Positions 1 through 64,000 of a stretch of DNA of 64,000 bases are shown piece after piece (the first letter of the stretch is position 1; each line of letters opens with the position of its first letter). The notes beneath the pieces are model-generated. The model had not been told where the DNA came from. It did not search any database and saw nothing but the letters and a program-made list of their open reading frames with translations. Location of the stretch: assembly GCA_949878435.1 (NCBI GenBank), contig CATLAK010000017.1, positions 1 to 64,000 on the forward strand, written 5' to 3'. The position numbers and the translations under genes were made by a program. Source of the DNA: an uncultured Lachnospiraceae bacterium (GTDB taxonomy: Bacteria > Bacillota > Clostridia > Lachnospirales > Lachnospiraceae).

Positions 1-238
1 ATAAAACAAGGCAGGGAATACCCGGCATATATGCTCAAAAGTTCGGCGATATACTACAAAATATGAATTTTTCAAGGTACTATAGGAATAGGGGCAAATT
101 TATTTATGGTTTCGACCCCAACATCATTAGATTAAACTATTTATAACACATTAATCAGTAACGCAATGTGCCTGTTCTTAAATATAAATGTTTCATTTTA
201 TTTTGAATTAGCAATATTGTTTTATCGGATTAAGGAAA
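1..238. other. Gene-free left edge with a possible CDS tail
   Basis: No convincing gene is visible. An open frame on the + strand runs in from the window edge and stops with TGA at 64-66 (21 codons); it is too short to identify and could be the tail of a gene outside the window or chance. The rest, up to the hairpin at 239, is AT-rich with no clear promoter or RNA. Confidence 0.3.
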
Positions 239-272
239 TAACCTATCTCGCAATGAGATAGGTTACTTTTTT
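239..272. terminator. Rho-independent terminator hairpin
   Basis: An 11-bp perfect stem (239-249 with 255-265) with a 5-nt loop is followed on the + strand by T6 (267-272). It overlaps the stop codon of the minus-strand hisA-like gene. On the + strand it is a textbook terminator for something entering from the left; on the minus strand the U-tract is weak, so it may work in both directions. Confidence 0.7.
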
Positions 273-1039
273 ATATAAGAAAGCACATCTTCAAATTTCA
301 TACTGCCGCCAAATAAATCTAACGCGCTGCCGATGGTGACATCTATTCTCCCTTTTCCAAGCTCCTTCAGTTTTCGAAGATCCTCAAAATCATGAACACC
401 TCCCGCATAAGTGGTGGGAATATGGCATGCGCTCCCCAGCATAGCTGCCAGCTCCTCTTCAATTCCCTGTGCCTTTCCTTCCACATCCACCGCGTGAACT
501 AAAAATTCGCCGCAGCTTTCGGAAAGTTCCTGTATGGTGTCTTCATCCAACTTTACTTCTGTATACTTCTGCCACCTGTCGGTAACAATGAAATAAGCGC
601 CCTCTCTCTTGCGGCAGCTTAAATCAAGCACAAGATGTTCCCTGCCCGCTGCCAAAATCATTTCCTTTAACCTGTCCTTGCGGAACTGTCCGTCCTTAAA
701 AACATAAGAAGTAACGATTACGTGGGATGCTCCCGCCTTTAAAAAAGCTTCCGCATTGAAAGGATCGATGCCTCCTCCCACCTGAAGCCCTCCCCGGTAC
801 GTGTTAAGCGCCTCTATTGCCTGCGCTCTTGTTTTTCCGTAGTATTCGCTGGAAGAAGGATTTAGCAAAATGACATGTCCGCCCTCCAATTTCTTTTCCT
901 TATAAAGCTGTGCAAAAAATGCGGCGTCCTGCTTTGCCACAAAATTTTCTGATGCCGCATCGCCCTGATCCGTAAGGCTTCCGCCCACAATCTGCTTTAC
1001 TGCGCCATTATGGATATCTATACATGGTCTGAACTTCAT
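263..1039 (-). CDS. hisA: HisA-like ProFAR isomerase (eukaryotic-type)
   Basis: Predicted 1-(5-phosphoribosyl)-5-[(5-phosphoribosylamino)methylideneamino]imidazole-4-carboxamide isomerase, a (beta/alpha)8 enzyme of histidine synthesis. Of 258 residues, the N-terminal FRPCIDIHNG carries the first catalytic-type Asp (D8), VGGGI at 87-91 is a phosphate-binding loop and LVLDLSCRKR holds the second Asp (D139). The sequence resembles the longer eukaryotic-type HisA found in some Clostridia more than classical bacterial HisA. The ATG at 1039 is chosen because AGAGGT lies just upstream; the frame stays open to 1129, but the extra residues are basic and unlike the family. It stands alone: no other his gene is in the window, and its neighbour on the 5' side is divergent. 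Fold and family are fairly sure; the exact role is inferred. Confidence 0.82.
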   Translation of the reverse strand: MKFRPCIDIHNGAVKQIVGGSLTDQGDAASENFVAKQDAAFFAQLYKEKKLEGGHVILLNPSSSEYYGKTRAQAIEALNTYRGGLQVGGGIDPFNAEAFLKAGASHVIVTSYVFKDGQFRKDRLKEMILAAGREHLVLDLSCRKREGAYFIVTDRWQKYTEVKLDEDTIQELSESCGEFLVHAVDVEGKAQGIEEELAAMLGSACHIPTTYAGGVHDFEDLRKLKELGKGRIDVTIGSALDLFGGSMKFEDVLSYIKK

Positions 1040-1170
1040 GGTTTTACCTCTGTATCTCATTTTTGATAGAATTGCATTTATTTTTTCAAGTATACCATAT
1101 TTCTTCTTTTTCCAGAAAATTTCTTTCAAATTTCTTCAAGTATATTTTCATTTTCACTGCGCATAATATC

Positions 1171-1199
1171 ATAAGAACTGACCATCATGCAGTTCTTAT
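1171..1199. promoter_or_regulatory. 10-bp inverted repeat between divergent genes
   Basis: Perfect arms at 1171-1180 and 1190-1199 (ATAAGAACTG / CAGTTCTTAT) around a 9-nt spacer lie in the divergent gap between the hisA-like gene and the lipoprotein gene. There is no U-tract, so an operator or a transcript-end structure is more likely than a terminator. The binding protein is unknown. Confidence 0.4.
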
Positions 1200-1234
1200 A
1201 GATATAGAAGGGAAACTTCAGAATGGAGGGAATT

Positions 1235-1747
1235 ATGAAAAAAATGAGAAAACTGATTTCGGTATCTCTTGTACTCGCAATGCTCTGCATCTTTACAGCC
1301 TGCGGAACCGACAAAAAAAATAATGCGGACGACATGGCAGGAAATACCACCAACAATGCCGCCACAGAAAATAACACAGCCGGAGATGACACCATCACCG
1401 GCTCCACCGCAGGCAGCAACACTGCAACAGATAACGCAGGCGGCAATCTCACAGGAGACAATGCCACTAACGGTGCCGACAACAATAGCGTTACCAACGG
1501 CAATGACACAGGCACTGGCACAAATGGAACGACCAATGGAGACCAGACAAATCAGGACGGCGATTCTATTCTTGATGATGCCGGTAATGCTGTAGGCGAT
1601 GTTGTGGATGATATATCTGACGGCGTCTCCGATATCACAAATGACCTGGTAGGCAATGATGACAATCAGACCACCAACGACAACGGAAACGGCAGCACAA
1701 ACGCCAATACGGACAACAACACAACTACCACGACTGCTAAAAAATAG
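1235..1747 (+). CDS. Low-complexity Asn/Thr/Asp-rich lipoprotein
   Basis: A short basic start and hydrophobic stretch end in a lipobox (FTAC followed by G, Cys about residue 22 from this start), so it should be exported and lipid-anchored. The mature 148 or so residues are almost entirely Asn, Thr, Asp, Gly and Ala, with Thr-Thr-Thr-Thr near the end; no catalytic domain is visible. Such tails often act as extended surface spacers, but that is inference. ATG 1235 is preceded by GGAGGG at good distance and preferred over ATG 1223, which lies inside that site. A strong hairpin follows the stop. The long frame on the opposite strand is a composition artefact. Function unknown. Confidence 0.75.
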   Translation: MKKMRKLISVSLVLAMLCIFTACGTDKKNNADDMAGNTTNNAATENNTAGDDTITGSTAGSNTATDNAGGNLTGDNATNGADNNSVTNGNDTGTGTNGTTNGDQTNQDGDSILDDAGNAVGDVVDDISDGVSDITNDLVGNDDNQTTNDNGNGSTNANTDNNTTTTTAKK

Positions 1748-1754
1748 CACTAAC

Positions 1755-1796
1755 TTTAAAAGGAGGATCGGTCTTTAGGACTGTCCTCCTTTTAAA
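1755..1796. terminator. Bidirectional terminator
   Basis: The stem TTTAAAAGGAGGA (1755-1767) pairs with TCCTCCTTTTAAA (1784-1796) between the convergent lipoprotein gene and fbp. T and A runs flank both arms, so it can stop transcription from either side. Confidence 0.75.
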
Positions 1797-1807
1797 AATG
1801 TCATATC

Positions 1808-3772
1808 TTATTTTTCAACAATTGTTCCGTCCCTATATGCCTGAAGGAGCTGTTCTAACTGTTTGATGCTCTCTTTCAGTTCCGTTCCAATGTCGGTATC
1901 TGCAACTCTGATGCGGACCGGCGCCGTTTCTACGATGGTGGAATCAGAAAAGATATCCGATTCGTGCAATATCGCCGCCTCCATGGATTCAAATGGTTCA
2001 TGGGCAACAAGACGCATGCCGTGGGAATTTGCCACCAGCGTGTACCCTGCGATTCCTGTCTTGCTCTGATATGCCTTGGAAAAACCGCCATCGATGATGA
2101 GCAGTTTGCCGTCACATTTAATGGGCGTCTCCCCCTTTTTCAGTTCCACGGGCACATGTCCGTTGATGATATGGGACTTTTGGGTATCCAGTCCAAATTC
2201 TTTTAAAATGCGGTTTAAAATTTCCTCATCATCCGTCATGGAATAATAGCTGTTCTTTGTCTCCTTGTGGGCTTCCTTATCATCGATAAAGTAACGCTCA
2301 AAGGTAGTCATCTTATCTTTTCCAAAGACCGGTGAATTAGGACCCGCCCAAGTATACCAGATATAATCCTGCGCCTTGCGCATCCCCACTGGATCGTTCT
2401 TGGCATAATACCCTTTTCTGGCATAATTATCCAGCACATCGTACAACGCTCTTCCTCTGTACTTCCTCCCATCTACGCTTACCGACTTGAAATTTCCCTC
2501 TTCATCAAGGGGAACGCAGCCGTGGTAAAGCAGATTGGAATTATGAATCTTGTAAAGACCGCCGTTAGAATAGAGGAAGCGCACATGGCGCTGCAGCTTC
2601 TCACATTTTAAAAATGCCTGCTGCAGTCTCGCCATCACCTGTTCCTCGTCCGGCGTCAAATTGTACGGGTCTTTTGGATCTACCGTGGGAAATTCTGTAT
2701 CCTTCATGGGATATTCTTTTCCGTAGGCGGTCACCGTCTTTTTATCATAATCAATCTTATCAAGCAAAAGTCTGTCATCCATCTCAAACTTGGCATGCTT
2801 TTTGATGATCTGTCCCTCAAGTTTGAACTGCATAATGGCGATTGCCTTATGAATCTTCATGTCCAGGCTTAAATCCTTGGTATTATAATCGGTATTGTAT
2901 TTGATTGCAAAGGCGTCACAGTTTACATCCTGATAAGTATCCAGCGCAAAGGTAGCAAGGGGAATCAGATTGATTCCGTAACCGTCCTCTAACGTATCAA
3001 GGCTTCCATATCTGACTGCAATTCTGATTACCGTGGCAATGCAGGCAAGATGCCCGCAGGCAGCTCCCATCCACACAATATCATGATTTCCCCACTGGAT
3101 ATCCACCGAATGATAGTTCATCAGCGTATCCATAATCACATGGGGTCCAGGTCCTCTGTCATAAATATCCCCCACAATATGGAGATGATCGATTACCAGC
3201 CGCTGAATCAGATTACTTAATGCCACAATAAACTCCGGCGCTCTTCCAATCCTTATGATGGTATGGATGATTTCATTGTAATAGCCTTCTTTATCTGAAA
3301 TATCTGACTTTTCCGTAATCAATTCTTCTATTATATAAGAAAAATCTTTTGGCAGTGCCTTGCGCACTTTTGAGCGGGTATATTTGGATGCGACCCGCTT
3401 GGTGATCTGCACCAGTCTGTGCAGCGTGATCTTATACCAATCCTCAATATTTTCTTCTTCGCGGGCTATAATGTCAAGCTTTTCCTGGGGATAATAAATC
3501 AAGGTTGCCAATGATTTCTTATCCCTGCTGCTCAATGTATTGCCAAACTCCTCATCAATCTGGCGGCGCACGGCACCGGATCCGTTTTTCAGGACATGGT
3601 TGAACTGCTCGTACTCCCCATGAATATCCGTCATAAAATGCTCCGTGCCTTTAGGCAGATTCAAGATTGCCTGAAGATTGATGATCTCTGTTGATGCCGC
3701 GGCAATATTGGGATACTGATTTGCCAGGCTTTTTAAATACTTTAGTTCCATCTGTTGAAGCTCATTTATCAC
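1808..3772 (-). CDS. fbp: Fructose-1,6-bisphosphatase class III
   Basis: Converts fructose-1,6-bisphosphate to fructose-6-phosphate in gluconeogenesis. The 654 residues match the length of the Firmicutes class III enzyme (COG3855 type). Metallophosphatase motifs are all present: MTDIHGEY with D49 and H51, GDIYDRG at 201-207, GNHD at 228-231, then NGHVP and a late GG. The start is GTG at 3772, with GGAAGGGG a few bases upstream; no in-frame ATG is nearby. It lies 45 bp after dapB on the same strand, so it may be read from the lysine-riboswitch promoter, although a separate promoter cannot be excluded. Identity is very sure. Confidence 0.95.
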   Translation of the reverse strand: MINELQQMELKYLKSLANQYPNIAAASTEIINLQAILNLPKGTEHFMTDIHGEYEQFNHVLKNGSGAVRRQIDEEFGNTLSSRDKKSLATLIYYPQEKLDIIAREEENIEDWYKITLHRLVQITKRVASKYTRSKVRKALPKDFSYIIEELITEKSDISDKEGYYNEIIHTIIRIGRAPEFIVALSNLIQRLVIDHLHIVGDIYDRGPGPHVIMDTLMNYHSVDIQWGNHDIVWMGAACGHLACIATVIRIAVRYGSLDTLEDGYGINLIPLATFALDTYQDVNCDAFAIKYNTDYNTKDLSLDMKIHKAIAIMQFKLEGQIIKKHAKFEMDDRLLLDKIDYDKKTVTAYGKEYPMKDTEFPTVDPKDPYNLTPDEEQVMARLQQAFLKCEKLQRHVRFLYSNGGLYKIHNSNLLYHGCVPLDEEGNFKSVSVDGRKYRGRALYDVLDNYARKGYYAKNDPVGMRKAQDYIWYTWAGPNSPVFGKDKMTTFERYFIDDKEAHKETKNSYYSMTDDEEILNRILKEFGLDTQKSHIINGHVPVELKKGETPIKCDGKLLIIDGGFSKAYQSKTGIAGYTLVANSHGMRLVAHEPFESMEAAILHESDIFSDSTIVETAPVRIRVADTDIGTELKESIKQLEQLLQAYRDGTIVEK

Positions 3773-3817
3773 AATACTTCCCCTTCCGCCGTATAAAATC
3801 TGTAAATCTACTTCCTA

Positions 3818-4573
3818 TCAGCCGATTACATGGCTCATATCATAAAGCCCCGCTGACCTGCCCTTTAAGAATTTGGCTGCCTGAATCGCTCCCTTGCCGA
3901 AAACGGCTTTGGAATATGCGGTATGGGAAAAGGTAATCACTTCATCTGCCCCCGCAAAGATCACATCATGATCTCCCACGATCGTACCGCCTCTTACGGC
4001 TGAAAATCCAATTTCCTTCTTGGGGCGCTTCTGCCTTCTTCCGCTTCTGTCATATGCATACTCATATTCATTGCCCAGTACTTCATTAATGGAATCGCCA
4101 AGCGCCAGAGCTGTGCCGCTGGGTGCGTCTACCTTCAATTTATGATGCTTTTCCACGATCTCGATATCAAATCCTGCCGGCTCTAAGACAGCCGTCGCCT
4201 CCTTAAGGAGCTTAAGCAGCATATTGATTCCAAGAGACATATTGGCTGACTTTAAGATTGCCACCTTCTTTGAAGCCTCCTCCACCTTTGCAAGCTGCTC
4301 CGGGCTAAGACCGGTGGTGCAAAGGACACAGGGAATCTGCTCCTTCACACAGTAATCCAAAAGACCGTCCACAGCAGGCGCCGCGCTGAAATCAATGATC
4401 ACGTCTGCTTTAACGGTACACTCACTGATATCCTTGAACACAGGAAAGGGATTTTTCCCTTCGTCAAAAGCATCCACGCCGGCTGCCAGGGTGATTTCTT
4501 CATCGCCTGCGATCAGTCCGACAATGGTCTGCCCCATCTTGCCATTACATCCATGCATGATTACACTTGTCAT
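3818..4573 (-). CDS. dapB: 4-hydroxy-tetrahydrodipicolinate reductase
   Basis: NAD(P)H-dependent second step of the diaminopimelate/lysine branch. The N-terminal Rossmann motif HGCNGKMG (7-14) and the substrate-binding segment EKHHKLKVDAPSGTA (141-155) identify the family, and 251 residues is typical. It follows dapA by 38 bp with an AGGAGGCG-like site before the ATG, so the two form an operon controlled by the lysine riboswitch upstream of dapA. Confidence 0.96.
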   Translation of the reverse strand: MTSVIMHGCNGKMGQTIVGLIAGDEEITLAAGVDAFDEGKNPFPVFKDISECTVKADVIIDFSAAPAVDGLLDYCVKEQIPCVLCTTGLSPEQLAKVEEASKKVAILKSANMSLGINMLLKLLKEATAVLEPAGFDIEIVEKHHKLKVDAPSGTALALGDSINEVLGNEYEYAYDRSGRRQKRPKKEIGFSAVRGGTIVGDHDVIFAGADEVITFSHTAYSKAVFGKGAIQAAKFLKGRSAGLYDMSHVIG

Positions 4574-4611
4574 AAAACGCCTCCTATTTATCAGGTTTAA
4601 CTAAATTTCAT

Positions 4612-5496
4612 TTATAAAATTCCGTAATCCTTCATTGCCTTTTCCAGTTTAACTACATTTTCTTCTTCCATCTCTGTAAGAGGCGGACGCAGAGTCCCTG
4701 CTTCCTTTCCCATCAGGTTAAGCGCTTTCTTTACAGGAATGGGATTTACCTCGCAAAACAACGCATTGCAAAGGGGAATCGCACGCAGCTGCTCCTTGCA
4801 GCTTCCCTCAACATCGCCCTCAAAGAACTTTGCGCAGATATCGTGGGTCTGCTTAGGCGCCACGTTGGACAATACCGATATAACGCCTTTTCCCCCCAGC
4901 GCAAGGAGCGGTACTATCTGGTCGTCATTACCGGAATATAAATCTACTTTTCCCTTGGCAAGCGCCATCAGTTTGACCACCTGAGCGATATTTCCGCTGG
5001 CTTCCTTTACCCCCACGATATTGTCAACATCCGTACACAGCCTCACTACCGTCTCAGGTGCAATATTGCAGCCTGTACGGCTGGGCACATTGTAGAGGAT
5101 ACAGGGAATCTTCACTGCATCTGCAATTGTCTTGTAATGCTTGTAGAGCCCGTTCTGGGTCGCCTTATTATAATAGGGAGAAACCAAAAGCAGCCCGTCT
5201 GCGCCGTACTTTTCTGCCTCCGTAGAAAGATATACCGCAGTTTCCGTACAATTTGAGCCTGTTCCGGCTACCACGGGAATCCGCCCTGCAACTTTCTCCA
5301 CACAATATTTAATCACATCAAGATGCTCCTCATGGGTCAGCGTAGATGACTCCCCCGTCGTCCCGCATACAATGATCGCGTCTGTCCCGCCTGAAATCTG
5401 ATCCTCGATCATCTGTGCAAACTTTTCATAATTTACCGTTCCATCCGCCTTAAAAGGTGTGACGATTGCAACACCTGCGCCTGTAAAAATTGCCAT
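4612..5496 (-). CDS. dapA: 4-hydroxy-tetrahydrodipicolinate synthase
   Basis: Condenses pyruvate with aspartate semialdehyde, the first committed step to diaminopimelate and lysine. The 294-residue TIM barrel has GTTGES (45-50), the catalytic Tyr in LYNVPSRTG (Y135) and the Schiff-base Lys in VGVKEAS (K164). The ribosome binding site AAAGGAGGAG begins right at the end of the U-tract of the riboswitch terminator, so the leader decision directly precedes translation. First gene of a dapA-dapB(-fbp) run. Confidence 0.97.
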   Translation of the reverse strand: MAIFTGAGVAIVTPFKADGTVNYEKFAQMIEDQISGGTDAIIVCGTTGESSTLTHEEHLDVIKYCVEKVAGRIPVVAGTGSNCTETAVYLSTEAEKYGADGLLLVSPYYNKATQNGLYKHYKTIADAVKIPCILYNVPSRTGCNIAPETVVRLCTDVDNIVGVKEASGNIAQVVKLMALAKGKVDLYSGNDDQIVPLLALGGKGVISVLSNVAPKQTHDICAKFFEGDVEGSCKEQLRAIPLCNALFCEVNPIPVKKALNLMGKEAGTLRPPLTEMEEENVVKLEKAMKDYGIL

Positions 5497-5511
5497 ATCT
5501 TCTCCTCCTTT

Positions 5512-5543
5512 AAAAAAATCGGTGCACTTGTATGCGCACCGAC
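5512..5543 (-). terminator. Lysine riboswitch expression-platform terminator
   Basis: On the minus strand GTCGGTGCGC pairs with GTGCACCGAT around a short loop and is followed by T7. It ends 15 bp before the dapA start. Lysine binding to the upstream aptamer is expected to favour this hairpin. Confidence 0.85.
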
Positions 5544-5741
5544 TACTCTAGATACCTCTTCATCGGATAGCGCCCCATCAGTAACTGATGACAGTCATAC
5601 AGTTATTCACTGCATGCCCAAGAATCTGATTCCAGTGTATTCAAACTCTTTCGGCGTATTTTCCTTTCATTTTTCTTCCACTGTGCCTGTCACATCCAAA
5701 AAATTACTCATAAAACACGCAACCTCTACCTCTAAATCCTG
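5512..5741 (-). promoter_or_regulatory. Lysine riboswitch (L box) upstream of dapA
   Basis: Read on the minus strand, the leader contains the conserved L-box blocks in order: GGTAGAGGTTGCG, ATGAGTAA, GAAAAATGAAAGG, CGCCGAAAGAG, GGGCATGCAGTGAATAACTG, ACTGTCATC and GGGCGCTATCC. The outer helix P1 pairs GGTAG (plus 5726-5730) with CTATC (plus 5566-5570). The aptamer is followed by an intrinsic terminator and then dapA. The arrangement matches the transcription-attenuating lysC/dapA leaders of Firmicutes: high lysine should switch dapA-dapB off. Confidence 0.94.
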
Positions 5742-5783
5742 TGAAATTACCATGCCGCAGAATCTCTTTCCTAACGGTCTTAT

Positions 5784-5813
5784 AATATAAAAACATCATA
5801 GCACCATGTGCAA
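5784..5813 (-). promoter_or_regulatory. Candidate sigma-A promoter of the dapA leader
   Basis: On the minus strand TTGCAC (5808-5813) and TATATT (5784-5789) are 18 bp apart, about 40 bp upstream of the aptamer. Placement is right for the riboswitch transcript; boxes are moderate. Confidence 0.5.
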
Positions 5814-5867
5814 TTGCTGTCAACGCACAGATGCTATGATTTTATGCTTATCATTTTGCAAAAGATG

Positions 5868-6362
5868 CTACTGTCCATACTTGATCGTCTCAATCCTTGA
5901 AACCTCATCTGCCAGCATGCAGATCTCATCATTCAAAGAAATCCCCGTCAAAATGACATCCGTTTCCTCATCCCTCACCTGCAGCAGATTTTTAAGTTCC
6001 TCTGCCGTGATAATGTTATTGTCAATCAATCCTAAGATTTCATCAAGTATCAGCAGATCGCACTCTCCTGTTGCAAGGACCTTCTTTGCAAAATTGATTC
6101 CGTTCTTGATGTTGATCACTTCTTCCGTCTTCTTTTCTTCAGAAAGTTCAAAAAAATTTACATCTGATTTTTCAAAACGGAAAACTTTGATTTCCGGTTC
6201 AAGCCTGCGTATAAACTCTGTGTCTGCAAGCCCCTTCCCCTTCAAAAACTGGATAATCACCACGCTTTTTCCCAAAGCGGCAGTAATCACTGCCCTGCCT
6301 AATGCTGCCGGCGACTTTCCATGTCCATCTCCACTGTATATATGTACCGATCCCTGTCTCAT
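5868..6362 (-). CDS. cobO: Corrinoid adenosyltransferase, CobO/BtuR type
   Basis: Predicted ATP:cob(I)alamin (or cobyrinic acid a,c-diamide) adenosyltransferase. The P-loop-like GDGHGKSPAALG sits at residues 11-22 and DLLILDEILG is the Walker B-like segment; 164 residues fits the CobA/CobO/BtuR family. It provides the adenosyl group for coenzyme B12. It stands apart from other cobalamin genes here, though a FecCD/BtuC-like system and a cysG-type gene lie 14-18 kb to the right. Whether it serves salvage or de novo synthesis cannot be told from sequence. Confidence 0.85.
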   Translation of the reverse strand: MRQGSVHIYSGDGHGKSPAALGRAVITAALGKSVVIIQFLKGKGLADTEFIRRLEPEIKVFRFEKSDVNFFELSEEKKTEEVINIKNGINFAKKVLATGECDLLILDEILGLIDNNIITAEELKNLLQVRDEETDVILTGISLNDEICMLADEVSRIETIKYGQ

Positions 6363-6487
6363 AAATACACCTCATATGAATATTTGACTGAAGTTATTGC
6401 AATCATATCATAGCAGTGTATAAAAATCAACATTTATCCGTTTCAGCTGCATTCACAGGATAATTTCCAGCCTTTTGACCTTGCCGT

Positions 6488-7117
6488 CTACTCTTCGACC
6501 AGCTCCAGCTTGCTCACGGAAACCTCATATGCGATCCTCTTTTCGGCATCCTCGTCAGACAGCCTCTTCATATATTCACGGCTCTGTATCCTGCCCCATA
6601 TCTCACATCTGGTTCCCACTGAAAAGTTACTTGCAAATCTTGCGTTCCTTCCCCAGCAGATACAGGGGATATAATCACTCTTTCCGTATGGTCTGTTCAC
6701 GGCAAGCAGTAGATCAGCAATCTCCCTCCCAAGAGGCGTCTTCCGGTAAATCGGCTCTTTGCAAATGTAACCGTCCAAGTAGATTTGATTGGTCTTAGAA
6801 CTCTCCGGCGTTTCTTCCACAAACTCGATTTCCCTTGCAAATACGGAAAGCACCAGCCTGTTCTTGCGCTCCTCATGGCGGTTATAAGAGCGGAACTGCC
6901 CCTGGACCATGATATTCAGCCCCTTATAATCCTCCTCCACATCAATCAGGCGCTCAGATACCATCAATGGAATTATATCACTGGAATCACTTAACCTTGG
7001 TACGTTGACATCTACCATATAAAAGCCTTCCCCGAAAATTTCATGGCTGAATACAAAATCACTTACGACTTCCCCCATGATTACCACCTGGTTGTTTTCA
7101 ATTACCTTATCTGTCAT
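6488..7117 (-). CDS. Single-stranded DNA-binding protein-like, two OB regions
   Basis: The C-terminal half, from about residue 110, has the typical OB-fold string GREIADLLLAVNR, then YIPCICWGRNARFA and EIWGRIQSREY, as in SSB/PriB-like proteins of Clostridia. The N-terminal half (VIMGEVVSDFVFSHEIFGEGFY) looks like a second, diverged OB unit. The usual acidic SSB tail ending DDIPF is absent; it ends KLELVEE. Length 209. It probably binds single-stranded DNA as an accessory rather than the main SSB. The start follows a GGAG-like site. Terminator not clear. Just upstream of it begins the large palindrome region. Confidence 0.7.
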   Translation of the reverse strand: MTDKVIENNQVVIMGEVVSDFVFSHEIFGEGFYMVDVNVPRLSDSSDIIPLMVSERLIDVEEDYKGLNIMVQGQFRSYNRHEERKNRLVLSVFAREIEFVEETPESSKTNQIYLDGYICKEPIYRKTPLGREIADLLLAVNRPYGKSDYIPCICWGRNARFASNFSVGTRCEIWGRIQSREYMKRLSDEDAEKRIAYEVSVSKLELVEE

Positions 7118-7240
7118 TTTAGTTCTCCCTTCTTACTCCTTAAGAATTTTTTCCTGTCACGTATTACTATTTATATGAAAAAAATTTGAAATCAGAACTG
7201 TCATTTATCGCGAAGTTCGACATAAGGAGAGGGGGAGGAG

Positions 7241-7643
7241 GGATTCAGGGATGGGGAAGTTTGATGGGAGCAGAACAGGGCGGGGATGGGCAGGCGGATG
7301 CAGCATGGGACAGAGGAGGGCTACGGGCAGGCGGCGGTGTATAATATCGTTTCAAGTCTCCTCTTAAAATTGGATTTCACTAACAGAATGTATATATGCA
7401 CTTCAAGGCGGTCGGGTCGGATCCAGGCGGCATCCGTGCCGCTTGGCTCCTAAAATCGCCATCCATGGCGATTTTACCCTGGATTTTCCAACATTCTGTA
7501 AGTGAAATTGCCAATTTTTCGCAAAGACTTGAAACGATATTATACACCGCCGCCTGCCCGTAGCCCTCCTCTGTCCCATGCTGCATCCGCCTGCCCATCC
7601 CCGCCCTGTTCTGCTCCCATCAAACTTCCCCATCCCTGAATCC
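7241..7643. repeat. Giant nested palindrome, copy 1
   Basis: Bases 7241-7359 and 7525-7643 are perfect reverse complements over 119 bp. The inner 15 bp of the arms are shared with copy 2; the outer 104 bp are unique to this copy. The interior loop carries further nested stems (see the core element). The arms are G-rich on the left and C-rich on the right. Frames that look like proteins here are mirror images of one another and not genes. Such a long perfect palindrome with a non-coding centre is rare in bacterial DNA. Confidence 0.9.
7345..7539 (-). mobile_element. ~195-bp core element, copy 1 (MITE-like)
   Basis: Bounded by 15-bp terminal inverted repeats (TATCGTTTCAAGTCT / AGACTTGAAACGATA). 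Inside, AAAATTGG pairs with CCAATTTT, ATTTCACT.ACAGAATGT pairs across the element, and two hairpins follow: AAAATCGCCAT/ATGGCGATTTT, and a GCGGCA/TGCCGC stem. The same element occurs inverted at 7941-8136 with scattered substitutions. No transposase is in the window. It could be a non-autonomous mobile element or a structured RNA; strand is set so that copy 2 reads +. Confidence 0.7.
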
Positions 7644-7820
7644 TTCCAGCCCTCCACTCTTTTGCCAGCCTTCCGTCCAATATCTTCGTATGTATAGTCT
7701 GACATAGTATGATATAGTGTAAGTCATAGTAATATAATGCAATTTGATATAAATTTACAAGGCTTAGCTAAATTCTGGATGTGAAAAATGTAACGGCTTG
7801 TAGGAAATCCGGCGAAGCCG
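7644..7820. other. AT-rich spacer between the two palindromes
   Basis: AT-rich, with loosely repeated TAGTATGATATAGT-like words around 7690-7740. No gene, promoter or terminator could be supported. Confidence 0.4.
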
Positions 7821-8255
7821 GAGGCGGCAAAAGGGGCAGTGGGCAGGGCGGATTCCTATGTTTGCTTTGTTAAGGGGGCGCTGATACAGCAGCAGTGTCC
7901 AGGGGACAGGATCAGACGGCAGGCAGGGGACGGCATATGGTATCGTTTCAAGTCTCTGCGAAAAATCGGCAATTTCACTTACAGAATGTGGAATCACCTA
8001 GGGTAAAATCGCCATGGATGGCGATTTTAGGAGCCAAACGGCATGGATGCCGTCTTGGCTCCGACCCGACCGTCTTGAAATATCTATATACATTCTGTTA
8101 GTGAAATCCGATTTTGAGAAAAGACTTGAAACGATACCATATGCCGTCCCCTGCCTGCCGCCTGATCCTGTCCCCTGGACACTGCTGCTGTATCAGCGCC
8201 CCCTTAACAAAGCGACATAGGAATCCGCCCTGCCCACTGTCACTTTTGCCGCCTC
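7821..8255. repeat. Giant nested palindrome, copy 2
   Basis: Left arm 7821-7955 and right arm 8122-8255 are reverse complements over about 134 bp with only a few mismatches and one indel (for example ATGTTTGC against ATGTCGC). The outer ~120 bp are unrelated in order to the arms of copy 1, although both are rich in GGGCAGG-type words. The shared core sits in the middle. No gene is supported. Confidence 0.88.
7941..8136 (+). mobile_element. ~195-bp core element, copy 2 (MITE-like)
   Basis: Same 15-bp terminal inverted repeats as copy 1 but in opposite orientation. Compared with copy 1 read on the same strand, several differences fall on both sides of a stem and keep pairing: AAAATCGG/CCGATTTT here against AAAATTGG/CCAATTTT there, and ACGGCA/TGCCGT here against GCGGCA/TGCCGC there. 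That pattern suggests selection on a folded form. Confidence 0.7.
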
Positions 8256-8273
8256 TAACTTCTATATTTAATG

Positions 8274-8302
8274 TTTACAAGCTTTAAAGGTGGTGCTATA
8301 CT
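8274..8302 (+). promoter_or_regulatory. Sigma-A promoter of bipA
   Basis: TTTACA (8274-8279), a 17-bp spacer and TATACT (8297-8302). It begins 18 bp right of palindrome copy 2 and about 100 bp before bipA. Confidence 0.7.
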
Positions 8303-8405
8303 AAAACAGTTTGAAATGTAATGAGGATACTATTTGAGTTGAAGCAGTTTACTGCGATGATATGGAGGTAAGCGCGCAGGAAGCAGCGCAGAAATGAGGA
8401 GAAAT

Positions 8406-10256
8406 ATGAATCAAAAACGAGAAGATGTAAGAAATATAGCCATCATTGCCCATGTTGACCACGGAAAAACGACCCTGGTGGACGAGCTTCTTAAGCAAAG
8501 CGGCGTTTTCCGCGAAAATCAGGCAGTTGCAGAGCGTGTCATGGATTCCAATGATATTGAACGGGAAAGAGGAATCACGATTCTTTCCAAGAACACAGCC
8601 GTAACCTATAAAGATACCAAGATCAACATCATCGACACCCCCGGACATGCAGATTTCGGCGGCGAGGTGGAACGGGTCTTAAAAATGGTAAACGGCGTCA
8701 TCCTGGTCGTAGATGCTTTCGAGGGCGCCATGCCCCAGACCAAGTTTGTATTAAGGAAGGCACTTGAATTAAAGCTTCCTGTCATTGTGTGTGTAAATAA
8801 GATCGACCGGCCGGAAGCCCGTCCCGATGAAGTCGTGGATGAAGTGCTGGAACTCTTCCTTGAACTGGATGCAGACGAAGCGCAGCTTGATTGCCCCTTT
8901 GTATTTGCTTCCGCCAAGACAGGTACCGCCAGCCTTGATGCAAATGAGCCCGGCACCAATATGATTCCGTTGTTTGAAACGATTCTTGACTATATCCCCG
9001 CACCTACGGGTGATCCGGATGCAGGCACGCAGGTGCTGATCAGTACCATTGACTACAATGAGTATGTAGGAAGAATCGGTGTGGGCAAGGTGGATAACGG
9101 CTCCATCAAAGTCAATCAAGAGGTCGTCATCGTCAACCACCATGATCCTGATACGTCAAGAAAAGTAAAAGTCAGCAAACTTTATGAGTTTGACGGTTTA
9201 AATAAGGTAGAAGTCACACAGGCGGGAATCGGTTCCATCGTGGCGATTTCCGGCATCTCCGACATCCATATCGGCGATACCCTCTGCTCTCCTGAAAACC
9301 CTTCCCCAATTCCTTTTCAGAAGATTTCAGAACCTACCATTGCCATGCATTTCATCGTCAACGACTCTCCGCTTGCCGGGCAGGAAGGCAAGTATGTGAC
9401 AAGCCGCCACTTAAGAGACCGGCTGTTCCGTGAACTTAATACAGATGTTTCCCTCCGTGTGGAAGAGACGGATACCACCGAAGCCTTTAAGGTATCAGGC
9501 AGAGGCGAACTGCATCTGTCTGTACTGATTGAAAATATGCGCAGGGAAGGCTACGAATTTGCCGTGAGCAAAGCGGAAGTTCTCTACAAGACCGATGAAA
9601 ACGGGAAAAAACTTGAGCCAATGGAACTTTGCTATATCGATGTGCCTGAAGAATTTTCCGGCTCCGTCATTGAAAAGTTAAGCCAGCGAAAGGGCGAACT
9701 GCAGAATATGGGCGCTGCATCCGGCGGGTATACGCGCCTTACCTTTTCCATTCCTTCCAGAGGATTAATTGGTTACCGGGGCGAGTTTATGACCGATACC
9801 AAAGGAAACGGCATCATGAACAGCATTTTTGACGGTTACGGTCCCTATAAGGGTGATATTCAGTACCGCAAACAAGGGTCTTTGATTGCATTTGAAGCCG
9901 GAGAGGCAATCACCTACGGTTTATACAACGCACAGGAGCGCGGAACCCTCTTCATCGGTCCCGGTGAAAAAGTCTATTCCGGCATGATTGTAGGACAGAA
10001 CGGAAAGGGAGAAGATATCGAATTGAATGTGTGCAAAAAGAAACAGCTCACCAATACCCGCTCTTCCAGCGCCGACGAAGCCCTCCGCCTGACGCCTCCC
10101 AAAATTTTAAGTTTGGAACAGGCGCTTGAATTTATTGATACAGACGAGCTTTTGGAAGTCACGCCTAAGTCACTTAGAATCCGCAAAAAGATTCTCGATC
10201 CAACCATGAGAAAACGCGCTGCAATGCGTTCAGCTTCCCTTTCACAAAGCAACTAA
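8406..10256 (+). CDS. typA: Translational GTPase BipA/TypA
   Basis: Ribosome-associated GTPase of the EF-G/LepA class that acts in stress and low-temperature ribosome function. From ATG 8406 it is 616 residues, the family length. G1 AHVDHGKT (16-23), the switch region around DSNDIERERGITI, G3 DTPGHADF and G4 NKIDRPEARP are intact, and the C-terminal BipA region (FSIPSRGLIGYRGEF, then GNGIMNSIFDGYGPYKG) is diagnostic. ATG 8406 is preferred over ATG 8394 because GAGGAGA lies between them at the right distance. Single-gene unit with its own promoter and terminator. Confidence 0.97.
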   Translation: MNQKREDVRNIAIIAHVDHGKTTLVDELLKQSGVFRENQAVAERVMDSNDIERERGITILSKNTAVTYKDTKINIIDTPGHADFGGEVERVLKMVNGVILVVDAFEGAMPQTKFVLRKALELKLPVIVCVNKIDRPEARPDEVVDEVLELFLELDADEAQLDCPFVFASAKTGTASLDANEPGTNMIPLFETILDYIPAPTGDPDAGTQVLISTIDYNEYVGRIGVGKVDNGSIKVNQEVVIVNHHDPDTSRKVKVSKLYEFDGLNKVEVTQAGIGSIVAISGISDIHIGDTLCSPENPSPIPFQKISEPTIAMHFIVNDSPLAGQEGKYVTSRHLRDRLFRELNTDVSLRVEETDTTEAFKVSGRGELHLSVLIENMRREGYEFAVSKAEVLYKTDENGKKLEPMELCYIDVPEEFSGSVIEKLSQRKGELQNMGAASGGYTRLTFSIPSRGLIGYRGEFMTDTKGNGIMNSIFDGYGPYKGDIQYRKQGSLIAFEAGEAITYGLYNAQERGTLFIGPGEKVYSGMIVGQNGKGEDIELNVCKKKQLTNTRSSSADEALRLTPPKILSLEQALEFIDTDELLEVTPKSLRIRKKILDPTMRKRAAMRSASLSQSN

Positions 10257-10274
10257 TAAATTAAATTAAAATTT

Positions 10275-10306
10275 AACTCCGGTCAGCTTGTTGACCGGAG
10301 TTTTTT
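10275..10306 (+). terminator. Rho-independent terminator after bipA
   Basis: AACTCCGGTCA pairs with TGACCGGAGTT (11 bp, 6-nt loop), followed by T6. Confidence 0.95.
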
Positions 10307-10349
10307 ACTAAGACTAAGACAGGAATGCGCTTAAAATACACGCTTTCCA

Positions 10350-11699
10350 TTAAATATGCAAAAGATGCGTGGCAATCTGGAAATAAACCAAGAGCGATAG
10401 CACATCCACGATTGTCGTGATGAAGGGGCTTGCCATGACCGCAGGGTCAAACCCGATTTTCTTTGCCAGCATAGGGAGCATACATCCCACAGCCTTTGCA
10501 ATCATAATGGCAGCGACTAAGGTCAGGCATACCACAAGCGCAACCATAATATCTACCCGATCCAGCAAAAGCAGCTTACAAAAATTGGCTGCCGCCAAGG
10601 TAACACCGCAAAGTACTGCCACCCGTATTTCTTTCCATAACACTCGTAATGCATCGCTGAACTCTATTTCATTGAGGGACAATCCGCGGATGATGGTAAC
10701 GCTTGCCTGCCCGCCGGCATTTCCTCCCGTATCCATCAGCATAGGAATATACGCGATCAGAACACCGTATGCCATCAGGGCATCCTCAAAGGTGGTCAGG
10801 ACACTCCCCGTCAAGGTTGCTGAAATCATCAGCAAAAGCAGCCAGGGCATGCGCTTTTTCCAAGTATCAATAACGCTCGTTTTCATATATGGTTTGTCCG
10901 ATGGCACGATAGCTGCCATCTTTTCCATATCTTCCGTCGCCTCTTCCTGAAGAATATCCACGATATCGTCTACCGTGATGATTCCCACCAGACGATTTTC
11001 ATTGTCCACCACGGGCATGGCTGTGAAGTCATATTTCTGGAACTGTCTTGCAACCTCTTCCTGGTCCATCAGGGTATTAATATAAATGACGTTCTCGTGC
11101 ATGATATCCCCGATTACGGCATCGCCGGGGCTGATCAGCAGATACCTTAGCGCCACCGTTCCCACCAGGGTCCTTTTGGCATCCAGCACGTAACAGATAT
11201 TGATGGTCTCGCTGTCCACCCCCACCTTTCTGATGCGGGCAACAGCATCCTCCACCGTCATGTTTTCTTTTAAGTCTACATATTCCACCGTCATGATACT
11301 TCCGGCAGAATCTTCCGGGTACCGGAGCAGATGGTTGATATCCCGCCTTGTCTCGGGATTTGCATTGGCAAGCAGCTTCTTTACCACATTGGCGGGCATC
11401 TCCTCTAAAAGATCCGTCGCATCGTCCGCCATCAGATTATTGATGATTCCTGCCGCATCCTTCTCCGAAAGGCTGGTAATGATAAACTGCTGGCTCTCCA
11501 CCTCCAGATACGAAAACACATCCGCCGCCATATTTTTGGGCAGAATGCGGAAAATCTTCAGCAGTTCCTCCTCATCTAGCTCCTCCATGATCACGGCAAT
11601 ATCCGCCGTATTCATTTCTGCCATCTTCTGACGGAGCCGGGTATACTGCTTGGTTTCCAATAGTTCCTTAACTACATCAAAATCCTTAATTTCTTCCAT
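10350..11699 (-). CDS. mgtE: Magnesium transporter MgtE
   Basis: Mg2+ channel/transporter of the inner membrane. The 449 residues show the N-terminal MgtE superhelical domain (about 1-125), two CBS modules (about 130-255, with SPGDAVIGDIMHENV and NENRLVGIITVDDIVDIL) and the five-helix membrane domain from about 280, containing the pore region PMLMDTGGNAGGQAS. Family length and order are normal. It is preceded by a short overlapping leader ORF and its own promoter; no M-box riboswitch is recognisable, so control may run through the leader ORF. ATG 11699 follows AAGGAGAAATGCT. Confidence 0.95.
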   Translation of the reverse strand: MEEIKDFDVVKELLETKQYTRLRQKMAEMNTADIAVIMEELDEEELLKIFRILPKNMAADVFSYLEVESQQFIITSLSEKDAAGIINNLMADDATDLLEEMPANVVKKLLANANPETRRDINHLLRYPEDSAGSIMTVEYVDLKENMTVEDAVARIRKVGVDSETINICYVLDAKRTLVGTVALRYLLISPGDAVIGDIMHENVIYINTLMDQEEVARQFQKYDFTAMPVVDNENRLVGIITVDDIVDILQEEATEDMEKMAAIVPSDKPYMKTSVIDTWKKRMPWLLLLMISATLTGSVLTTFEDALMAYGVLIAYIPMLMDTGGNAGGQASVTIIRGLSLNEIEFSDALRVLWKEIRVAVLCGVTLAAANFCKLLLLDRVDIMVALVVCLTLVAAIMIAKAVGCMLPMLAKKIGFDPAVMASPFITTIVDVLSLLVYFQIATHLLHI

Positions 11700-11782
11700 A
11701 GCATTTCTCCTTGATATGTGATTTTTATGCTCCGTTCATGAGGAGGAATATCGGTACTGCTTCCTGCTGTACTCTTCTTCAT
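11672..11782 (-). CDS. mgtE leader peptide (36 aa, overlaps mgtE start)
   Basis: A 36-codon ORF, ATG at 11782, starts after GAGAAAGGTGGTGG, a good ribosome binding site, about 45 nt into the predicted transcript. It ends with TAG at 11672-11674, 28 bp inside mgtE in another frame, so its ribosomes must cross the mgtE start. Residues 9-16 read STDIPPHE: an acidic residue, two consecutive prolines and a second acid. In enteric mgtA the leader mgtL uses acidic and proline codons to sense low Mg2+; the resemblance is conceptual, not homologous. The C-terminal part is basic. Its role as regulator is inference; the ORF, its site and its overlap are seen directly. Confidence 0.55.
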   Translation of the reverse strand: MKKSTAGSSTDIPPHERSIKITYQGEMLWKKLRILM

Positions 11783-11831
11783 AAAAACCACCACCTTTCT
11801 CGAAAATGCTTTCAAATTTCTACCATCTTTT

Positions 11832-11860
11832 ACTTTATCCCAAGGACTTCTCTTTGTCAA
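11832..11860 (-). promoter_or_regulatory. Sigma-A promoter of the mgtE leader
   Basis: On the minus strand, perfect TTGACA (11855-11860), a 17-bp spacer and TAAAGT (11832-11837). The transcript would start near 11825, about 43 nt before the leader ORF and 126 nt before mgtE. Confidence 0.7.
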
Positions 11861-11919
11861 CATATGAAACGCATGTTATTTTATTGTTTGCAGCGATCCC
11901 GCCCTTGCTGACTCAACTG

Positions 11920-12573
11920 TTACGATTGTTTATCCATATTATAGCCTGTGCCTGTTATGCTGATTTTTGCCCTTGCGGCAGTCGCTTCCGTCAGCGCCTT
12001 GGATACTTCTGCCCTCTCTTCTTCTGGTATGCAAATGTCAAATTCTACTTTGTCTGTATATCTGGACTGTGCAATATCGATTCCCCTGCTTCCCAGTAAA
12101 TATTGGACCTTTCCTACATCTGTGTAATCTATTTCAATGGTTATTTCTGTTTTATAGCGCATGATGCCGATTCCGGCATTCTCCATTGCTTCCTTGGCTG
12201 CCTGTGTGTAGGCTCTCACCAGCCCTCCGGTTCCCAGAAGCGTCCCGCCGAAATACCGGGTCACCACAGCCACCACATTGGTCACTTCAGCGCCGAGCAA
12301 TACTTCTAGAATCGGTTTCCCTGCCGTTCCGCTGGGTTCTCCGTCGTCGCTGCATCTGGTCAGTTCTTTATTCTTACCTATTATAAATGCAGTGCAATGG
12401 TGTCTGGCATCATAATAATTTTTCCTGACAGACTCTATAAAGGAAACAGCCTCTTCCTCCGACGATGCCGGCGCTATGCGGGCAATGAAACGTGATTTCT
12501 TTTCCTCATATATCCCATTCCCTTCTTGATATACCACTTTATATGGCATAAACTCCTTCTTATGCTCCTCCAC
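11920..12573 (-). CDS. YigZ/IMPACT family protein
   Basis: 217 residues with the UPF0029 N-terminal half (KKSRFIARIAPASSEEEA, then YYDARHHCTAFIIG, CSDDGEPSGTAGKPIL and TRYFGGTLLGTGGLVRAY) and the DUF1949-type C-terminal half. The DGEPSGTAG block is the family hallmark. Bacterial YigZ is often annotated as a translation-related or peptidase-like regulator without firm biochemistry. It is transcribed away from the divergent class A PBP; the gap to mgtE on its 3' side holds the mgtE promoter, so it is a separate unit. Confidence 0.88.
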   Translation of the reverse strand: MEEHKKEFMPYKVVYQEGNGIYEEKKSRFIARIAPASSEEEAVSFIESVRKNYYDARHHCTAFIIGKNKELTRCSDDGEPSGTAGKPILEVLLGAEVTNVVAVVTRYFGGTLLGTGGLVRAYTQAAKEAMENAGIGIMRYKTEITIEIDYTDVGKVQYLLGSRGIDIAQSRYTDKVEFDICIPEEERAEVSKALTEATAARAKISITGTGYNMDKQS

Positions 12574-12767
12574 GCTCTGCGCTCCTCCTATCGGTCATGA
12601 TTTACCTTTTCTATGACTTGAAGTTTATCATAGTTGGGAATAAAATTATAGTTGAATGTGAATAATTCTTAATAAAGCATAAAAAAACTTTATTTCACTC
12701 CCACATTTTGGTATACTCTAAGTATTGCAAATTTATATTAGATTTCAATCTATACGGAGGAATATAA

Positions 12768-15506
12768 ATGAATTACAGCAAAAGAGGGATTCGCGCCAAG
12801 CAAAAATCCCTGCATACAAAATCGACAAAGATAGGGAAAAAAATATTTTTAGCAGTTTTAAATCTTTCCCTGCTCTGCATTCTGGCAGTAGGCATCATTA
12901 CCGTCAGCATGGGCTTCGGTGTATTCAAGGGCATCATCGACTCCGCCCCCAGCATTGAAAATGTACAAGTCACTCCCACAGGTTTTACTACCTTTGTGTA
13001 TGACCTGGAGGGGAAACAGATTGCCAAGCTGATATCCCAAAATTCAAACAGGATTCCTGTCACTCAGGATATGATTCCCGAAGACCTTGCCCACGCCTTT
13101 GTCGCCATAGAGGACGAGCGTTTCTATGAGCACAACGGCATCGATATCAAAGGTATTTTCAGAGCTGCCTATGTAGGCATTACCAATGGATTCCATTTTT
13201 CAGAAGGGGCAAGTACCATTACACAGCAGCTTCTAAAGAACAACGTTTTTACCGACTGGACCAGCGAAAAAGGATTTGCCGACAGTATGAAGCGGAAAAT
13301 CCAGGAGCAGTATCTTGCCATTGAGCTGACTAAAACCATGTCCAAAGACGATGTTCTGCTCAACTATATGAACACCATCAACTTAGGGCAGAATACCTTA
13401 GGCGTCGAGGCTGCTTCCCGCCGTTATTTTAATAAATCGGTAAATAGGCTGACACTCTCTGAGTGTGCCGTCATTGCTGCCATTACGCAGAACCCTTCAA
13501 GATATAATCCAATCTCCCATCCTGAGGACAATGCCGAAAGACGCACAAAGGTGCTTAATCACATGCTGGAGCAGGGTTATATCACGCAAGCAGAATATGA
13601 TACCGCTTTGGCAGATGATGTTTACTCCCGTATTCAGATCGTCAACGAAGAAGTGGAGGATTCCATGGTTAATACATATTTTGTTGACGCATTAACCGAT
13701 GATATTATGAACGATCTGCTGGCTGCCGGATATAACGAAACACAGGCGTTCACCCTGCTTTACAGCGGCGGTTTGGAGATTTATTCTACGCAGGATCCCC
13801 ATATTCAGGCCATCTGTGATGAAGTTTTTTCCAATGAAGAAAATTATCCTGCCAATACCAGATGGTATTTAAACTACGCCCTGACCGTTAAGAAATCAAA
13901 CGGAGAGTTTGAGAACCACAGTACAGAAATGTTCCGTGCCTATTATAAAGAGCAGAATCCTTCCTTTAACCTGATTTACGATTCACAGGAAGATGCTTAT
14001 GCACAGATTGAAGATTATAAGAGCGTTGTTGTCGGATCTGGCGATGAAGTGTTCAGCGAAAGCGTCACTTTGACGCCCCAGCCACAGGTATCCATCACTG
14101 TGGAGGACCAGCACACCGGATACGTTGTTGCCATGGTAGGCGGCAGAGGTCCCAAGGAAGGAAGCAAAACGTTAAACCGAGCTACCGATACCAAGCGTCA
14201 GCCCGGTTCAACCTTTAAGATTGTTGCCGCTTATGCACCTGCTCTTGACAGCGCAGGACTGACCCTCGCCACCGTCTTAAACGATGCGCCCTTTAATTAT
14301 GCCAATGGCAGACCTGTCAGCAACTGGTGGGGCAGCGAATACAGAGGCTTGAACTGTCTGCGCCAAGGCATCATTGACTCTATGAATATCCTTGCCGTCA
14401 AAACATTGACCATCATCACGCCACAGCTTGGATTTGATTATGTAAAGAACTTTGGTTTTACTACCGTTGTCGACCGTAAGGAAGTAGTTGTAAATGGCAA
14501 GACGGAGGTGTTTTCCGATATTCAGCAGTCACTGGCTTTAGGCGGACTGACAGATGGCGTCACAAACGAAGAATTAAATGCCGCTTATGCTACCATTGCT
14601 AACGGAGGAACTTACATTAAACCAAAACTATATACAAAAGTCATCGATCACGACGGCAATGTCATTCTGGACAACACGGCGCCAGATTCCAAGCAGGTCA
14701 TTAAGGAAACGACTGCATGGCTGCTTACAGATGCCATGATGGATGTGGTAACACAGGGTACCGGCGGTTCCGTCAATTTCGGCAATATGTCCATTGCAGG
14801 CAAAACAGGTACGACTTCCGATTACAATGATATCTGGTTTTCCGGCTATACGCCCTACTATACAGCTACCACCTGGGCAGGGTATGACAACAATACCAAG
14901 CTGCGCAAGGGCGACGAAAGAAATGTTGCCAAGAAGCTCTGGCGTGCCGTCATGTCCAAAATACATGAGGATCTCCCCAGTGAGTCCTTCCCCATGCCCA
15001 GCGGTATCGTTCAGGCAACCGTATGCGCCCGCTCCGGCAAACTCCCTATTGCAGGGCTGTGCGACGGAACACTGCGGACAGAATACTTTGCAGAAGGGAC
15101 TGTACCTACCGAGAGCTGCGATGTCCACTATCAAGGGCTGATTTGCCAGTACACCAATCTGCCTTCCTGTGAGCAATGTCCATTCGGCGTTCCGGGCGTA
15201 TTGGAACTGACCCCGGTTGAACACCCTCTTTTGCAGCAAGGTTCTTCTGTGATGCAGCAGGTGACAAATGAAGACGGAAGCGTATCAACCGTTGCCGTTC
15301 CTCAGAATCAGACCGGTTTCTGCCCTCACAACGCTGAATTTATGACCCAGCCGGGTATAGAAGCGATTATAGAACAGCAGCGCGCTGAAATTGCAGCAGC
15401 CCAGGCTCTGTTACAACAGCAGGCTGCGGAAGCCGCAGCAGCTGCGGCCGGACAGCAGCCCCCTGCTTCACCTCCGGACGATGGCAATGGAGTTCCGGCT
15501 CAATAA
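12768..15506 (+). CDS. Class A penicillin-binding protein (PBP1A-like)
   Basis: Bifunctional peptidoglycan glycosyltransferase/transpeptidase, 912 residues. One membrane anchor lies at about 26-50. The GT51 domain has EDERFYEHNG (E115 catalytic), GASTITQQLLKN and the RKIQEQYLAIELT region. The transpeptidase has S481-T-F-K484 (in RQPGSTFK), SMN and KTGTT (679-683). The C-terminus has a Cys-containing segment and then a Gln/Ala-rich and Pro-rich tail (about 865-912), common in Clostridial PBP1A. The site GGAGG lies 8 bp before ATG 12768, and a TATACT -10 box sits about 50 bp upstream with a weak -35. The gap 12574-12767 holds only this promoter. Single-gene unit. Confidence 0.95.
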   Translation: MNYSKRGIRAKQKSLHTKSTKIGKKIFLAVLNLSLLCILAVGIITVSMGFGVFKGIIDSAPSIENVQVTPTGFTTFVYDLEGKQIAKLISQNSNRIPVTQDMIPEDLAHAFVAIEDERFYEHNGIDIKGIFRAAYVGITNGFHFSEGASTITQQLLKNNVFTDWTSEKGFADSMKRKIQEQYLAIELTKTMSKDDVLLNYMNTINLGQNTLGVEAASRRYFNKSVNRLTLSECAVIAAITQNPSRYNPISHPEDNAERRTKVLNHMLEQGYITQAEYDTALADDVYSRIQIVNEEVEDSMVNTYFVDALTDDIMNDLLAAGYNETQAFTLLYSGGLEIYSTQDPHIQAICDEVFSNEENYPANTRWYLNYALTVKKSNGEFENHSTEMFRAYYKEQNPSFNLIYDSQEDAYAQIEDYKSVVVGSGDEVFSESVTLTPQPQVSITVEDQHTGYVVAMVGGRGPKEGSKTLNRATDTKRQPGSTFKIVAAYAPALDSAGLTLATVLNDAPFNYANGRPVSNWWGSEYRGLNCLRQGIIDSMNILAVKTLTIITPQLGFDYVKNFGFTTVVDRKEVVVNGKTEVFSDIQQSLALGGLTDGVTNEELNAAYATIANGGTYIKPKLYTKVIDHDGNVILDNTAPDSKQVIKETTAWLLTDAMMDVVTQGTGGSVNFGNMSIAGKTGTTSDYNDIWFSGYTPYYTATTWAGYDNNTKLRKGDERNVAKKLWRAVMSKIHEDLPSESFPMPSGIVQATVCARSGKLPIAGLCDGTLRTEYFAEGTVPTESCDVHYQGLICQYTNLPSCEQCPFGVPGVLELTPVEHPLLQQGSSVMQQVTNEDGSVSTVAVPQNQTGFCPHNAEFMTQPGIEAIIEQQRAEIAAAQALLQQQAAEAAAAAAGQQPPASPPDDGNGVPAQ

Positions 15507-15527
15507 AAATAGCCGGCTTATCGTAAC

Positions 15528-15571
15528 AAAAAAGACGGTGTACATGAAACAAGGTGTGCACCGTCTTTTTG
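15528..15571. terminator. Bidirectional terminator between PBP and xpt
   Basis: AAAAAAGACGGTGTAC pairs with GTGCACCGTCTTTTT around a 9-12 nt loop. T runs flank both sides, so it serves the PBP gene on + and xpt on minus. Confidence 0.88.
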
Positions 15572-16171
15572 CTAAACGAAACTATGTTCCTTCTGACTGC
15601 GGAAGGTAATTTCGCCCGTCTCATCATTCATTTCCTCTACAATGGCAAGCGACTCTACCCGGATTCCTTTGTTTCTCAACGTCTTCCCGCCTTCCTGAAA
15701 TCCCTTTTCAATGGCGATTCCCACGCCCTCCACCGTTGCTTTAGCGCTTTCCACCAAGTCAATCAGCCCCGCCACGGCACATCCGTTTGCAAGGAAATCA
15801 TCAATAATCAGTACATGGTCTCCCGCTTTCAGATATTTTTTCGATACAATCACATCATACACCCGTTTATGGGTAAAAGACTCTATTCTGGTCACATACT
15901 GCTCCCCATCCAGGTTGATGCTCTGGGACTTCTTTGCAAATACCACAGGCACATGAAAATACTGGGCTGCAATACAGGCAATCCCGATTCCCGATGCCTC
16001 GATCGTCAAAATCTTGTTGATTTTCCCGCTTGGAAAAAGACGCCTAAATTCCTTTCCCATCTCATTAAATAACTCCACATCCATCTGATGATTCAAAAAA
16101 CCATCCACCTTCAGTACATTACCCGGCTTCACAGCCCCATCCCTGCGAATCCTTTCCTCCAAAAGCTGCAT
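15572..16171 (-). CDS. xpt: Xanthine phosphoribosyltransferase
   Basis: Purine salvage: xanthine plus PRPP to XMP. The PRPP loop [11 protein letters not shown] and the N-terminal [18 protein letters not shown] segment are typical of Xpt, and LTIEASGIG is conserved. ATG 16171 is chosen over the GTG at 16174 because GGAGGA lies 8 bp before it; 199 residues. No purine riboswitch is visible in the 35 bp before it, where the MATE gene ends, but a TATACT box overlaps that gene's end, so it may have its own weak promoter or be read with the MATE gene. Confidence 0.93.
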
Positions 16172-16208
16172 CACGCGCTCCTCCTATGTCTGTATATAAA
16201 GTATAATA

Positions 16209-17639
16209 CTACCCTTCTTCTACCTGTATCAACTTCTTTTTGCTCCACTTTCCGGACACATAACGGATAAATGAAATCAGATAATTGGATGCCCATCCCA
16301 TGGGAACCGCAAACCATACGCCCTGAACACCTATAATCGGTGCCAGCGTAAACGCCGCCGTCACACGTATTCCTAAATTAATGAGATTGGCAAGGGTAAA
16401 GACCACCACGTCCCCTGCCCCTCTCAGCACACCGTCCGTAATCGCCTTAAGCCCAAGAAATACAAAGAAAAAAGCAATAAAGGACAAATATGTATTTCCG
16501 GTTTTAAACGCCGACTGATCGCTTCCCGCTTCCAGAAACGCGCGTATAATGCTCTCATGGAAAAGGGAAAGTACGATGCAAATCACCACTGCAAATGCAG
16601 CTACCATCCTTACGGCTGCAAGATACCCTTTTTTCACCCGCTCAGGCGCTCCTGCCCCCAGATTCTGCGCAGTAAAAGTAGATACAGCATTTCCTGAAGC
16701 GATCATGGGCACAATACAGATGGACTCTATCCTCATCCCCGCCGTATATCCTGCCAGAACGGAGGAACCAAACCCATTGACCACAGATTGTACCAACAGC
16801 ATCCCAATCGACACGATTGATTGCTGCAGCATAGAAGGAATTGCAACCTTGATCATGCTGCCCAGCATATGCATATCATACAGCGGCTGCCTGCGTCTCT
16901 TTTCTCCCGTATCCTCCTTGCTGCCTCCGTGAGAACTCTGTTTCCCGTTCTCTCCTTCCCCGCTTTCATATTGCCGCAAAGTGCGCATCAAAAGACAAAA
17001 AGAAATGACTGCTGAAAGTCCCTGGGCAAATACCGTCGCCGCTGCTGCACCGGCAATTCCAAATCCCCAGCCGCCAACTAAAACCAAATCCAGCACGATA
17101 TTTAAAAGTGAGGAAAATATCAGCAAATACAAGGGCGTTCTGGAATTTCCAAGTGCATTGAAAATCGAAGATAAAATATTATACATGAACAGAAACGGAA
17201 GCCCCACAAAGTAAATATTCAGATACAATATGGCATCTTCCATGATATTTCCCGGCGTATTTAAAGCTGTCAATATGATTCTGCTAAAAATCAGCCCAAA
17301 TCCCCCCAAAAGCATGCTTACCGCTAAAAAGGTGATAAGCGCTGTGGAAACCGAAGTCTTCATTTTTTTGTAAAGAGCCGCCCCCAGATATTGGGAAGTG
17401 ATTACGGACGCCCCGATTCCGCCGCCAATGGCTATCATAATAAAAACCGTCGTCAACGAGTAGGATGCGCCCACCGCCGCAAGCGCATCCTCCCCCACGA
17501 ACTGCCCTACGATAATGGAATCCACCGTGGAATAAAACTGTTGGAAAAGATTCCCCAAAATCATGGGAAGTGCAAAAAAGAATAATGACTTACCGGGACT
17601 GTCGGTAAGCATATTGTATTTCATATTGTATTTTTTCAT
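16209..17639 (-). CDS. MATE family efflux transporter (a)
   Basis: Twelve-helix Na+/H+-drug antiporter of the MATE superfamily, 476 residues. The start LFFFALPMILGNLFQQFYSTVDSIIVGQFVG is the diagnostic MATE N-terminus; a charged cytoplasmic loop (about 225-260, rich in Gly/Lys/Arg) separates the two six-helix bundles. It lies between a cysteine-peptidase-like gene (19 bp upstream) and xpt (35 bp downstream), same strand. Substrate unknown. Confidence 0.9.
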   Translation of the reverse strand: MKKYNMKYNMLTDSPGKSLFFFALPMILGNLFQQFYSTVDSIIVGQFVGEDALAAVGASYSLTTVFIMIAIGGGIGASVITSQYLGAALYKKMKTSVSTALITFLAVSMLLGGFGLIFSRIILTALNTPGNIMEDAILYLNIYFVGLPFLFMYNILSSIFNALGNSRTPLYLLIFSSLLNIVLDLVLVGGWGFGIAGAAAATVFAQGLSAVISFCLLMRTLRQYESGEGENGKQSSHGGSKEDTGEKRRRQPLYDMHMLGSMIKVAIPSMLQQSIVSIGMLLVQSVVNGFGSSVLAGYTAGMRIESICIVPMIASGNAVSTFTAQNLGAGAPERVKKGYLAAVRMVAAFAVVICIVLSLFHESIIRAFLEAGSDQSAFKTGNTYLSFIAFFFVFLGLKAITDGVLRGAGDVVVFTLANLINLGIRVTAAFTLAPIIGVQGVWFAVPMGWASNYLISFIRYVSGKWSKKKLIQVEEG

Positions 17640-17658
17640 AACCTTTGACCTGCCGTTT

Positions 17659-18372
17659 TTACTTGATATATAATAGGTTTCCTAATATTGTCCCCAGAAA
17701 GTGAGTATGTATGAACTGATCATACTCTTTCCAGTTTACATAGTATTTCACACCCCAGGAAGAAATGCTCATATAAATATCATCATGCTCCTTAAAAAGC
17801 CCTGTCACCACAACGTAGTGAGCAGAAACCGTGCATGCTTTGTTATATCCATTTTGCTCTTTTTTATAAAAAGTAATCCCATCTTTCTTATCCTTATTAA
17901 AAATCATGAGTGGAATGCATAAAATAACCGGAATATCTTTCTCAAGCATTTCCTCCATCCTGTCATATATTCTTCTGCCGCTAAATCCCCATTTAGCACG
18001 CAGCTTAAAGCCTTCTGTCCTTGCCATGCGGTTGAATCTGCCCTGCAGCCGAAAGCCGCTTAATCCGTTCCCTGTCCTTGCAGGCAGACCGCCCAGAAAA
18101 GCATACCTGTCATTAAAATAATCTTTATATTCCTCCTCTGTCAGGATGCGGTTTACATAACAATCACTCCCTTTGAAACGATACCGACTGTTCCGCCCCG
18201 CCATATATAGAAGCAAATCGCCGAAAGCTACAATCCCGCATCCCATACGCCTCTTGCGCACCTCTTCCGGATTTTCAGACATATCCGAAAAAAAGCCTTG
18301 ATCGCCGCCGTATGTAATGATTCCGCTTTTGTGCCGCTTTACTCTGATGTACGCTCCCTTCAGTTCTGCCAT
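17659..18372 (-). CDS. Putative papain/C39-like cysteine peptidase-fold protein
   Basis: Not recognised as a named family. The 237 residues have features seen in C39-like folds: a Cys early in a Gly-rich helix start (RRMGCGIVAFGDLLLYMAG), a later His in a strand (TVSAHYVVVTGLF) and a closing SSWG motif. No signal peptide or membrane segment is seen. The frame is open for 94 more codons, but that part crosses the reverse strand of the tRNA-Thr gene and is spurious; ATG 18372 is preceded by GAGGTG. It heads a run with MATE and xpt. Peptidase activity is inference from three spaced residues. Confidence 0.5.
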   Translation of the reverse strand: MAELKGAYIRVKRHKSGIITYGGDQGFFSDMSENPEEVRKRRMGCGIVAFGDLLLYMAGRNSRYRFKGSDCYVNRILTEEEYKDYFNDRYAFLGGLPARTGNGLSGFRLQGRFNRMARTEGFKLRAKWGFSGRRIYDRMEEMLEKDIPVILCIPLMIFNKDKKDGITFYKKEQNGYNKACTVSAHYVVVTGLFKEHDDIYMSISSWGVKYYVNWKEYDQFIHTHFLGTILGNLLYIK

Positions 18373-18490
18373 AGACACCTCATTTACAAATCTTGTATAG
18401 ATATGTTCTTCATTATAACAGTTATGAATCAGAATTTCCAGCGTTACCGCAAAGCTGAGATTCCCCGGCTCAAATTCTCTTATTATTTCA

Positions 18491-18520
18491 TTGACAAAGC
18501 AATTTATGCTGTGGTACAAT
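18491..18520 (+). promoter_or_regulatory. Promoter of tRNA-Thr
   Basis: TTGACA (18491-18496), 18-bp spacer, TACAAT (18515-18520), 32 bp before the tRNA. Confidence 0.8.
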
Positions 18521-18552
18521 ACAGTTCGGTGATGCAGAGTAATGCATTGCAG

Positions 18553-18625
18553 GCTGCTGTGGCTCAGTCGGTAGAGCGTCGCATTGGTAGTGCGGAGGTC
18601 ACGGGTCCGATTCCCGTCAGCAGCT
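18553..18625 (+). tRNA. tRNA-Thr (GGT)
   Basis: A 73-nt cloverleaf: acceptor GCTGCTG/CAGCAGC, D arm GCTC/GAGC, anticodon stem TCGCA/TGCGG with loop TTGGTAG (anticodon GGT), T arm ACGGG/CCCGT with loop TCCGATT, discriminator T. CCA is not encoded. It reads ACC and ACT codons. It has its own promoter and terminator and no adjacent integrase. Confidence 0.96.
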
Positions 18626-18633
18626 CTAAAGTG

Positions 18634-18689
18634 AAAATCTTTTATTTCTGCCAAACACTAAAAGCAGGTCGGAAATAAAGGATTTTTTT
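18634..18689 (+). terminator. Terminator after tRNA-Thr
   Basis: AAATCTTTTATTTC pairs with GAAATAAAGGATTT (one wobble) and is followed by T7 ending at 18689. Confidence 0.85.
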
Positions 18690-18728
18690 AATTTCAATAA
18701 TCAAAAATTTAAGGAGGTCAGATTCTAC

Positions 18729-19124
18729 ATGGCTTTAAATAATCTCGATTCATACTGTATAGGAAATGTACTTCGTATTATTGATGAGCGTACAATTATT
18801 GTCAGCGCAGGAAAATCAACTCTTTCTGTAGGCACCAAAATCCAAGTTTATGAGATTGTCGATACAGTCAAAGACCTGGAAGGCAATGATATAGACGTAT
18901 TTATCTATGTGAAGGATACTCTTGAGGCAGTTCAAACTGAAAAGAATTATTCCATTTGTAAAAAAATAGAATACCGGGAAACAGGTTTTAAGTTTGCCTT
19001 ATCGCCCTTACTGGAGCAAAAGCAAATGGAATATGTTCCGCTGAACATTGACAAGCAGGACATCATGCCGCTCTGCCCTAAGGATCGCTTAATCCGGGTC
19101 GGCAATCCCATAAAATTTGCTTGA
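18729..19124 (+). CDS. Small protein of unknown function (beta-rich)
   Basis: 131 residues after a strong AAGGAGGTC site. No family is recognised. The first half (IGNVLRIIDERTIIVSAGKS, then VGTKIQVYEI) reads like a small beta barrel with the spacing of FlgT-C/SH3-like repeats; there are no membrane segments or catalytic motifs. No promoter is seen between the tRNA terminator and this gene. The last codons contain the -35 box of the next unit. Whether it belongs functionally with the abiF-like unit is unknown. Confidence 0.6.
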   Translation: MALNNLDSYCIGNVLRIIDERTIIVSAGKSTLSVGTKIQVYEIVDTVKDLEGNDIDVFIYVKDTLEAVQTEKNYSICKKIEYRETGFKFALSPLLEQKQMEYVPLNIDKQDIMPLCPKDRLIRVGNPIKFA

Positions 19125-19149
19125 CATACAATTTTCCCAATGATAAGAT
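19121..19149 (+). promoter_or_regulatory. Promoter of the abiF-like RNA
   Basis: TTGACA (19121-19126), 17-bp spacer, TAAGAT (19144-19149). The -35 box overlaps the stop codon of the preceding gene. Confidence 0.8.
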
Positions 19150-19155
19150 GGTTGC

Positions 19156-19229
19156 ATAATAGAAATGGTTGCCGCCTAAGGCGACTGGAGATTACCCTCT
19201 TATCATTATCATGATAAGGGGGTTTTTAA
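19156..19229 (+). ncRNA. abiF-like structured ncRNA with attenuator
   Basis: Between the promoter and the Abi_2 gene lie about 70 nt with two hairpins: GTTGCC/GGCGAC (19168-19185, one wobble) and a terminator-like stem CCCTCTTATCA/TGATAAGGGGG (19195-19222) followed by T5. The position directly upstream of an Abi_2/AbiF HEPN gene and the compact two-hairpin layout match, from memory, the abiF RNA motif described by comparative genomics. The G-rich right arm is also the only possible ribosome binding site for the toxin gene, so the hairpin may both end most transcripts and hide that site. Family assignment should be confirmed with the covariance model. Confidence 0.68.
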
Positions 19230-19234
19230 CTTAT

Positions 19235-20242
19235 ATGATTGACAGTATTCCATTTGATAAGCCATTTAAAACATATGATGAGCAAATCTTAATTTTAAAA
19301 TCCCGAAACATTGTAATCGATAACCCGGACTTTGCAAAGCGGATTTTAAGCAGCCTTTCTTATTACACAATTATTAACGGTTACAAGAATACCTTTTTAT
19401 CTGTCCCTCAAAGTGAAAACTTCTCCGACGGGACTACCTTTGAAGATCTATATACGCTGCATATCATTGATACAAACCTAAACAGTATCATTTTAAAATA
19501 TATTTTGTTCACAGAACGTTACCTAAAAACCAGATTGTCCTATCTGGTTTCGGAAAAATATGGCGTTTACACCGATACAAACGATATGACCAATACAAAC
19601 CCATCCGATTATTTATGCCGTGACTATTACGGCGGTGCAGGACGCAATAATATCTTAAAAAGAGTGAAAGAAGTTCTCACTTCTCCTAATCTTAATCAAA
19701 GCGTTGCACATTATGCAAATGATAAAAATCATATTCCCCCATGGATTCTCGTAACCGCTATGCCCTTAGGACTGACTATAAAATGGTACACTATCTTAAA
19801 ACCTATTGATAAACAGACTATTTGTGAACAATTCATAGGCAGTGATGGTTTATCTATAGAAGAGAAAAAAGAGTTTATATTAAAATCATTTAATTTGCTG
19901 CGAGAATTTCGTAATAACATAGCACATGGAAACAGAACCTTTAGCGTTGGCAATCTTCCTGTACTGCCCAAAAGCGCTTTACTATCACTTGCATATGAGA
20001 ATATAAGCGTTGCTGAGTACAATGCTGGTCATGGGAAAAACGATACCTATGCAATTATTCTAATTTGTTTTATACTGCTTAACGATCGTTACCTGTTAAC
20101 GAACTTTTTAAGGGATTTGGAATATACCTTAATGCCATACCAAAATAGCATTGTTAATCAAAAAAGTATTTTTGAGATTTTTCGACTGCCAAATGATATT
20201 TTTGACAGGCTGAACAGAATGATTGTCAAACGATTTTCTTAA
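19235..20242 (+). CDS. abiF: Abi_2/AbiF-like HEPN protein (candidate RNase toxin)
   Basis: 335 residues from ATG 19235. The N-terminus (FDKPFKTYDEQILILKSRNI, then FAKRILSSLSYYTIINGYKN) is typical of Abi_2 proteins (AbiD/AbiF), and REFRNNIAHGNR contains the HEPN motif R226-x4-H231 that forms RNase sites. Earlier in-frame starts at 19169 and 19211 lie inside the hairpins and are rejected. AbiF proteins are phage-abortive-infection factors paired with a small RNA; Cas13 has been proposed to derive from such pairs. Here that pairing is kept: own promoter, RNA, then gene. Base composition is more AT-rich than the neighbouring transport genes. Family is fairly sure; toxicity and phage defence are inferred from the family. 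Confidence 0.85.
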   Translation: MIDSIPFDKPFKTYDEQILILKSRNIVIDNPDFAKRILSSLSYYTIINGYKNTFLSVPQSENFSDGTTFEDLYTLHIIDTNLNSIILKYILFTERYLKTRLSYLVSEKYGVYTDTNDMTNTNPSDYLCRDYYGGAGRNNILKRVKEVLTSPNLNQSVAHYANDKNHIPPWILVTAMPLGLTIKWYTILKPIDKQTICEQFIGSDGLSIEEKKEFILKSFNLLREFRNNIAHGNRTFSVGNLPVLPKSALLSLAYENISVAEYNAGHGKNDTYAIILICFILLNDRYLLTNFLRDLEYTLMPYQNSIVNQKSIFEIFRLPNDIFDRLNRMIVKRFS

Positions 20243-20291
20243 CAAATAATACTGATAATGATGGAGTAAACCCTCCGGAATGGGGATTAAA

Positions 20292-21311
20292 ATGAAGGTT
20301 ACCGACATCCATGCAAAAAAGAATAAAGCCCTTATCCTGCTCCTTCTATGCATTCTGCTCCTTGTATCTGCCTTTGCCGGCATTTTATTTGGGAGCGTCT
20401 TTCTCCATCCCAGTGAGATTCTCCATGCGCTCACTGCTAAGTGCACGGATTCCACTGCTTATACGTTAATCACAGCGGTGCGCATCCCCCGCGTCCTAGG
20501 CGGATGTTTTGCAGGCATAGGGCTTGCCTGTGCCGGTGTCATCTTGCAGGGCGTGATGAACAATTCCCTGGCGAGCCCCAACACCATCGGCGTCAATTCC
20601 GGTTCCGGGTTTGGGGTGATGCTTGCCATGATGCTGTTCCCGGCTCATCCTGATCTGCTGCCGCCTTTTGCGTTCTGCGGCGCTTTAGTGACCTGCCTTT
20701 TTGTCTTTGCCCTTGCTTATCTGGCGGACAGTTCCCGAACCACCATCGTGCTTGCAGGAATCACCATTTCCAGCTTTTTCAATGCGGGAATCAATACCCT
20801 GAAATTGCTGGATACGGAAATTTCCATCAATCTGACTTCCTTCATGATCGGCTCCTTATCCGGTCTTGCTTTAAGAAAACTTTTACTTCCATGCACCTGC
20901 ATTCTGGCAGCCTTTTGCCTGTCCCTCCTTTTTGCACGCTCTTTAAATCTATTAGGGCTTGGAGACGATATCGCACGTTCTCTGGGACTTAGAGTTTCCT
21001 TTACAAGATTTCTGCTTTTGGTCCTTGCCAGCGTCATGGCGGGCTGCGTGGTCAGCTATGCCGGTCTTTTAAGCTTTGTGGGATTGATCGTTCCCCATAT
21101 CTGCAGGCAGCTTTTCGGAAACGATGCCCGCTTTCTCCTGCCCTGCTCTGCGCTTTTGGGCGGAAGCTTCGTTCTTTTGTGCGATCTTGCAGGACGGGTA
21201 CTATTTGCCCCTTTTGAGCTTCCTGCCGGAATTTTGATGGCTTTTATCGGGGGACCGTTTTTCTTATACCTTCTATTGAAAAAGAAAGGAGGACGCCGAA
21301 TCAATGCTTGA
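20292..21311 (+). CDS. FecCD-type ABC permease (siderophore/cobalamin)
   Basis: Membrane subunit of a BtuCDF/FecBCDE-like importer, 339 residues, about ten helices. VRIPRVLGGCFAGIGLACAGVILQG and NNSLASPNTIGVNSGSGFG are the conserved family blocks; FVGLIVPHICRQLFG is the ATPase-contact loop. ATG 20292 is chosen (GGGG seven bases upstream); ATG 20280 is possible. It overlaps the ATPase gene by 8 bp. Its binding protein is probably the lipoprotein at 23460, on the opposite strand. Substrate could be corrinoid, heme or ferric siderophore. Confidence 0.88.
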   Translation: MKVTDIHAKKNKALILLLLCILLLVSAFAGILFGSVFLHPSEILHALTAKCTDSTAYTLITAVRIPRVLGGCFAGIGLACAGVILQGVMNNSLASPNTIGVNSGSGFGVMLAMMLFPAHPDLLPPFAFCGALVTCLFVFALAYLADSSRTTIVLAGITISSFFNAGINTLKLLDTEISINLTSFMIGSLSGLALRKLLLPCTCILAAFCLSLLFARSLNLLGLGDDIARSLGLRVSFTRFLLLVLASVMAGCVVSYAGLLSFVGLIVPHICRQLFGNDARFLLPCSALLGGSFVLLCDLAGRVLFAPFELPAGILMAFIGGPFFLYLLLKKKGGRRINA

Positions 21312-22062
21312 ATACCGCAATGTATCTGTCTCCTGTCAGCGCACGCCGATCCTTGAAGATATCTCCTTATCCTTTCCTGGGGGAAAGATTACCACTATCA
21401 TCGGGCCTAACGGCTGTGGGAAGACCACCCTGCTGCAGTGCCTCAACGGCGTATCCCGGGTCACCTCCGGCAATATCTTTTTAAACGGTGAGGATTTCCT
21501 TAAATTCTCCCCCAAGGAGCGCGCCAAAAAGCTTTCCTTCCTGCCCCAGGTGCGGACGGTCATCCCCACCCTGCCCGTAAGAACCCTAGTGGAACACGGA
21601 CGCTTTCCCTATCTTGGTTTTACCCGGAAAAAATCAAAAGAGGATATTGACCTGGTGGCGAAGGCTATGGACTTTACCCAGGTGACCCCCTATGCAGATC
21701 AATATGCCGACACCCTCTCGGGCGGCACCAGACAGCGGGTCTTCTTTGCCATGACGCTTGCACAGAACTGTGATATAATCGTGCTCGATGAACCTACCAC
21801 TTATCTGGATATGCCTGCGCAGAGAGATTTCCTGCATCTTCTAAGTGAACTCCGCAAACAACAGAAAACCATCATCCTGACGCTCCATGACCTGAACCAT
21901 GCCCTGCAGATCTCCGATCATCTGGTGGTAATGAAAGACAGAAAAATAGCCGCCTGCGCCACTCCTGCGGAATGTCTCAGGCAGCATCTGATTGAAGAAG
22001 TATTTCATATGAACTGGAAGCGCTTTGAAGATGCGGACGGAATTTACTACTTTTTTGAGTAA
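21304..22062 (+). CDS. FecE/BtuD-type ABC ATPase
   Basis: Nucleotide-binding subunit for the permease just upstream. Walker A GPNGCGKTT, Q-loop LPQVRT, signature LSGGTRQR, Walker B IIVLDEPTT and the switch His in LTLHDLNHA are all present in 252 residues. GGAGG lies inside the end of the permease gene, 10 bp before ATG; translation is probably coupled. It converges on cysG. Confidence 0.92.
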   Translation: MLEYRNVSVSCQRTPILEDISLSFPGGKITTIIGPNGCGKTTLLQCLNGVSRVTSGNIFLNGEDFLKFSPKERAKKLSFLPQVRTVIPTLPVRTLVEHGRFPYLGFTRKKSKEDIDLVAKAMDFTQVTPYADQYADTLSGGTRQRVFFAMTLAQNCDIIVLDEPTTYLDMPAQRDFLHLLSELRKQQKTIILTLHDLNHALQISDHLVVMKDRKIAACATPAECLRQHLIEEVFHMNWKRFEDADGIYYFFE

Positions 22063-22100
22063 ATCACACCAAGTGCTATATAGGAGCATGCCGCCGCTTA

Positions 22101-23441
22101 TCACCTGCACAGCTCCAGCCCGGCACATGCACCGATTACGATCACCGCAGGCGTTTCCATCTTTGCTTCTTTAACCTTTTGCGCGATATCTGCAAGTGTT
22201 CCACGCACCGTCATCTGACTTCCATCAAAATTTCCGTGCACCACGGCTGCCGGCGTGTCTGGATTTTTACCATATCTGATCAGTTCCCGTGCAATCTCTT
22301 CAAGGCGTGTAAATGCCATCAAAAAGACCAGTGTTCCCTGCAATGAGGCATATGTTTTCATATCGTCAAGGAAACTGTCTCCATGATCCGAAGCATGTCC
22401 TGTGATGACATGAAATTCTCTGCTTAATCCCCGGTGGGTCACCGGAATCCCTGCTTCTTCCGGAAGGGCAATCGCAGAAGTTACCCCAGGAATTACCTCT
22501 ACCCTGATCCCCTCCGCCTTGAGTGCAAGAATTTCTTCACCGCCCCGTCCGAAGACAAAGGGATCGCCCCCCTTTAGCCTTACCACTTGCCTGCCCTGCT
22601 TCGCCTTTTTTGCCAGCAGCGCATTGATCTCTTCCTGGGGCATGCTGTGCTTCCCGCTGCGCTTTCCCACATAGATCCGCTCACAGCTCTCCGCCGCATG
22701 GGCAATCAGCCTTTCGTCCAACAGATCATCATACACCAGCACCTGTGCACGGCGCAGGGCATTCAGCCCTCTTACCGTTATCAGGTCAAATGGTCCGCAC
22801 CCCGCACCTACCAGCGTGACACTTCCCTCCGGCTCTTCTTTCTCCAAAAGGCACTTTTCTTCCTCCTTGGTAAGAGGGCTTCCCTTTTCCATGCAAAGAT
22901 TCGCCGCCTCCTTAAGGAATGTACTCCTCCTGCCTAAATCCGGTATCTGTTCCTTTGCATATTCCCGAAGTTCTCCCAGATAATCCAGTATTTCTTCCAT
23001 CTGAACAGGAAGCGCCATTGCCGCCTTACTTCTGAGCGCTGACGCCACTTGCGGACTTGCCCCCTTTGTTGAAATGCCAATGGTCAGTTTCCCTTCTTTC
23101 ACTATGGAGGGAAATACAAATCCGCATGCCTGCCTGTCATCCACGACGTTCACCAAAAGATTTCTTTCCCGGCAAAGCGCTGCCGCGCGGGCATTCACCT
23201 CCTGATCATCTGACGCGGCAATCACGAACATGACACCCTCAAGGTCTGCTTCCTTAAATCTCCGCTGCTTACAGACGATTGCGGGATTATCCAATAATTC
23301 CGGCAAAATAACGGGCGCTATGACGGTAAGAGCAGGGGCAAAGGGCAGCAATTTCCCCACTTTCCAGGCTGCCACAGCGCCGCCTCCAATCACCAGCCCC
23401 TTCTTGCCCTCGATATCCATGAAAAAAGGAAAATATCCCAT
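22101..23441 (-). CDS. cysG: CysG-like fusion: precorrin-2 dehydrogenase and uroporphyrinogen-III methyltransferase
   Basis: Makes precorrin-2 from uroporphyrinogen III and oxidises it to sirohydrochlorin, feeding siroheme or cobalamin. The N-terminal half (about 1-200) has the Rossmann motif GLVIGGGAVAAWKV and a Met8p/SirC-like body. From about 205 the SUMT/CobA domain begins (VTLVGAGCGPFDLITVRG) and has VRLKGGDPFVFGRGGEE. No chelatase active site was assigned. It is the last gene of the minus-strand run RND-tetR-thiN-btuF-cysG, 18 bp after the binding-protein gene, with GGAGG before ATG. The placement suggests tetrapyrrole or metal homeostasis as the theme. Confidence 0.9.
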   Translation of the reverse strand: MGYFPFFMDIEGKKGLVIGGGAVAAWKVGKLLPFAPALTVIAPVILPELLDNPAIVCKQRRFKEADLEGVMFVIAASDDQEVNARAAALCRERNLLVNVVDDRQACGFVFPSIVKEGKLTIGISTKGASPQVASALRSKAAMALPVQMEEILDYLGELREYAKEQIPDLGRRSTFLKEAANLCMEKGSPLTKEEEKCLLEKEEPEGSVTLVGAGCGPFDLITVRGLNALRRAQVLVYDDLLDERLIAHAAESCERIYVGKRSGKHSMPQEEINALLAKKAKQGRQVVRLKGGDPFVFGRGGEEILALKAEGIRVEVIPGVTSAIALPEEAGIPVTHRGLSREFHVITGHASDHGDSFLDDMKTYASLQGTLVFLMAFTRLEEIARELIRYGKNPDTPAAVVHGNFDGSQMTVRGTLADIAQKVKEAKMETPAVIVIGACAGLELCR

Positions 23442-23459
23442 CTGAAACCTCCTTCCACT

Positions 23460-24413
23460 TTACTGCGCCGGATAGAGAATATCCGCCAATCCCTCGTACG
23501 CTTGTCCCCATTTTGCATTCGGTTTTAAGTTATAAAGGCGTTTATCCAATAAATGATAATTTCCTTCTTTTACAGCGCGCAAAGAAGCCCACGCCGGATT
23601 GGACAATAACATTTCCTCCACGTTCTGCATTGCCGCCTCCTGATTGTTTCCCTGAAACGTCACAAAAATATAATCCGGATCTGCTGCAATGATTGCTTCC
23701 ATGCTGAGATCCTCCAAAAGTGACTTGTCACTGTCCGCAATGTTGACACATCCTAAATCCGAAAGCATTTCCCCGCACACATTTCCTTCGCTCCCCTTTG
23801 CCTTCACGCTGGAGGAAGAGGCGCGCAAAAACAATACCTTCGGCGCGCTGCCGTCTATCCGCTCCCTTGTCCTTTCAATCTGTTCCTGCACTTTCAGACC
23901 ATTTTCCTCGTATAAGTCCCTTCTCCCGGTAATCTGGGTGCAGATATCCAGCATATGGAGATATTCCTCAAAACTTGATACCGCAAAGTAAGCTGCCGGT
24001 ATTCCCGCCTGCTTTAAGATTTCTTCCATCTCAAGGTCTGCATCCGTATTGGCGCTGGCAAGCACGAAATCCGGCTGGGATGCAATCAGTTTTTCAATAT
24101 CGGGTTCCTGAATGCTGCCCAGATTCACCACGTCCTCTCCTAAAGGCAGGTTCAGGCTTTCCCACGAATCATTGGCGGCGGCAGCCACCGTCCCGCCCGA
24201 GAGCAGCCATATATCCGTAAAACTCCCGATCAGTGCCGCCACACGCTCAGGTTCCCCAACCGTCACCTCCCGTCCCAAATCATCGGTAAAAGAGAATGTA
24301 TCTTCTTGCTGCATTTCTTCCACCTGCTCCATCGTCTGGGCGCTTCCGCATCCGCTTATGAAGAACAGCAGTGTCAAAAATACTGCTGTCCCAATCTTTC
24401 CTGCTCTCCTCAT
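23460..24413 (-). CDS. FecB/BtuF-like substrate-binding lipoprotein
   Basis: Extracytoplasmic binding protein for iron-chelate or corrinoid uptake, 317 residues. A lipobox (FISGC followed by G) ends the signal peptide; FTDDLGREVTVGEPERVAAL starts the class III periplasmic-binding fold and NLGSIQEPDIEKLIASQPDFVLA is typical of the BtuF/FecB group. ATG 24413 is preferred to the TTG at 24431 since GGGAGG lies between. It overlaps thiN by 4 bp (ATGA). Its likely partners, the FecCD and FecE genes, are convergent with the operon 1.4 kb away, a split layout. Confidence 0.88.
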   Translation of the reverse strand: MRRAGKIGTAVFLTLLFFISGCGSAQTMEQVEEMQQEDTFSFTDDLGREVTVGEPERVAALIGSFTDIWLLSGGTVAAAANDSWESLNLPLGEDVVNLGSIQEPDIEKLIASQPDFVLASANTDADLEMEEILKQAGIPAAYFAVSSFEEYLHMLDICTQITGRRDLYEENGLKVQEQIERTRERIDGSAPKVLFLRASSSSVKAKGSEGNVCGEMLSDLGCVNIADSDKSLLEDLSMEAIIAADPDYIFVTFQGNNQEAAMQNVEEMLLSNPAWASLRAVKEGNYHLLDKRLYNLKPNAKWGQAYEGLADILYPAQ

Positions 24414-25030
24414 TGCTCCTTTGCCTCCCAAATCAGCAGCAGCGTGCCGCTTTTTACTGCCACTCTGCTTTCCTTTCCTATAAATTCATTACTCACACCC
24501 ACAGGATAGCCTTTGCTTAAGACGGCATTGTTCAATGCATATTTCAGTCCCTCTTCAAAAACGCCTTCTGCCTTTTCTCCAAGGCAGAATACAGAGAGAT
24601 ACCCTTTTTCCTCCGCTCCAAAGCAAATTTCCTCATTGCAGATGACACGATACCAGGAGCGCTCTCCCACTAAAATTCCCTTTGCCCCTTTTTCAGCAAG
24701 ATCGGTAAGAAGCTGGATATTGGCGATGGTATGGGAAATCCTTCCCCCCGTGCCGCCATAGATTGCAAATTCGCGGTATCCGCGTCTTAATCCTTCCTTC
24801 ACTGCCCATCCGGTATCCGTATCATCCTTTTCAGGTGTCAGCCGGATCACACCCGGATGATCCGGTACATAGGAAAGGGAATCAAAATCCCCCGCCACAA
24901 GATCCATTCGGATTTCTCTTTTGACACAGGCATGATATCCTCCGTCACAGGCAATCACCAAATCGTCTTCTGCAGGATGAACGGAACCTTCTCCAAACGC
25001 ACCGGCTCCCACAATATAGCACCTTCCCAT
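24410..25030 (-). CDS. thiN: Thiamine pyrophosphokinase
   Basis: Transfers pyrophosphate from ATP to thiamine, giving TPP. Signature motifs: CDGGYHA, GDFDS, EKDDTDT and GGTGGRISHTIANIQLL. 206 residues from ATG 25030, which has AGGAG at good distance; ATG 25036 is too close to the site. It starts 2 bp after the tetR stop and overlaps the next gene by 4 bp, so it is translationally coupled to neighbours without an obvious link to thiamine. Confidence 0.92.
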   Translation of the reverse strand: MGRCYIVGAGAFGEGSVHPAEDDLVIACDGGYHACVKREIRMDLVAGDFDSLSYVPDHPGVIRLTPEKDDTDTGWAVKEGLRRGYREFAIYGGTGGRISHTIANIQLLTDLAEKGAKGILVGERSWYRVICNEEICFGAEEKGYLSVFCLGEKAEGVFEEGLKYALNNAVLSKGYPVGVSNEFIGKESRVAVKSGTLLLIWEAKEQ

Positions 25031-25032
25031 AA

Positions 25033-25668
25033 TCATGCTCCTATCATAGATGTCTTGAAACTTTCTATTTCACTGCTGATATTCCTGCAGATCAACGCCC
25101 GCATAACGCTGCTCTCCAAGTGCAATTCCTGATTTGCCCCGAACTGATACAGGGCAAAGCAAATGATTTTAGATAAAATCATCATCATCAGATACTCCCT
25201 GTCCTCCTGTGCAAGTCCTGTAACGTCCTCCATCTCTTTGTCCACGAGCATGCGCACCAGATCCATGAACACGATTTCATCTTCTCTCTTTTTCCTGACC
25301 ATTTCCCGCAGCTTAGCACTGATTGCCGAATGATCCATTAAAACATGCAGGGCGCGGAAAAAACAGTTGGTATTTGCAAAGTGTTCCTCCATATCCATCA
25401 AAATAAAGTCCACCTTTGCGCACAGATCTTTTTCATGTTCAAAGCGCCTGCACAGGCTTTGACATACATTCTTCATCGCATAAAAGAGCGCCCCGGCAAT
25501 CATCTCCTCTTTATTGGAAAAATATTCGTAAGCAGTACCCTTTCCAATCCCTGCTTTGGCGGTTATCTCCGCAACCGTCAGATTATTCAGATCTGCCCCT
25601 TCCGTAAACAGTTCGATGACCGCCTCATATACAGCCGTCTTCTTAGGTGATAATCCGGTACCGTCCAT
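25033..25668 (-). CDS. TetR/AcrR family transcriptional regulator
   Basis: N-terminal helix-turn-helix (about 10-55: LTVAEITAKAGIGKGTAYEYFSNKEEM) with the TetR turn, and an all-helical ligand domain to 211. It starts 3 bp after the RND gene stop, so it is likely autoregulated with it through the palindromic site near the RND promoter at 30069-30088. Inducer unknown. Confidence 0.9.
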   Translation of the reverse strand: MDGTGLSPKKTAVYEAVIELFTEGADLNNLTVAEITAKAGIGKGTAYEYFSNKEEMIAGALFYAMKNVCQSLCRRFEHEKDLCAKVDFILMDMEEHFANTNCFFRALHVLMDHSAISAKLREMVRKKREDEIVFMDLVRMLVDKEMEDVTGLAQEDREYLMMMILSKIICFALYQFGANQELHLESSVMRALICRNISSEIESFKTSMIGA

Positions 25669-25671
25669 GGC

Positions 25672-28600
25672 TTACTCCTCCCCCATTTCTTCTGTTTTCT
25701 GCTGTACCTTCTTTTTTAAAAGTCCCTTCCATCCGCCGTCCCGCTTTTCTTTCTCCTTTTTCTCTTTTGAGAAAATATCATAAATGCAGGGAATCACCAC
25801 CAGCGTAAGCAAAGTACCGTAGGTGAGCCCTCCAATGGTGACCACCGCCATGGGTTTTGCCAGCTCTGACCCCATATCTTTGCTAAAGACCATGGTACAC
25901 AACGCCAGAATCGTGGTCAGCGCCGTCATCAGAACGGGACGAAGCCTGGTCCTTCCCGCTGTGAGAATCGCCTCCCGTTTTTCCATGCCCTCCCCGCGCA
26001 GCTGATTCATGTAGTCTACCAGCACAATACCATTATTGACGATAATACCGGAAAGCATTACAAATCCGATCAACGCAATTACACTGAGTTCGCTTCCGCT
26101 GACAATAAGCCCCATGAAACCTCCGGTAAAGGCAAGGGGAATGGTGAACATAATGATAAACGGCGACAGCAGGGACTGGAACTGGGCAACCATGATCAGA
26201 TACATAAAGATCAGCGCCAGTATCAGCATCAAATACAACTGTTCCATGGCGTCCGTGATGGTTTCATTTTCACCGCTCATCACCAGCGAATAACCCGCAG
26301 GCATATTGTAATGCGCCAGTTTCCGCTCCAATGCATCCGATACCAGCCCCACATTATAACCTTCTGCAATCTCGGCAGACACGGCAATATATCTGTTCTG
26401 GTCAATTCTGTTCACTGATTTAGGGGAAATTGTATCCTGGAAAAGCGCAATATCCGACAACGGCACCTTTTCTTTGGTACCGTCCTGCCTTGTACAATCC
26501 AGTTCGATTTCCCTTGCCAGCATCCGGGTCAGCTCCATATCGCCGGCATGCTTCACATAAATACTATATTCTGCTTCCTGTGCCTCCAGCGTGGTTGCAC
26601 TTGAGGCTTCCTCCAATTTTGCATAAACCTGCTGGAACACCTCCGCCACCGTCAAGCCATACTCGATTGCCTTATCTCTGTCAACGATGATGCGCATCTC
26701 TCCTGTGGAATCCCCCAAGCCGTCAGACACATTGGCAGTGCCCTCCACGCCCTCGACGATTCTTGCCACATCGGAAGCAATCTCCTGCAGCTTATCTATA
26801 TCACGCCCTCTCACTTCCACGGTAATACCGCTTCCTCCCATGGCGCTCATGTCCATAGAAGAGGTGTCGATGACGATTTCCGCTTCCTTCTCTTTACACA
26901 GATCGGTCATTTCTTCCATGATCTCATCTGCAATCACATCATTGGATTTCTTTTTATCCCGGCTTAAAGTGACATAAATCATAGTCTCATTGGTCGCCGC
27001 ATTTCCGCCGCCTGTGAGCATGGACAGGGAGGATGTGCTTGCCATTGCACCCACATCAGAAATCTCTTCCCGCGCCATCAGACGTTTCACCACCTCATCC
27101 GTCACCTGTGCCGTCTCCTCAAGGGGGGTATCCTTCGGCAGGGTAACGGTGATGGTAAACTGGGTGCTGTCCATATCCGGCATGAAGGCGGTTCCCTTTG
27201 CATAAGATGCCACAGCGCTTATCACCAGGAACACGATTACAAGGATGAGCACCACCGGCTTAAACCGAAGCGCCAGCTTTAGCAGTTTCTCATACACCTT
27301 CATCAGGCCTGTAAAAAACTTCCCGTCTGTTTGTTCCTTTGTCTTTACCAGTACCTTGGAGGACATTGCCGGCACCACCGTAAGCGCTATGACAAGACTT
27401 GCCAGCAGGGAGTAGGCAATGGTCAGCCCCATGTCCACGAACAGCTGTCTGGTAATGCCTTCCGTAAATACAATAGGCAAAAATACGCATACCGTAGTCA
27501 GCGTGGATGCCATGATTGCCCCTGCAACTTCCCCGGCGCCTTCTATCGCCGCTTCCTTCGCCGAATATCCCATATTGCGCATCCGGTAGATATTTTCGAT
27601 GACCACGATGGAATTATCCACCAGCATACCGATTCCCAGCGCAAGCCCCGACAAGGATATGACATTCAGTGTCACATTGCTGAAATACATGCAGACGATT
27701 GCCGTAACCAGGCTGATCGGAATAGAGCAGGCAATAACAGCCGTGGGTCTTAAATCCTTTAGGAACAAAATCAAAATCAAGATTGCCAGCACAGCGCCGA
27801 ACAGGATATTGTTGATAATGGAATCCATGACAAGATCGATGTAAATTCCCTGATCCATCAGGGTAATGAGCATCAGATTGTCATTCTCCTCCATTAATTT
27901 TTCAAACTTGTCAAGAATCTTGTCCGACACGTCCCCGGTGGAATAGCCTGTCTGCTTCTGGATCGTCACCATGATTCCCGGAGCCCCGTTTACATTGGCA
28001 TAGATATCCCCTGAATTGTCTGTCATGAACACATCTGCCACATCTTCCAAAGTGATGATATCCACACCCTCCATTTCAAGATTTAAGAGGGGCATTTTTT
28101 TCAGTTCTTCTACATCCTCAGGCTTATCTCCCACACGGATCAGGAAAGAAATTCCCTCTTCCGTCACATAACCTGCCGGCATGGAAAAGTTCTGTGCCTG
28201 CAACAGCGCCTCCACCGTGTCCACCGTCAGGATGCTGTTCATGTCTGCCTTATTATAGGCATCCTCCCTGCCTTCTTCTAACTGTTCCTCCCCATCCTTA
28301 ATCTGCTCTAAGGCATCTGCCAGCTGCTTGGCGGTATCGTTTAACTGCTTTTCTCCGTCCCTGATCTGTTCCCAGCCGGAATCAATCTGCTCCTGCCCGC
28401 TTTCTAACTGCTTCTCCCCTGACTCCAACTGCTTTTCGCTTGCCTCAAGCTGTGTCTTTGCAAGATTCATCTGCAGTTCTCCCAGGCTGATGGTGGTCTG
28501 GGCATTGGCAATCTCCGTCGCCGCCTGCATGTTGCCGATATATAACTGGCTCAGCGCACTGTCAAGCAGAGCAATGTTGTTGTCCAGCTCGGAAATCTTT

Positions 28601-29967
28601 CCTTCCATCTCTGCTATAGACTTTTTGTAGGTATCTATAAGCTGCTGTATCGCCGCGGACTGGCTTCCCATCTGTTCCTCAATCCGGTCCCATACCTCCT
28701 TTTGTCCTTCCAGCATCGTCTTCTTATTGCTGATCAAGGCTTTGACCTCTCCCACCATGGTCGTATCGGTGGGCGTAAAATCCGGGGCAAGGAAGGTCTC
28801 TGTCTTTACTCTTACCTCCTCGTCCAGATCCACATATAATTTACTGTCATCTTCCCCCGCCAAAAGCCCCTCTAATTCCTCTGCAGCGCTGATTCCCTGC
28901 TCAATCTCTTCCTTGGACGGCATTCCCTCCGGCAGAAGGGAATCTAAGATTCCTCCTGTGCCGTCCAGATTCTTTTCCGCCTCTTCCAGCATGGTCTTCA
29001 TCTGGGCAATCTCTAAGGTGAGATGTACCTTGGCTGCCTCCGCCTCCGCCTTGGCGGTTAAAAGTTTGGTCTCCGCCGCTGCAAGTTCCTTTGCCGCCTC
29101 ATCCTTTTTATTGGAAAGCTCACTCTTGCCTTCTTCCAGCTTCAGCCTGTTTTCTTCGATTTCCGCCTTGCCGTCGGCTATTTCCTGCCTTCCGTCTTCC
29201 AGTTCCTTTCGGGTGTCATCCAGTTCCTTTTGACTGTCTGTCAAAGTCTGCCGGGAATCCGCAAGTTCCTTCCGGGCATCATTGATCTCTGCCTGTCCGT
29301 CATAAACCTCCTGCCGGTTTTCTTCCAGTTCTTCCCGGGCTTCCTCTATTTCCTCATCAATGGAGCCGAACACCTGCTCATTGATCTTATCAATCTTTTC
29401 CTGCCGGATGACGACGCTCACGCTTTCCTCCAAAAGCCCGGTGGCGCTTGCAGAAGCAACGCCTTCAATACTTTCCAGTTCCGGAATAATCGTATTTTGC
29501 GTCATCGCCGTTATCTGGGCGGCATCCATATCATTGGCGCCCACTGCTGCAATCATGACAGGCAGCATGTCCGGATTCAGCTTCATAATAATGGGGTTCC
29601 CCACAGAATCGTCCCAGAAGCTCTTAATCTGGTCCAGATTCTCCCGGATCTCCAGAGATACCGCATTCATATCCGTAGACTGCGCAAACTCAAGGACGAC
29701 CATAGAATAATTTTCACTGGATATGGATTGAATGCTCTCAATGTTGCTCACCGTTGCCATAGACGATTCCACCGGCTTCGTAACCACCATCTCCACCGTC
29801 TCCGGACTTGCCCCCGGATAAGTGGTCATCACGATTACATAAGGCAGGCTGATATTGGGCAGCAAGTCGGTGGTCATCCTGGTAAACGCCACCACCCCCA
29901 GGACAATCGCCAGCACCACTGCCACCAGCACCGTATATGGTTTTTTAACACTGAATTTTGATAACAT
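25672..29967 (-). CDS. RND-family exporter with long coiled-coil insertion
   Basis: 1431 residues against about 1040 for AcrB-type pumps. The ends are classical: FSVKKPYTVLVAVVLAIVLG (helix 1), TYPGASPETVEMVVTKPVE, then a middle helix cluster with SGLALGIGMLVDNSIVVIENI and a late cluster with GIVVNNGIVLVDYMNQLRGEG. The excess is one block, about 203-572, of nearly pure heptads, with a GEKQLES-type repeat around 510-560 and a short less regular stretch near 335-410. Gram-positives lack TolC-type channels, so the block may span the wall or contact a partner, as in YhgE-like proteins. The ATG at 29967 follows AAGGAG; upstream codons are open but unlike the family. First gene of a five-gene run. 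Confidence 0.9.
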   Translation of the reverse strand: MLSKFSVKKPYTVLVAVVLAIVLGVVAFTRMTTDLLPNISLPYVIVMTTYPGASPETVEMVVTKPVESSMATVSNIESIQSISSENYSMVVLEFAQSTDMNAVSLEIRENLDQIKSFWDDSVGNPIIMKLNPDMLPVMIAAVGANDMDAAQITAMTQNTIIPELESIEGVASASATGLLEESVSVVIRQEKIDKINEQVFGSIDEEIEEAREELEENRQEVYDGQAEINDARKELADSRQTLTDSQKELDDTRKELEDGRQEIADGKAEIEENRLKLEEGKSELSNKKDEAAKELAAAETKLLTAKAEAEAAKVHLTLEIAQMKTMLEEAEKNLDGTGGILDSLLPEGMPSKEEIEQGISAAEELEGLLAGEDDSKLYVDLDEEVRVKTETFLAPDFTPTDTTMVGEVKALISNKKTMLEGQKEVWDRIEEQMGSQSAAIQQLIDTYKKSIAEMEGKISELDNNIALLDSALSQLYIGNMQAATEIANAQTTISLGELQMNLAKTQLEASEKQLESGEKQLESGQEQIDSGWEQIRDGEKQLNDTAKQLADALEQIKDGEEQLEEGREDAYNKADMNSILTVDTVEALLQAQNFSMPAGYVTEEGISFLIRVGDKPEDVEELKKMPLLNLEMEGVDIITLEDVADVFMTDNSGDIYANVNGAPGIMVTIQKQTGYSTGDVSDKILDKFEKLMEENDNLMLITLMDQGIYIDLVMDSIINNILFGAVLAILILILFLKDLRPTAVIACSIPISLVTAIVCMYFSNVTLNVISLSGLALGIGMLVDNSIVVIENIYRMRNMGYSAKEAAIEGAGEVAGAIMASTLTTVCVFLPIVFTEGITRQLFVDMGLTIAYSLLASLVIALTVVPAMSSKVLVKTKEQTDGKFFTGLMKVYEKLLKLALRFKPVVLILVIVFLVISAVASYAKGTAFMPDMDSTQFTITVTLPKDTPLEETAQVTDEVVKRLMAREEISDVGAMASTSSLSMLTGGGNAATNETMIYVTLSRDKKKSNDVIADEIMEEMTDLCKEKEAEIVIDTSSMDMSAMGGSGITVEVRGRDIDKLQEIASDVARIVEGVEGTANVSDGLGDSTGEMRIIVDRDKAIEYGLTVAEVFQQVYAKLEEASSATTLEAQEAEYSIYVKHAGDMELTRMLAREIELDCTRQDGTKEKVPLSDIALFQDTISPKSVNRIDQNRYIAVSAEIAEGYNVGLVSDALERKLAHYNMPAGYSLVMSGENETITDAMEQLYLMLILALIFMYLIMVAQFQSLLSPFIIMFTIPLAFTGGFMGLIVSGSELSVIALIGFVMLSGIIVNNGIVLVDYMNQLRGEGMEKREAILTAGRTRLRPVLMTALTTILALCTMVFSKDMGSELAKPMAVVTIGGLTYGTLLTLVVIPCIYDIFSKEKKEKEKRDGGWKGLLKKKVQQKTEEMGEE

Positions 29968-30006
29968 ATGTATCCGCTCCTTATCCAAATTTATGCTCGA
30001 ACAAAA

Positions 30007-30039
30007 GTGCGCTTCACACACCCTCGTGTCCAAGCGCAC
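30007..30039 (-). promoter_or_regulatory. Leader hairpin of the RND operon
   Basis: GTGCGCTT pairs perfectly with AAGCGCAC, with an inner ACAC/GTGT stem. Only T4 follows, so it may be a weak attenuator or a stabilising 5' structure. Confidence 0.45.
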
Positions 30040-30068
30040 ACTCCATTCTTTTCATGACACCGCAATTC

Positions 30069-30088
30069 CCGTCCGACCAGTCAGTCAG
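30069..30088. promoter_or_regulatory. Candidate TetR operator
   Basis: An imperfect 20-bp palindrome, CCGTCCGACCAGTCAGTCAG on the + strand, with a GAC..GTC centre typical of AcrR-type operators. It lies just downstream of the RND promoter, where a bound TetR protein would block transcription. Confidence 0.55.
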
Positions 30089-30108
30089 ATTTGGCATTAA
30101 CATGTTTT

Positions 30109-30137
30109 AGTATATTGTTAAACCACGCGCCTGTCAA
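30109..30137 (-). promoter_or_regulatory. Strong promoter of the RND operon
   Basis: On the minus strand TTGACA (30132-30137), 17-bp spacer, TATACT (30109-30114). A near-consensus sigma-A promoter with the operator right after it. Confidence 0.85.
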
Positions 30138-30186
30138 TATTCACTCCCTATTTTTTATGCTTATTTAAGATTTTGGATTCATATAT

Positions 30187-30867
30187 TTATTGAATTACCT
30201 CATAGCGCAATCTAAGATAGGAGTTCTCCAAAACTACGCACTCTTGCAATTTCAACACGCCTAATTTTGATAATTCGCTTTCTGACAATAAAGATTTTCC
30301 ATCAATTAAGGTAGATGTATCTTTACCGCCAATTAATACAGGCGCTACGACAATATCAACGTAATCGATCAGCTTTTCACGAAGAAAAAGACCGTTTAAT
30401 GTACCGCCGGTTTGTATCGTTATTCTCTCGCAGCTATATTCTGATTTAAGCTTTGTAAGAACATCTTTCAATGACAGTTCATTTTGGTAGATGATCTGGA
30501 GATTATCTTCTTTCATTTCAAATGCCGGATGGTTTTTGTTGGATGTAACCAACACAAATTGTTTCGATAAAGCGCAAAAATAGCGTACGCCATGTTCCTT
30601 TAAATGATTATTATCAATTATAACAAAGGAGACAGGCGTTTTCTTTGGCATGTTCGCTGTGTTAATGCCGAGTTTGGCTTGCACTCTTCCTGAATTAAGC
30701 GACCATAAATCTGTTGTCTGTTCTATTTCATAATATTGATGTAGTCCTTCTTTAACTCCTGCTATTTTAGGGAAATCCTTGTCCACGTCTAAATGGTCTG
30801 ATGCGCCAGTGCTGATTTTACCGTCAACAGACATCAGCATAAATAGTGTTGTAATAGGTCTGTCCAT
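30187..30867 (-). CDS. RibD C-terminal-like reductase
   Basis: Stand-alone dihydrofolate-reductase-like domain of the RibD family (226 residues): RPITTLFMLMSVDGKISTG at the start, ITIQTGGTLNGLFLREKLIDYV and VVAPVLIGGKDTSTL in the second half. RibD reduces a pyrimidine intermediate in riboflavin synthesis, but the deaminase half is absent and no other rib gene is nearby, so the substrate is open. It follows sigH by 25 bp on the same strand. Confidence 0.8.
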   Translation of the reverse strand: MDRPITTLFMLMSVDGKISTGASDHLDVDKDFPKIAGVKEGLHQYYEIEQTTDLWSLNSGRVQAKLGINTANMPKKTPVSFVIIDNNHLKEHGVRYFCALSKQFVLVTSNKNHPAFEMKEDNLQIIYQNELSLKDVLTKLKSEYSCERITIQTGGTLNGLFLREKLIDYVDIVVAPVLIGGKDTSTLIDGKSLLSESELSKLGVLKLQECVVLENSYLRLRYEVIQ

Positions 30868-30892
30868 TTTATTCCTCCAATTTTCCGCCTGT

Positions 30893-31537
30893 TTATCGTA
30901 AGATCGCTTTCTTTAATTTCGTCTTGATTCTCTGGAGGGCATTGTCTGTAGATTTATCGTCTCTCCCTAAAACCTTTGCAATTTGATTGTATTTCATTCC
31001 GGTAAGGTATAAATCCAAGACCTGGTTTTCAAAAGGACTGAGCTCCTTTTCTATTATTTTTTCCAAGAGTTCCACATTTTCTCTGTCAATCAGGAGGTCT
31101 TCCGGATTTTGCTCTGATTGTGACAACATACTGTCGATCAGTTCCCGTTCTTCTCCGCCTTCTGATCCTCCATTTTCGGAGGCATTGGCATAGAGAGATA
31201 TGTACGTGTTGAGCGGGGTGTGTTTTTGCCTTCCCGCCGCCTGCACAGCTGTGTACATCTGTCTCGATACACACAAATCAGCAAAAGTGAAGAAACTGGC
31301 ATCCCGTCCTGTATCGTAATCGCGTATTGCTTTAAAGAGTCCGATCATCCCCTCTTGAATCAGATCCTCTCTGTCAGCGCCTAAAATATACATGGATTTT
31401 GCTTTGCTGCGCACAAGGTTCTTATACTTATCCATGATATAATCCGTGATGGCGGATTCGCCGTCACGCAGGCGTACAATCAGTTCCTCGTCGCTGTATT
31501 TTTCATAGTCTTTGTTTCCAAATCCCGTCTGTTCCAA
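30893..31537 (-). CDS. sigH: RNA polymerase sigma factor SigH-like
   Basis: Sigma-70 family, SigH group. Region 2 includes DEELIVRLRDGESAITDYIMDKYKNLVR and EDLIQEGMIGLFKAIRDYD; region 4 includes LSPFENQVLDLYLTGMKYNQIAKVLG. The preferred start is TTG 31537, just after the stop of the SGNH gene, since AGGAAGG lies 8 bp before it; ATG 31576 has no ribosome binding site and would overlap the upstream gene. This gives 214 residues, the usual SigH size. In Bacillus SigH drives early-stationary genes. It closes the conserved cysE-cysS-mrnC-rlmB-x-sigH order. Confidence 0.9.
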   Translation of the reverse strand: MEQTGFGNKDYEKYSDEELIVRLRDGESAITDYIMDKYKNLVRSKAKSMYILGADREDLIQEGMIGLFKAIRDYDTGRDASFFTFADLCVSRQMYTAVQAAGRQKHTPLNTYISLYANASENGGSEGGEERELIDSMLSQSEQNPEDLLIDRENVELLEKIIEKELSPFENQVLDLYLTGMKYNQIAKVLGRDDKSTDNALQRIKTKLKKAILR

Positions 31538-31541
31538 AATA

Positions 31542-33041
31542 TCATCCTTCCTGTCCTTCCAAGTCCTCTTCGCCATACATTTTGATAAGTTCTGCGGCTA
31601 TATGCTCTGCTAAAACGGAATAGCCGTCCGGATTGCAGTGCACGCCATCGGGCATATAATTGTAAATGACTGCCGCGTCATGGGTATCGAGCATATTAGA
31701 ATTGTAAAGATCGATTACCGGAATATCATACTCTGTCGCAAGCTGGATGATTACATCCACAAGTGCTGACTGCGGCAACAGATAATCTTTCTCTTTCTTA
31801 AGCATATCATGGAGCACATTGGGAAGGGGCGTCACAAATACAATTTCCGCATTTGGATAATTTTCTTTAAGTCCTCTCATAAGTTCGTCCAGATCTCCAA
31901 TAAAGGTCCCTGCCTTCCGCTCTTCCATCGAGCCGATATCTTTTTCGCTCATGCAGAAACCGTCGTTGGTGCCTCCCATGACAAGAATCAGATCTGTATC
32001 TGCCGGAATTTCTTTGTATCTGTCCACAAAGGCATTTGCCCAATATCTGCCGATGGAAGAACCGCCGATTCCCAGATTCGTCACATTCTCCGCCTGTAAT
32101 AGCTCTTTTAATCTGGTTGGATAAGCGTATTGCTGATAATTTTCCTTATCACTTAAATTTGCGGCTTCTGTGATGCTGTCACCCAAGCAGGCGATAGAGA
32201 CATCCGAAAAATCAGCCCGGCTTGAAGCTATGGCTTCCAGATCCTTCTTATTCTGCATCTGGGTTTCCATGTAGGAACCGCGGATTTTCTGTCTTTCAGC
32301 AAGGGTATTGCCGGAAATTTCTCCCACAAAATTTCCTGAAATGTCGTACCCATCCATGTGATTCTGGGAAACGCTGCTGTTCCCAGTGACGTCTGCGCCT
32401 TCCGGCAATGCGTTTCCTGTGACATCTGCATCCGCAGGCAATATATTCCCTGTCACATCTATACCTGCAGGCAGTCCATTTCCTGTCACATCTGTATCCA
32501 CAGGCTGCTCATTTCCTGTCACATCTGTATCCTCCGGCAGCTCATTCCCTGTTATATCTATGCCCTCAGGCAATTCGTTCCCTATCATATCTATGCCCTC
32601 AGGCAGTTCGCTTCCTGGCATATCTATGTCCTCAGGCAGTTCGCTTCCTGGCATATCTATGTCCTCAGGCAGTTCGCTTCCTGGCGCGCCCGCATTCTCG
32701 CCGGGAGCCTCTGAAATATCTGTTTCTTCCGCAGACATTTCCTGAGACTGCGTGTAATCCTCTTCTGCAAAAACGCCCCAGCCCTCACCGGATCCTTCCA
32801 TTCCAAAAAATTCACTATTCTCTGCGATAAATGCCGTAAGCGCTTCCTGATCCTGAGAAATCTGGCTGATCGTCACCTGCATATCCGAAACATCCGCATA
32901 CGCCTGCTCATACCGCACCAGCCGCTCGCTTTCCCATTTCCACGCCTCGTATGCCTGCATCCCTTTGTCGATTCCCACTGCCGCAAGCATGATGCCTGCC
33001 ATTGCAATCATCACCAGCAAAATCTTATTTATCTTTTCCAT
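31542..33041 (-). CDS. Membrane-anchored SGNH/GDSL hydrolase with 11-residue repeats
   Basis: 499 residues. An N-terminal signal-anchor (about 6-25) is followed by a short helical stalk, nine 11-residue repeats of the form P/T-G-S/N-x-L-P-x-x-x-D-M/V (120-218) and a C-terminal SGNH hydrolase from about 280. The hydrolase has GDSIT (S289), G-G-S at 326-328, GGTND (356-360) and DGVHCNPDG with D465 and H468, so the catalytic set is complete. Likely an extracellular esterase, for example O-deacetylation of wall polysaccharide; substrate not determined. It sits where yacP lies in Bacillus, between rlmB and sigH, and is coupled to sigH. Confidence 0.85.
   Translation of the reverse strand: MEKINKILLVMIAMAGIMLAAVGIDKGMQAYEAWKWESERLVRYEQAYADVSDMQVTISQISQDQEALTAFIAENSEFFGMEGSGEGWGVFAEEDYTQSQEMSAEETDISEAPGENAGAPGSELPEDIDMPGSELPEDIDMPGSELPEGIDMIGNELPEGIDITGNELPEDTDVTGNEQPVDTDVTGNGLPAGIDVTGNILPADADVTGNALPEGADVTGNSSVSQNHMDGYDISGNFVGEISGNTLAERQKIRGSYMETQMQNKKDLEAIASSRADFSDVSIACLGDSITEAANLSDKENYQQYAYPTRLKELLQAENVTNLGIGGSSIGRYWANAFVDRYKEIPADTDLILVMGGTNDGFCMSEKDIGSMEERKAGTFIGDLDELMRGLKENYPNAEIVFVTPLPNVLHDMLKKEKDYLLPQSALVDVIIQLATEYDIPVIDLYNSNMLDTHDAAVIYNYMPDGVHCNPDGYSVLAEHIAAELIKMYGEEDLEGQEG
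32388..32684 (-). repeat. 33-bp tandem repeat array in the SGNH gene (9 units)
   Basis: In-frame units of 33 bp encode the 11-residue repeats. The three units nearest the gene's 5' end (about 32590-32684) are almost identical in DNA, including CAGGCAGTTCGCTTCCTGG on the + strand; later units have drifted. Slippage could change the copy number without breaking the frame. Confidence 0.9.
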
Positions 33042-33069
33042 ATAATCTTCTTATTGCTCCCTGCCATTT

Positions 33070-33825
33070 CTACAGCAATCTCTGACGGACGATCTCATAG
33101 GCAAGCACCCCTGCTGCCACAGATGCATTCAAAGAGTCTATGTCGCCTTTCATTGGAATCGCAGCTGTCAGATCGCATTTTTCCTTTACCAGCCGTCCCA
33201 CGCCTTCCCCTTCAGAGCCTATCACAAGACCAATCGGTCCCTTTAAATTAAGGTCATACATTCTGGTGCCGTCCATATCCGCACACACGAACCAAAGTCC
33301 TCTTTCCTTCAATTCTTCAATGGTCTTGGCAAGGTTCGTCACCTTCACCACGGGCGTATAATTGAGCGCACCCGCCGAAGTTCTCGCCACAACCGCCGTA
33401 AGCCCTGCCGCCCGGTTCTTTGGAATGATTACCCCGTGCGCCCCTGCTAAGTTCGCCGTCCTGATGATAGCGCCCAGGTTATGGGGATCTTCTATATTGT
33501 CCAGAAAAATAAAAAAGGGGGGCTCGTCCTTTTGCTGTGCCAGTCTGAACAAATCTTCCATCTCCGCATATTCATAAGCTGCCGCACAGGCAATTACGCC
33601 CTGATGCTTCCCGGTTTCGGACATCTGGTCAAGGCGCTCTTTTGCCGCATACTTTATCAGTACGTCTTTCTTCCTCGCTTCCCGTTTGATGGTGAGGATG
33701 GGACCGTCCTGACAGCCATCCTGTATGTAAATCTTATCAATGGGTCTTCCTGAACGAAGTGCCTCGATAACAGCATTTCTTCCCTCTATCATTGATTCAT
33801 TGATTCTCTGCCTTGCTTCCTCCAA
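33070..33825 (-). CDS. rlmB: 23S rRNA (guanosine-2'-O-)-methyltransferase RlmB-like
   Basis: SPOUT-class TrmH-family methyltransferase, 251 residues. The N-terminal substrate-binding domain (MIEGRNAVIEAL) is followed by the knot: FLDNIEDPHNLGAIIRTANLAG (motif 1), GLVIGSEGEGVGRLV (motif 2) and IPMKGDIDSLNASVAAGVLAYE (motif 3). The TTG start at 33825 has AAGGAGG at 7 bp; ATG 33792 is also possible. Between mrnC and the SGNH gene on the same strand. Confidence 0.94.
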   Translation of the reverse strand: MEEARQRINESMIEGRNAVIEALRSGRPIDKIYIQDGCQDGPILTIKREARKKDVLIKYAAKERLDQMSETGKHQGVIACAAAYEYAEMEDLFRLAQQKDEPPFFIFLDNIEDPHNLGAIIRTANLAGAHGVIIPKNRAAGLTAVVARTSAGALNYTPVVKVTNLAKTIEELKERGLWFVCADMDGTRMYDLNLKGPIGLVIGSEGEGVGRLVKEKCDLTAAIPMKGDIDSLNASVAAGVLAYEIVRQRLL

Positions 33826-33888
33826 TTTACTGCCTCCTTCTGTTCCTCCATATTTATATCCATATCTTTTCTTTGTATTCGCCGTTTT

Positions 33889-34344
33889 CTACTTACTTTC
33901 ATCTGACTTGTCCATATTGATGTTATGTAAACCAATCTGGATGAGCTGGAGCGCCCGTTCCATCTGGTCGGTGAGGTAAAGATATCCCATCAGCGCTTCT
34001 AACCCTGTCGCCCTCTTGTATTCTCCCATAGTCGCATTTTTTGCCATCGTGTACGGCTTTGCATTTTTGCCTCTTTTATAGACAGCAAGTTCTTCCGGCA
34101 AAAGTTCTTCCATAATCGCTTCTGTTAAAAGTGCCTGCGCAGGCGCCTTTACAAACTGAATGGTCTTATTGTGCAGCTTGTTGGCGGAAGTATTGCCTTC
34201 AAGGACCACTGCTGTGCGGAAAATCAAGTCATACACTGCATCGCCGATATACGCAAGCGTAAGAGGTGAATATGTCCTGATATCCACCTCTTTTAAAGCA
34301 AAGCTTTTTTTAATTAATGTCAACAGACTTATGCTCTCTTCCAT
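33889..34344 (-). CDS. mrnC: Mini-ribonuclease III
   Basis: Processes the ends of 23S rRNA precursor. 151 residues of RNase III catalytic domain without a dsRNA-binding domain: SPLTLAYIGDAVYDLIFRT carries the acidic site, then KAPAQALL and YKRATGLEALMGYLYLT. It overlaps the end of cysS by 16 bp, the same coupling seen in many Firmicutes. Confidence 0.95.
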   Translation of the reverse strand: MEESISLLTLIKKSFALKEVDIRTYSPLTLAYIGDAVYDLIFRTAVVLEGNTSANKLHNKTIQFVKAPAQALLTEAIMEELLPEELAVYKRGKNAKPYTMAKNATMGEYKRATGLEALMGYLYLTDQMERALQLIQIGLHNINMDKSDESK

Positions 34345-35738
34345 TTGACTCCTTCACGGGTATCTTCCAGAATGATTCCCTTATCAAGCAACTCGTTTCT
34401 GATTTCGTCAGCGCGCTTAAAGTTCTTCTCCTTGCGTGCCGCCTGACGCTCATTGATCAGAGCTTCAATATCACTGTCCAGCATTTCCTGCTTTTTCTCT
34501 ACGATAAGTCCGCAGATGTCGGAAAACATCACAATTTCTTCCTTTAATCTCTGCAAAAACTGGCGGCTGCACGGCTGCTTGGTATTGGTATTTGCAAACT
34601 TCACCAATTCAAAAATAGCCGCGATTGCATCTGCCGTATTGAAATCATCATCCATGGCTTTATCAAATTCAGCGATATAACCTTCTGCTTCCTGTGCCAG
34701 CTTTTCCTCGTCTTCACTCATTGTATCAGATGCTGCATTTTCAAGCAAATAGTTTAAGTTGGTGACACTGGTCACGATTCTCTCGTAACCGTTTTGTGCC
34801 GCCTCCATCAGCTCTGCGCTGAAATTCAAGGGACTCCTGTAATGGGCTGACAGCATGAAGAAGCGCAGCACCTGCAGGTCATATTTTTCGCTGATATCTC
34901 TTACCGTAAAGAAATTGCCGGCGGATTTTGACATCTTTCTGTTGTCGATATTTAAAAAGGCATTGTGCATCCAGTATTTTGCAAAGGGCTTGCCGTTTGC
35001 CGCCTCCGACTGGGCGATTTCGTTTTCGTGGTGGGGGAAGATCAGGTCCTCGCCGCCTGCATGAATATCAATTTCCTCTCCTAAATACTTCCTGCTCATC
35101 ACCGAACATTCGATATGCCACCCGGGACGGCCGTTGCACCAAGGGGATTCCCAATAAGGCTCTCCGTCTTTTTTGGGCTTCCAGAGGACAAAGTCAAGGG
35201 GGTCTTCCTTCTGATCTTCTCCTGTAACTAAGAGAGAACGGTTTCCGCCCTGCAGGTCGTCGATATTCTTGTGGGACAGCTTTCCGTAGCCTTTAAAGCT
35301 TCTGGTCCTGTAGTAGACCGTTCCGTCCTGTGCCACATATGCATGCCCTTTTTCAATCAACGTGCCGATCATATCCAGCATGCCGCAGATTTCTTCCGTC
35401 GCCTTGGGATGGGTGGTGGCGGGTTTGACGTTCATCGCCTGCATATCCTTTTTGCACTCTGCAATATAGCGCTCCGAGATGACCGACGCGTCAACGCCTT
35501 CCTCGATTGCCTTCTTGATGATCTTGTCATCCACGTCCGTAAAGTTTGATACAAAGTTCACTTCATATCCTTTGTGCTCCATATATCTTCTGACGGTGTC
35601 AAACACAATCATGGGGCGGGCATTCCCGATATGAATCAGATTGTACACGGTGGGACCGCATACATACATCTTTACCTTGCCTTCCTCTAAAGGCTCGAAC
35701 TCTTCTTTCCGTTTGGACAGTGTGTTGTAAATTTTCAT
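34329..35738 (-). CDS. cysS: Cysteinyl-tRNA synthetase
   Basis: Class I synthetase of 469 residues. HIGN (HIGH-type) occurs in YNLIHIGNARP, the Zn-binding Cys in MYVCGPTVYN and in the SVMSRK region, and KMSKSAGN is intact. ATG 35738 is used, with GGAGG close upstream; ATG 35750 is unlikely. No T-box is seen directly before it, only 75 bp to the yoeB-like stop, so it may be transcribed from the cysE T-box promoter through the toxin-antitoxin genes, or from an unseen promoter. Confidence 0.97.
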   Translation of the reverse strand: MKIYNTLSKRKEEFEPLEEGKVKMYVCGPTVYNLIHIGNARPMIVFDTVRRYMEHKGYEVNFVSNFTDVDDKIIKKAIEEGVDASVISERYIAECKKDMQAMNVKPATTHPKATEEICGMLDMIGTLIEKGHAYVAQDGTVYYRTRSFKGYGKLSHKNIDDLQGGNRSLLVTGEDQKEDPLDFVLWKPKKDGEPYWESPWCNGRPGWHIECSVMSRKYLGEEIDIHAGGEDLIFPHHENEIAQSEAANGKPFAKYWMHNAFLNIDNRKMSKSAGNFFTVRDISEKYDLQVLRFFMLSAHYRSPLNFSAELMEAAQNGYERIVTSVTNLNYLLENAASDTMSEDEEKLAQEAEGYIAEFDKAMDDDFNTADAIAAIFELVKFANTNTKQPCSRQFLQRLKEEIVMFSDICGLIVEKKQEMLDSDIEALINERQAARKEKNFKRADEIRNELLDKGIILEDTREGVKWKRA

Positions 35739-35812
35739 AATTTCCTCCATTCCAAAGCGTTTTACGCTCTTAAAACAAGTCTTTTCCTCCGACTTTGTAT
35801 CTATTTTCTTCG

Positions 35813-36076
35813 CTAATCCTCATAATGCCCTTTACATGCGATAATCCACAGATTACCGTTTTCATCAATATTATATACTAACCTGTTTTCCTTATCTATT
35901 CGTCTGCTCCACGCCTTTCGGTGTTTCAAAGGTTCAGGTTTTCCTATCCCACCTGATAATCCATTTCTTTCAATATCTTTCACTAAATCATTAATTTTTT
36001 TCAATGTCTTTTTATCTTGCATTTGCCAATATAAGTAATCATCCCATGCTCGATCGGACCATAGCTTATTCATCAT
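35813..36076 (-). CDS. yoeB: YoeB/Txe family toxin
   Basis: Ribosome-dependent mRNA interferase of the RelE fold, 87 residues. WSDRAWDDYLYW at the start, GKPEPLKHRKAWSRRIDKENRLVY in the middle and the ending CKGHYED are diagnostic, including the conserved C-terminal His and Tyr. It overlaps the antitoxin stop by 11 bp; either of two adjacent ATGs may be used. The pair sits between cysE and cysS, which are normally adjacent. Confidence 0.93.
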   Translation of the reverse strand: MMNKLWSDRAWDDYLYWQMQDKKTLKKINDLVKDIERNGLSGGIGKPEPLKHRKAWSRRIDKENRLVYNIDENGNLWIIACKGHYED

Positions 36077-36323
36077 CTTCTACCTCTATAAGTTCATGCT
36101 TCTGCCCTCTCCCTGAAGAAAGCTGGGCAATTCCACGGTCAATCATAGCAAGGTATTCTGCGTTCTGTGCTGCCTTCATTATCTGATTGTATTTTTCCAA
36201 GCTCAAAATAACAACATTTTTCTCATCCTTGCGTGTGACAATCACTGTTTCATTGTTATCTGTTGCTTCATCACAATATGTTTTTAAATTATTCCTAATG
36301 GTAGAGTAGTTCACTGCCAACAT
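36066..36323 (-). CDS. yefM: YefM/Phd family antitoxin
   Basis: 85 residues from ATG 36323. The N-terminal NYSTIRNNLKTYCDEATDNNETVIVTR is the Phd/YefM DNA-binding and dimerisation region; the acidic C-terminus neutralises YoeB. ATG 36323 has GGAAGG upstream and is preferred over the start at 36371, which would lie in the operator. It should repress its own operon, together with YoeB, at the TGTACA sites upstream. Confidence 0.92.
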   Translation of the reverse strand: MLAVNYSTIRNNLKTYCDEATDNNETVIVTRKDEKNVVILSLEKYNQIMKAAQNAEYLAMIDRGIAQLSSGRGQKHELIEVEDDE

Positions 36324-36340
36324 AATATCGCCTTCCTTTC

Positions 36341-36402
36341 TGTACAAATAATTGTTCAATTTATTGTACAATTATTGTATGTTAATATTATGCGCTTGTC
36401 AA
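36341..36402 (-). promoter_or_regulatory. yefM-yoeB promoter and TGTACA operators
   Basis: On the minus strand TTGACA (36397-36402), 17-bp spacer and TACAAT (36374-36379). Two palindromic TGTACA words (36365-36370 and 36341-36346), 24 bp apart, follow the -10 box. TGTACA is the known core of YefM-YoeB operators in E. coli, so autoregulation can be expected. Confidence 0.8.
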
Positions 36403-36440
36403 TAGATTCTATGAATTGCAAAATTAACAATTCTTAGAAT

Positions 36441-37139
36441 TTATGATTCGTCTTTCCTGATTACACTTTTGTTATCCTGCCTTGCAATCTCGCGCATTTT
36501 CCTCTCCAAATCAATAATCCTGTTGGTCAGTTCCGCGTTGGCATGGTGCAGGCTGCCTAAATCTTCCTTGATTGGGTCCGGCAGATTCACCTGATCAAGT
36601 TCCTCCTGGGGAAGCAGCTGGTTATTGCGCTTTACAACTCTGCCCGGGACACCGACTACCGTGGAATTAGGGGGCACCTCCTCCAATACCACACTCCCCG
36701 CTCCTATCTTAGAGTTATCTCCAATTTTAAATGATCCTAAAACTTTCGCGCCGGCACTGATCATCACATTATTTCCAATGGTGGGATGGCGCTTGCCCTG
36801 CTCTTTCCCTGTCCCTCCAAGGGTCACGCCCTGATAAAGGGTCACGTTATCTCCGATGATGGTCGTCTCGCCAATGATTACACCATTTCCATGATCGATA
36901 AAAAATCCTTTGCCAATCTGCGCACCGGGATGAATCTCAATCCCCGTCTTTCTCACGCCCCTCTGGGAAACCCACCTTGCCAGAAAATAATGCTTTTTCA
37001 GATACAGCTTATGGGCTAACCGATAATGCAGCATGACCTTAAAACTTGGGTAAAGAAAAACCTCCATAGAGGAATGGATTGCCGGATCACGCTGGCGGAT
37101 AACGGCAATCTCTTCTTTTATTTTACTTACAAATCCCAC
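36441..37139 (-). CDS. cysE: Serine O-acetyltransferase
   Basis: First step of cysteine synthesis: serine plus acetyl-CoA to O-acetylserine. 232 residues; left-handed beta-helix hexapeptide repeats from about 65 (IEIHPGAQIGKGFFIDHGNGVIIGE and later), with the catalytic Asp-His pair in FIDHGNG and GGTGKEQGKRHPTIG. The charged helical C-terminus after about 195 is longer than in the short form. Controlled by a cysteine T-box; a palindromic repeat is inserted between the T-box terminator and this gene. Confidence 0.95.
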   Translation of the reverse strand: MGFVSKIKEEIAVIRQRDPAIHSSMEVFLYPSFKVMLHYRLAHKLYLKKHYFLARWVSQRGVRKTGIEIHPGAQIGKGFFIDHGNGVIIGETTIIGDNVTLYQGVTLGGTGKEQGKRHPTIGNNVMISAGAKVLGSFKIGDNSKIGAGSVVLEEVPPNSTVVGVPGRVVKRNNQLLPQEELDQVNLPDPIKEDLGSLHHANAELTNRIIDLERKMREIARQDNKSVIRKDES

Positions 37140-37174
37140 AAAATCTCTCCTTTATCTGATTTCAAACCACCCTT

Positions 37175-37282
37175 AGCTCGTTGCTCGCAGAAGTGAAATA
37201 CCCCGCAGCAAGCTGCGGAGTATTTCACCCTCGCGGCAGTCGCCAAGGTCATGCAAGCATGACTTTGGCTCGTTGCTCGCGG
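37175..37282. repeat. Palindromic interspersed repeat in the cysE leader
   Basis: A ~108-bp unit bounded by direct copies of GCTCGTTGCTCGC (37176-37188 and 37268-37280). Inside are two hairpins: GTGAAATAC..GTATTTCAC with a GCAGC core (37193-37228) and CCAAGGTCATGC/GCATGACTTTGG (37243-37268). The layout resembles REP/MITE-type intergenic repeats of Clostridia. It lies between the T-box terminator and the cysE ribosome binding site and adds two strong stems to the mRNA. Confidence 0.8.
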
Positions 37283-37283
37283 G

Positions 37284-37329
37284 AATAAAAAAGATAACTT
37301 CTCCCTATTTGTTTAGAGACGAAGTTATC
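37284..37329 (-). terminator. T-box terminator hairpin
   Basis: On the minus strand GGATAACTTC pairs with GAAGTTATCT and is followed by T6. The left arm overlaps the antiterminator side that contains the T-box sequence. Confidence 0.9.
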
Positions 37330-37540
37330 CGTGGTTCCACTCTACTTAGAGGCATGCTGCCTCCGCTTATTGCACGTAACGTGTGAATACGTGTCATGCT
37401 ACTTCATTCGCAGGACCTGCTCCCGGATGCACTTCTATGATCCTCATTCCAGGAATGCTTCCAGCCGCCGGCATTCCCTCTCTGCGCAAATGGCATCAAA
37501 ATCTGATGCTGGACCATATACTCTTTCCGTTCCTTGCATT
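37284..37540 (-). promoter_or_regulatory. T-box riboswitch, cysteine-specific, upstream of cysE
   Basis: On the minus strand the leader has Stem I (GGAACGGAAAGAGTA, then TATGGTCC pairing with GGATCATA), the distal AGAGAGGG and GCTGGAA elements, the specifier loop GAAGTGCA with TGC (Cys) at 37429-37431, the T-box AGAGTGGAACCACGG and a terminator. Uncharged tRNA-Cys should pair with the specifier and the T-box bulge and allow transcription of cysE. Confidence 0.93.
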
Positions 37541-37633
37541 TATCTTATATTCTACTGATGACTTGAAAACAGAAAATCTTTTTACATTATCAGCATATTC
37601 AAAAGGGATGGTTTTGTCAACTGGATTTTGAAA

Positions 37634-38875
37634 TTAATTATATTGTTTCATAGTAAGTTTGATAATGCCATATTTCCACTGATTATTTATAACATTGGAT
37701 ATCCATACATAATCACCGCATATACCGTCTACATAATCAAAAACAGGCTCCAGGCGCTGTTTCCCATCAATTCCCACTAATCCATATTTTTTATCCTTCA
37801 TGGAAGAATCTGTATAAGTATATGCCGGAATTGCATCATGCGCATCATCATATACAAGTGAACTTAAGAAAAATTCAGATTCATGCCCATTAAACAACCA
37901 GTTTCCCTCTTCATCAATCACACCATAAAAGTCATCTGATACAAATGCCATTCCGTTATGAAATTCTCCTACCCACGGCATGCGCCCTTCCACAGCCATA
38001 TAAGGATAAAAGTCTATCACTACTTCGCCTTTTGGGTTAATATATGCCCATGCATCCATATAGCCTTCTAAATATTTGTTCTGTTTAACTGCTGCCTTAC
38101 CTTCGCTAAAACTGCCTGCATCGTCATATATTAAGGGAATTATCGTCTGACCGCTCTGATTGATAAATCCCCATTTTCCATTCTTCATTACTGCTGCTGC
38201 ATTCTCTGAAAAGTCCTTAACTTGAGAATACTCGCATTCCGCAATTATATTTCCTGCTTTATCAATGAATCCCCACTTATCTCCTTTTCTGACTGCTGCA
38301 CATCCTTCCTTAAAGTCTCTGACTTCATCGTATATGCATGTGACTGCATCTTTTCCCTTAGAATTTATAAATCCCCATTTATCCTTTAGTTTCACAGCTG
38401 CCATCCCTTCATAAAACAAATGCACTTCCTCAAACTTACAGGCTATTATCACCCTTCCCTCTTCATTGATGTATCCCCATTTCCCATTTATTTTCACTGG
38501 TCCCTTAGATTCCCGAAAACATTTTACTTCTTGAAACACGGCATCTGTAATTTTTTCACCATTCAGATTTATATAGAAGCATTTTCCATCATTTTGAACG
38601 CACGCAATGCCTTCGCTGTATTTTCCTATTGCATCATACTCCTGTGTAAAAACAAACTCTTTTTCTGAATCTATAATGCCGTATTTTCCATTACTTTTTT
38701 TCACAGCTATAAGATCCTCATTTAGGAAAAAACAGTCTTCATATTCTTCAGGTTTCACAATCCATTCCCAATCATATTCCCAGTTCTCATCATTTAAATC
38801 ATTTTTAACTCCATTCCCGCAAAATACAAATGCCAATACTATTAACATTACTGCTGTATTCAATTTCACAATCAA
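37634..38875 (-). CDS. WG-repeat protein, exported or membrane-anchored
   Basis: 413 residues. A hydrophobic N-terminus (about 5-20, ending FVFCGNG, a possible but unusual lipobox) is followed by at least six WG repeats, with units such as NGKWGYINEEGRVIIACKF, KDKWGFINSKGK, GDKWGFIDKAGN and NGKWGFINQSGQ. WG repeats form beta-rich modules of unknown ligand, common in Bacteroidetes and Clostridia. More AT-rich than the housekeeping genes. It lies 33 bp after a decayed PAAR-like/lysozyme gene on the same strand; a link to that effector-like gene is possible but unproven. Confidence 0.8.
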   Translation of the reverse strand: MIVKLNTAVMLIVLAFVFCGNGVKNDLNDENWEYDWEWIVKPEEYEDCFFLNEDLIAVKKSNGKYGIIDSEKEFVFTQEYDAIGKYSEGIACVQNDGKCFYINLNGEKITDAVFQEVKCFRESKGPVKINGKWGYINEEGRVIIACKFEEVHLFYEGMAAVKLKDKWGFINSKGKDAVTCIYDEVRDFKEGCAAVRKGDKWGFIDKAGNIIAECEYSQVKDFSENAAAVMKNGKWGFINQSGQTIIPLIYDDAGSFSEGKAAVKQNKYLEGYMDAWAYINPKGEVVIDFYPYMAVEGRMPWVGEFHNGMAFVSDDFYGVIDEEGNWLFNGHESEFFLSSLVYDDAHDAIPAYTYTDSSMKDKKYGLVGIDGKQRLEPVFDYVDGICGDYVWISNVINNQWKYGIIKLTMKQYN

Positions 38876-38908
38876 TATTTTTCCTTTCCCCTTTTATCAC
38901 AAATGCAA

Positions 38909-39829
38909 TCATCTTGCTTCATCTAATATAAATATCTCTGCTTCTTGTGTTCTTCTATCCTTGTAATCGTACTTAATATTTGCGCCTTTACTTTCAATAA
39001 ATAATTTGATAATAACCTTATCCTCGTAATGCCCATTTTCTTTTATGATATAGTCTTTTAGTATTTTTCTTGCTTCTGCTCTCACTTCATATTCACCACC
39101 TTTATCCTTCCATGAATTATATGCATCATCAGTAAAAACAAAGGCTCCATTTGAATAAAAATAACTAAATAATGCGTCATATTGATTCTGATTAATGTCC
39201 AATGGTTTTTCACTATTTCCGTAACCCACGCCATTTATAAACCCTTCCACTGCTTGAGTAATACCCTTTTTATCTGCTGCTAAATCAATACTTTCTTTTA
39301 CCTCTTGCTCCGTCAAATCTCTTTTTACTTGAATATTCCCATAATCATCAACCTCAAAATATCTTGCAAACGATTCAGGATCACTGTCTTTCGTAAAATC
39401 ATAACCATATCCAGCTGTAAATGACCCGTCACTATTTATCCTTGGAGTTATAAAAGGTCTTCCTTCTAATTTCATAATCAATAAACGCGTAGAATCCTGA
39501 AGCGCAACTTTTCTATTAATTTGCACATCAAATTCTTGTCCCGAACTAACCGGATAGATTAATCCTCCATGCCTGCAAAACAATACTGATGTCATATTAA
39601 TTCCGGGCAGCAATCCTTTTTCGTCATCAATAAAATTAAAATACGGTACCTTTGATGGGAAGTTTTCCCACGCATCATTCAAATCCATTAATGCTCTATA
39701 AGTTCCTCTGGATTCACACAAATGATCAGAAAGCAATCTTGCTTTCTCCTCTTTACTATATGGTGGATTTTCACAATTACAACAAAATGGAACAATGTTC
39801 TTATTGATTTTACAATCTGCCCTCCCTTC
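38909..39829 (-). pseudogene. Truncated PAAR-like (DUF4280) and GH24 lysozyme-like gene
   Basis: The intact frame begins with TTG at 39736, but the same frame continues upstream to 39829 with plausible coding sequence (NKNIVPFCCNCENPPYSK) and no ATG/GTG/TTG before a TGA and, further, a TAG. The part up to SVLFCRHGGLIYPVSSGQE resembles the C-terminal half of DUF4280/PAAR-like spike-tip domains. From about residue 85 of the TTG frame, MKLEGRPFITPRINSDGSFTAGYGYDF and NQNQYDALFSYFYSNG match the GH24 muramidase fold, including the catalytic Glu. So a cargo-tip plus lysozyme effector seems to have lost its start. Another interpretation is a functional lysozyme from TTG. Confidence 0.6.
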
Positions 39830-39904
39830 TCACTCCACTTTCTATTCAAAGTCACTACAGACAATTGGACGGCATTTCATAAAAAATCTTTTTACTTGAA
39901 AATG

Positions 39905-40390
39905 TTACAAATCCTTCAGATAAAAAGCATCGCAAGTATAATGCCCGGTATCCACTACTTGATCCTTAATACGGTAAAAGCCATGTTTCTCATAAAATTT
40001 CTGCGCTGCAATCATATTTCCAAAGGTCTCAAGATAGCATTGGCGATAATATTTCTCTGCATAGGCAAGCGCTGTCTGCAAGAGCTGATGGGCAGTTCCT
40101 GTTCCCCGGGCTTCGGGCAGGCAGTACATTTTTTGAAGTTCGCATACTCCCGGTGTCTCTTCAAAAGAACCTATGCCTACGCCTCCTACAAGCTTTCCAT
40201 CGGCATCCTCTGCCACCCAATAACGATTGCCCTCTGTGCTGTAAACCTGTGAGAACCTGCCTAGATATGGGTCTGTCCACGCACAGCCCTCATGGTCTGC
40301 GCCAAATTCTATCAAGCAGTATCTTATAATTTTTTCTACTGCCTGATTGTCTCTTTCTTCTATTTCTCTTATGTGGTATTTCATCGACAT
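39905..40390 (-). CDS. GNAT family acetyltransferase (a)
   Basis: 161 residues; acetyl-CoA loop in ELQKMYCLPEARGTGTAHQLLQTAL and the C-terminal MIAAQKFYEKHGF are typical of GNAT enzymes. ATG 40390 follows GGAG. No partner nearby reveals the substrate. Confidence 0.88.
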   Translation of the reverse strand: MSMKYHIREIEERDNQAVEKIIRYCLIEFGADHEGCAWTDPYLGRFSQVYSTEGNRYWVAEDADGKLVGGVGIGSFEETPGVCELQKMYCLPEARGTGTAHQLLQTALAYAEKYYRQCYLETFGNMIAAQKFYEKHGFYRIKDQVVDTGHYTCDAFYLKDL

Positions 40391-40502
40391 CTATTTTTCT
40401 CCAATTATAATCACATGGTTACTTGCACCGAGAATCGACTGTTCGCGGCACACGCTGTAATGGCAGTTGCACCAGATTTCAAATTTCCTTCCATCTGCCG
40501 CT

Positions 40503-40730
40503 CTACCTTTTAACAATCCACCGCCCATTTCTATTTGAGCCTTCTCGTTCAAGCATGCCTTGTTCCTGTAATTCCTTTATCGCATTTTGTATCTGCTTCC
40601 TGCTTAAATCCAATGCATCCATAAGCATGGTCTGCGTCATTATAGGTTTTTTCTCTAAAAGCTCTAATATTTTCTGCCTTTTTTCGGCTCCTTTTTTCGG
40701 CTCCTTTTCGGCTCCTTTTTGGCTCTTCTT
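40503..40730 (-). pseudogene. Winged-helix C-terminal fragment of an AlbA_2/ATP-binding family protein
   Basis: A 75-codon frame ends with TAG at 40503-40505 and is closed upstream by TGA at 40731-40733, with no start codon before mid-helix. The last ~56 residues (KILELLEKKPIMTQTMLMDAL, then SRKQIQNAIKELQEQGMLERE and GRWIVKR) are a clear winged HTH like the C-terminus of Schlafen/AlbA_2 regulators. Before it are four copies of an AAGGAGCCGAAA-type repeat that encode a basic linker and probably caused the frame loss. The N-terminal domains are missing. A different frame here (40549-40755) is a shadow. Confidence 0.6.
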
Positions 40731-40779
40731 TCAAAAACGCCTCCTGCACAAACAATCTTGATATATGATTTTGATTTAT

Positions 40780-41385
40780 TTACAGCTCTTCCGCCTTATA
40801 TACAGCATAGCCTTCATAATAATAACTGTTGTCAATACCTTTCATGTAAATTTCTCTATCATCAACCTTGTCCGTCAATGCATGTTTTAAAATATACTTT
40901 ATTTCAATATCTTTTATCGGGCTTCTTTCCATCGCCATCAGGTAATCATCTTTATCGACTAAACTCCAATCAATTACCAAATTCAACTCTTTTTTCAACA
41001 TGAAATCAAGCCATATTCTTGTGCTGCGGCCATTGCCTTCACGAAACGGGTGTGCAACATTCATTTCCACATACTTTTCTATAATCTCATCAAAAGTTGA
41101 TTGCGGCATCTTTTCAATATTTTCTATCGCCGCCTGTAAATACATAGCTGATGCAAATCTGAAATTGCCTTTTACAATATTGACATCTCTGACTTTTCCA
41201 GCAAAATCATATATCTGTTCAAACAGATACTTGTGAATTGCAGCCAGCATGTGAAAGGTTCCTGCCTCATAAGTATTTAAATAATCACTTTCAAATAATT
41301 CAACCGCTTTTTTCTTGCTTACTTTTTCTTCCATTCTTGCTAATTCGGCAGAATCATTGATTCCAAGTTTATTTTTTAGGGTCAT
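40780..41385 (-). CDS. Fic/DOC family protein, class III
   Basis: 201 residues. The Fic core [13 protein letters not shown] (catalytic H112) is complete, so AMPylation or a related transfer is expected. The C-terminal SYYYEG (187-192) fits the inhibitory motif S/T-x-x-x-E-G/N of class III Fic proteins, which hold themselves inactive; no separate antitoxin is needed. The N-terminal [21 protein letters not shown] is common in this group. Located after a winged-helix remnant on the same strand. Confidence 0.92.
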
Positions 41386-41627
41386 AAAATTTTCCTTTCA
41401 GCTACGATATACAATCAATGCAGAGATAACGCTGCGGCATCAAGCAACTTTATTTTCATAAAAACAATTATATCATCTGCCTTTTTTATTGGCAATCGGG
41501 GCTTTTAAATCGAGACTTTTAGGACTTTTAGCTTTTCGGAATATCCAAACAAAACGTTTATTCAAAATATCAAGCCGTCTAAGCTGCACTCTGATATAAT
41601 GGTCTTACGATATCGAAGGGGGGATAT

Positions 41628-42428
41628 ATGATGCAGAATCTTGAACTTTTAATGCTGGCGCTGAAATATATAGAAGTTCATCTATGCGGCGAGCTCAAAA
41701 CCGAAGACATCGCCGCCTACTGCTTCTGCTCAAAATCCACCCTTGAAAAATTATTCCGCGGTGTGCACGACATTTCCATACATGAGTACATTGTCCGCAG
41801 GAGGATGATGCTGGCGGCAAAGCAGTTATCCAGCCAGCCGCAAAAATCCATTCTGGACATTGCGCTGGAATATGGCTACAGCACCCACGAATCCTTTGCA
41901 CGTGCATTTGAACAAATCTGGAACTGTAAACCTTCTGAATTTCGCACGGCGAAATATACAGAACTATTTCCGAGGTTAAATGTACCTCCACTAGAAGGAG
42001 ACCTTTATATTATGCAGAGAAGACATGTAGATATCAGCGAGTTATATGATTTATTCATGGAAAGAAAAGAATGCGTTTTTGTCCTTTGCGACATCAGGGA
42101 TCTGATATCCATCAATGCGATATCCCGAAAAGCAGGCGATTTGGCGATTTTAGAGCAGATGCGCCGCATGACGGCAGCATCCGGTGAAGAAGATATCGTA
42201 TTCCGCATCGGCGGAGACGAATTCTGCATTCTGACTGCCAGCACCGATACAGCATACGCACAGCAGATCGCGGAAAATCTCCGTGAGATGAACGGACAGA
42301 CTTTTTCCTATGAAGCGCAGGAAATACCGTTGACGCTTCATGTAACAACCGCAAACCTAAAAGAATGCCGGCGGTACGAAGAGGTATTCGCCGGACTTCA
42401 CAACGCAATCAAAGAATGTAAAGTGTAA
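41628..42428 (+). CDS. AraC-type regulator fused to a GGDEF domain
   Basis: 266 residues. Residues 1-110 are an AraC/XylS double helix-turn-helix (LKTEDIAAYCFCSKSTLEKLFR, then SILDIALEYGYSTHESFARAFEQIWNCKPSEFR). Residues about 148-260 form a short GGDEF domain: FVLCDIRDLISINAISRKAGDLA and RIGGDEFCIL, with GGDEF intact at 195-199. The order, DNA-binding first and cyclase last, is unusual; AraC domains are usually C-terminal. It could sense c-di-GMP or GTP, make c-di-GMP or be a degenerate sensor. Divergent from the fic gene; a TATAAT box lies about 40 bp upstream. Confidence 0.85.
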   Translation: MMQNLELLMLALKYIEVHLCGELKTEDIAAYCFCSKSTLEKLFRGVHDISIHEYIVRRRMMLAAKQLSSQPQKSILDIALEYGYSTHESFARAFEQIWNCKPSEFRTAKYTELFPRLNVPPLEGDLYIMQRRHVDISELYDLFMERKECVFVLCDIRDLISINAISRKAGDLAILEQMRRMTAASGEEDIVFRIGGDEFCILTASTDTAYAQQIAENLREMNGQTFSYEAQEIPLTLHVTTANLKECRRYEEVFAGLHNAIKECKV

Positions 42429-42452
42429 CAGCGCAATCTTATTTTATCATCT

Positions 42453-42486
42453 TATTCCGGATTCCCAACACATGGAATCCGGAATA
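42453..42486. terminator. Strong hairpin between convergent genes
   Basis: TATTCCGGATTCC pairs perfectly with GGAATCCGGAATA (13 bp, 8-nt loop). U-tracts are poor on both sides. It probably ends transcripts of the AraC-GGDEF gene and of the gene on the minus strand. Confidence 0.65.
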
Positions 42487-42514
42487 TATTGGTTTGTAAT
42501 TCTTTCTATTCCAG

Positions 42515-42991
42515 CTATACGGAAACGGAAAATGCTGCCTCCTCCGTCCGGCTCACCTCTCCCGTTTTCGTATACGTCACCGGTTCCTTTTCCCCATCAA
42601 CCTTTATTTCAAGAATATTGCCGCTGCTTAAATCCGTATTTTCCTCAAGCAGCATCTTTCCTTCTTCGCTCACTTCCACCGTATCCGCTTTCCGGCGCTC
42701 CTTTACTTTTTCTTCAAATTCTTCCTTTTCTTCCCGGCGTTCATTGATTGCCTTTTCGCACTCCGCCTTTACTTTTTCTCTTGCAGTTTCTGCCTCTTCC
42801 TTCATGCCTTCATCCGCCTGCGCCTTATAATCGTCCGCCTGATCTGAGAAATCACAGACATAGCCCATCGCCCTTTCCATGGCTGCCGTATCGCCTTTAT
42901 ACCTTGCTTCCTTATAGACCCTCATAGGGGTATTCAATAAATCCATATTGGTCCTTGCTCCCACAAGACCTTCCATTGTCTTCGTATGCAT
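42515..42991 (-). CDS. Small helical protein of unknown function
   Basis: 158 residues, rich in Glu and Lys. The middle (about 55-105) is a charged helix or coiled coil (ADEGMKEEAETAREKVKAECEKA); the end is a beta-like segment, NILEIKVDGEKEPVTYTKTGEV. No signal peptide or catalytic motif. An AGGAGGTTAC site precedes ATG. It follows the kinase gene by 85 bp on the same strand. Not recognised. Confidence 0.65.
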   Translation of the reverse strand: MHTKTMEGLVGARTNMDLLNTPMRVYKEARYKGDTAAMERAMGYVCDFSDQADDYKAQADEGMKEEAETAREKVKAECEKAINERREEKEEFEEKVKERRKADTVEVSEEGKMLLEENTDLSSGNILEIKVDGEKEPVTYTKTGEVSRTEEAAFSVSV

Positions 42992-43076
42992 CCTGTAACC
43001 TCCTTGTCAGTTCTCTAAAGTTAAATTTTCATATACCTGTTTCTACATCTTTCTTCGGTGCCCTAGATAGCTTCCC

Positions 43077-44486
43077 TTAGCTTCCTGTTTCAAACAGTTC
43101 TTTTGCCGTCATGTCCGGCTCCTCTATGGGCAGCAAAAGGGCAATTGTAAAAACACCATCCTCAGATTCTACGTTCATCACACCATGGTATCTTTGCACT
43201 ACATCACTGACATTTAGTAAACCAATGCCGTGCTCTTTCGCATTTCCCTTATCGCTATATCCTGCTTTATACTGCTCCGTCTTGTCTGCACTGTTCCTGA
43301 CCTCTATCAAAAAGAACCTTTTTACCTTCTTTGCCTGAACATGAATAAAGCAATCTGCATCACCAAGCTTCCAATGGACCGTCATTCTGTCACACGCCTC
43401 CATGGCATTATCCAGTATATTCCCAAACAGCACACATAAATCAAATTCATTGATGCCGCATTCTCCCGGTATGTTTACCTCACAATCCCACCGGATCTTT
43501 TTCTCTTCCGCCTCTTTGCGTTTCCGGTACAAAAGCGCATCCACCGCACTGCTGCCTGTCATTTCTTCGTCGTCCTCAAGACCGCCGCCCTCGCACATAC
43601 GGCTTAAATAGCTGCGCATTTTTTCCCATTCCCTGTTTTCCAGTAAGCCTGACAACGCGATCAGATGGTTTTTCAAATCGTGCCTTAACCGTTCCTGCCG
43701 GCTATACTGCTCCTCCAGCATCTTGTAAGCCATAACCTGCGCATGGTATTGACTGCTTTTTTCCTGTTCTAAGTAAATCCTGTCCATTCCAAATAGGTAA
43801 ACCCCTGCCGCAAACATGGACAGCGCCGTCAGAACGCAATTTCCTGTATAACTGAAAATCTGGTCATAATATAGATTGAAATTTCCTCCGCTCCTTAACA
43901 GAATCCCATGACCGGCTCCCCACTTGGCAAGATCAAACACTGCCAGAATTACAATCAGCGGGACGGCTGCTATCAGATACCATCTGCCTTTCTTGCCAGA
44001 AAAGATGGAAGAAAAATGCTTTGACATCCAGCAAATTCCCCCTATGGCTACAAGAAAACTGAGACAGGCAATCAAGCAACCGGCTCCGTCTCCTACAACA
44101 GGTTCGGGAATCTTTTTTACTGTATGCATGAACAATAGCACCACGCCACACAAAAACGACTCGCAAAACGTCTCCAGCAATATGCCGAACAAAAGCAGCA
44201 GGGAAGATACAAATATTTTTTTCTCCTGCTCCCCTTGAAACAGTACACAGACAAGTACAATAAAGAAAATCTGTTTAGCAAGCGTCAAAATCATATATGG
44301 GACAAGACGGCATTCACCTATAGCCCCCATCAGCAGCCAGCTGCTCAAAAGAAATCCCCAAAACAGCATCTCATTCCTTTTTGCTATTTTCAGATACTTC
44401 TTGCAAAATTTACCTGTTGCCCATATGGTTCCAAGATAACAGGGCAGCAGACCCAAAATCCATTTAAACTCCCAAATCCGTTCCAT
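43077..44486 (-). CDS. AgrC-like sensor histidine kinase
   Basis: 469 residues. About six or seven membrane helices fill 1-235, followed by a DHp helix with RLRHDLKNH (H269) and a GHKL ATPase (NILDNAMEA, then GIGLLNVSDVVQRYHG). This is the peptide-sensing AgrC/ComD-type family. The start ATG shares one base with the TGA of the LytTR regulator upstream, so the two are coupled. No AgrD/AgrB-like peptide or processing gene is seen nearby, so the signal is unknown. Confidence 0.9.
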   Translation of the reverse strand: MERIWEFKWILGLLPCYLGTIWATGKFCKKYLKIAKRNEMLFWGFLLSSWLLMGAIGECRLVPYMILTLAKQIFFIVLVCVLFQGEQEKKIFVSSLLLLFGILLETFCESFLCGVVLLFMHTVKKIPEPVVGDGAGCLIACLSFLVAIGGICWMSKHFSSIFSGKKGRWYLIAAVPLIVILAVFDLAKWGAGHGILLRSGGNFNLYYDQIFSYTGNCVLTALSMFAAGVYLFGMDRIYLEQEKSSQYHAQVMAYKMLEEQYSRQERLRHDLKNHLIALSGLLENREWEKMRSYLSRMCEGGGLEDDEEMTGSSAVDALLYRKRKEAEEKKIRWDCEVNIPGECGINEFDLCVLFGNILDNAMEACDRMTVHWKLGDADCFIHVQAKKVKRFFLIEVRNSADKTEQYKAGYSDKGNAKEHGIGLLNVSDVVQRYHGVMNVESEDGVFTIALLLPIEEPDMTAKELFETGS

Positions 44487-45199
44487 CACAATGCTCCGCT
44501 CTTTTTCATATATTTTAGTATTTCCTGGCAAAATTCCTCATACCTTCTTTTGGCAATCATGATCCTCTCCCCGTTTTCCAAAATAATCTCCTGCCTGCTA
44601 TAGCCCTCCACATATTTCAGATTGACCAGATAACTTTTATGGCATCGGAAGAATCCTTTTTCCCGCAAACGATTCTCTAAAATTCCAATCTGTTCATAAT
44701 AGGCAAAAATGCCTTCCGCAGCATGCAGTTCCACCACTCTTCCCTTGATTTCAAAGTAATAAATTTCATCCAAATATAATTTTCTTTTCTGCCTTTCCTT
44801 GCTGACAATCATAAATTCCTGTGAGCTGTTCTCCATCTTGCGCACCGCCCTTTCCAGAACCCTTTCAAGCTTCCCCTCGTCAATTGGCTTAAGCAGATAA
44901 TAGAACGCCTCCACATCATAGGCATCAAACACATACTCCCTGCTGGAAGACACAAAAATAAGGATCTTATCAAATGCTCTCTTCCTGAACATCTGCGCGG
45001 TTTTCATTCCGTCCAGACCGCACATGATGATATCGAGAAAAATGATATCAAAATTTTCCACTGACTGTAGCAGCTCCTGCCCGCTGCTAAACTGCCGAAT
45101 GATACACGGAACTTTCTTATCATCCAGAATTTCTTTGATTTTTCTTTCTAAATTACAACACGCTATGACCTCGTCATCGCACACTGCTATGGATAACAT
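44486..45199 (-). CDS. LytTR response regulator (AgrA-like)
   Basis: 237 residues. Receiver domain with DD at 8-9, phospho-acceptor D56 (IIFLDIIM) and K-P in LLKPIDEG; LytTR DNA-binding domain with YFEIKGRVVELH, GFFRCHKSYLVNLKYV. ATG 45199 has GGAAGG at 8 bp; the GTG at 45208 lies in that region. Works with the kinase immediately downstream. Confidence 0.92.
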   Translation of the reverse strand: MLSIAVCDDEVIACCNLERKIKEILDDKKVPCIIRQFSSGQELLQSVENFDIIFLDIIMCGLDGMKTAQMFRKRAFDKILIFVSSSREYVFDAYDVEAFYYLLKPIDEGKLERVLERAVRKMENSSQEFMIVSKERQKRKLYLDEIYYFEIKGRVVELHAAEGIFAYYEQIGILENRLREKGFFRCHKSYLVNLKYVEGYSRQEIILENGERIMIAKRRYEEFCQEILKYMKKSGAL

Positions 45200-45384
45200 A
45201 AAAAGCACCTTCCTTTCAGGAATATAATATATATCGGCACAAACGTAATCCGAGTTTTATTCATGTCTCGAACGGACATTTCAATGTGACAAGCGTAAAA
45301 AGCGTCCATTGTTTATTTGTTGAGATTTGTGCAGTATAATTATTCTTACGAGAATCATTTCAAGGAAAAGGAAAACAGAGCAAA

Positions 45385-46059
45385 ATGGCTTATAAGATAT
45401 TGATTATTGATGATGACACCGAACTTCTAAAAATGCTGAAAAGCTATTTTGAACTAAAAAAGTATGAAGTCATTACGGCAGAGAACGGCGCAGAGGGATT
45501 AAGTAAGATGAAACTGCAGCCGGATCTTATATTATTGGATATAAATATGCCTAGAATCGACGGGATTGAGATATGCCGAAGGATACGGGATAAGGTAGAC
45601 TGCCCCATTTTATTTTTGACAGCGCGGGTAGATGAACAGGATATTGTGAACGGACTTTCTTCGGGCGGAGACGATTACATTTTGAAACCCTTTAGCCTAA
45701 AGGAACTGGATGCAAGAATCACCGCCCACCTGAAGCGGGAGGTACGGCGCAAGAATAAAGCAGAATGCTGTTTTCAAGGAGAATTGGCGATTGATTATCA
45801 TGCAAAGACTGTACAGATTCATGAAAATTATCTGGAACTGACGAAATTGGAATATGCAATTATTGAGTTTTTGTCCATGAATCCGGGCATGGTCTTTGAT
45901 AAGGACAGAATTTATGAGAAGGTCTGTGGGTTTGATGCAGAAGGCGACAGCAGGGTGATTACAGAACTGATCCGGAGAAGCCGGAAAAAGTTTCAGCAAT
46001 ATACTGAAACAGAATATGTTGAAACCGTATGGGGAATGGGGTACCGATGGATAAAATAA
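45385..46059 (+). CDS. OmpR/PhoB-type response regulator
   Basis: 224 residues. Receiver with DDD at 9-11, D52 (LILLDINMP) and K101 (YILKPFS); winged-helix effector with LTKLEYAIIEFLSMNPG and YVETVWGMGYRWIK. It overlaps the kinase gene by 13 bp. The set regulator-kinase-permease-permease-ATPase resembles Bce/lantibiotic-resistance modules, where the pair controls its own exporter. A TATAAT box lies about 45 bp upstream. Confidence 0.93.
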   Translation: MAYKILIIDDDTELLKMLKSYFELKKYEVITAENGAEGLSKMKLQPDLILLDINMPRIDGIEICRRIRDKVDCPILFLTARVDEQDIVNGLSSGGDDYILKPFSLKELDARITAHLKREVRRKNKAECCFQGELAIDYHAKTVQIHENYLELTKLEYAIIEFLSMNPGMVFDKDRIYEKVCGFDAEGDSRVITELIRRSRKKFQQYTETEYVETVWGMGYRWIK

Positions 46060-47228
46060 GAAATCTTTCCTTGAGAAAAACAATACTTTTGTATATGACA
46101 ATCGCATTATTTGGCAGTTTTTTTCTCTCAGCGGTCATCGGAAGAATTGCCTCACGTGCACAGATGCATATCTGGTGGAATTATGTGGATGAAGAGGCAT
46201 ACTTCAAAGCCGTGGAACGTGAAAGTCCTAATTATGTGGCGGATATTCCAAGGCCACTCTCTTATGAAATGACACAGTCAGACCTTTTGGGGTCAGAGCT
46301 TTGTGATTTTTTACAGACCTACACCGTGCTAATCTTGTCTATGGTCGGAAGCTGCGCTGCAGTTTTCCTTTTTTACCATAACAAGCTAAAAAAGCCGATT
46401 GAAGAACTGACGCGAGCATCAAAAAAGATTTCTGAGAATCATCTGGATTTTAGCATTGCCTATGAGAATAAGGACGAGATGGGCATGCTTTGCAAAAGGT
46501 TCGAACAGATGCGGGCGCAGCTTGCCAAAAACAATCAAATATTATGGAGAACCCTTGAGGAGGAAAAGATGATGCGGGCGGCTATTGCGCACGATATCCG
46601 CTCTCCTCTGTCCGTTTTAAAAGGATATCAGGAAATGCTGCTGGAATATCTGCCAAATGCAACGATCGATATGAAACAGGCGGTGGAAATGCTGACAGAA
46701 AGCAGGCATCAGATTGAACGTATGGATGCTTTTGTGGAGACCATGCGGAAATTAAACAGCTTAGAAAACAGGAAGCTTAATGGCACAGCGATTTCCTCTA
46801 AAGAATTAGAGACAGATATCCGGGCAGAACTTGCCATTTTAGAAAAAGAATACGGGAAACAATGTGTGTTGCAGGCACCGGAATCAAAAGAAGCATTCTT
46901 TGGAGATAAGGAAATCATCTTTGAAGTAACAGAAAATCTGCTGTCAAATGCCCTCCGCTACGGGAAACAGCAAATCGTAATTATGATAGAGACAAGCTAT
47001 CATGAATTGAAAATCAGCGTCAAGGATGACGGCGACGGTTTTCGGGAAGATGCAGAAAAAATTACGGAACCGTTCTATAGTCAGAATGTAAAAGACAGCT
47101 TGAAACATGCCGGAATGGGCATGTATATCAGCAGGCTGTATTGTGAAAAGCATGGGGGAAATTTAACTTTGGGAAATGATGAACATGGTGGGGCTGTGGT
47201 GACGGCAATATTCCGGCGGATTTCATAG
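46047..47228 (+). CDS. Sensor histidine kinase
   Basis: 393 residues from ATG 46047. Two membrane helices (about 12-32 and 92-112) flank an extracellular loop of about 60 residues; then a HAMP domain (KKPIEELTRASKKISENHLDFSI), DHp helix with AIAHDIRSPLSV (H182), and an ATPase with ENLLSNALRYG and GMGMYISRLYCEKHGG. Medium loop, so a ligand-binding role is possible, unlike BceS. Partner of the OmpR regulator. Confidence 0.92.
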   Translation: MDKIRNLSLRKTILLYMTIALFGSFFLSAVIGRIASRAQMHIWWNYVDEEAYFKAVERESPNYVADIPRPLSYEMTQSDLLGSELCDFLQTYTVLILSMVGSCAAVFLFYHNKLKKPIEELTRASKKISENHLDFSIAYENKDEMGMLCKRFEQMRAQLAKNNQILWRTLEEEKMMRAAIAHDIRSPLSVLKGYQEMLLEYLPNATIDMKQAVEMLTESRHQIERMDAFVETMRKLNSLENRKLNGTAISSKELETDIRAELAILEKEYGKQCVLQAPESKEAFFGDKEIIFEVTENLLSNALRYGKQQIVIMIETSYHELKISVKDDGDGFREDAEKITEPFYSQNVKDSLKHAGMGMYISRLYCEKHGGNLTLGNDEHGGAVVTAIFRRIS

Positions 47229-47304
47229 GAAATCCGCCGTTTGTTGTCTTTTTGTTGTGATTATGCTTTTACAATGGACTCATCAATCATAAGGAGGCAA
47301 AATC

Positions 47305-48369
47305 GTGTGGTCTATTTTAAAAAGAGAAGTTAAAAATTATATGAAAACACCTTTGTTCTGGCTTGGCATCGCAGTTGGTGTTTTGATGATATTTCAAAAT
47401 GTAAGCCCTTACCTGAATATCCATTATCTCGCAGAAGGCGAATCTATTGTAAATGATTATCCGGAAACGGTTCATTATGGGGATGTTTATGAGGGATATG
47501 TGCCCACAGAAAAAGCGCTCAGGCTGGAAATGTGGGAAGAACGGATACTGGAAATCCTGGTCTCCGAATTTGAGATGGACAAAATGGCAGCACAGTCTGT
47601 CATCGATGAAATGAAAGAAATGGATATCATGGATGCCTGCAGGCATCTGGAAAAATATGGATTATACCGGGCATATTTTGATTATTTTGAAACCGGATAT
47701 CGCAAAGGAACCCGTGAAGAAATCAATTCTTATATTGCAGGGAAATTGGAAAACAGGACATTTTCCTACTATTTTTCAAGAAAATTTGCCGACTTTGCAG
47801 GACTGTTTATGGGATTTTTCGCTGCCGTTTTTTTATCTGTACTATTTATGCAGGATACAAGAAAAGATACCTATGAGCTTCTTCACACAAAGCCTGTCAG
47901 CGCAGCAAAATATTTATCAGGAAAAGTGGGCGGCGGTTTTGCGGTCTGCCTGATTGCACTGGCAGTCTTAAATCTGATTTTCTTTGGTTTATGCTTTATA
48001 TCAGCTAAAAGCAGTGGATTTGAAGTACATTTGACGGACTTTCTATGGGCATCCTGTCTTTATGTACTGCCCAACATGCTGATGATTGTATGTGTCTATA
48101 GTCTGATCTCACTGTTATTTAAGAGTCCCCTGCCCGCAGTGCCGCTCTTGTTTCTCTATATCGTATATTCAAATATGGGAAGCAGAAACGCAGACGGTAT
48201 TTATGGATATTATGGCAGACCGCTGGCGATTATGGTGCGGTTTCCAGGCGTCTTTTTCGATACCGCCCCTCCGCCAATGATATTGCTGAATCAAAGTTTT
48301 CTCATCTTAGCTGCCGCCTGCATCCTCTTCCTCTCGATGCAGATTTGGAAAAGGAGGCGGGTATATTGA
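47305..48369 (+). CDS. ABC-2-type permease (a)
   Basis: 354 residues with GTG start after AAGGAGG. One helix near 15-33, an extracellular loop of about 130 residues (LAEGESIVNDYPETVHYGD onward), then five helices from about 165. Resembles ABC-2-like permeases of peptide-antibiotic resistance exporters. Paired with the next permease and ATPase. Confidence 0.82.
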   Translation: MWSILKREVKNYMKTPLFWLGIAVGVLMIFQNVSPYLNIHYLAEGESIVNDYPETVHYGDVYEGYVPTEKALRLEMWEERILEILVSEFEMDKMAAQSVIDEMKEMDIMDACRHLEKYGLYRAYFDYFETGYRKGTREEINSYIAGKLENRTFSYYFSRKFADFAGLFMGFFAAVFLSVLFMQDTRKDTYELLHTKPVSAAKYLSGKVGGGFAVCLIALAVLNLIFFGLCFISAKSSGFEVHLTDFLWASCLYVLPNMLMIVCVYSLISLLFKSPLPAVPLLFLYIVYSNMGSRNADGIYGYYGRPLAIMVRFPGVFFDTAPPPMILLNQSFLILAAACILFLSMQIWKRRRVY

Positions 48370-49037
48370 AGCATGAAATAAAAATCGCCCTGACCTTTCA
48401 AAAACAACTCTATACACTATTTTTTATCGTAATCCTGAGCCTTGTCAGAGGGGTGACTTACTCTTATGAAATAGGAATTGCCTTAGAAGCACCATTGGCG
48501 ATACTTGCCGTTTCCTTCTGTGCCGATACCTATACCCAGGAGCTTGCCAGCAGGCGGTCAGAAATACAGCGGCTATACCCGATGAAAAAGAGAATCTACT
48601 CTATTTACAAAAGGCTTGTGATATCGGAACTGTTTTTGCTGTCTGCCGCTGCCTTTGGATATGGATTATTTTTTTTCTTTCAAAACCCAGGAACTGCTGG
48701 AATAAATCAAACTGACGCCGGAAGCGAAATGTGCCAATTCCTCCTATATTTTGCCGCTGCCGCTGTCACCCTTGCCTTCTGGGGGCTTCTGTCAAATCTG
48801 CTCTCCTGCCTGTTTCGGAGTATGTGGATAGGAATAGGCGTCTGCCTGATCTTGTGGCTGATTACAAATTCCAGCTTTGCCAACAGATGTTTCGGCGCTT
48901 TTAACCTATTTTCCTACTCCTTCAGAGCAGTGGAAAATAGCAGCGATTTTAGCTGGATATACGGAAAAATAGTTTGTATTTGTATGGGAATCACGGCAGT
49001 GGCAGTATTGCCTAAAATCATTGAGAAAAGAGGTTAA
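48366..49037 (+). CDS. ABC-2-type permease (b)
   Basis: TTG start at 48366, inside the stop of the previous gene (TTGA overlap), with AGGAGG 8 bp upstream; 223 residues, six helices, no large loop. Not recognised beyond its membrane pattern, which together with its place between a permease and an ATPase supports a transporter subunit. Confidence 0.75.
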   Translation: MKHEIKIALTFQKQLYTLFFIVILSLVRGVTYSYEIGIALEAPLAILAVSFCADTYTQELASRRSEIQRLYPMKKRIYSIYKRLVISELFLLSAAAFGYGLFFFFQNPGTAGINQTDAGSEMCQFLLYFAAAAVTLAFWGLLSNLLSCLFRSMWIGIGVCLILWLITNSSFANRCFGAFNLFSYSFRAVENSSDFSWIYGKIVCICMGITAVAVLPKIIEKRG

Positions 49038-49041
49038 GAAT

Positions 49042-49917
49042 ATGGGTATTAAAATAGAAGATTTAACAGTAACCTTCAAAAATAAGGTGACAGCAATCCA
49101 TCATGCCAGTCTGGAAATTCCAAAAGGAATCTATGGGCTGTTAGGCGAAAACGGCGCTGGAAAAACCACATTGATGCGGGTGCTTACAACTGTGCTGTCA
49201 CCAAGCAGCGGAACAGTAACCTTAGATGGAATCCCTTACCGCAAAGAGAATTATGAAAAAATACAGAAAAAAATAGGATATCTGCCCCAGGAAATCGACC
49301 TGTATCCCAGCCTGACCATGCAGGAATGCCTGGAATATATGGGAGACTTATCCGGTATTCCCAAACAGACCTACAAAGAACGCATCAACTACTACCTTGA
49401 AAAAACAAGCCTGTCAGAGCATCGCAAAAAGAAGATGAAACAACTATCCGGCGGCATGAAACGCAGAGTCGGACTTATCCAGGCACTTTTAAATGAGCCG
49501 CAATTTTTAATCGTGGACGAACCGACAACCGGATTAGACCCGGAAGAACGCATCCGCATCAGAAATCTGCTGGTCGATTTTTCGGAAGGACGTACCGTCT
49601 TGTTCTCCACCCATGTAGTGGAAGACCTGGCAGCGACCTGCAGTCAGCTTGCCGTCATGAAAAAGGGGAAATTTCTTTATTCCGGAACCCTAAAAGAACT
49701 GTTGACACAGGCACAAGGTCACATCTGGACCTGCAAAGCAAAAGATGAACAAACAGCAAGAGAACTGGAAAAACAATATCCTATTTCCTCTAAACAGTAT
49801 GTAGGAGACGAATTACAAATAAAATTAATCAGCGAAACACCGCCCCCAATTGAATCCAGTTCCTGCACCGCAACCCTTGAGGACGCCTACATCTATATCA
49901 CGAACAAAGAATCCTAG
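49042..49917 (+). CDS. ABC transporter ATPase
   Basis: 291 residues from ATG 49042 (AGAGG upstream). Walker A GENGAGKTT, Q-loop LPQEIDLYPSLTMQE, signature LSGGMKRR, Walker B LIVDEPTTGLD, switch His in FSTHVVED. DRA/CcmA-type ATPase that would power the two permeases. The last ~80 residues are a variable C-terminal domain. Confidence 0.93.
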   Translation: MGIKIEDLTVTFKNKVTAIHHASLEIPKGIYGLLGENGAGKTTLMRVLTTVLSPSSGTVTLDGIPYRKENYEKIQKKIGYLPQEIDLYPSLTMQECLEYMGDLSGIPKQTYKERINYYLEKTSLSEHRKKKMKQLSGGMKRRVGLIQALLNEPQFLIVDEPTTGLDPEERIRIRNLLVDFSEGRTVLFSTHVVEDLAATCSQLAVMKKGKFLYSGTLKELLTQAQGHIWTCKAKDEQTARELEKQYPISSKQYVGDELQIKLISETPPPIESSSCTATLEDAYIYITNKES

Positions 49918-49946
49918 CCCATGATAGGGAACAACTGGATATTCGA

Positions 49947-49979
49947 GGCAAGCCGAAACCCGTTGAGCGGCGGCTTGCC
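49947..49979 (+). terminator. Hairpin after the ABC exporter genes
   Basis: GGCAAGCCG pairs with CGGCTTGCC (9 bp). No U-tract follows directly. It probably ends the transcript between convergent genes. Confidence 0.5.
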
Positions 49980-50008
49980 ACTCTGAAAAGGCGTTCAATA
50001 TATTTTAC

Positions 50009-50968
50009 CTATTCTATGGATAATTCTAAGTATGATAAAATATATTTTGCGGTCTCCTCTGACACTCGATAATGTGTTATAAATTCTCCCCGAACACTAT
50101 ATTCACCTGGAATTATTTCCTTAATATAATAATTACCATCGCTTTTATAAAGTATCTGGGTATACATTTCTTTTAACTCTTTTTTACCATCCCTTGATAA
50201 CATAAATTTAACAATTTGGCATTCAACTTCTATGGGATTTGGTGCATTATCTACATATTCCCACTGATTCAGAGCCAGCCCATTTAGATACTGCGCTATT
50301 TCAGAAATATCGTCTATTTCATTCAGCAACGTGTTTTTGTCTGCTCCGTAAAACTGTATCTTCTGCTCTTTAGAAGTTTTGAGCAGTTCCTCTTCCGTAA
50401 ATGATGTTTCTCCTTCATAATATCGGACATTTTCTATATCATCTGTTTTTTCAATATCACTATTTGGCACATAAAAGTCAAGTCCCCACCCATCCAGTAT
50501 TTCCTTCGCTGTCATATGCTTATTTAGCTCTAAGTCTTCTGGCGCATTAAGAAACCGTCCCGCCTTTTCTGGTATTCTGGCTATTGTTTCTACTTCTTGA
50601 TCAAAATCTCGTATCATATATTCACCTTTACTGGAAATATATAATTCTAAGGTACTCATATGAACTAACTGTGTTTCATCCTGTAAAAATATAGGTTCAT
50701 CAATTACCTCATATGATACATAACTATATGCCAAGTCTCTATCTTCAGGCAGCTGTTCCATATAATTCCAAGATTCAATATCCAGTTGTTTTACGAACCT
50801 TTCTATTTCTTTATTATTGTCAACTATACCAATCATCTCATCAGAAGCTGTAATAATTTCAATAAATTGTTTTTTTTCTTCAACGTTACTAAGATACTCT
50901 TTTTGGCTACAGCCATATATTCCTATGGCACTAAACGCAAACAATAACATAGGTAATAATTTTTTCAT
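50009..50968 (-). CDS. Lipoprotein with an internal duplication
   Basis: 319 residues. The signal peptide ends in a lipobox (IYGC), Cys20. Two related halves are visible: about 35-140 (IERFVKQLDIESWNYMEQ, LYISSKGEYMIRDF) and about 205-315 (IAQYLNGLALNQWEYVDN, LYKSDGNYYIKEI). The family is not recognised; such lipoproteins often stand near Bce-type exporters, but here it is convergent with them. AT-rich. Confidence 0.7.
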   Translation of the reverse strand: MKKLLPMLLFAFSAIGIYGCSQKEYLSNVEEKKQFIEIITASDEMIGIVDNNKEIERFVKQLDIESWNYMEQLPEDRDLAYSYVSYEVIDEPIFLQDETQLVHMSTLELYISSKGEYMIRDFDQEVETIARIPEKAGRFLNAPEDLELNKHMTAKEILDGWGLDFYVPNSDIEKTDDIENVRYYEGETSFTEEELLKTSKEQKIQFYGADKNTLLNEIDDISEIAQYLNGLALNQWEYVDNAPNPIEVECQIVKFMLSRDGKKELKEMYTQILYKSDGNYYIKEIIPGEYSVRGEFITHYRVSEETAKYILSYLELSIE

Positions 50969-51078
50969 ATCCAGTCTCCTTAAACATTTTAATAGGACTG
51001 CTTTATTCTAACGGCAAAACCGTCTGCACTGCTGCGGCGGCTGTCAGTAGATTTTGCGGTGGTTCTACCCCCACGCCC

Positions 51079-51621
51079 CTACTGATTCTTAGGACACCCG
51101 CCGCATTCCCCGCACCCCCTTGCGGTCACATCCTCGCTGCTAAGGTTAATCGGACTGGTAAGCAGGCAGATTGCCTGTGAGGAAATCCCCTCTCCCGTCC
51201 CTGTAAATCCAAGCCCTTCTTCTGTAGTTGCCTTCACATTGACCTGTTCTATGGTAATGCCAAGGGCATCCGCGATGTTCTTCCGCATCGTATCAATGTG
51301 CGGGCGCATCTTCGGCGCCTGCGCTATGATGGTGGCATCTATATTCTCTATCAAAAAAAGATTCTCTTCCAACAGTTTTCCAACATGTTCCAATAGTTTC
51401 ATAGAGGAAATCCCTTTATAAGCAAGATCCGTATCGGGGAAATGCTTCCCGATATCCCCAAGGGCTGCCGCACCTAAAAGGGCATCCATGATTGCGTGAA
51501 GAAGCACATCCGCGTCTGAGTGCCCCAGGAGCCCCTTTTCATAAGGGATCTCGACGCCGCCCATGATCAGCTTTCTTCCCTCTACAAGTTTATGCACATC
51601 ATATCCCATTCCTATTCTCAT
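51079..51621 (-). CDS. ispF: 2-C-methyl-D-erythritol 2,4-cyclodiphosphate synthase
   Basis: Fifth step of the MEP isoprenoid pathway. [12 protein letters not shown] (D8, H10 metal ligands), [34 protein letters not shown] and [27 protein letters not shown] are the family signatures. ATG 51621 follows GGAGGG. After the normal end (about residue 158) there are some 20 extra residues with four Cys, CGECGGC included, a tail not usual in IspF. The start codon lies within the end of the nucleotidyltransferase frame. Confidence 0.96.
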
Positions 51622-51890
51622 TGTTCCCTCCAAGTTAACTCCAGTTTTTCCTTAGCGCTGTCTTCTAACCCAATATCCGCAGATACATCCCATATCTTCT
51701 TTAACTTATCTTGCAAATCGATCCTATTCCCCTTGACAATCGCCGTAATATCTATATCCGATTCTTCATCAAAATCCTCTCTGGCATAAGAACCATACAA
51801 ATAAATTGCAACAATATCATCTCCATACACAGAGTAATAATATTGTGATATTTGCTGTGTTATGCGATTAAGCTGGGTTTTTGTGCACAT
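51618..51890 (-). CDS. Truncated MNT-type nucleotidyltransferase (antitoxin-like)
   Basis: 90 residues. The signature [16 protein letters not shown] (33-48; D45, D47) places it in the minimal nucleotidyltransferases that pair with HEPN toxins. The normal C-terminal third appears lost: after DVSADIGLE the sequence does not follow the family and runs straight into the ispF ribosome binding site and start. No HEPN partner is adjacent. Possibly a decayed antitoxin kept as an upstream ORF of ispF. Confidence 0.65.
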
Positions 51891-52006
51891 AATAACTCCC
51901 TTAATTTTAAATCATTTCCGTGCTCCTACATATTGTATTATATAGTAGTTTATCCAGATTTTCAATATTTTTGCAAACATATATTCCTTGTGTTTCAAAC
52001 ATTATT

Positions 52007-53425
52007 TTACGGTTCATTGGTAATACTATTCATAGAACCAATGCTCTCCATCCAGCCTTTCTTTCTGAAAACTGCCAATGAAATCCCAAACCGCACGCAT
52101 TCCTCCAAAGATAAAATAAAATACACAAAGGGAATTGGAAATTTTAATACAAGCGCTGCCAAAAGACCTAATGGCACCCCAAACAGCCACGTCCCCACAA
52201 AATCTATCACCATCACATATCTGGTCTTGCCGCCGCTTCGCAAAATGCCGCCGCCTAAAATCATGTTCTGAACCTTTACCGGCGATATAAGAGCAAAAGC
52301 AATCAGAATCTGGCTTGCAAGGCTGCGCACCGCTTCTTCCACCTGATAAACCTGAACATAAATCCTTCCGGCTGCCGCCAGCAGAAGAGAGAGAAAAACA
52401 GAACCTGCCAGCCCGCACCACATCAGCTTTTTAGAATCCTGATATGCCTTTTCATAGGCTTTGCCGCCCAGTGACTTTCCGATCAAGATAGCGGCTGCCT
52501 GGGAAAGACCGCTTAACGCGCCAATCGTCAGCACCTGAATGGGAATCGTAAGGGTCATGGCGGCACATGCATCTGTTCCCATGTTTCCGTAAATCGCAGT
52601 ATAAACGTTTTCTCCAAGACTCCAGAAAAATTCACATGCCAATATGGGGAGCAGGATCCCCAGATACTGGTTCCTTCCGCTTCTATTCAAAAAGATACCT
52701 GAAACAGAGCACTCTTTTCCGTAACGTTGCAGCGAAACCGCCCCCGATTGAGCATTCTGCCTTTTAAATATAAGAAAAAATAAGACAACGCAAAAGGCGC
52801 ATCCTGCTATCTGGGAAAGCACCGTTGCGATTGCCGCTCCTTTTACTTCCAGCCTGGGCAGTCCCAGTTTCCCAAAAATCAGCAGGTAATTCAGCCCTGT
52901 ATTGACCACGGCTGAAAATACACTGGCATAAAGCGGCAGCGACGCCGCCTCCATGCACCTGAGCAGGGTTGCAAACAATGTGGTAACTGCCATTGGAAGA
53001 TAGGAAAATGCAATAATCTGCAGATATCCCGCCGCAATATCCCGCGTCAGCACATCCTTCGTGTAGATTCCCATTATATACTTCGGGAAAAAGATGCATA
53101 TCCCTGTAAAAACTACCGCAAGACCGACTGCAAGAAGCATGTTCAAATAAAAGCTTCTGCTCACTTCCCTGCTGTCCCTTTTTCCCATATACTGCGCAAT
53201 CATAATGCCTGCCACCGCCGCAATGGCGGATACCAGCACAGAATAAATGGAGGAAAACTTTCCTCCCAATCCAATTCCCGCAATGCTGTAGCTGCCAAGC
53301 TGTCCTGTCATCACCTGATCGATCACGCTGAAGGAAGACTGCAATAAAGACTGCAGCGTCACAGGCAGCGCGATTTTAAGCACCAATTTATAAAATGATT
53401 GTTCCTGTTCTATCTTTGTTTCCAT
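52007..53425 (-). CDS. MATE family efflux transporter (b)
   Basis: 472 residues from ATG 53425 (GGAGGT ten bases upstream; the GTG at 53437 abuts the site). YKLVLKIALPVTLQSLLQSSFSVIDQVMTGQLG is the MATE N-terminus, with GALSGLSQAAAILIGKSLGG in the second half. It is likely controlled by the LacI-type regulator encoded just upstream through the palindrome at 53477-53498. Confidence 0.9.
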   Translation of the reverse strand: METKIEQEQSFYKLVLKIALPVTLQSLLQSSFSVIDQVMTGQLGSYSIAGIGLGGKFSSIYSVLVSAIAAVAGIMIAQYMGKRDSREVSRSFYLNMLLAVGLAVVFTGICIFFPKYIMGIYTKDVLTRDIAAGYLQIIAFSYLPMAVTTLFATLLRCMEAASLPLYASVFSAVVNTGLNYLLIFGKLGLPRLEVKGAAIATVLSQIAGCAFCVVLFFLIFKRQNAQSGAVSLQRYGKECSVSGIFLNRSGRNQYLGILLPILACEFFWSLGENVYTAIYGNMGTDACAAMTLTIPIQVLTIGALSGLSQAAAILIGKSLGGKAYEKAYQDSKKLMWCGLAGSVFLSLLLAAAGRIYVQVYQVEEAVRSLASQILIAFALISPVKVQNMILGGGILRSGGKTRYVMVIDFVGTWLFGVPLGLLAALVLKFPIPFVYFILSLEECVRFGISLAVFRKKGWMESIGSMNSITNEP

Positions 53426-53476
53426 TTTTGCTTTCACCTCCAGCCCTCATTGTATTTCACATAAGCGCTGTTTACA

Positions 53477-53498
53477 ATAGGTTAAACGCGTAACCTAT
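53477..53498. promoter_or_regulatory. Candidate LacI-family operator before the MATE gene
   Basis: ATAGGTTA and TAACCTAT are perfect inverted repeats around a CG-containing centre. It lies inside a possible minus-strand promoter (TTGTGA, 18 bp, TATTGT), so binding would block RNA polymerase. It is in the 88-bp gap between the lacI-like and MATE genes. Confidence 0.6.
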
Positions 53499-53513
53499 CA
53501 CAAAAATGAATAC

Positions 53514-54575
53514 TTAAAATTGTGCAATCTGCCTAGTGCTATTTCGTTCCACCAATGTCACTGGCAAGGTAATCGTTTGCCCCTCCCCTTTTCCTTCCTT
53601 TAACTCCTGCAAAAGCAAAACAGCTAATTCCGCCCTCCTTTTTCCATCCTGTTTCACCGCAGTAAGGGTTGGGTAAACCCTTTCGCATAGAGGACTGTCG
53701 TCAAATCCTGCAACCGAAATATCCTCCGGCACCTTGATATTGCGTTCCTGCAAAAATTGAATCAAATCAATAGCATAATAGTCGGACACTGCAAAAACCG
53801 CCGTTACATTTTTAATCTTTTCCAGATTATCCTGATAAAATCTCCTGCGCCCATGCTTCGTCATAGGAACCATCAGAAAGTCATCTCCGATTCCTTCGGA
53901 CTGCTTTCTTTTCATCCGTTCCACCGCATCTGCTCCCATCTCCTCCATTGCAGCATGGAAGCCCTGATACCGCTCTAAATCCATGCAGGTTGCATTATCT
54001 GAAATACACAGCACTTTCCGATGCCCCTTCTTCCTAAAATAAGTTCCAATTTGGAAACCACCGTCGAAATTATCAATGGCAAGGTTACAGATGCGCCCCG
54101 GTTCCTTAAAATAACCGTCATACACCACAAAGGGAATACGCATAGAATCCCGCAGCTTTTTATAGTCATTCTCACAGAACCCAATGACCACCAAGCCTTC
54201 CATATTCCACATCGAGGCAAATTTAGAAATCTCGCTCCATCTGCTTGTCACCTTTACCATCATGAAATATCCTGCCTTTTCAATCTCAGCGGACAGATTA
54301 TTTAAAGAGGAAGCGATAAAAGCGTCTTCCAATGCATGGGATTCGTACTTTTCATGGTCATTTACCACCACGCCGATGATTCTGGAATCATTCTGCGCCA
54401 GCAGGATTCCCGCCATGCTGGGGATATACTGCTTTTTCTCAAGCAGTTCCTGCACCCTATGTACGGTTTCGTCGGAAATCTTTTTGGTCTTTCCGTGAAT
54501 GACATTGGAGACGGTGGCTGTGCTTACGCCTAACTCCTCTGCTATGTCTATGATCCTTGTCCTTTTGTTCTCCAC
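53514..54575 (-). CDS. LacI/GalR family transcriptional regulator
   Basis: 353 residues. HTH RIIDIAEELGVSTATVSNVIHGKTKKISDET (7-37) with hinge helix, followed by a periplasmic-binding-like sensor with AVFAVSDYYAIDLIQFLQERNIKVPEDISVAGFDDSPL. Sugar or nucleoside effectors are usual; here the neighbour is a MATE exporter, a less common target. Confidence 0.92.
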   Translation of the reverse strand: MENKRTRIIDIAEELGVSTATVSNVIHGKTKKISDETVHRVQELLEKKQYIPSMAGILLAQNDSRIIGVVVNDHEKYESHALEDAFIASSLNNLSAEIEKAGYFMMVKVTSRWSEISKFASMWNMEGLVVIGFCENDYKKLRDSMRIPFVVYDGYFKEPGRICNLAIDNFDGGFQIGTYFRKKGHRKVLCISDNATCMDLERYQGFHAAMEEMGADAVERMKRKQSEGIGDDFLMVPMTKHGRRRFYQDNLEKIKNVTAVFAVSDYYAIDLIQFLQERNIKVPEDISVAGFDDSPLCERVYPTLTAVKQDGKRRAELAVLLLQELKEGKGEGQTITLPVTLVERNSTRQIAQF

Positions 54576-54629
54576 TTATGTCCTCCTTCGTAAACATTTT
54601 GTGAGGTGAACTCAAAAATCCTGTTCTTG

Positions 54630-54673
54630 AAAAAATGCTATAAAGTTGCCTGTCTGACATCTTTACAGCATTT
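54630..54673 (-). terminator. Terminator of the zeta-remnant unit
   Basis: On the minus strand AAATGCTGTAAAG pairs with CTTTATAGCATTT (one mismatch) and is followed by a run of T6. Confidence 0.75.
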
Positions 54674-54714
54674 GACTTAATTTAATTTTCTATTTTCCAT
54701 ATTATTAACACCTG

Positions 54715-54840
54715 TCAGCATTCGGATGTCTTCATACTGCCAATCAAAACATTCATCAAAATATGCCTGTTCTTTCCGTTTCTTTTCCCTGAACCGTTGG
54801 GACCAGCAAAGATAACTATTTCAGGTTTTTTGGGTAACAC
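54715..54840 (-). pseudogene. Zeta-toxin-like kinase, 5' remnant
   Basis: A GTG at 54840 opens a frame that reads KPEIVIFAGPNGSGK, the Walker A start of zeta-type AAA_33 kinases, and then loses homology and stops at 54715. Another frame after the P-loop (KKRKEQAYFDECFDWQYED) looks like the tail of a protein, so an internal deletion with frame loss is likely. It overlaps the small ORF upstream by 20 bp, as toxin genes often do. Confidence 0.6.
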
Positions 54841-55042
54841 GCTCACTATACCGCTCCTTTCTCATTCTTTTTCCCACCTCTACCTTGGAGCCATCACTAT
54901 TCTGCTGATATATGCTCTGTGTCTCTCTATCATATATAAATACTGGAACGTCCATTGCTTTTTTCTTCTCCAATTCAATCCTTACTGCCTCATTCACACG
55001 CTTAACCACCAATGCATCGGAAATATAATCTTCTCGCTTCAT
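54821..55042 (-). CDS. Small partner protein of a zeta-type kinase (antitoxin-like)
   Basis: 73 residues, highly charged, starting MKREDYISDALVVKRVNEAV and carrying PVFIYDRETQSIYQQNSDG. GGAGG and AAGG lie before ATG 55042. Small ORFs of this kind directly precede and overlap zeta-like kinase genes in many Clostridia; here the kinase is broken. Antitoxin role is inferred from position. Confidence 0.55.
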   Translation of the reverse strand: MKREDYISDALVVKRVNEAVRIELEKKKAMDVPVFIYDRETQSIYQQNSDGSKVEVGKRMRKERYSERVTQKT

Positions 55043-55215
55043 ATCCTTAATGCTCCTCCTTTCTTATATCACAGCATAAAAGTATTATGCATATAGAATC
55101 TTATTCAATTCGTAAAACAGAATATCGTTTCTATCAAAACTATAGCACACTACATAAAATATGACAATCTCCATTTCTGTTGCCTGTATTTTCAGATTTT
55201 CACCTAAAACTACGT

Positions 55216-55836
55216 CTATATTTTCCGTCCAACCAAAACACATTCCTGCAGCGGCTTCCCCTCCACCAGTTCCAGCTTAACAATCTCAAACCCATGTCCA
55301 CGCACATATTCTGCAAATGTATCTTTTGTCCATTTGTGATACGTTTTAAATCCAGCTCTTTCCATCAGCCAAATCACCCATTTGGTATATCCCTTCTCAT
55401 ACATAAAGGTAGGCGCAAACAGGATTCCGTCCTTTTTCAGAACCCGCTTTATTTCCTGCATGGCAAGGTCGGGGGCAGGCATGATATGCAGCGCATTTGC
55501 AATGACGACTATGTCAAAAGACTCCTCTTCATAAGTAAGGTTCGTTGCATCCTGCACACTGAACTCAACACCTGCGCCGTCTTCTACCAGACTGCGCTTG
55601 CGGGCTTGTTCTACCATGTTTTCCGAATAATCAGTTGCCTCCCAAAAAGCCGCTTTTTGCGCCATGCGAAAGGTAATCTGACCTGTCCCGCATGCCAGCT
55701 CCAGCACTTTCTTATCAGTATTGATGTACGGGGAAAGGCTTTCACATATTGCATCATATGCGGCATCATCCCTGGTCATATTATAGATTTTGGCAACTCT
55801 CTGCCAAAACTTCTTGTTTGTATTATCCTTTTTCAT
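55216..55836 (-). CDS. Class I SAM-dependent methyltransferase
   Basis: 206 residues. Motif I VLELACGTGQIT, motif II around EATDYSENMVEQARK, then FDIVVIANALHIMPAPDLAMQEIKRVLKKDGILFAPTF. UbiE/YcgJ-like small-molecule methyltransferase; substrate unknown. A GGAGGG site is upstream. The gap 55043-55215 on its 3' side and 55837-56031 on its 5' side hold no recognised element. Confidence 0.88.
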   Translation of the reverse strand: MKKDNTNKKFWQRVAKIYNMTRDDAAYDAICESLSPYINTDKKVLELACGTGQITFRMAQKAAFWEATDYSENMVEQARKRSLVEDGAGVEFSVQDATNLTYEEESFDIVVIANALHIMPAPDLAMQEIKRVLKKDGILFAPTFMYEKGYTKWVIWLMERAGFKTYHKWTKDTFAEYVRGHGFEIVKLELVEGKPLQECVLVGRKI

Positions 55837-56031
55837 TTTTCCTTTATTCCCTCCATAAATGTATGTATCATAACTATTTTATATATGAACATTTAATCAT
55901 ATGTTTTAATGTTTGTCAATAAAAAAGACGAACAGGTTTATCCTATCCGCCCCAAAATTGTACTGATTTTATTTCCCCAGGCAGCAGGTTAAGTGACTCC
56001 TGCAACAGTATTTGCCTGAAAATCCTCTGCG

Positions 56032-56721
56032 TCATTTATCAATTTCATTCTGCATCAGCATTTCAATATATTTCACATCGTCCTGGCTGATATACCCCAC
56101 TTTATGGTAGGAAAGTGCAAAATCCCCCTGCATCAGGGCATATCCTTTATAAATATATTCTCCAAACCCGCAGTAGACTGCCGCCGTGTCGGTCAAAATC
56201 TCATTTTCCCACGTATCACGCATGCGGATGCCCTCATAATACAAGTGCAGGTGAATCGACTCGTGGGCAAGCACCGCGATTACCGCATCCAGCGTGTAGC
56301 GCGGGCGCAGTTCCAGTTTGATTGTGGTAAATGCCAGATCCGTGGAGATTTCTCCTGCCCGGTCCGGCATATAATCGCTTTCCACCACCAGTTTGATGAA
56401 GCTGCCGTCGATGCCCAGATGCGCACAAATGCTACATAATAATTCCTTCAACTTCGCTTCATTGCTTAAATCTTCCTGCAATGCCGAAAGAATCTCCTTC
56501 GGTGCAACATATGGTTCATATTTTTTCTTCTCCCTCCTTCTAAGAAGGCTCACGCATTCCTGCAAAAGTTCCTTCGGAACAGCTTTAAAAGCACTTTTGG
56601 GAACCGGCGATTTATGCAGGATAAATCGTCTGATCAAAAAGAAAAAAAGCCCTATAAAAGATAAAAGTTCAAATATTGTATTAATATTGATATGGTACAA
56701 AAATGACCGTAAATAATCCAT
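56032..56721 (-). CDS. Membrane-anchored HExxH zinc-peptidase-like protein
   Basis: 229 residues. One membrane helix (about 17-32) is followed by a soluble domain with LAHESIHLHLYYEG (H153-E154-x-x-H157) and, 15-20 residues later, WENEILTDTAAVYCGFG, which offers an acidic third ligand (E174 or D178). This is the arrangement of gluzincin-like proteases. No named family recognised. It follows the ABC-F gene by 8 bp. Confidence 0.7.
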   Translation of the reverse strand: MDYLRSFLYHININTIFELLSFIGLFFFLIRRFILHKSPVPKSAFKAVPKELLQECVSLLRRREKKKYEPYVAPKEILSALQEDLSNEAKLKELLCSICAHLGIDGSFIKLVVESDYMPDRAGEISTDLAFTTIKLELRPRYTLDAVIAVLAHESIHLHLYYEGIRMRDTWENEILTDTAAVYCGFGEYIYKGYALMQGDFALSYHKVGYISQDDVKYIEMLMQNEIDK

Positions 56722-56729
56722 GTTTACGC

Positions 56730-58559
56730 CTAACCCTTTTCCTGTTCATCAATTCTTGCTTTAAGCTCTTCCAGATACATCCATCTGTCCATCTTTTCCT
56801 CAAGCTGCTTTCTGGTCAGCTCCTTTTCCTTTGTAAGTTCATTTAGCTTCACGAAATCGGTTGCGGCTTCGGTCATCTGCTGCTCCAGATTTTCAATTTT
56901 CACTTCCAGCGCCGCAATCTCATCTTCAATCACTTCATATTCTCTTTTCTCTTTAAAAGAAAATTTCAATCTGGTATCAGGCTGCTTCCAACTGTTCTTT
57001 TTGGCTTGTGCCTGATTAAGATTTGTGCCCGATGCCGGATTGTTCTTCTGTTCTTTTTGCTGCACCCGTATCTGCCAGTCTGTATAGCCGCCTTCATACT
57101 GCGCAATCTTTCCCCCACCTTCAAAAGCAAATATCCTTTTTACAATGCGGTCCAGAAAATAGCGGTCATGAGAAACGGCGATCACAATTCCCTGAAAGCT
57201 GTCCAGATAGTCTTCTAACACGGTAAGTGTAGCAATATCTAAGTCATTGGTGGGCTCATCCAGAATTAAGACATTCGGCGCCCTCATCAAGACTTTAAGA
57301 AGATTTAGCCTGCGCCTCTCACCGCCTGAAAGTTTCCCCAGCAGTCCATACTGTTCTTTCCCTTCAAATAGAAACCGCTCCAGCATCCGTGAGGCTGAAA
57401 TACTGCCTTCATCGGTCTTTATATACTCTGCCACATCCTTAATATAATCGATTACACGCTGATCAGCAGGCATTTCTGCTTCCCCGATTTCCTGCGCGTA
57501 ATAGCCGATTTTAACGGTCTGCCCAATGACAATCTGCCCTGCATCCGGCTTCACCATGCCGCTTATCATCTTCATTAAGGTAGTCTTTCCGCAGCCATTA
57601 GGACCAATGAACCCAATCCTGTCTTCCTTTAAGAAAATATAAGAAAAATACTCTATCAAAACTTTGTCGCCATAACGCTTGCTGATCTGTGAAAGTTCTA
57701 CCGTGGTCTTTCCAAGCCGGGAAGCTGCCGACCCCATTTCTACTCTTGCGTCTTGTCTTGGACCTGCCGCGCTTTTCAACTCCTCAAAACGTTCCAGGCG
57801 CGCCTTCTGCTTGGTAGTTCTCGCCCTCGCTCCCCGCTTTACCCATTCCAGCTCTTTTCTAAGAATAGATTGACGTTTTCTCTCGCTTGCTATAGCAGAT
57901 TCCTCTCTGCCTGCCTTCAGTTCCAGATAGCCGGAATAGCCCGCCTGATAAGAATAAATTTTCCCTTTATCAATTTCAATGATACGGTTTGACACACTGT
58001 CCAAAAAATAGCGGTCATGGGTTACCATGACCACCGCTTTGGTGCGCTTTTTTAACTGCTCTTCCAGGTAATCAGCCATTTCATTATCCAGATGGTTGGT
58101 GGGCTCATCCAAAATCAGAATATCCGATGGGGCAAGGAGCGCGGCAGCCAATGCTAAACGCTTTCGCTGCCCGCCGGACAATGTTTTGCAAGAAGCTTTA
58201 AAGTCCGTCACGCCCAATTTTGTCAACATAGTTTTTGCCTGAGTTTCTTTTTCTTCTGCGGACTGCCCCTGCTGGGTACTCTCCCCGCATTTTTTCAGCA
58301 CTGCCCCAAGCACCGTATCATCTTCTGCAAATGCCGGATGCTGGGGAAGATAACTGCATACCACGTGATTCGCCACAGTGATGGTCCCCTCATCCGGTTC
58401 CTCCAGACCCGCCATCATCTTAAGCAGGGTGGACTTTCCCGTCCCATTGATGCCGATCACGCCCACCTTTTCCCCCTCCTGCAGGTAAAAAGAGGTTCCG
58501 TCGAACAGGAAACGCCCGCCGTATGATTTGTTTATATTTTCCATCGATAAAATATTCAT
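56730..58559 (-). CDS. ABC-F family ATPase (Uup-like)
   Basis: 609 residues, two ABC domains with no membrane part: GINGTGKST and GPNGCGKTT Walker A motifs, LSGGQRKR and LSGGERRR signatures, LDEPTNHLD and LDEPTNDLD. The interdomain linker has the Uup-type WVKRGARARTTKQKARLERF, and a C-terminal coiled coil (about 525-600) is present. Such proteins act on ribosomes or, for Uup, on branched DNA; resistance-type ABC-F cannot be excluded. Confidence 0.92.
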   Translation of the reverse strand: MNILSMENINKSYGGRFLFDGTSFYLQEGEKVGVIGINGTGKSTLLKMMAGLEEPDEGTITVANHVVCSYLPQHPAFAEDDTVLGAVLKKCGESTQQGQSAEEKETQAKTMLTKLGVTDFKASCKTLSGGQRKRLALAAALLAPSDILILDEPTNHLDNEMADYLEEQLKKRTKAVVMVTHDRYFLDSVSNRIIEIDKGKIYSYQAGYSGYLELKAGREESAIASERKRQSILRKELEWVKRGARARTTKQKARLERFEELKSAAGPRQDARVEMGSAASRLGKTTVELSQISKRYGDKVLIEYFSYIFLKEDRIGFIGPNGCGKTTLMKMISGMVKPDAGQIVIGQTVKIGYYAQEIGEAEMPADQRVIDYIKDVAEYIKTDEGSISASRMLERFLFEGKEQYGLLGKLSGGERRRLNLLKVLMRAPNVLILDEPTNDLDIATLTVLEDYLDSFQGIVIAVSHDRYFLDRIVKRIFAFEGGGKIAQYEGGYTDWQIRVQQKEQKNNPASGTNLNQAQAKKNSWKQPDTRLKFSFKEKREYEVIEDEIAALEVKIENLEQQMTEAATDFVKLNELTKEKELTRKQLEEKMDRWMYLEELKARIDEQEKG

Positions 58560-58580
58560 AGTTTCTTTTGATTCCAGTCT

Positions 58581-60086
58581 TTATTCTGCAGGCTTTTCGT
58601 ATTGATCGATTATTTCCTGCAATTTTGATACTTCTGTCGCTACATTGCTCAGCAAATCAAAAATGCTGGTGGTTCCTGCCACCGTTTTGTCTGCCAGCTG
58701 CTGCGTATTTTCTGCGTTTGCAAGCAGTTCCTCGCTGAAAGCGCTCAAACTCTCCACACTTGCGCTAATCTGCGCATTGCTTTCAACAATTTTATCCATA
58801 TCCTTACTCTGCTTCTCCATGCTTTGACCAACGCCGTCAATATCGCTTTGAATCGTATCAAAGGCTGTTTTTACCTTTTCCACAAGATCCGTCTGCTTTT
58901 CGTTGGTCTTAATGAGACCTTCCACACTGCTCTCTGCTTTATCCGCCTGATTCTGCAGTTCCGCAAAAATACTTGAAATACTGTCTGTAGCGGATTTGGT
59001 CTGTTCCGCCAGCTGCCTGATCTCATCTGCTACCACCGCAAATCCTTTGCCTGCTTCCCCTGCGTGGGCTGCTTCAATGCTGGCGTTGAGTGCAAGCAGT
59101 GTGGTCTTATTGGTTATTCCCTCGATCAATCCCAGAATCTCTTTTGCCTTGCCGGTCCGTTCCATCAAGCCTGCCATTGTATCGCTCACTTCATTGCCCG
59201 CATCCCGGCTATGCGCTGAAGTCCTGCCAAGCTCCGTCATATCCTGACTGCCTTCCTCCACCGCTTTTCTAGTGCCCACAAACTTATCCTGCACCTCTTC
59301 CACAGACTGCTTTGCCTCTCTGGTCAGCAGACCAATATTCTCTGTCATATGCAGCTGATTCTGGATAGTCTCTGCCAGTTCATTGGTTCCTGCAACAATA
59401 CCCACTACTGCGGTTTTACTGCTCTTGCCCTGCTCCGATATATTTTCAGATTCCATGCTGATTTCCACCACACTCTCCTCCAGCTGCTCTGCTGCATGGA
59501 TCATGCTGCTTATAATCTGCGCGCCCTTTTCCTTTTCCCTCTCAATCGCCTGAATCTTCTGGCGGGATATCGTATCCAGCGTTCTCGATACCAGATAGGA
59601 ATACCCGACCACCATCAAAATAGCAGCTATTTCAATCTCAAAATTAACGATATCATCCTTTGTAGCACCCTTGGCAATATTCGTAACGATGAAGACAATG
59701 TTGATGAGCAACGTCAAAATCCCCGTTCCCATCGCCAGCTTCTTATCCTGATATACGGAGAAAATAACCAGCATGGGGATGATATATACAAAGGAAAGAA
59801 CGCTCACGGAAGTCCATAACACAAACGCATACAAAATGCTATACCCTACCGCTGCAATCACCTTAACGATCTGTGATTCCTTATCCTTTCGGTATAGCAG
59901 TATGGAAAGAGCCAACGGTATAAATAGAAACAGCGAAAATATTGCTACATAACCGGGTGTCCTGTTTCCTTTTACCAATTCCACCAGATAAGCCAGGAAC
60001 AATACTGCTACTGTGATTCCATATCCTAAAAGCATTCTTCCATTCATAAATTCCAGTTCTGAAACCGCCTTCTTATGTTCGTTCAT
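58581..60086 (-). CDS. Methyl-accepting chemotaxis protein
   Basis: 501 residues. Six membrane helices (about 15-175) without a clear extracellular sensor domain, then a coiled signalling domain with the hairpin [38 protein letters not shown]. No HAMP domain is obvious. It probably senses through its membrane part. No other chemotaxis or flagellar genes are in the window. It is 22 bp upstream of the ABC-F gene. Confidence 0.92.
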
Positions 60087-60262
60087 CCCTTATACCCTAT
60101 CCTTTCTAATCCCTGTCCTGTCATTTTCTTTTGCAGAATAATCGAGATTTTGCCTGTTCTTTATTATACCAGACAAAAAATATCCTTTCAATGACATTAA
60201 AGACAAACGCTTACATAAATTCATCAAAACAGCGCATACTGTCACTGAAAGGAAGGTGCATC

Positions 60263-60421
60263 ATGGAAAAAGAAAAAAAAATCAATACCTACCCCGGCGG
60301 TCAGCAGCCTGCCAATCGATATGACGACGGCAACATTCCCAGCGAGGATCTCCCTTCTGACGTCATTCCGGATGAAGTGCCCCGCAAGGACGGTCCTGGG
60401 GGAGAAAACAAAAACAACTAA
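60263..60421 (+). CDS. Small acidic protein (52 aa), unknown
   Basis: ATG 60263 follows AAAGGAAGG at good distance. The sequence is hydrophilic and rich in Pro, Asp, Glu and Gly (for example NIPSEDLPSDVIPDEVPRKDG), with no hydrophobic core, so likely unstructured. A hairpin follows. The size and signals support a real small gene; function unknown. Confidence 0.5.
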   Translation: MEKEKKINTYPGGQQPANRYDDGNIPSEDLPSDVIPDEVPRKDGPGGENKNN

Positions 60422-60436
60422 CCCTAAACGTTTAAA

Positions 60437-60478
60437 ACAGGCTGACGCGGCAAGAAGAAATCTGACGCACCAGCCTGT
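60437..60478. terminator. Hairpin between convergent genes
   Basis: ACAGGCTG (60437-60444) pairs with CAGCCTGT (60471-60478). The loop is long (26 nt) and the T-tract poor, so it is a weak candidate. Confidence 0.45.
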
Positions 60479-60496
60479 TCCTATTATGCAAAAATT

Positions 60497-62191
60497 TCAT
60501 TCCGGATTACGTATCCACTCATCGTCCACCGTAAGGCATTTCACCTGGGGATAATCTTTCTGCCCAAAAAGAGAGCCTCGGGGCGGCTTTTCCGTATCAT
60601 CATCTTCTCTTCCATAAAGACAAAAAGCATATAAATCCGGAAGGTCGTTTAAAAAATCAAAGTTTTCCATATCGGCATTTTCTATTGCCAGATACTTTAG
60701 TTTCTTGCATTTTGACAGCGCTTCCCTTAACAGTTCCTGTGAAGCGCCGCCTGCAGACGATTCGCTTTCTCCTGTGAAGGTCGATCCTCCGTCCTTTTCA
60801 TAACCCATTTCATTCAAATGTGAAAACATACTGATGCGCAGCGTCAGGGATTCCAATTGTGTAAGTTCGTTAAGCCATCCCACCTCTTCAAGGGGCTGCG
60901 CTGAAACAATGGTTAGTTCCTTAAGGGATGTACATTCCGCAAGCGCCGCATAATCGTCTGCGCCCCCGATTTCTAATGTGAGGCTTTCCAGATTTGGCAA
61001 CATTGCAATATCCTTGAATGTAGTAATCGGATATTGGGCACAGGAAGCATTTTTCGGTGAAACTCCATTGATAGATACCGTATCTCTTCCCGGAATAGGG
61101 CTCTCCATCATCTCAATCTCTGTAATCCATGCCAAATCGCTGGTGCGAAGCGGTCTTTTTGAAAATGCCCTGAACTCCTTGTTCGACATATCATTATGGT
61201 AGGCAACCGCCATCCGGAGCAATTCCTCCCACTCGTCAGATGCAAATGTAACCTCTTCCTCCTCTCCATCATAGACAGGCTCTTCCTTCTGTGCATACAT
61301 TTGGGCCATGATGGCAAAAGGATTGTGCAGATCCTCATACGCCCAATTTTCAGCGCCCAGATATTGCCTGTATTTCAATTGCGCCCAACTCTTTTCTTCC
61401 CCTGTCTCCGTAAACGAAGCCGCCATATAACGGACGATTTCATGTATCGCAAAATGAGAAACAATCTCCCCGCCCGATTCGGACAAAGGGCTGTAGCCGA
61501 TAAATTCAGCCAGATATTTCTTTCCCGGCACATAAGCTGCAGCGCACAGAATTTTTTCTTCCCCGTTATCGCAGATGAAACTGTAACAGATAAGTTCCCT
61601 GCCGTCTTCTCTTATATACCGCTCAAACACCGGCATCGAAAAGCTGATTCCTGACGCCTTTTTGGCGCCTGCCGCTATATTTGCCTGCATTTCCTCCCAA
61701 TCTTTCATAACCCCTTCAGGAAACATCCGGTTTTCCGTGATATGGACCAGAACCTCCCCATCCGGCTCCTGCGGACAATATATGGATTGCAGACATGCGT
61801 CCACATCGGTGGTGGCAACGACCCAGTCTGACGGCATATCGTAGGAACATGCGGGAGAAGAAATTCCTCCCCTGCTGCCTGCCTGCCGCTCCAGATAGCA
61901 GGTCTTTTGATCCTCTGCATTTTCTTTCTGCGTTGTCTGCGCCGGAAGAGAAAGTATAATATAATCTTCCAGTTCGCCGTCAGGCGCTCCGCTAAAAATG
62001 GGATAGCGCTGAGACTGGTCAGTGACCCTGATCTGTTCCTGCAGAGAAGGTATCTTATTCTTCCCTCTGCCTGCCACAGTCAGAGTTTTGGATGCCAGCA
62101 AAGCGGTCATAAGCATAACCGTCAAAATCCCTCTGTAGACAACGCTTCTTTGTATCTGTCTGCCCTCTTTTTCCTTTTTCCAATTCCGCAT
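60497..62191 (-). CDS. Exported protein with C-terminal leucine-rich repeats
   Basis: 564 residues from ATG 62191 (GGGGAGG upstream; the TTG at 62212 is rejected). A signal-anchor lies at about 16-40. The middle (about 110-330) is a beta-rich domain of unknown family. From about 385 there are irregular leucine-rich repeats: LPNLESLTLEIGG, CTSLKELTIVSAQ, LTQLESLTLRIS, CKKLKYLAIENAD, LPDLYAFCLYG. Probably a surface or extracytoplasmic protein that binds a partner. Confidence 0.75.
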   Translation of the reverse strand: MRNWKKEKEGRQIQRSVVYRGILTVMLMTALLASKTLTVAGRGKNKIPSLQEQIRVTDQSQRYPIFSGAPDGELEDYIILSLPAQTTQKENAEDQKTCYLERQAGSRGGISSPACSYDMPSDWVVATTDVDACLQSIYCPQEPDGEVLVHITENRMFPEGVMKDWEEMQANIAAGAKKASGISFSMPVFERYIREDGRELICYSFICDNGEEKILCAAAYVPGKKYLAEFIGYSPLSESGGEIVSHFAIHEIVRYMAASFTETGEEKSWAQLKYRQYLGAENWAYEDLHNPFAIMAQMYAQKEEPVYDGEEEEVTFASDEWEELLRMAVAYHNDMSNKEFRAFSKRPLRTSDLAWITEIEMMESPIPGRDTVSINGVSPKNASCAQYPITTFKDIAMLPNLESLTLEIGGADDYAALAECTSLKELTIVSAQPLEEVGWLNELTQLESLTLRISMFSHLNEMGYEKDGGSTFTGESESSAGGASQELLREALSKCKKLKYLAIENADMENFDFLNDLPDLYAFCLYGREDDDTEKPPRGSLFGQKDYPQVKCLTVDDEWIRNPE

Positions 62192-62289
62192 ATGTATCTT
62201 CCTCCCCTTCAAAAGATTCCGCTTACCTTTTTACTCTACCACCTGCCTGCATCAAAAGGGCATCATTTTTGTATCATTTCTGCATCATT

Positions 62290-62781
62290 TTACAGTTCAT
62301 GATAATAAGGGCAGATATCTTCATAATGTCCGTCCTTCATGCGAAATCCTTTCGGGATCGTCCCCAGCTGGATGAAGCCAAGCCGTTCATACAGGTGCCG
62401 CGCATGCAGATTGGATGAAACCACCGCATTGAACTGCAGCACGCCAAATCCATGTTCCTTTCCCTGCATCAGACAGTCCATCACTAATTTTTCACCGATA
62501 TGCTGCCCCCGTGCATCCCTAGAGACCGCATAGCTTGCATTACAGATATGACCGCACCTGCCTACATTATTCGGGTGGAGAATATATAACCCGCAAACGG
62601 CAGCCGAAGATGCTTCGACTGCCACGCCGCAGTAAGTCTGAGATGCAAAAAATTCCTCTCCCGTCTCGATTGTCAGACATTCTTCCTGAGGGAAGGCAAT
62701 CCCCTCCTCCACTACCTCATTCCAGATACGGATCATTTCCTTTAAGTCTTTTTCTGTGTACTTTCTTACTACTATATTCAT
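62290..62781 (-). CDS. GNAT family acetyltransferase (b)
   Basis: 163 residues. ASYAVSRDARGQHIGEKLVMDCL is the acetyl-CoA loop and NLHARHLYERLGF the C-terminal motif; the N-terminus MNIVVRKYTEKDLKEMIRIWNEVVEEG resembles phosphinothricin/methionine-sulfoximine-type acetyltransferases, but the match is loose. Substrate unknown. Confidence 0.88.
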   Translation of the reverse strand: MNIVVRKYTEKDLKEMIRIWNEVVEEGIAFPQEECLTIETGEEFFASQTYCGVAVEASSAAVCGLYILHPNNVGRCGHICNASYAVSRDARGQHIGEKLVMDCLMQGKEHGFGVLQFNAVVSSNLHARHLYERLGFIQLGTIPKGFRMKDGHYEDICPYYHEL

Positions 62782-62796
62782 TGCTTCCTGCTCCCT

Positions 62797-63090
62797 TTAA
62801 GCCATCATTGATGTATAGGCATAACTATTTTTATACATATACTCTGGTGCGCAATCAATATCGCCATCCAGCCATGTTACGACACCATGCTCTATACTCG
62901 GATTTCTGAATATATTTTCATTTTTTAAAGGTTCAAACACTTCACCTTCTAAAATAGTTGCATCAAATAATCTTGTTTCACCATTTGAAAATGTAAGAAG
63001 CATAATCCTGTCTTTCAGCGGTTTCACTGCTATTACCCTAAATACATTCATTACCTCTTCACCATATACAATACCATTTAATATATACAT
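62797..63090 (-). CDS. DUF2442-like protein
   Basis: 97 residues. VKPLKDRIMLLTFSNGETRLFDATI, then FRNPSIEHGVVTWLDGDIDCAPEYMY fits the DUF2442 pattern. DUF2442 genes often pair with DUF4160 genes; none is adjacent here. A GNAT gene follows 15 bp downstream. Confidence 0.75.
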   Translation of the reverse strand: MYILNGIVYGEEVMNVFRVIAVKPLKDRIMLLTFSNGETRLFDATILEGEVFEPLKNENIFRNPSIEHGVVTWLDGDIDCAPEYMYKNSYAYTSMMA

Positions 63091-63351
63091 CTGCTTCCTC
63101 CATATCTTCTAAATTTATTTCATTACATTATACCTCTTTCTATTTTAATGGTTCAAAAATCTGCTTATCTCTGGCACATTATCGTCCTCTTTCCTTTTTT
63201 ATAATTAGTATACCATATACTTTAATCTAACGCTATTTACCCCGTAGATTCTTGTAAAATATATTTACTATTAACCATTTCCGTAGTAATATATGATTCT
63301 GGTTTGTATGGTGAAAATGCAAACCGGAACAAACACTATGAAGGAGCCATC
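63091..63351. other. AT-rich divergent gap with a leader hairpin
   Basis: AT-rich promoter region between divergent genes. GGTTTGTAT and ATGCAAACC (63301-63325) form a 9-bp hairpin just before the MGMT-like gene. Other signals could not be fixed. Confidence 0.4.
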
Positions 63352-63642
63352 ATGACTGCAATTCTCACAGAAGATTTGATTTTTGAAATTCTCTCGGTAG
63401 TAGAAGAAATACCAGAAGGAAATGTTGCCTCCTACGGGCAGATTGCTCGGTTAATCGGAAGAGATAAAAATGCAAGGCTTGTAGGTAAAGTATTGAGCAT
63501 ATCGGAATATTACGGCACGTACCCCTGCCACCGCGTCGTGAATCACTCCGGGAGACTGGCGCCTCATTTCCACAGGCAAAAAGAATTACTACTTGGGGAA
63601 AATATTCCCTTTAAAGACGATACTAATATCAGAATAAAATAA
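63352..63642 (+). CDS. MGMT-like DNA alkyl-transfer protein, short
   Basis: 96 residues from ATG 63352 (GAAGGAG upstream). VVEEIPEGNVASYGQIARLIG is the DNA-binding helix-turn-helix of the Ogt/MGMT C-terminal domain and YPCHRVVN holds the acceptor Cys (C59). Alkyltransferase-like (ATL) proteins lack this Cys, so it may be active. The usual GGYxxG segment after the active site is missing or changed (NHSGRLAPHFHRQKELL), as in the short YbaZ-type proteins. Confidence 0.85.
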   Translation: MTAILTEDLIFEILSVVEEIPEGNVASYGQIARLIGRDKNARLVGKVLSISEYYGTYPCHRVVNHSGRLAPHFHRQKELLLGENIPFKDDTNIRIK

Positions 63643-63661
63643 TACTTGGGAGGTTCTACGA

Positions 63662-64000
63662 ATGATACCTGCTATCCGCAAACAAAAGATTCTGAATTTA
63701 CTGCAATCGGGAGAGATTCTATACACCGACTACCTGTTAGATACCTTAGGCGTCTCTCTCTCCACCCTGCGCAGAGATTTAAAAGAGTTGGAAAAAGAAA
63801 AAAAAATATCCCATCTACACGGCGGCGGCGTGCAGATCGTGAAGGACAATATCGAACTTAAGATTTCTGCTAAATTGAATCTGAATAAAGAAGCAAAAGA
63901 GACAATCGCCAAAAAGGCTGCCTCCTTTGTGAACAACAAAGATGTAATTTTTTTAGACCCTTCCAGTACCACCCTTCCCATGATTCCGTTTCTGAAGGGA
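63662..64000 (+). CDS. DeoR family transcriptional regulator (partial, runs off the window)
   Basis: 113 codons visible. N-terminal DeoR HTH: RKQKILNLLQSGEILYTDYLLDTLGVSLSTLRRDLKELEKEKKISHLHGGG, followed by the start of the sugar-phosphate-binding domain (KEAKETIAKKAASFVNNKDVIFLDPSSTT). GGGAGG precedes ATG 63662. Probably controls a sugar operon beyond the window. Confidence 0.92.
   Translation, partial: MIPAIRKQKILNLLQSGEILYTDYLLDTLGVSLSTLRRDLKELEKEKKISHLHGGGVQIVKDNIELKISAKLNLNKEAKETIAKKAASFVNNKDVIFLDPSSTTLPMIPFLKG

Follow-up and report, generated by a model that had tools for sequence, protein, structure and literature searches.

Palindromes around the TwoAYGGAY RNA motif in Lachnospiraceae: a putative MITE-like family whose arms are probably kept symmetrical by copying of DNA

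The TwoAYGGAY motif (RF01731) entered the literature as a candidate RNA and, in the accessible text of a 2010 survey, was not scored as cis-regulatory (PMC2864571). The available portions of a 2014 study discuss it as an sRNA that might bind CsrA in Clostridia and note a further external stem of poor conservation (PMC4333381). Inverted repeats whose arms change together have been described in other settings. Excerpts of two reports attribute arm homogenization and loop inversion in yeast genes to template switching (PMC8604942) and extend template switching to RNA genes (rRNA and microRNA), compensatory stem changes included (PMC8794818). Partial texts likewise describe concerted arms in palindromes of the mammalian X chromosome (PMC8981503) and of Nematomorpha mitochondrial genes, the latter citing active maintenance of inverted repeats in bacterial genomes (PMC6649704). 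Within the open-licence literature, no palindromic MITEs of the kind described below were found in Lachnospiraceae, and the accessible parts of that literature yielded no link between TwoAYGGAY and transposons. Here, two large palindromes are examined that likely belong to a palindromic MITE-like family with the RNA motif as its loop, in which one arm is copied onto the other, the loop inverts, and cores may also be exchanged.

The window is a stretch of 64,000 nucleotides from an uncultured Lachnospiraceae bacterium (GCA_949878435.1, contig CATLAK010000017.1, positions 1 to 64,000). Both palindromes sit between divergent genes, one at 6488–7117 (−, 209 aa), which we take to be ssb-like and which anchors the orthologous site, and one at 8394–10256 (+, 620 aa), presumably typA. 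Copy 1 comprises an outer arm (7237–7359), a core (7360–7524, −), and a second arm (7525–7647) that mirrors the first at 122 of 123 positions. A 173-bp spacer (7648–7820, 38% GC) separates it from copy 2, in which arms at 7821–7955 and 8122–8255 (130 matches, 4 mismatches, and 1 gap) enclose a core at 7956–8121 (+). Covariance model searching identified both cores as full-length RF01731 matches (model positions 1–168) scoring 87.8 bits in copy 1 and 86.4 bits in copy 2, above the gathering score of 43. An inverted-repeat search, which together with arm alignment delimits the arms, retrieved 7232–7373/7511–7652 for copy 1 (142 nt, 94%) and, for copy 2, 7864–7969/8108–8213 (106 nt, 95%) and 7814–7861/8215–8262 (48 nt, 90%). 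Outside the Rfam core, the arms thus measure 123 bp in copy 1 and 135/134 bp in copy 2.

These data bear out an earlier note on this DNA, which had described two giant palindromes sharing an inner element in opposite orientation (80–83% match, with RF01731 on the − strand in copy 1 and the + strand in copy 2) and differing in their outer arms. The copy 1 arms, called perfect mirror images there, are mirror images with one mismatch in 123 bp. The mid-arms of copies 1 and 2 have no BLAST match to each other, and matches to other fetched arms do not exceed 27 bp, besides the outer 26 bp common to copy 2 and its orthologue. The predicted RNA folds of copies 1 and 2 lie 30 and 36 standard deviations below those of shuffled sequences, with none of 100 shuffles as low. 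The note had also held that no protein gene explains the palindromes, and the only ORF of at least 80 aa overlapping them is one of 100 aa (7403–7705, −) that runs from copy 1 into the spacer; no transposase gene was found inside them among ORFs of this size. A lysine riboswitch (5560–5736, −, 129.3 bits), also present at 14 of 18 loci of named relatives and used below as a control for G·U pairs, and a T-box leader (37312–37543, −, 110 bits) were noticed elsewhere in the window.

Both copies are present in the sister species G013. The orthologue of copy 2 lies at the same site (C22:315–477), and the outermost 26 bp of its arm are 96% alike. Two differences between the left and right arms of copy 2 are identical in both species. 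The mid-arms of the two orthologues show no BLAST-detectable similarity, and each is largely palindromic. Copy 1 is split in G013 over two contigs that end inside its arms.

The earlier note had proposed counting copies and asking whether each has mirror-image arms of its own. The genome containing the window (G000; 51 contigs, 3.40 Mb) holds 78 RF01731 matches, 77 of them over the cut-off, and 75 of the 78 have arms, mostly with copy-specific mid-parts; 14 control genomes gave no match. A third copy on the same contig lies 498 bp past the window end (C17:64498–64663, −, 106.4 bits), with arms of 83–85 bp and few k-mers in common with the core of copy 2. Judged by the ssb-like protein, Parablautia is among the closest named relatives of this genome. 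When 60 genomes were searched, comprising 36 of the genus (own included) and 24 of other families, matches were returned in 17, 16 of them over the cut-off and all 17 within the genus. Across Lachnospiraceae, RF01731 was matched in 65 of 397 genomes (own included), above the cut-off in 63; because that search scored no more than six candidates per genome, its copy numbers are lower bounds. Single-genome searches gave 45 matches in G013, 39 in G019, and 49 in G035, and a search across three further genomes gave 8 in G440 (one contig), 25 in G363 (two contigs), and 1 in G378 (one contig). Plasmid and phage records contained no match to window positions 7940–8140.

By ORF prediction the copies are mostly intergenic, with 11 and 8 of 192 copies touching the left or right ORF. 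Among these 192 copies with ORFs on both sides, the left ORF is on the same strand in 81 and the opposite strand in 111, without a clear preference for either. A cis-regulatory leader RNA was considered and rejected, there being no constant position or strand relative to a downstream gene (right ORF: 98 same, 94 opposite). G000 contains nine divergent pairs of copies whose spacers, that of the window included, look unrelated by eye. Between two divergent TwoAYGGAY copies in each of G000, G019, and G035 lies an ORF of 275–299 aa that appears trypsin-like by eye (L031, 1630–2529; L192, 1472–2308; L193, 1499–2326) and adjoins a ribosomal-protein-S20-like gene.

Arms are a general feature of the family. 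In G000, G013, G019, and G035, a set from which one of the 49 G035 matches (C41) is missing, the core is immediately bordered by inverted arms of 30 bp or more in 201 of 210 copies, with median lengths of 78–94 bp and a maximum of 200. One fixed arm sequence in all copies would, according to the earlier note, have refuted its reading, but the arms are largely copy-specific: the entropy of G000 arms rises from 0.76 bits in the 10 bp adjoining the core to 1.7–1.9 bits from 30 bp outward, and of 156 mid-arms just 43 are matched over 30 bp or more elsewhere in the same genome. The inner ~30 bp are common to arms of different copies, and the outer ends are common in part of the copies. Where stretches of arm are alike, they stand at different distances from the core, shifted by ~40 or 60 bp; in a palindrome, such shifts imply mirrored indels as well. 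On the RNA strand the 5′ arm is purine-rich (9902 G-C plus A-U cells against 7013 C-G plus U-A cells in the four genomes). A G-A mismatch occurs at the fourth arm pair from the core edge in 43 copies; a tandem G-A in a TwoAYGGAY motif stem is mentioned in the accessible part of a published description (PMC4333381).

The outer boundaries of some copies resemble those of transposons. Direct 8-bp repeats (at least 7 of 8 identical) lie immediately next to the arms in 12 of 201 copies, where random re-pairing of left and right sides predicts 1.7, and duplications matching at 9 or more of 10 bp occur in 4 copies against 0.0 expected. The family has two types of ends, GTAACAGTTCAGCC and CAATGTCATTAAG, and the 12 copies with target duplications include both. 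Searching three genomes for CAATGTCATTAAG retrieved a complete insertion sequence in G019 with these ends and a 10-bp duplication; its 452-aa transposase belongs to the NCBIfam IS4 family (183.5 bits, cut-off 115) and contains the Pfam domain DDE_Tnp_1. CAATG-type ends, identical to the ends of IS4-family elements of the genus, are found on both sides of 5 of 75 copies in G000, 1 of 43 in G013, 7 of 37 in G019, and 9 of 46 in G035, with 10-bp target duplications where these are seen. Elsewhere in the family, the terminus is of the GTAACAG type, accompanied by 8-bp duplications, or is not recognizable.

Relatives of the G019 transposase were matched in 12 of 37 genus genomes, the closest (82–100% identical) in G019 and G032 and the others at 35–39% identity. 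Inspection of 11 such loci yielded eight full-length elements with CAATGTCATTAAG or CAATGTCATTTAG ends (one end mismatched in one), seven of the eight having a 9–10-bp duplication and L384 showing none. One further full-length relative among the nine checked, L399, has other ends (CAATGTGGTCAACT) and an 11-bp duplication. A complete IS4 element of this group was found neither in G000, which has two transposase fragments at a contig edge (C33:26–1320; L390, L396) with one CAATGTCATTTAG end, nor in G013, which has no match. IS4-type ends also bound palindromes that lack the RNA core (six examples, at least one a deletion derivative by eye). No autonomous partner of the GTAACAG-type ends was found: transposase genes were not evident by eye near GTAACAG sites at 10 inspected of 30 loci, and IS66 was rejected as a source because the sole G000 IS66 match has a different end by eye. 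Neither terminus type is present in 55 of 75 G000 copies. The termini of the window copies, which are not among the 12 copies with a target duplication, are not recognizable by eye and are best regarded as eroded. Judged by sequence, the family appears to be MITE-like, with IS4-family terminal repeats and 10-bp target duplications in some copies; the earlier note had set a MITE reading aside too early.

Cores and arms seem to have separate histories in two of the genomes, as exchange of cores between copies would bring about. Ten G000–G013 pairs were compared: window copy 2 and nine strict orthologues, for which both flanks had to lie no more than 350 bp from the arms. In 9 of them the G000 core is more like a paralogue in its own genome than like its orthologue, and the same holds for the G013 core in 8, one of them by 0.86 to 0.85; two pairs score lower because their core is shortened. 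Moreover, when cores are at least 95% identical, the arms are nonetheless less than 60% alike in 6 of 18 pairs in G000 and 4 of 5 in G013, chance likeness being 0.48 with a standard deviation of 0.06; other such pairs have alike arms, up to 0.94. G019 and G035 gave no sign of core exchange, with only 2 and 3 core pairs reaching 90% identity. The pattern in G000 and G013 is suggestive of conversion among copies or of cores moving on their own, and recent transposition followed by fast arm turnover may be an alternative. A stronger version would make the TwoAYGGAY core a module that moves among palindromes separately from the arms, with hairpin-shaped DNA as the favored acceptor. Under such hairpin-directed conversion or homing, arms would be private to each locus and cores homogenized genome-wide. 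Near-identical cores within unlike arms and paralogous cores closer than orthologous ones in G000 and G013 prompt this idea; it is nevertheless doubtful, given the few near-identical cores in G019 and G035.

How the arms stay symmetrical can be read from the pairs that deviate. The arm cells of the four genomes comprise 16,938 Watson–Crick pairs, 195 G·U, 212 A·C, and 211 others, the last including N positions and the G-A four bases from the core. By comparison, stems of 15 lysine riboswitches from the same organism group contain 127 G·U and 3 A·C. Among 51 copies outside G000, from other members of the genus and from other genera (partial L439 and L446, contig-edge L406 and L407, and four of 34 matches omitted), the 22 with a clear inverted repeat have 38 G·U, 37 A·C, and 103 other mismatches. 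Selection on RNA would tolerate G·U and reject A·C, and parity of the two thus speaks for symmetry at the DNA level, although near-parity would also follow if all non-Watson–Crick pairs were equally harmful. The core hairpins proved unfit as a positive control, and the lysine riboswitch was taken instead: a first count, on a poor alignment, had given 123 G·U and 43 A·C and was discarded, and when both CAYGGATG loops had to be exact, 85 of 210 copies remained, in which hairpin 1 has 1 G·U and 1 A·C while hairpin 2 has 7 G·U and 40 A·C, 35 of the 40 at the fifth position, which is mostly not a pair.

Orthologous copies show both arms changing in step. In the 11 of 11 strict G019–G035 pairs (834 arm pairs), 41 coupled Watson–Crick changes were counted against 1.3 expected if arms change independently, alongside 29 single changes and 2 both-sided changes of other kinds. 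The coupled changes divide into 23 transitions and 18 transversions (flanks: 304 and 137), and the single changes include 13 G·U and 8 A·C. In 7 of the 9 strict G000–G013 pairs, two being dropped for a partner without arms, 501 arm pairs include 61 coupled changes against 3.7 expected and 26 single ones (4 G·U, 7 A·C), and 118 arm positions are missing in both arms against 91 in one. Excesses over the same expectation recur in G000–G019 (28 against 3.0), G000–G035 (25 against 3.1), and G013–G019 (18 against 1.9). Divergence at aligned positions between G019 and G035 is 6.8% and 6.9% in the arms, 6.9% in the flanks, and 4.5% in the core; between G000 and G013, the corresponding values are 16.5%, 15.2%, 14.0%, and 12.3%. 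Some of the flanking sequence is coding, and the arm values cover the alignable parts. Since arms diverge at flank pace and yet stay mirrored, copying fits better than slow compensation. The earlier note's suggestion of a DNA copying process behind the symmetry agrees with this excess of coupled changes and the parity of mismatches.

A single long RNA hairpin, such as a large regulatory or double-stranded RNA whose arms are held together by selection on pairing, would also produce coupled changes. The very stable fold, the membership of the core in a curated RNA family, its slower divergence than the flanks between G019 and G035, and the lead of G·U over A·C among the single changes of that pair all lean this way. 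We nonetheless hold it to be unlikely, because G·U is not favored in the arms as it is in the riboswitch, aligned arms diverge at flank speed, many coupled changes are transversions, palindromes without the core are equally symmetric by eye, and copies have no orientation bias relative to genes.

Arm-to-arm copying has a counterpart in the loop, whose inversion the earlier note had proposed to look for and which is seen between orthologues. The core is flipped in 6 of 20 strict pairs of the G019–G035 and G000–G013 comparisons; same and flipped orientations number 8 and 3 in G019–G035, 6 and 3 in G000–G013, 4 and 0 in G000–G019, 4 and 1 in G000–G035, and 3 and 0 in G013–G019. Two flipped G019–G035 cases are clear: the arms are nearly identical and continuous while the flanks beyond them are exchanged, when set in family orientation, the cores agree at 161 of 166 and 161 of 165 positions, and asymmetric bases within ~20 bp of the core move with it, placing the exchange in more distal parts of the arms. 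The third case has outer arms that agree but a diverged core and inner arms. Of the three flipped G000–G013 cases, one has a G013 partner without arms, and the flipped cases of this pair could partly be separate insertions. Loop inversion would be expected as well if a dedicated site-specific recombinase acted on the arms, as in an inverton underlying phase variation. Such a recombinase is very unlikely, given that the arms differ between copies with only the first ~10 bp adjoining the core fairly conserved, that the exchange in both clear cases fell beyond that stretch, that the gene context is not constant, and that the coupled base changes would be left unexplained.

Short-read assemblers might instead have folded or equalized the arms. 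The G013 contigs that stop inside an arm of copy 1, the fragmentation of many assemblies, and the one-contig genome G440, in which just one copy among 7 passes the arm-score threshold, are compatible with this. The same anatomy, however, recurs in four separate assemblies and in 11 of 20 copies of a two-contig genome, the last in particular making an artefact an unlikely source of the palindromes, and orthologous sites hold arms that differ and are still symmetric; we regard folding by assemblers as highly improbable.

Where the arms came from can be asked at sites that lack the element. The ssb/typA gap is 1315 bp in the window and, element-free, 239 bp in G009, 249 bp in G019, 232 bp in G034, and 248 bp in G035. 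Among 30 ssb loci of the genus, 19 others have both genes within 1.5 kb of each other and 212–373 bp apart, and the second gene was not found at 10. Neither arm is present in an alignment of the G035-type site with five other named relatives (L083 is the G035 sequence; a seventh row, L082, is the G013 locus, which holds the element), and none was detected by eye at the sites of G009, G019, and G034. The earlier note had suggested that flanking DNA is copied in inverted form around the element and that empty sites might keep one arm; the empty ssb/typA sites keep neither, indicating that the elements arrived with arms that later changed in concert. Copying of flanking host DNA at each insertion, although it would account for arms that differ between copies and for the scarcity of mid-arm matches within a genome, is therefore scarcely credible, the more so as arms of different copies share their inner ~30 bp and partly their outer ends, and as copy 2 matches its orthologue at the outer arm ends and not in the mid-arms.

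A MITE-like palindromic family with arm-to-arm copying, by contrast, is likely and accommodates these observations as follows. The window palindromes are probably two old copies of a high-copy family whose plan consists of terminal inverted repeats, arms continuing these inward as a palindrome, and the TwoAYGGAY core as the loop. We infer that one arm serves as template for, or recombines with, the other. Candidate routes are intrastrand template switching and recombination between inverted repeats; in the latter, a non-crossover outcome would homogenize the arms and a crossover would flip the loop. Ectopic conversion may, with less certainty, also exchange cores between copies in G000 and G013. 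If arms are copied in this way, a near-perfect hairpin needs no selection on RNA pairing.

This arrangement bears on how RF01731 is understood. The motif, described in 2010 and given no established role in the accessible texts, here forms the loop of a transposon-like repeat, and RNA-based guesses about its function therefore need rethinking. Covariation in its outer stem may stem partly from DNA copying and not from RNA selection. More generally, compensatory changes are not proof of RNA structure, and the ratio of G·U to A·C provides a simple test. With dozens of natural palindromes per genome, mostly with arms of their own, arm conversion and loop inversion in bacteria become measurable from genomes.

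Each part of the system is of a known kind; their combination, its scale, and the light it sheds on RF01731 were not found in print within the open-licence literature. Relative to the RF01731 family, the window cores are full-length matches, placed here in the loop of a dispersed palindromic repeat whose arms are much longer than the Rfam model. In the manner of IS4-family MITEs, the CAATG-type copies have the terminal inverted repeat of IS4-family elements of the genus and, in some cases, 10-bp duplications, and there is no transposase of their own; the differences are a largely copy-specific palindromic interior with an RNA motif in its loop and, in most copies, a different terminus or none that is recognizable. 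Template switching between inverted repeats shares arm homogenization and spacer inversion with this family, but in the accessible texts the reported cases mostly concern short repeats and loops, whereas here arms reach 200 bp and loops ~165 bp, in dozens of copies per bacterial genome. The palindromes of X chromosomes and Nematomorpha have arms that evolve in concert by copying, as here, although the available parts of those reports describe neither transposon ends nor an RNA core. Like REP and REPIN sequences (PMC3116915, as far as its accessible text goes), the elements are dispersed, palindromic, and extragenic and sometimes occur as inverted pairs; unlike them, the present family is much larger and has target duplications and DDE-type ends.
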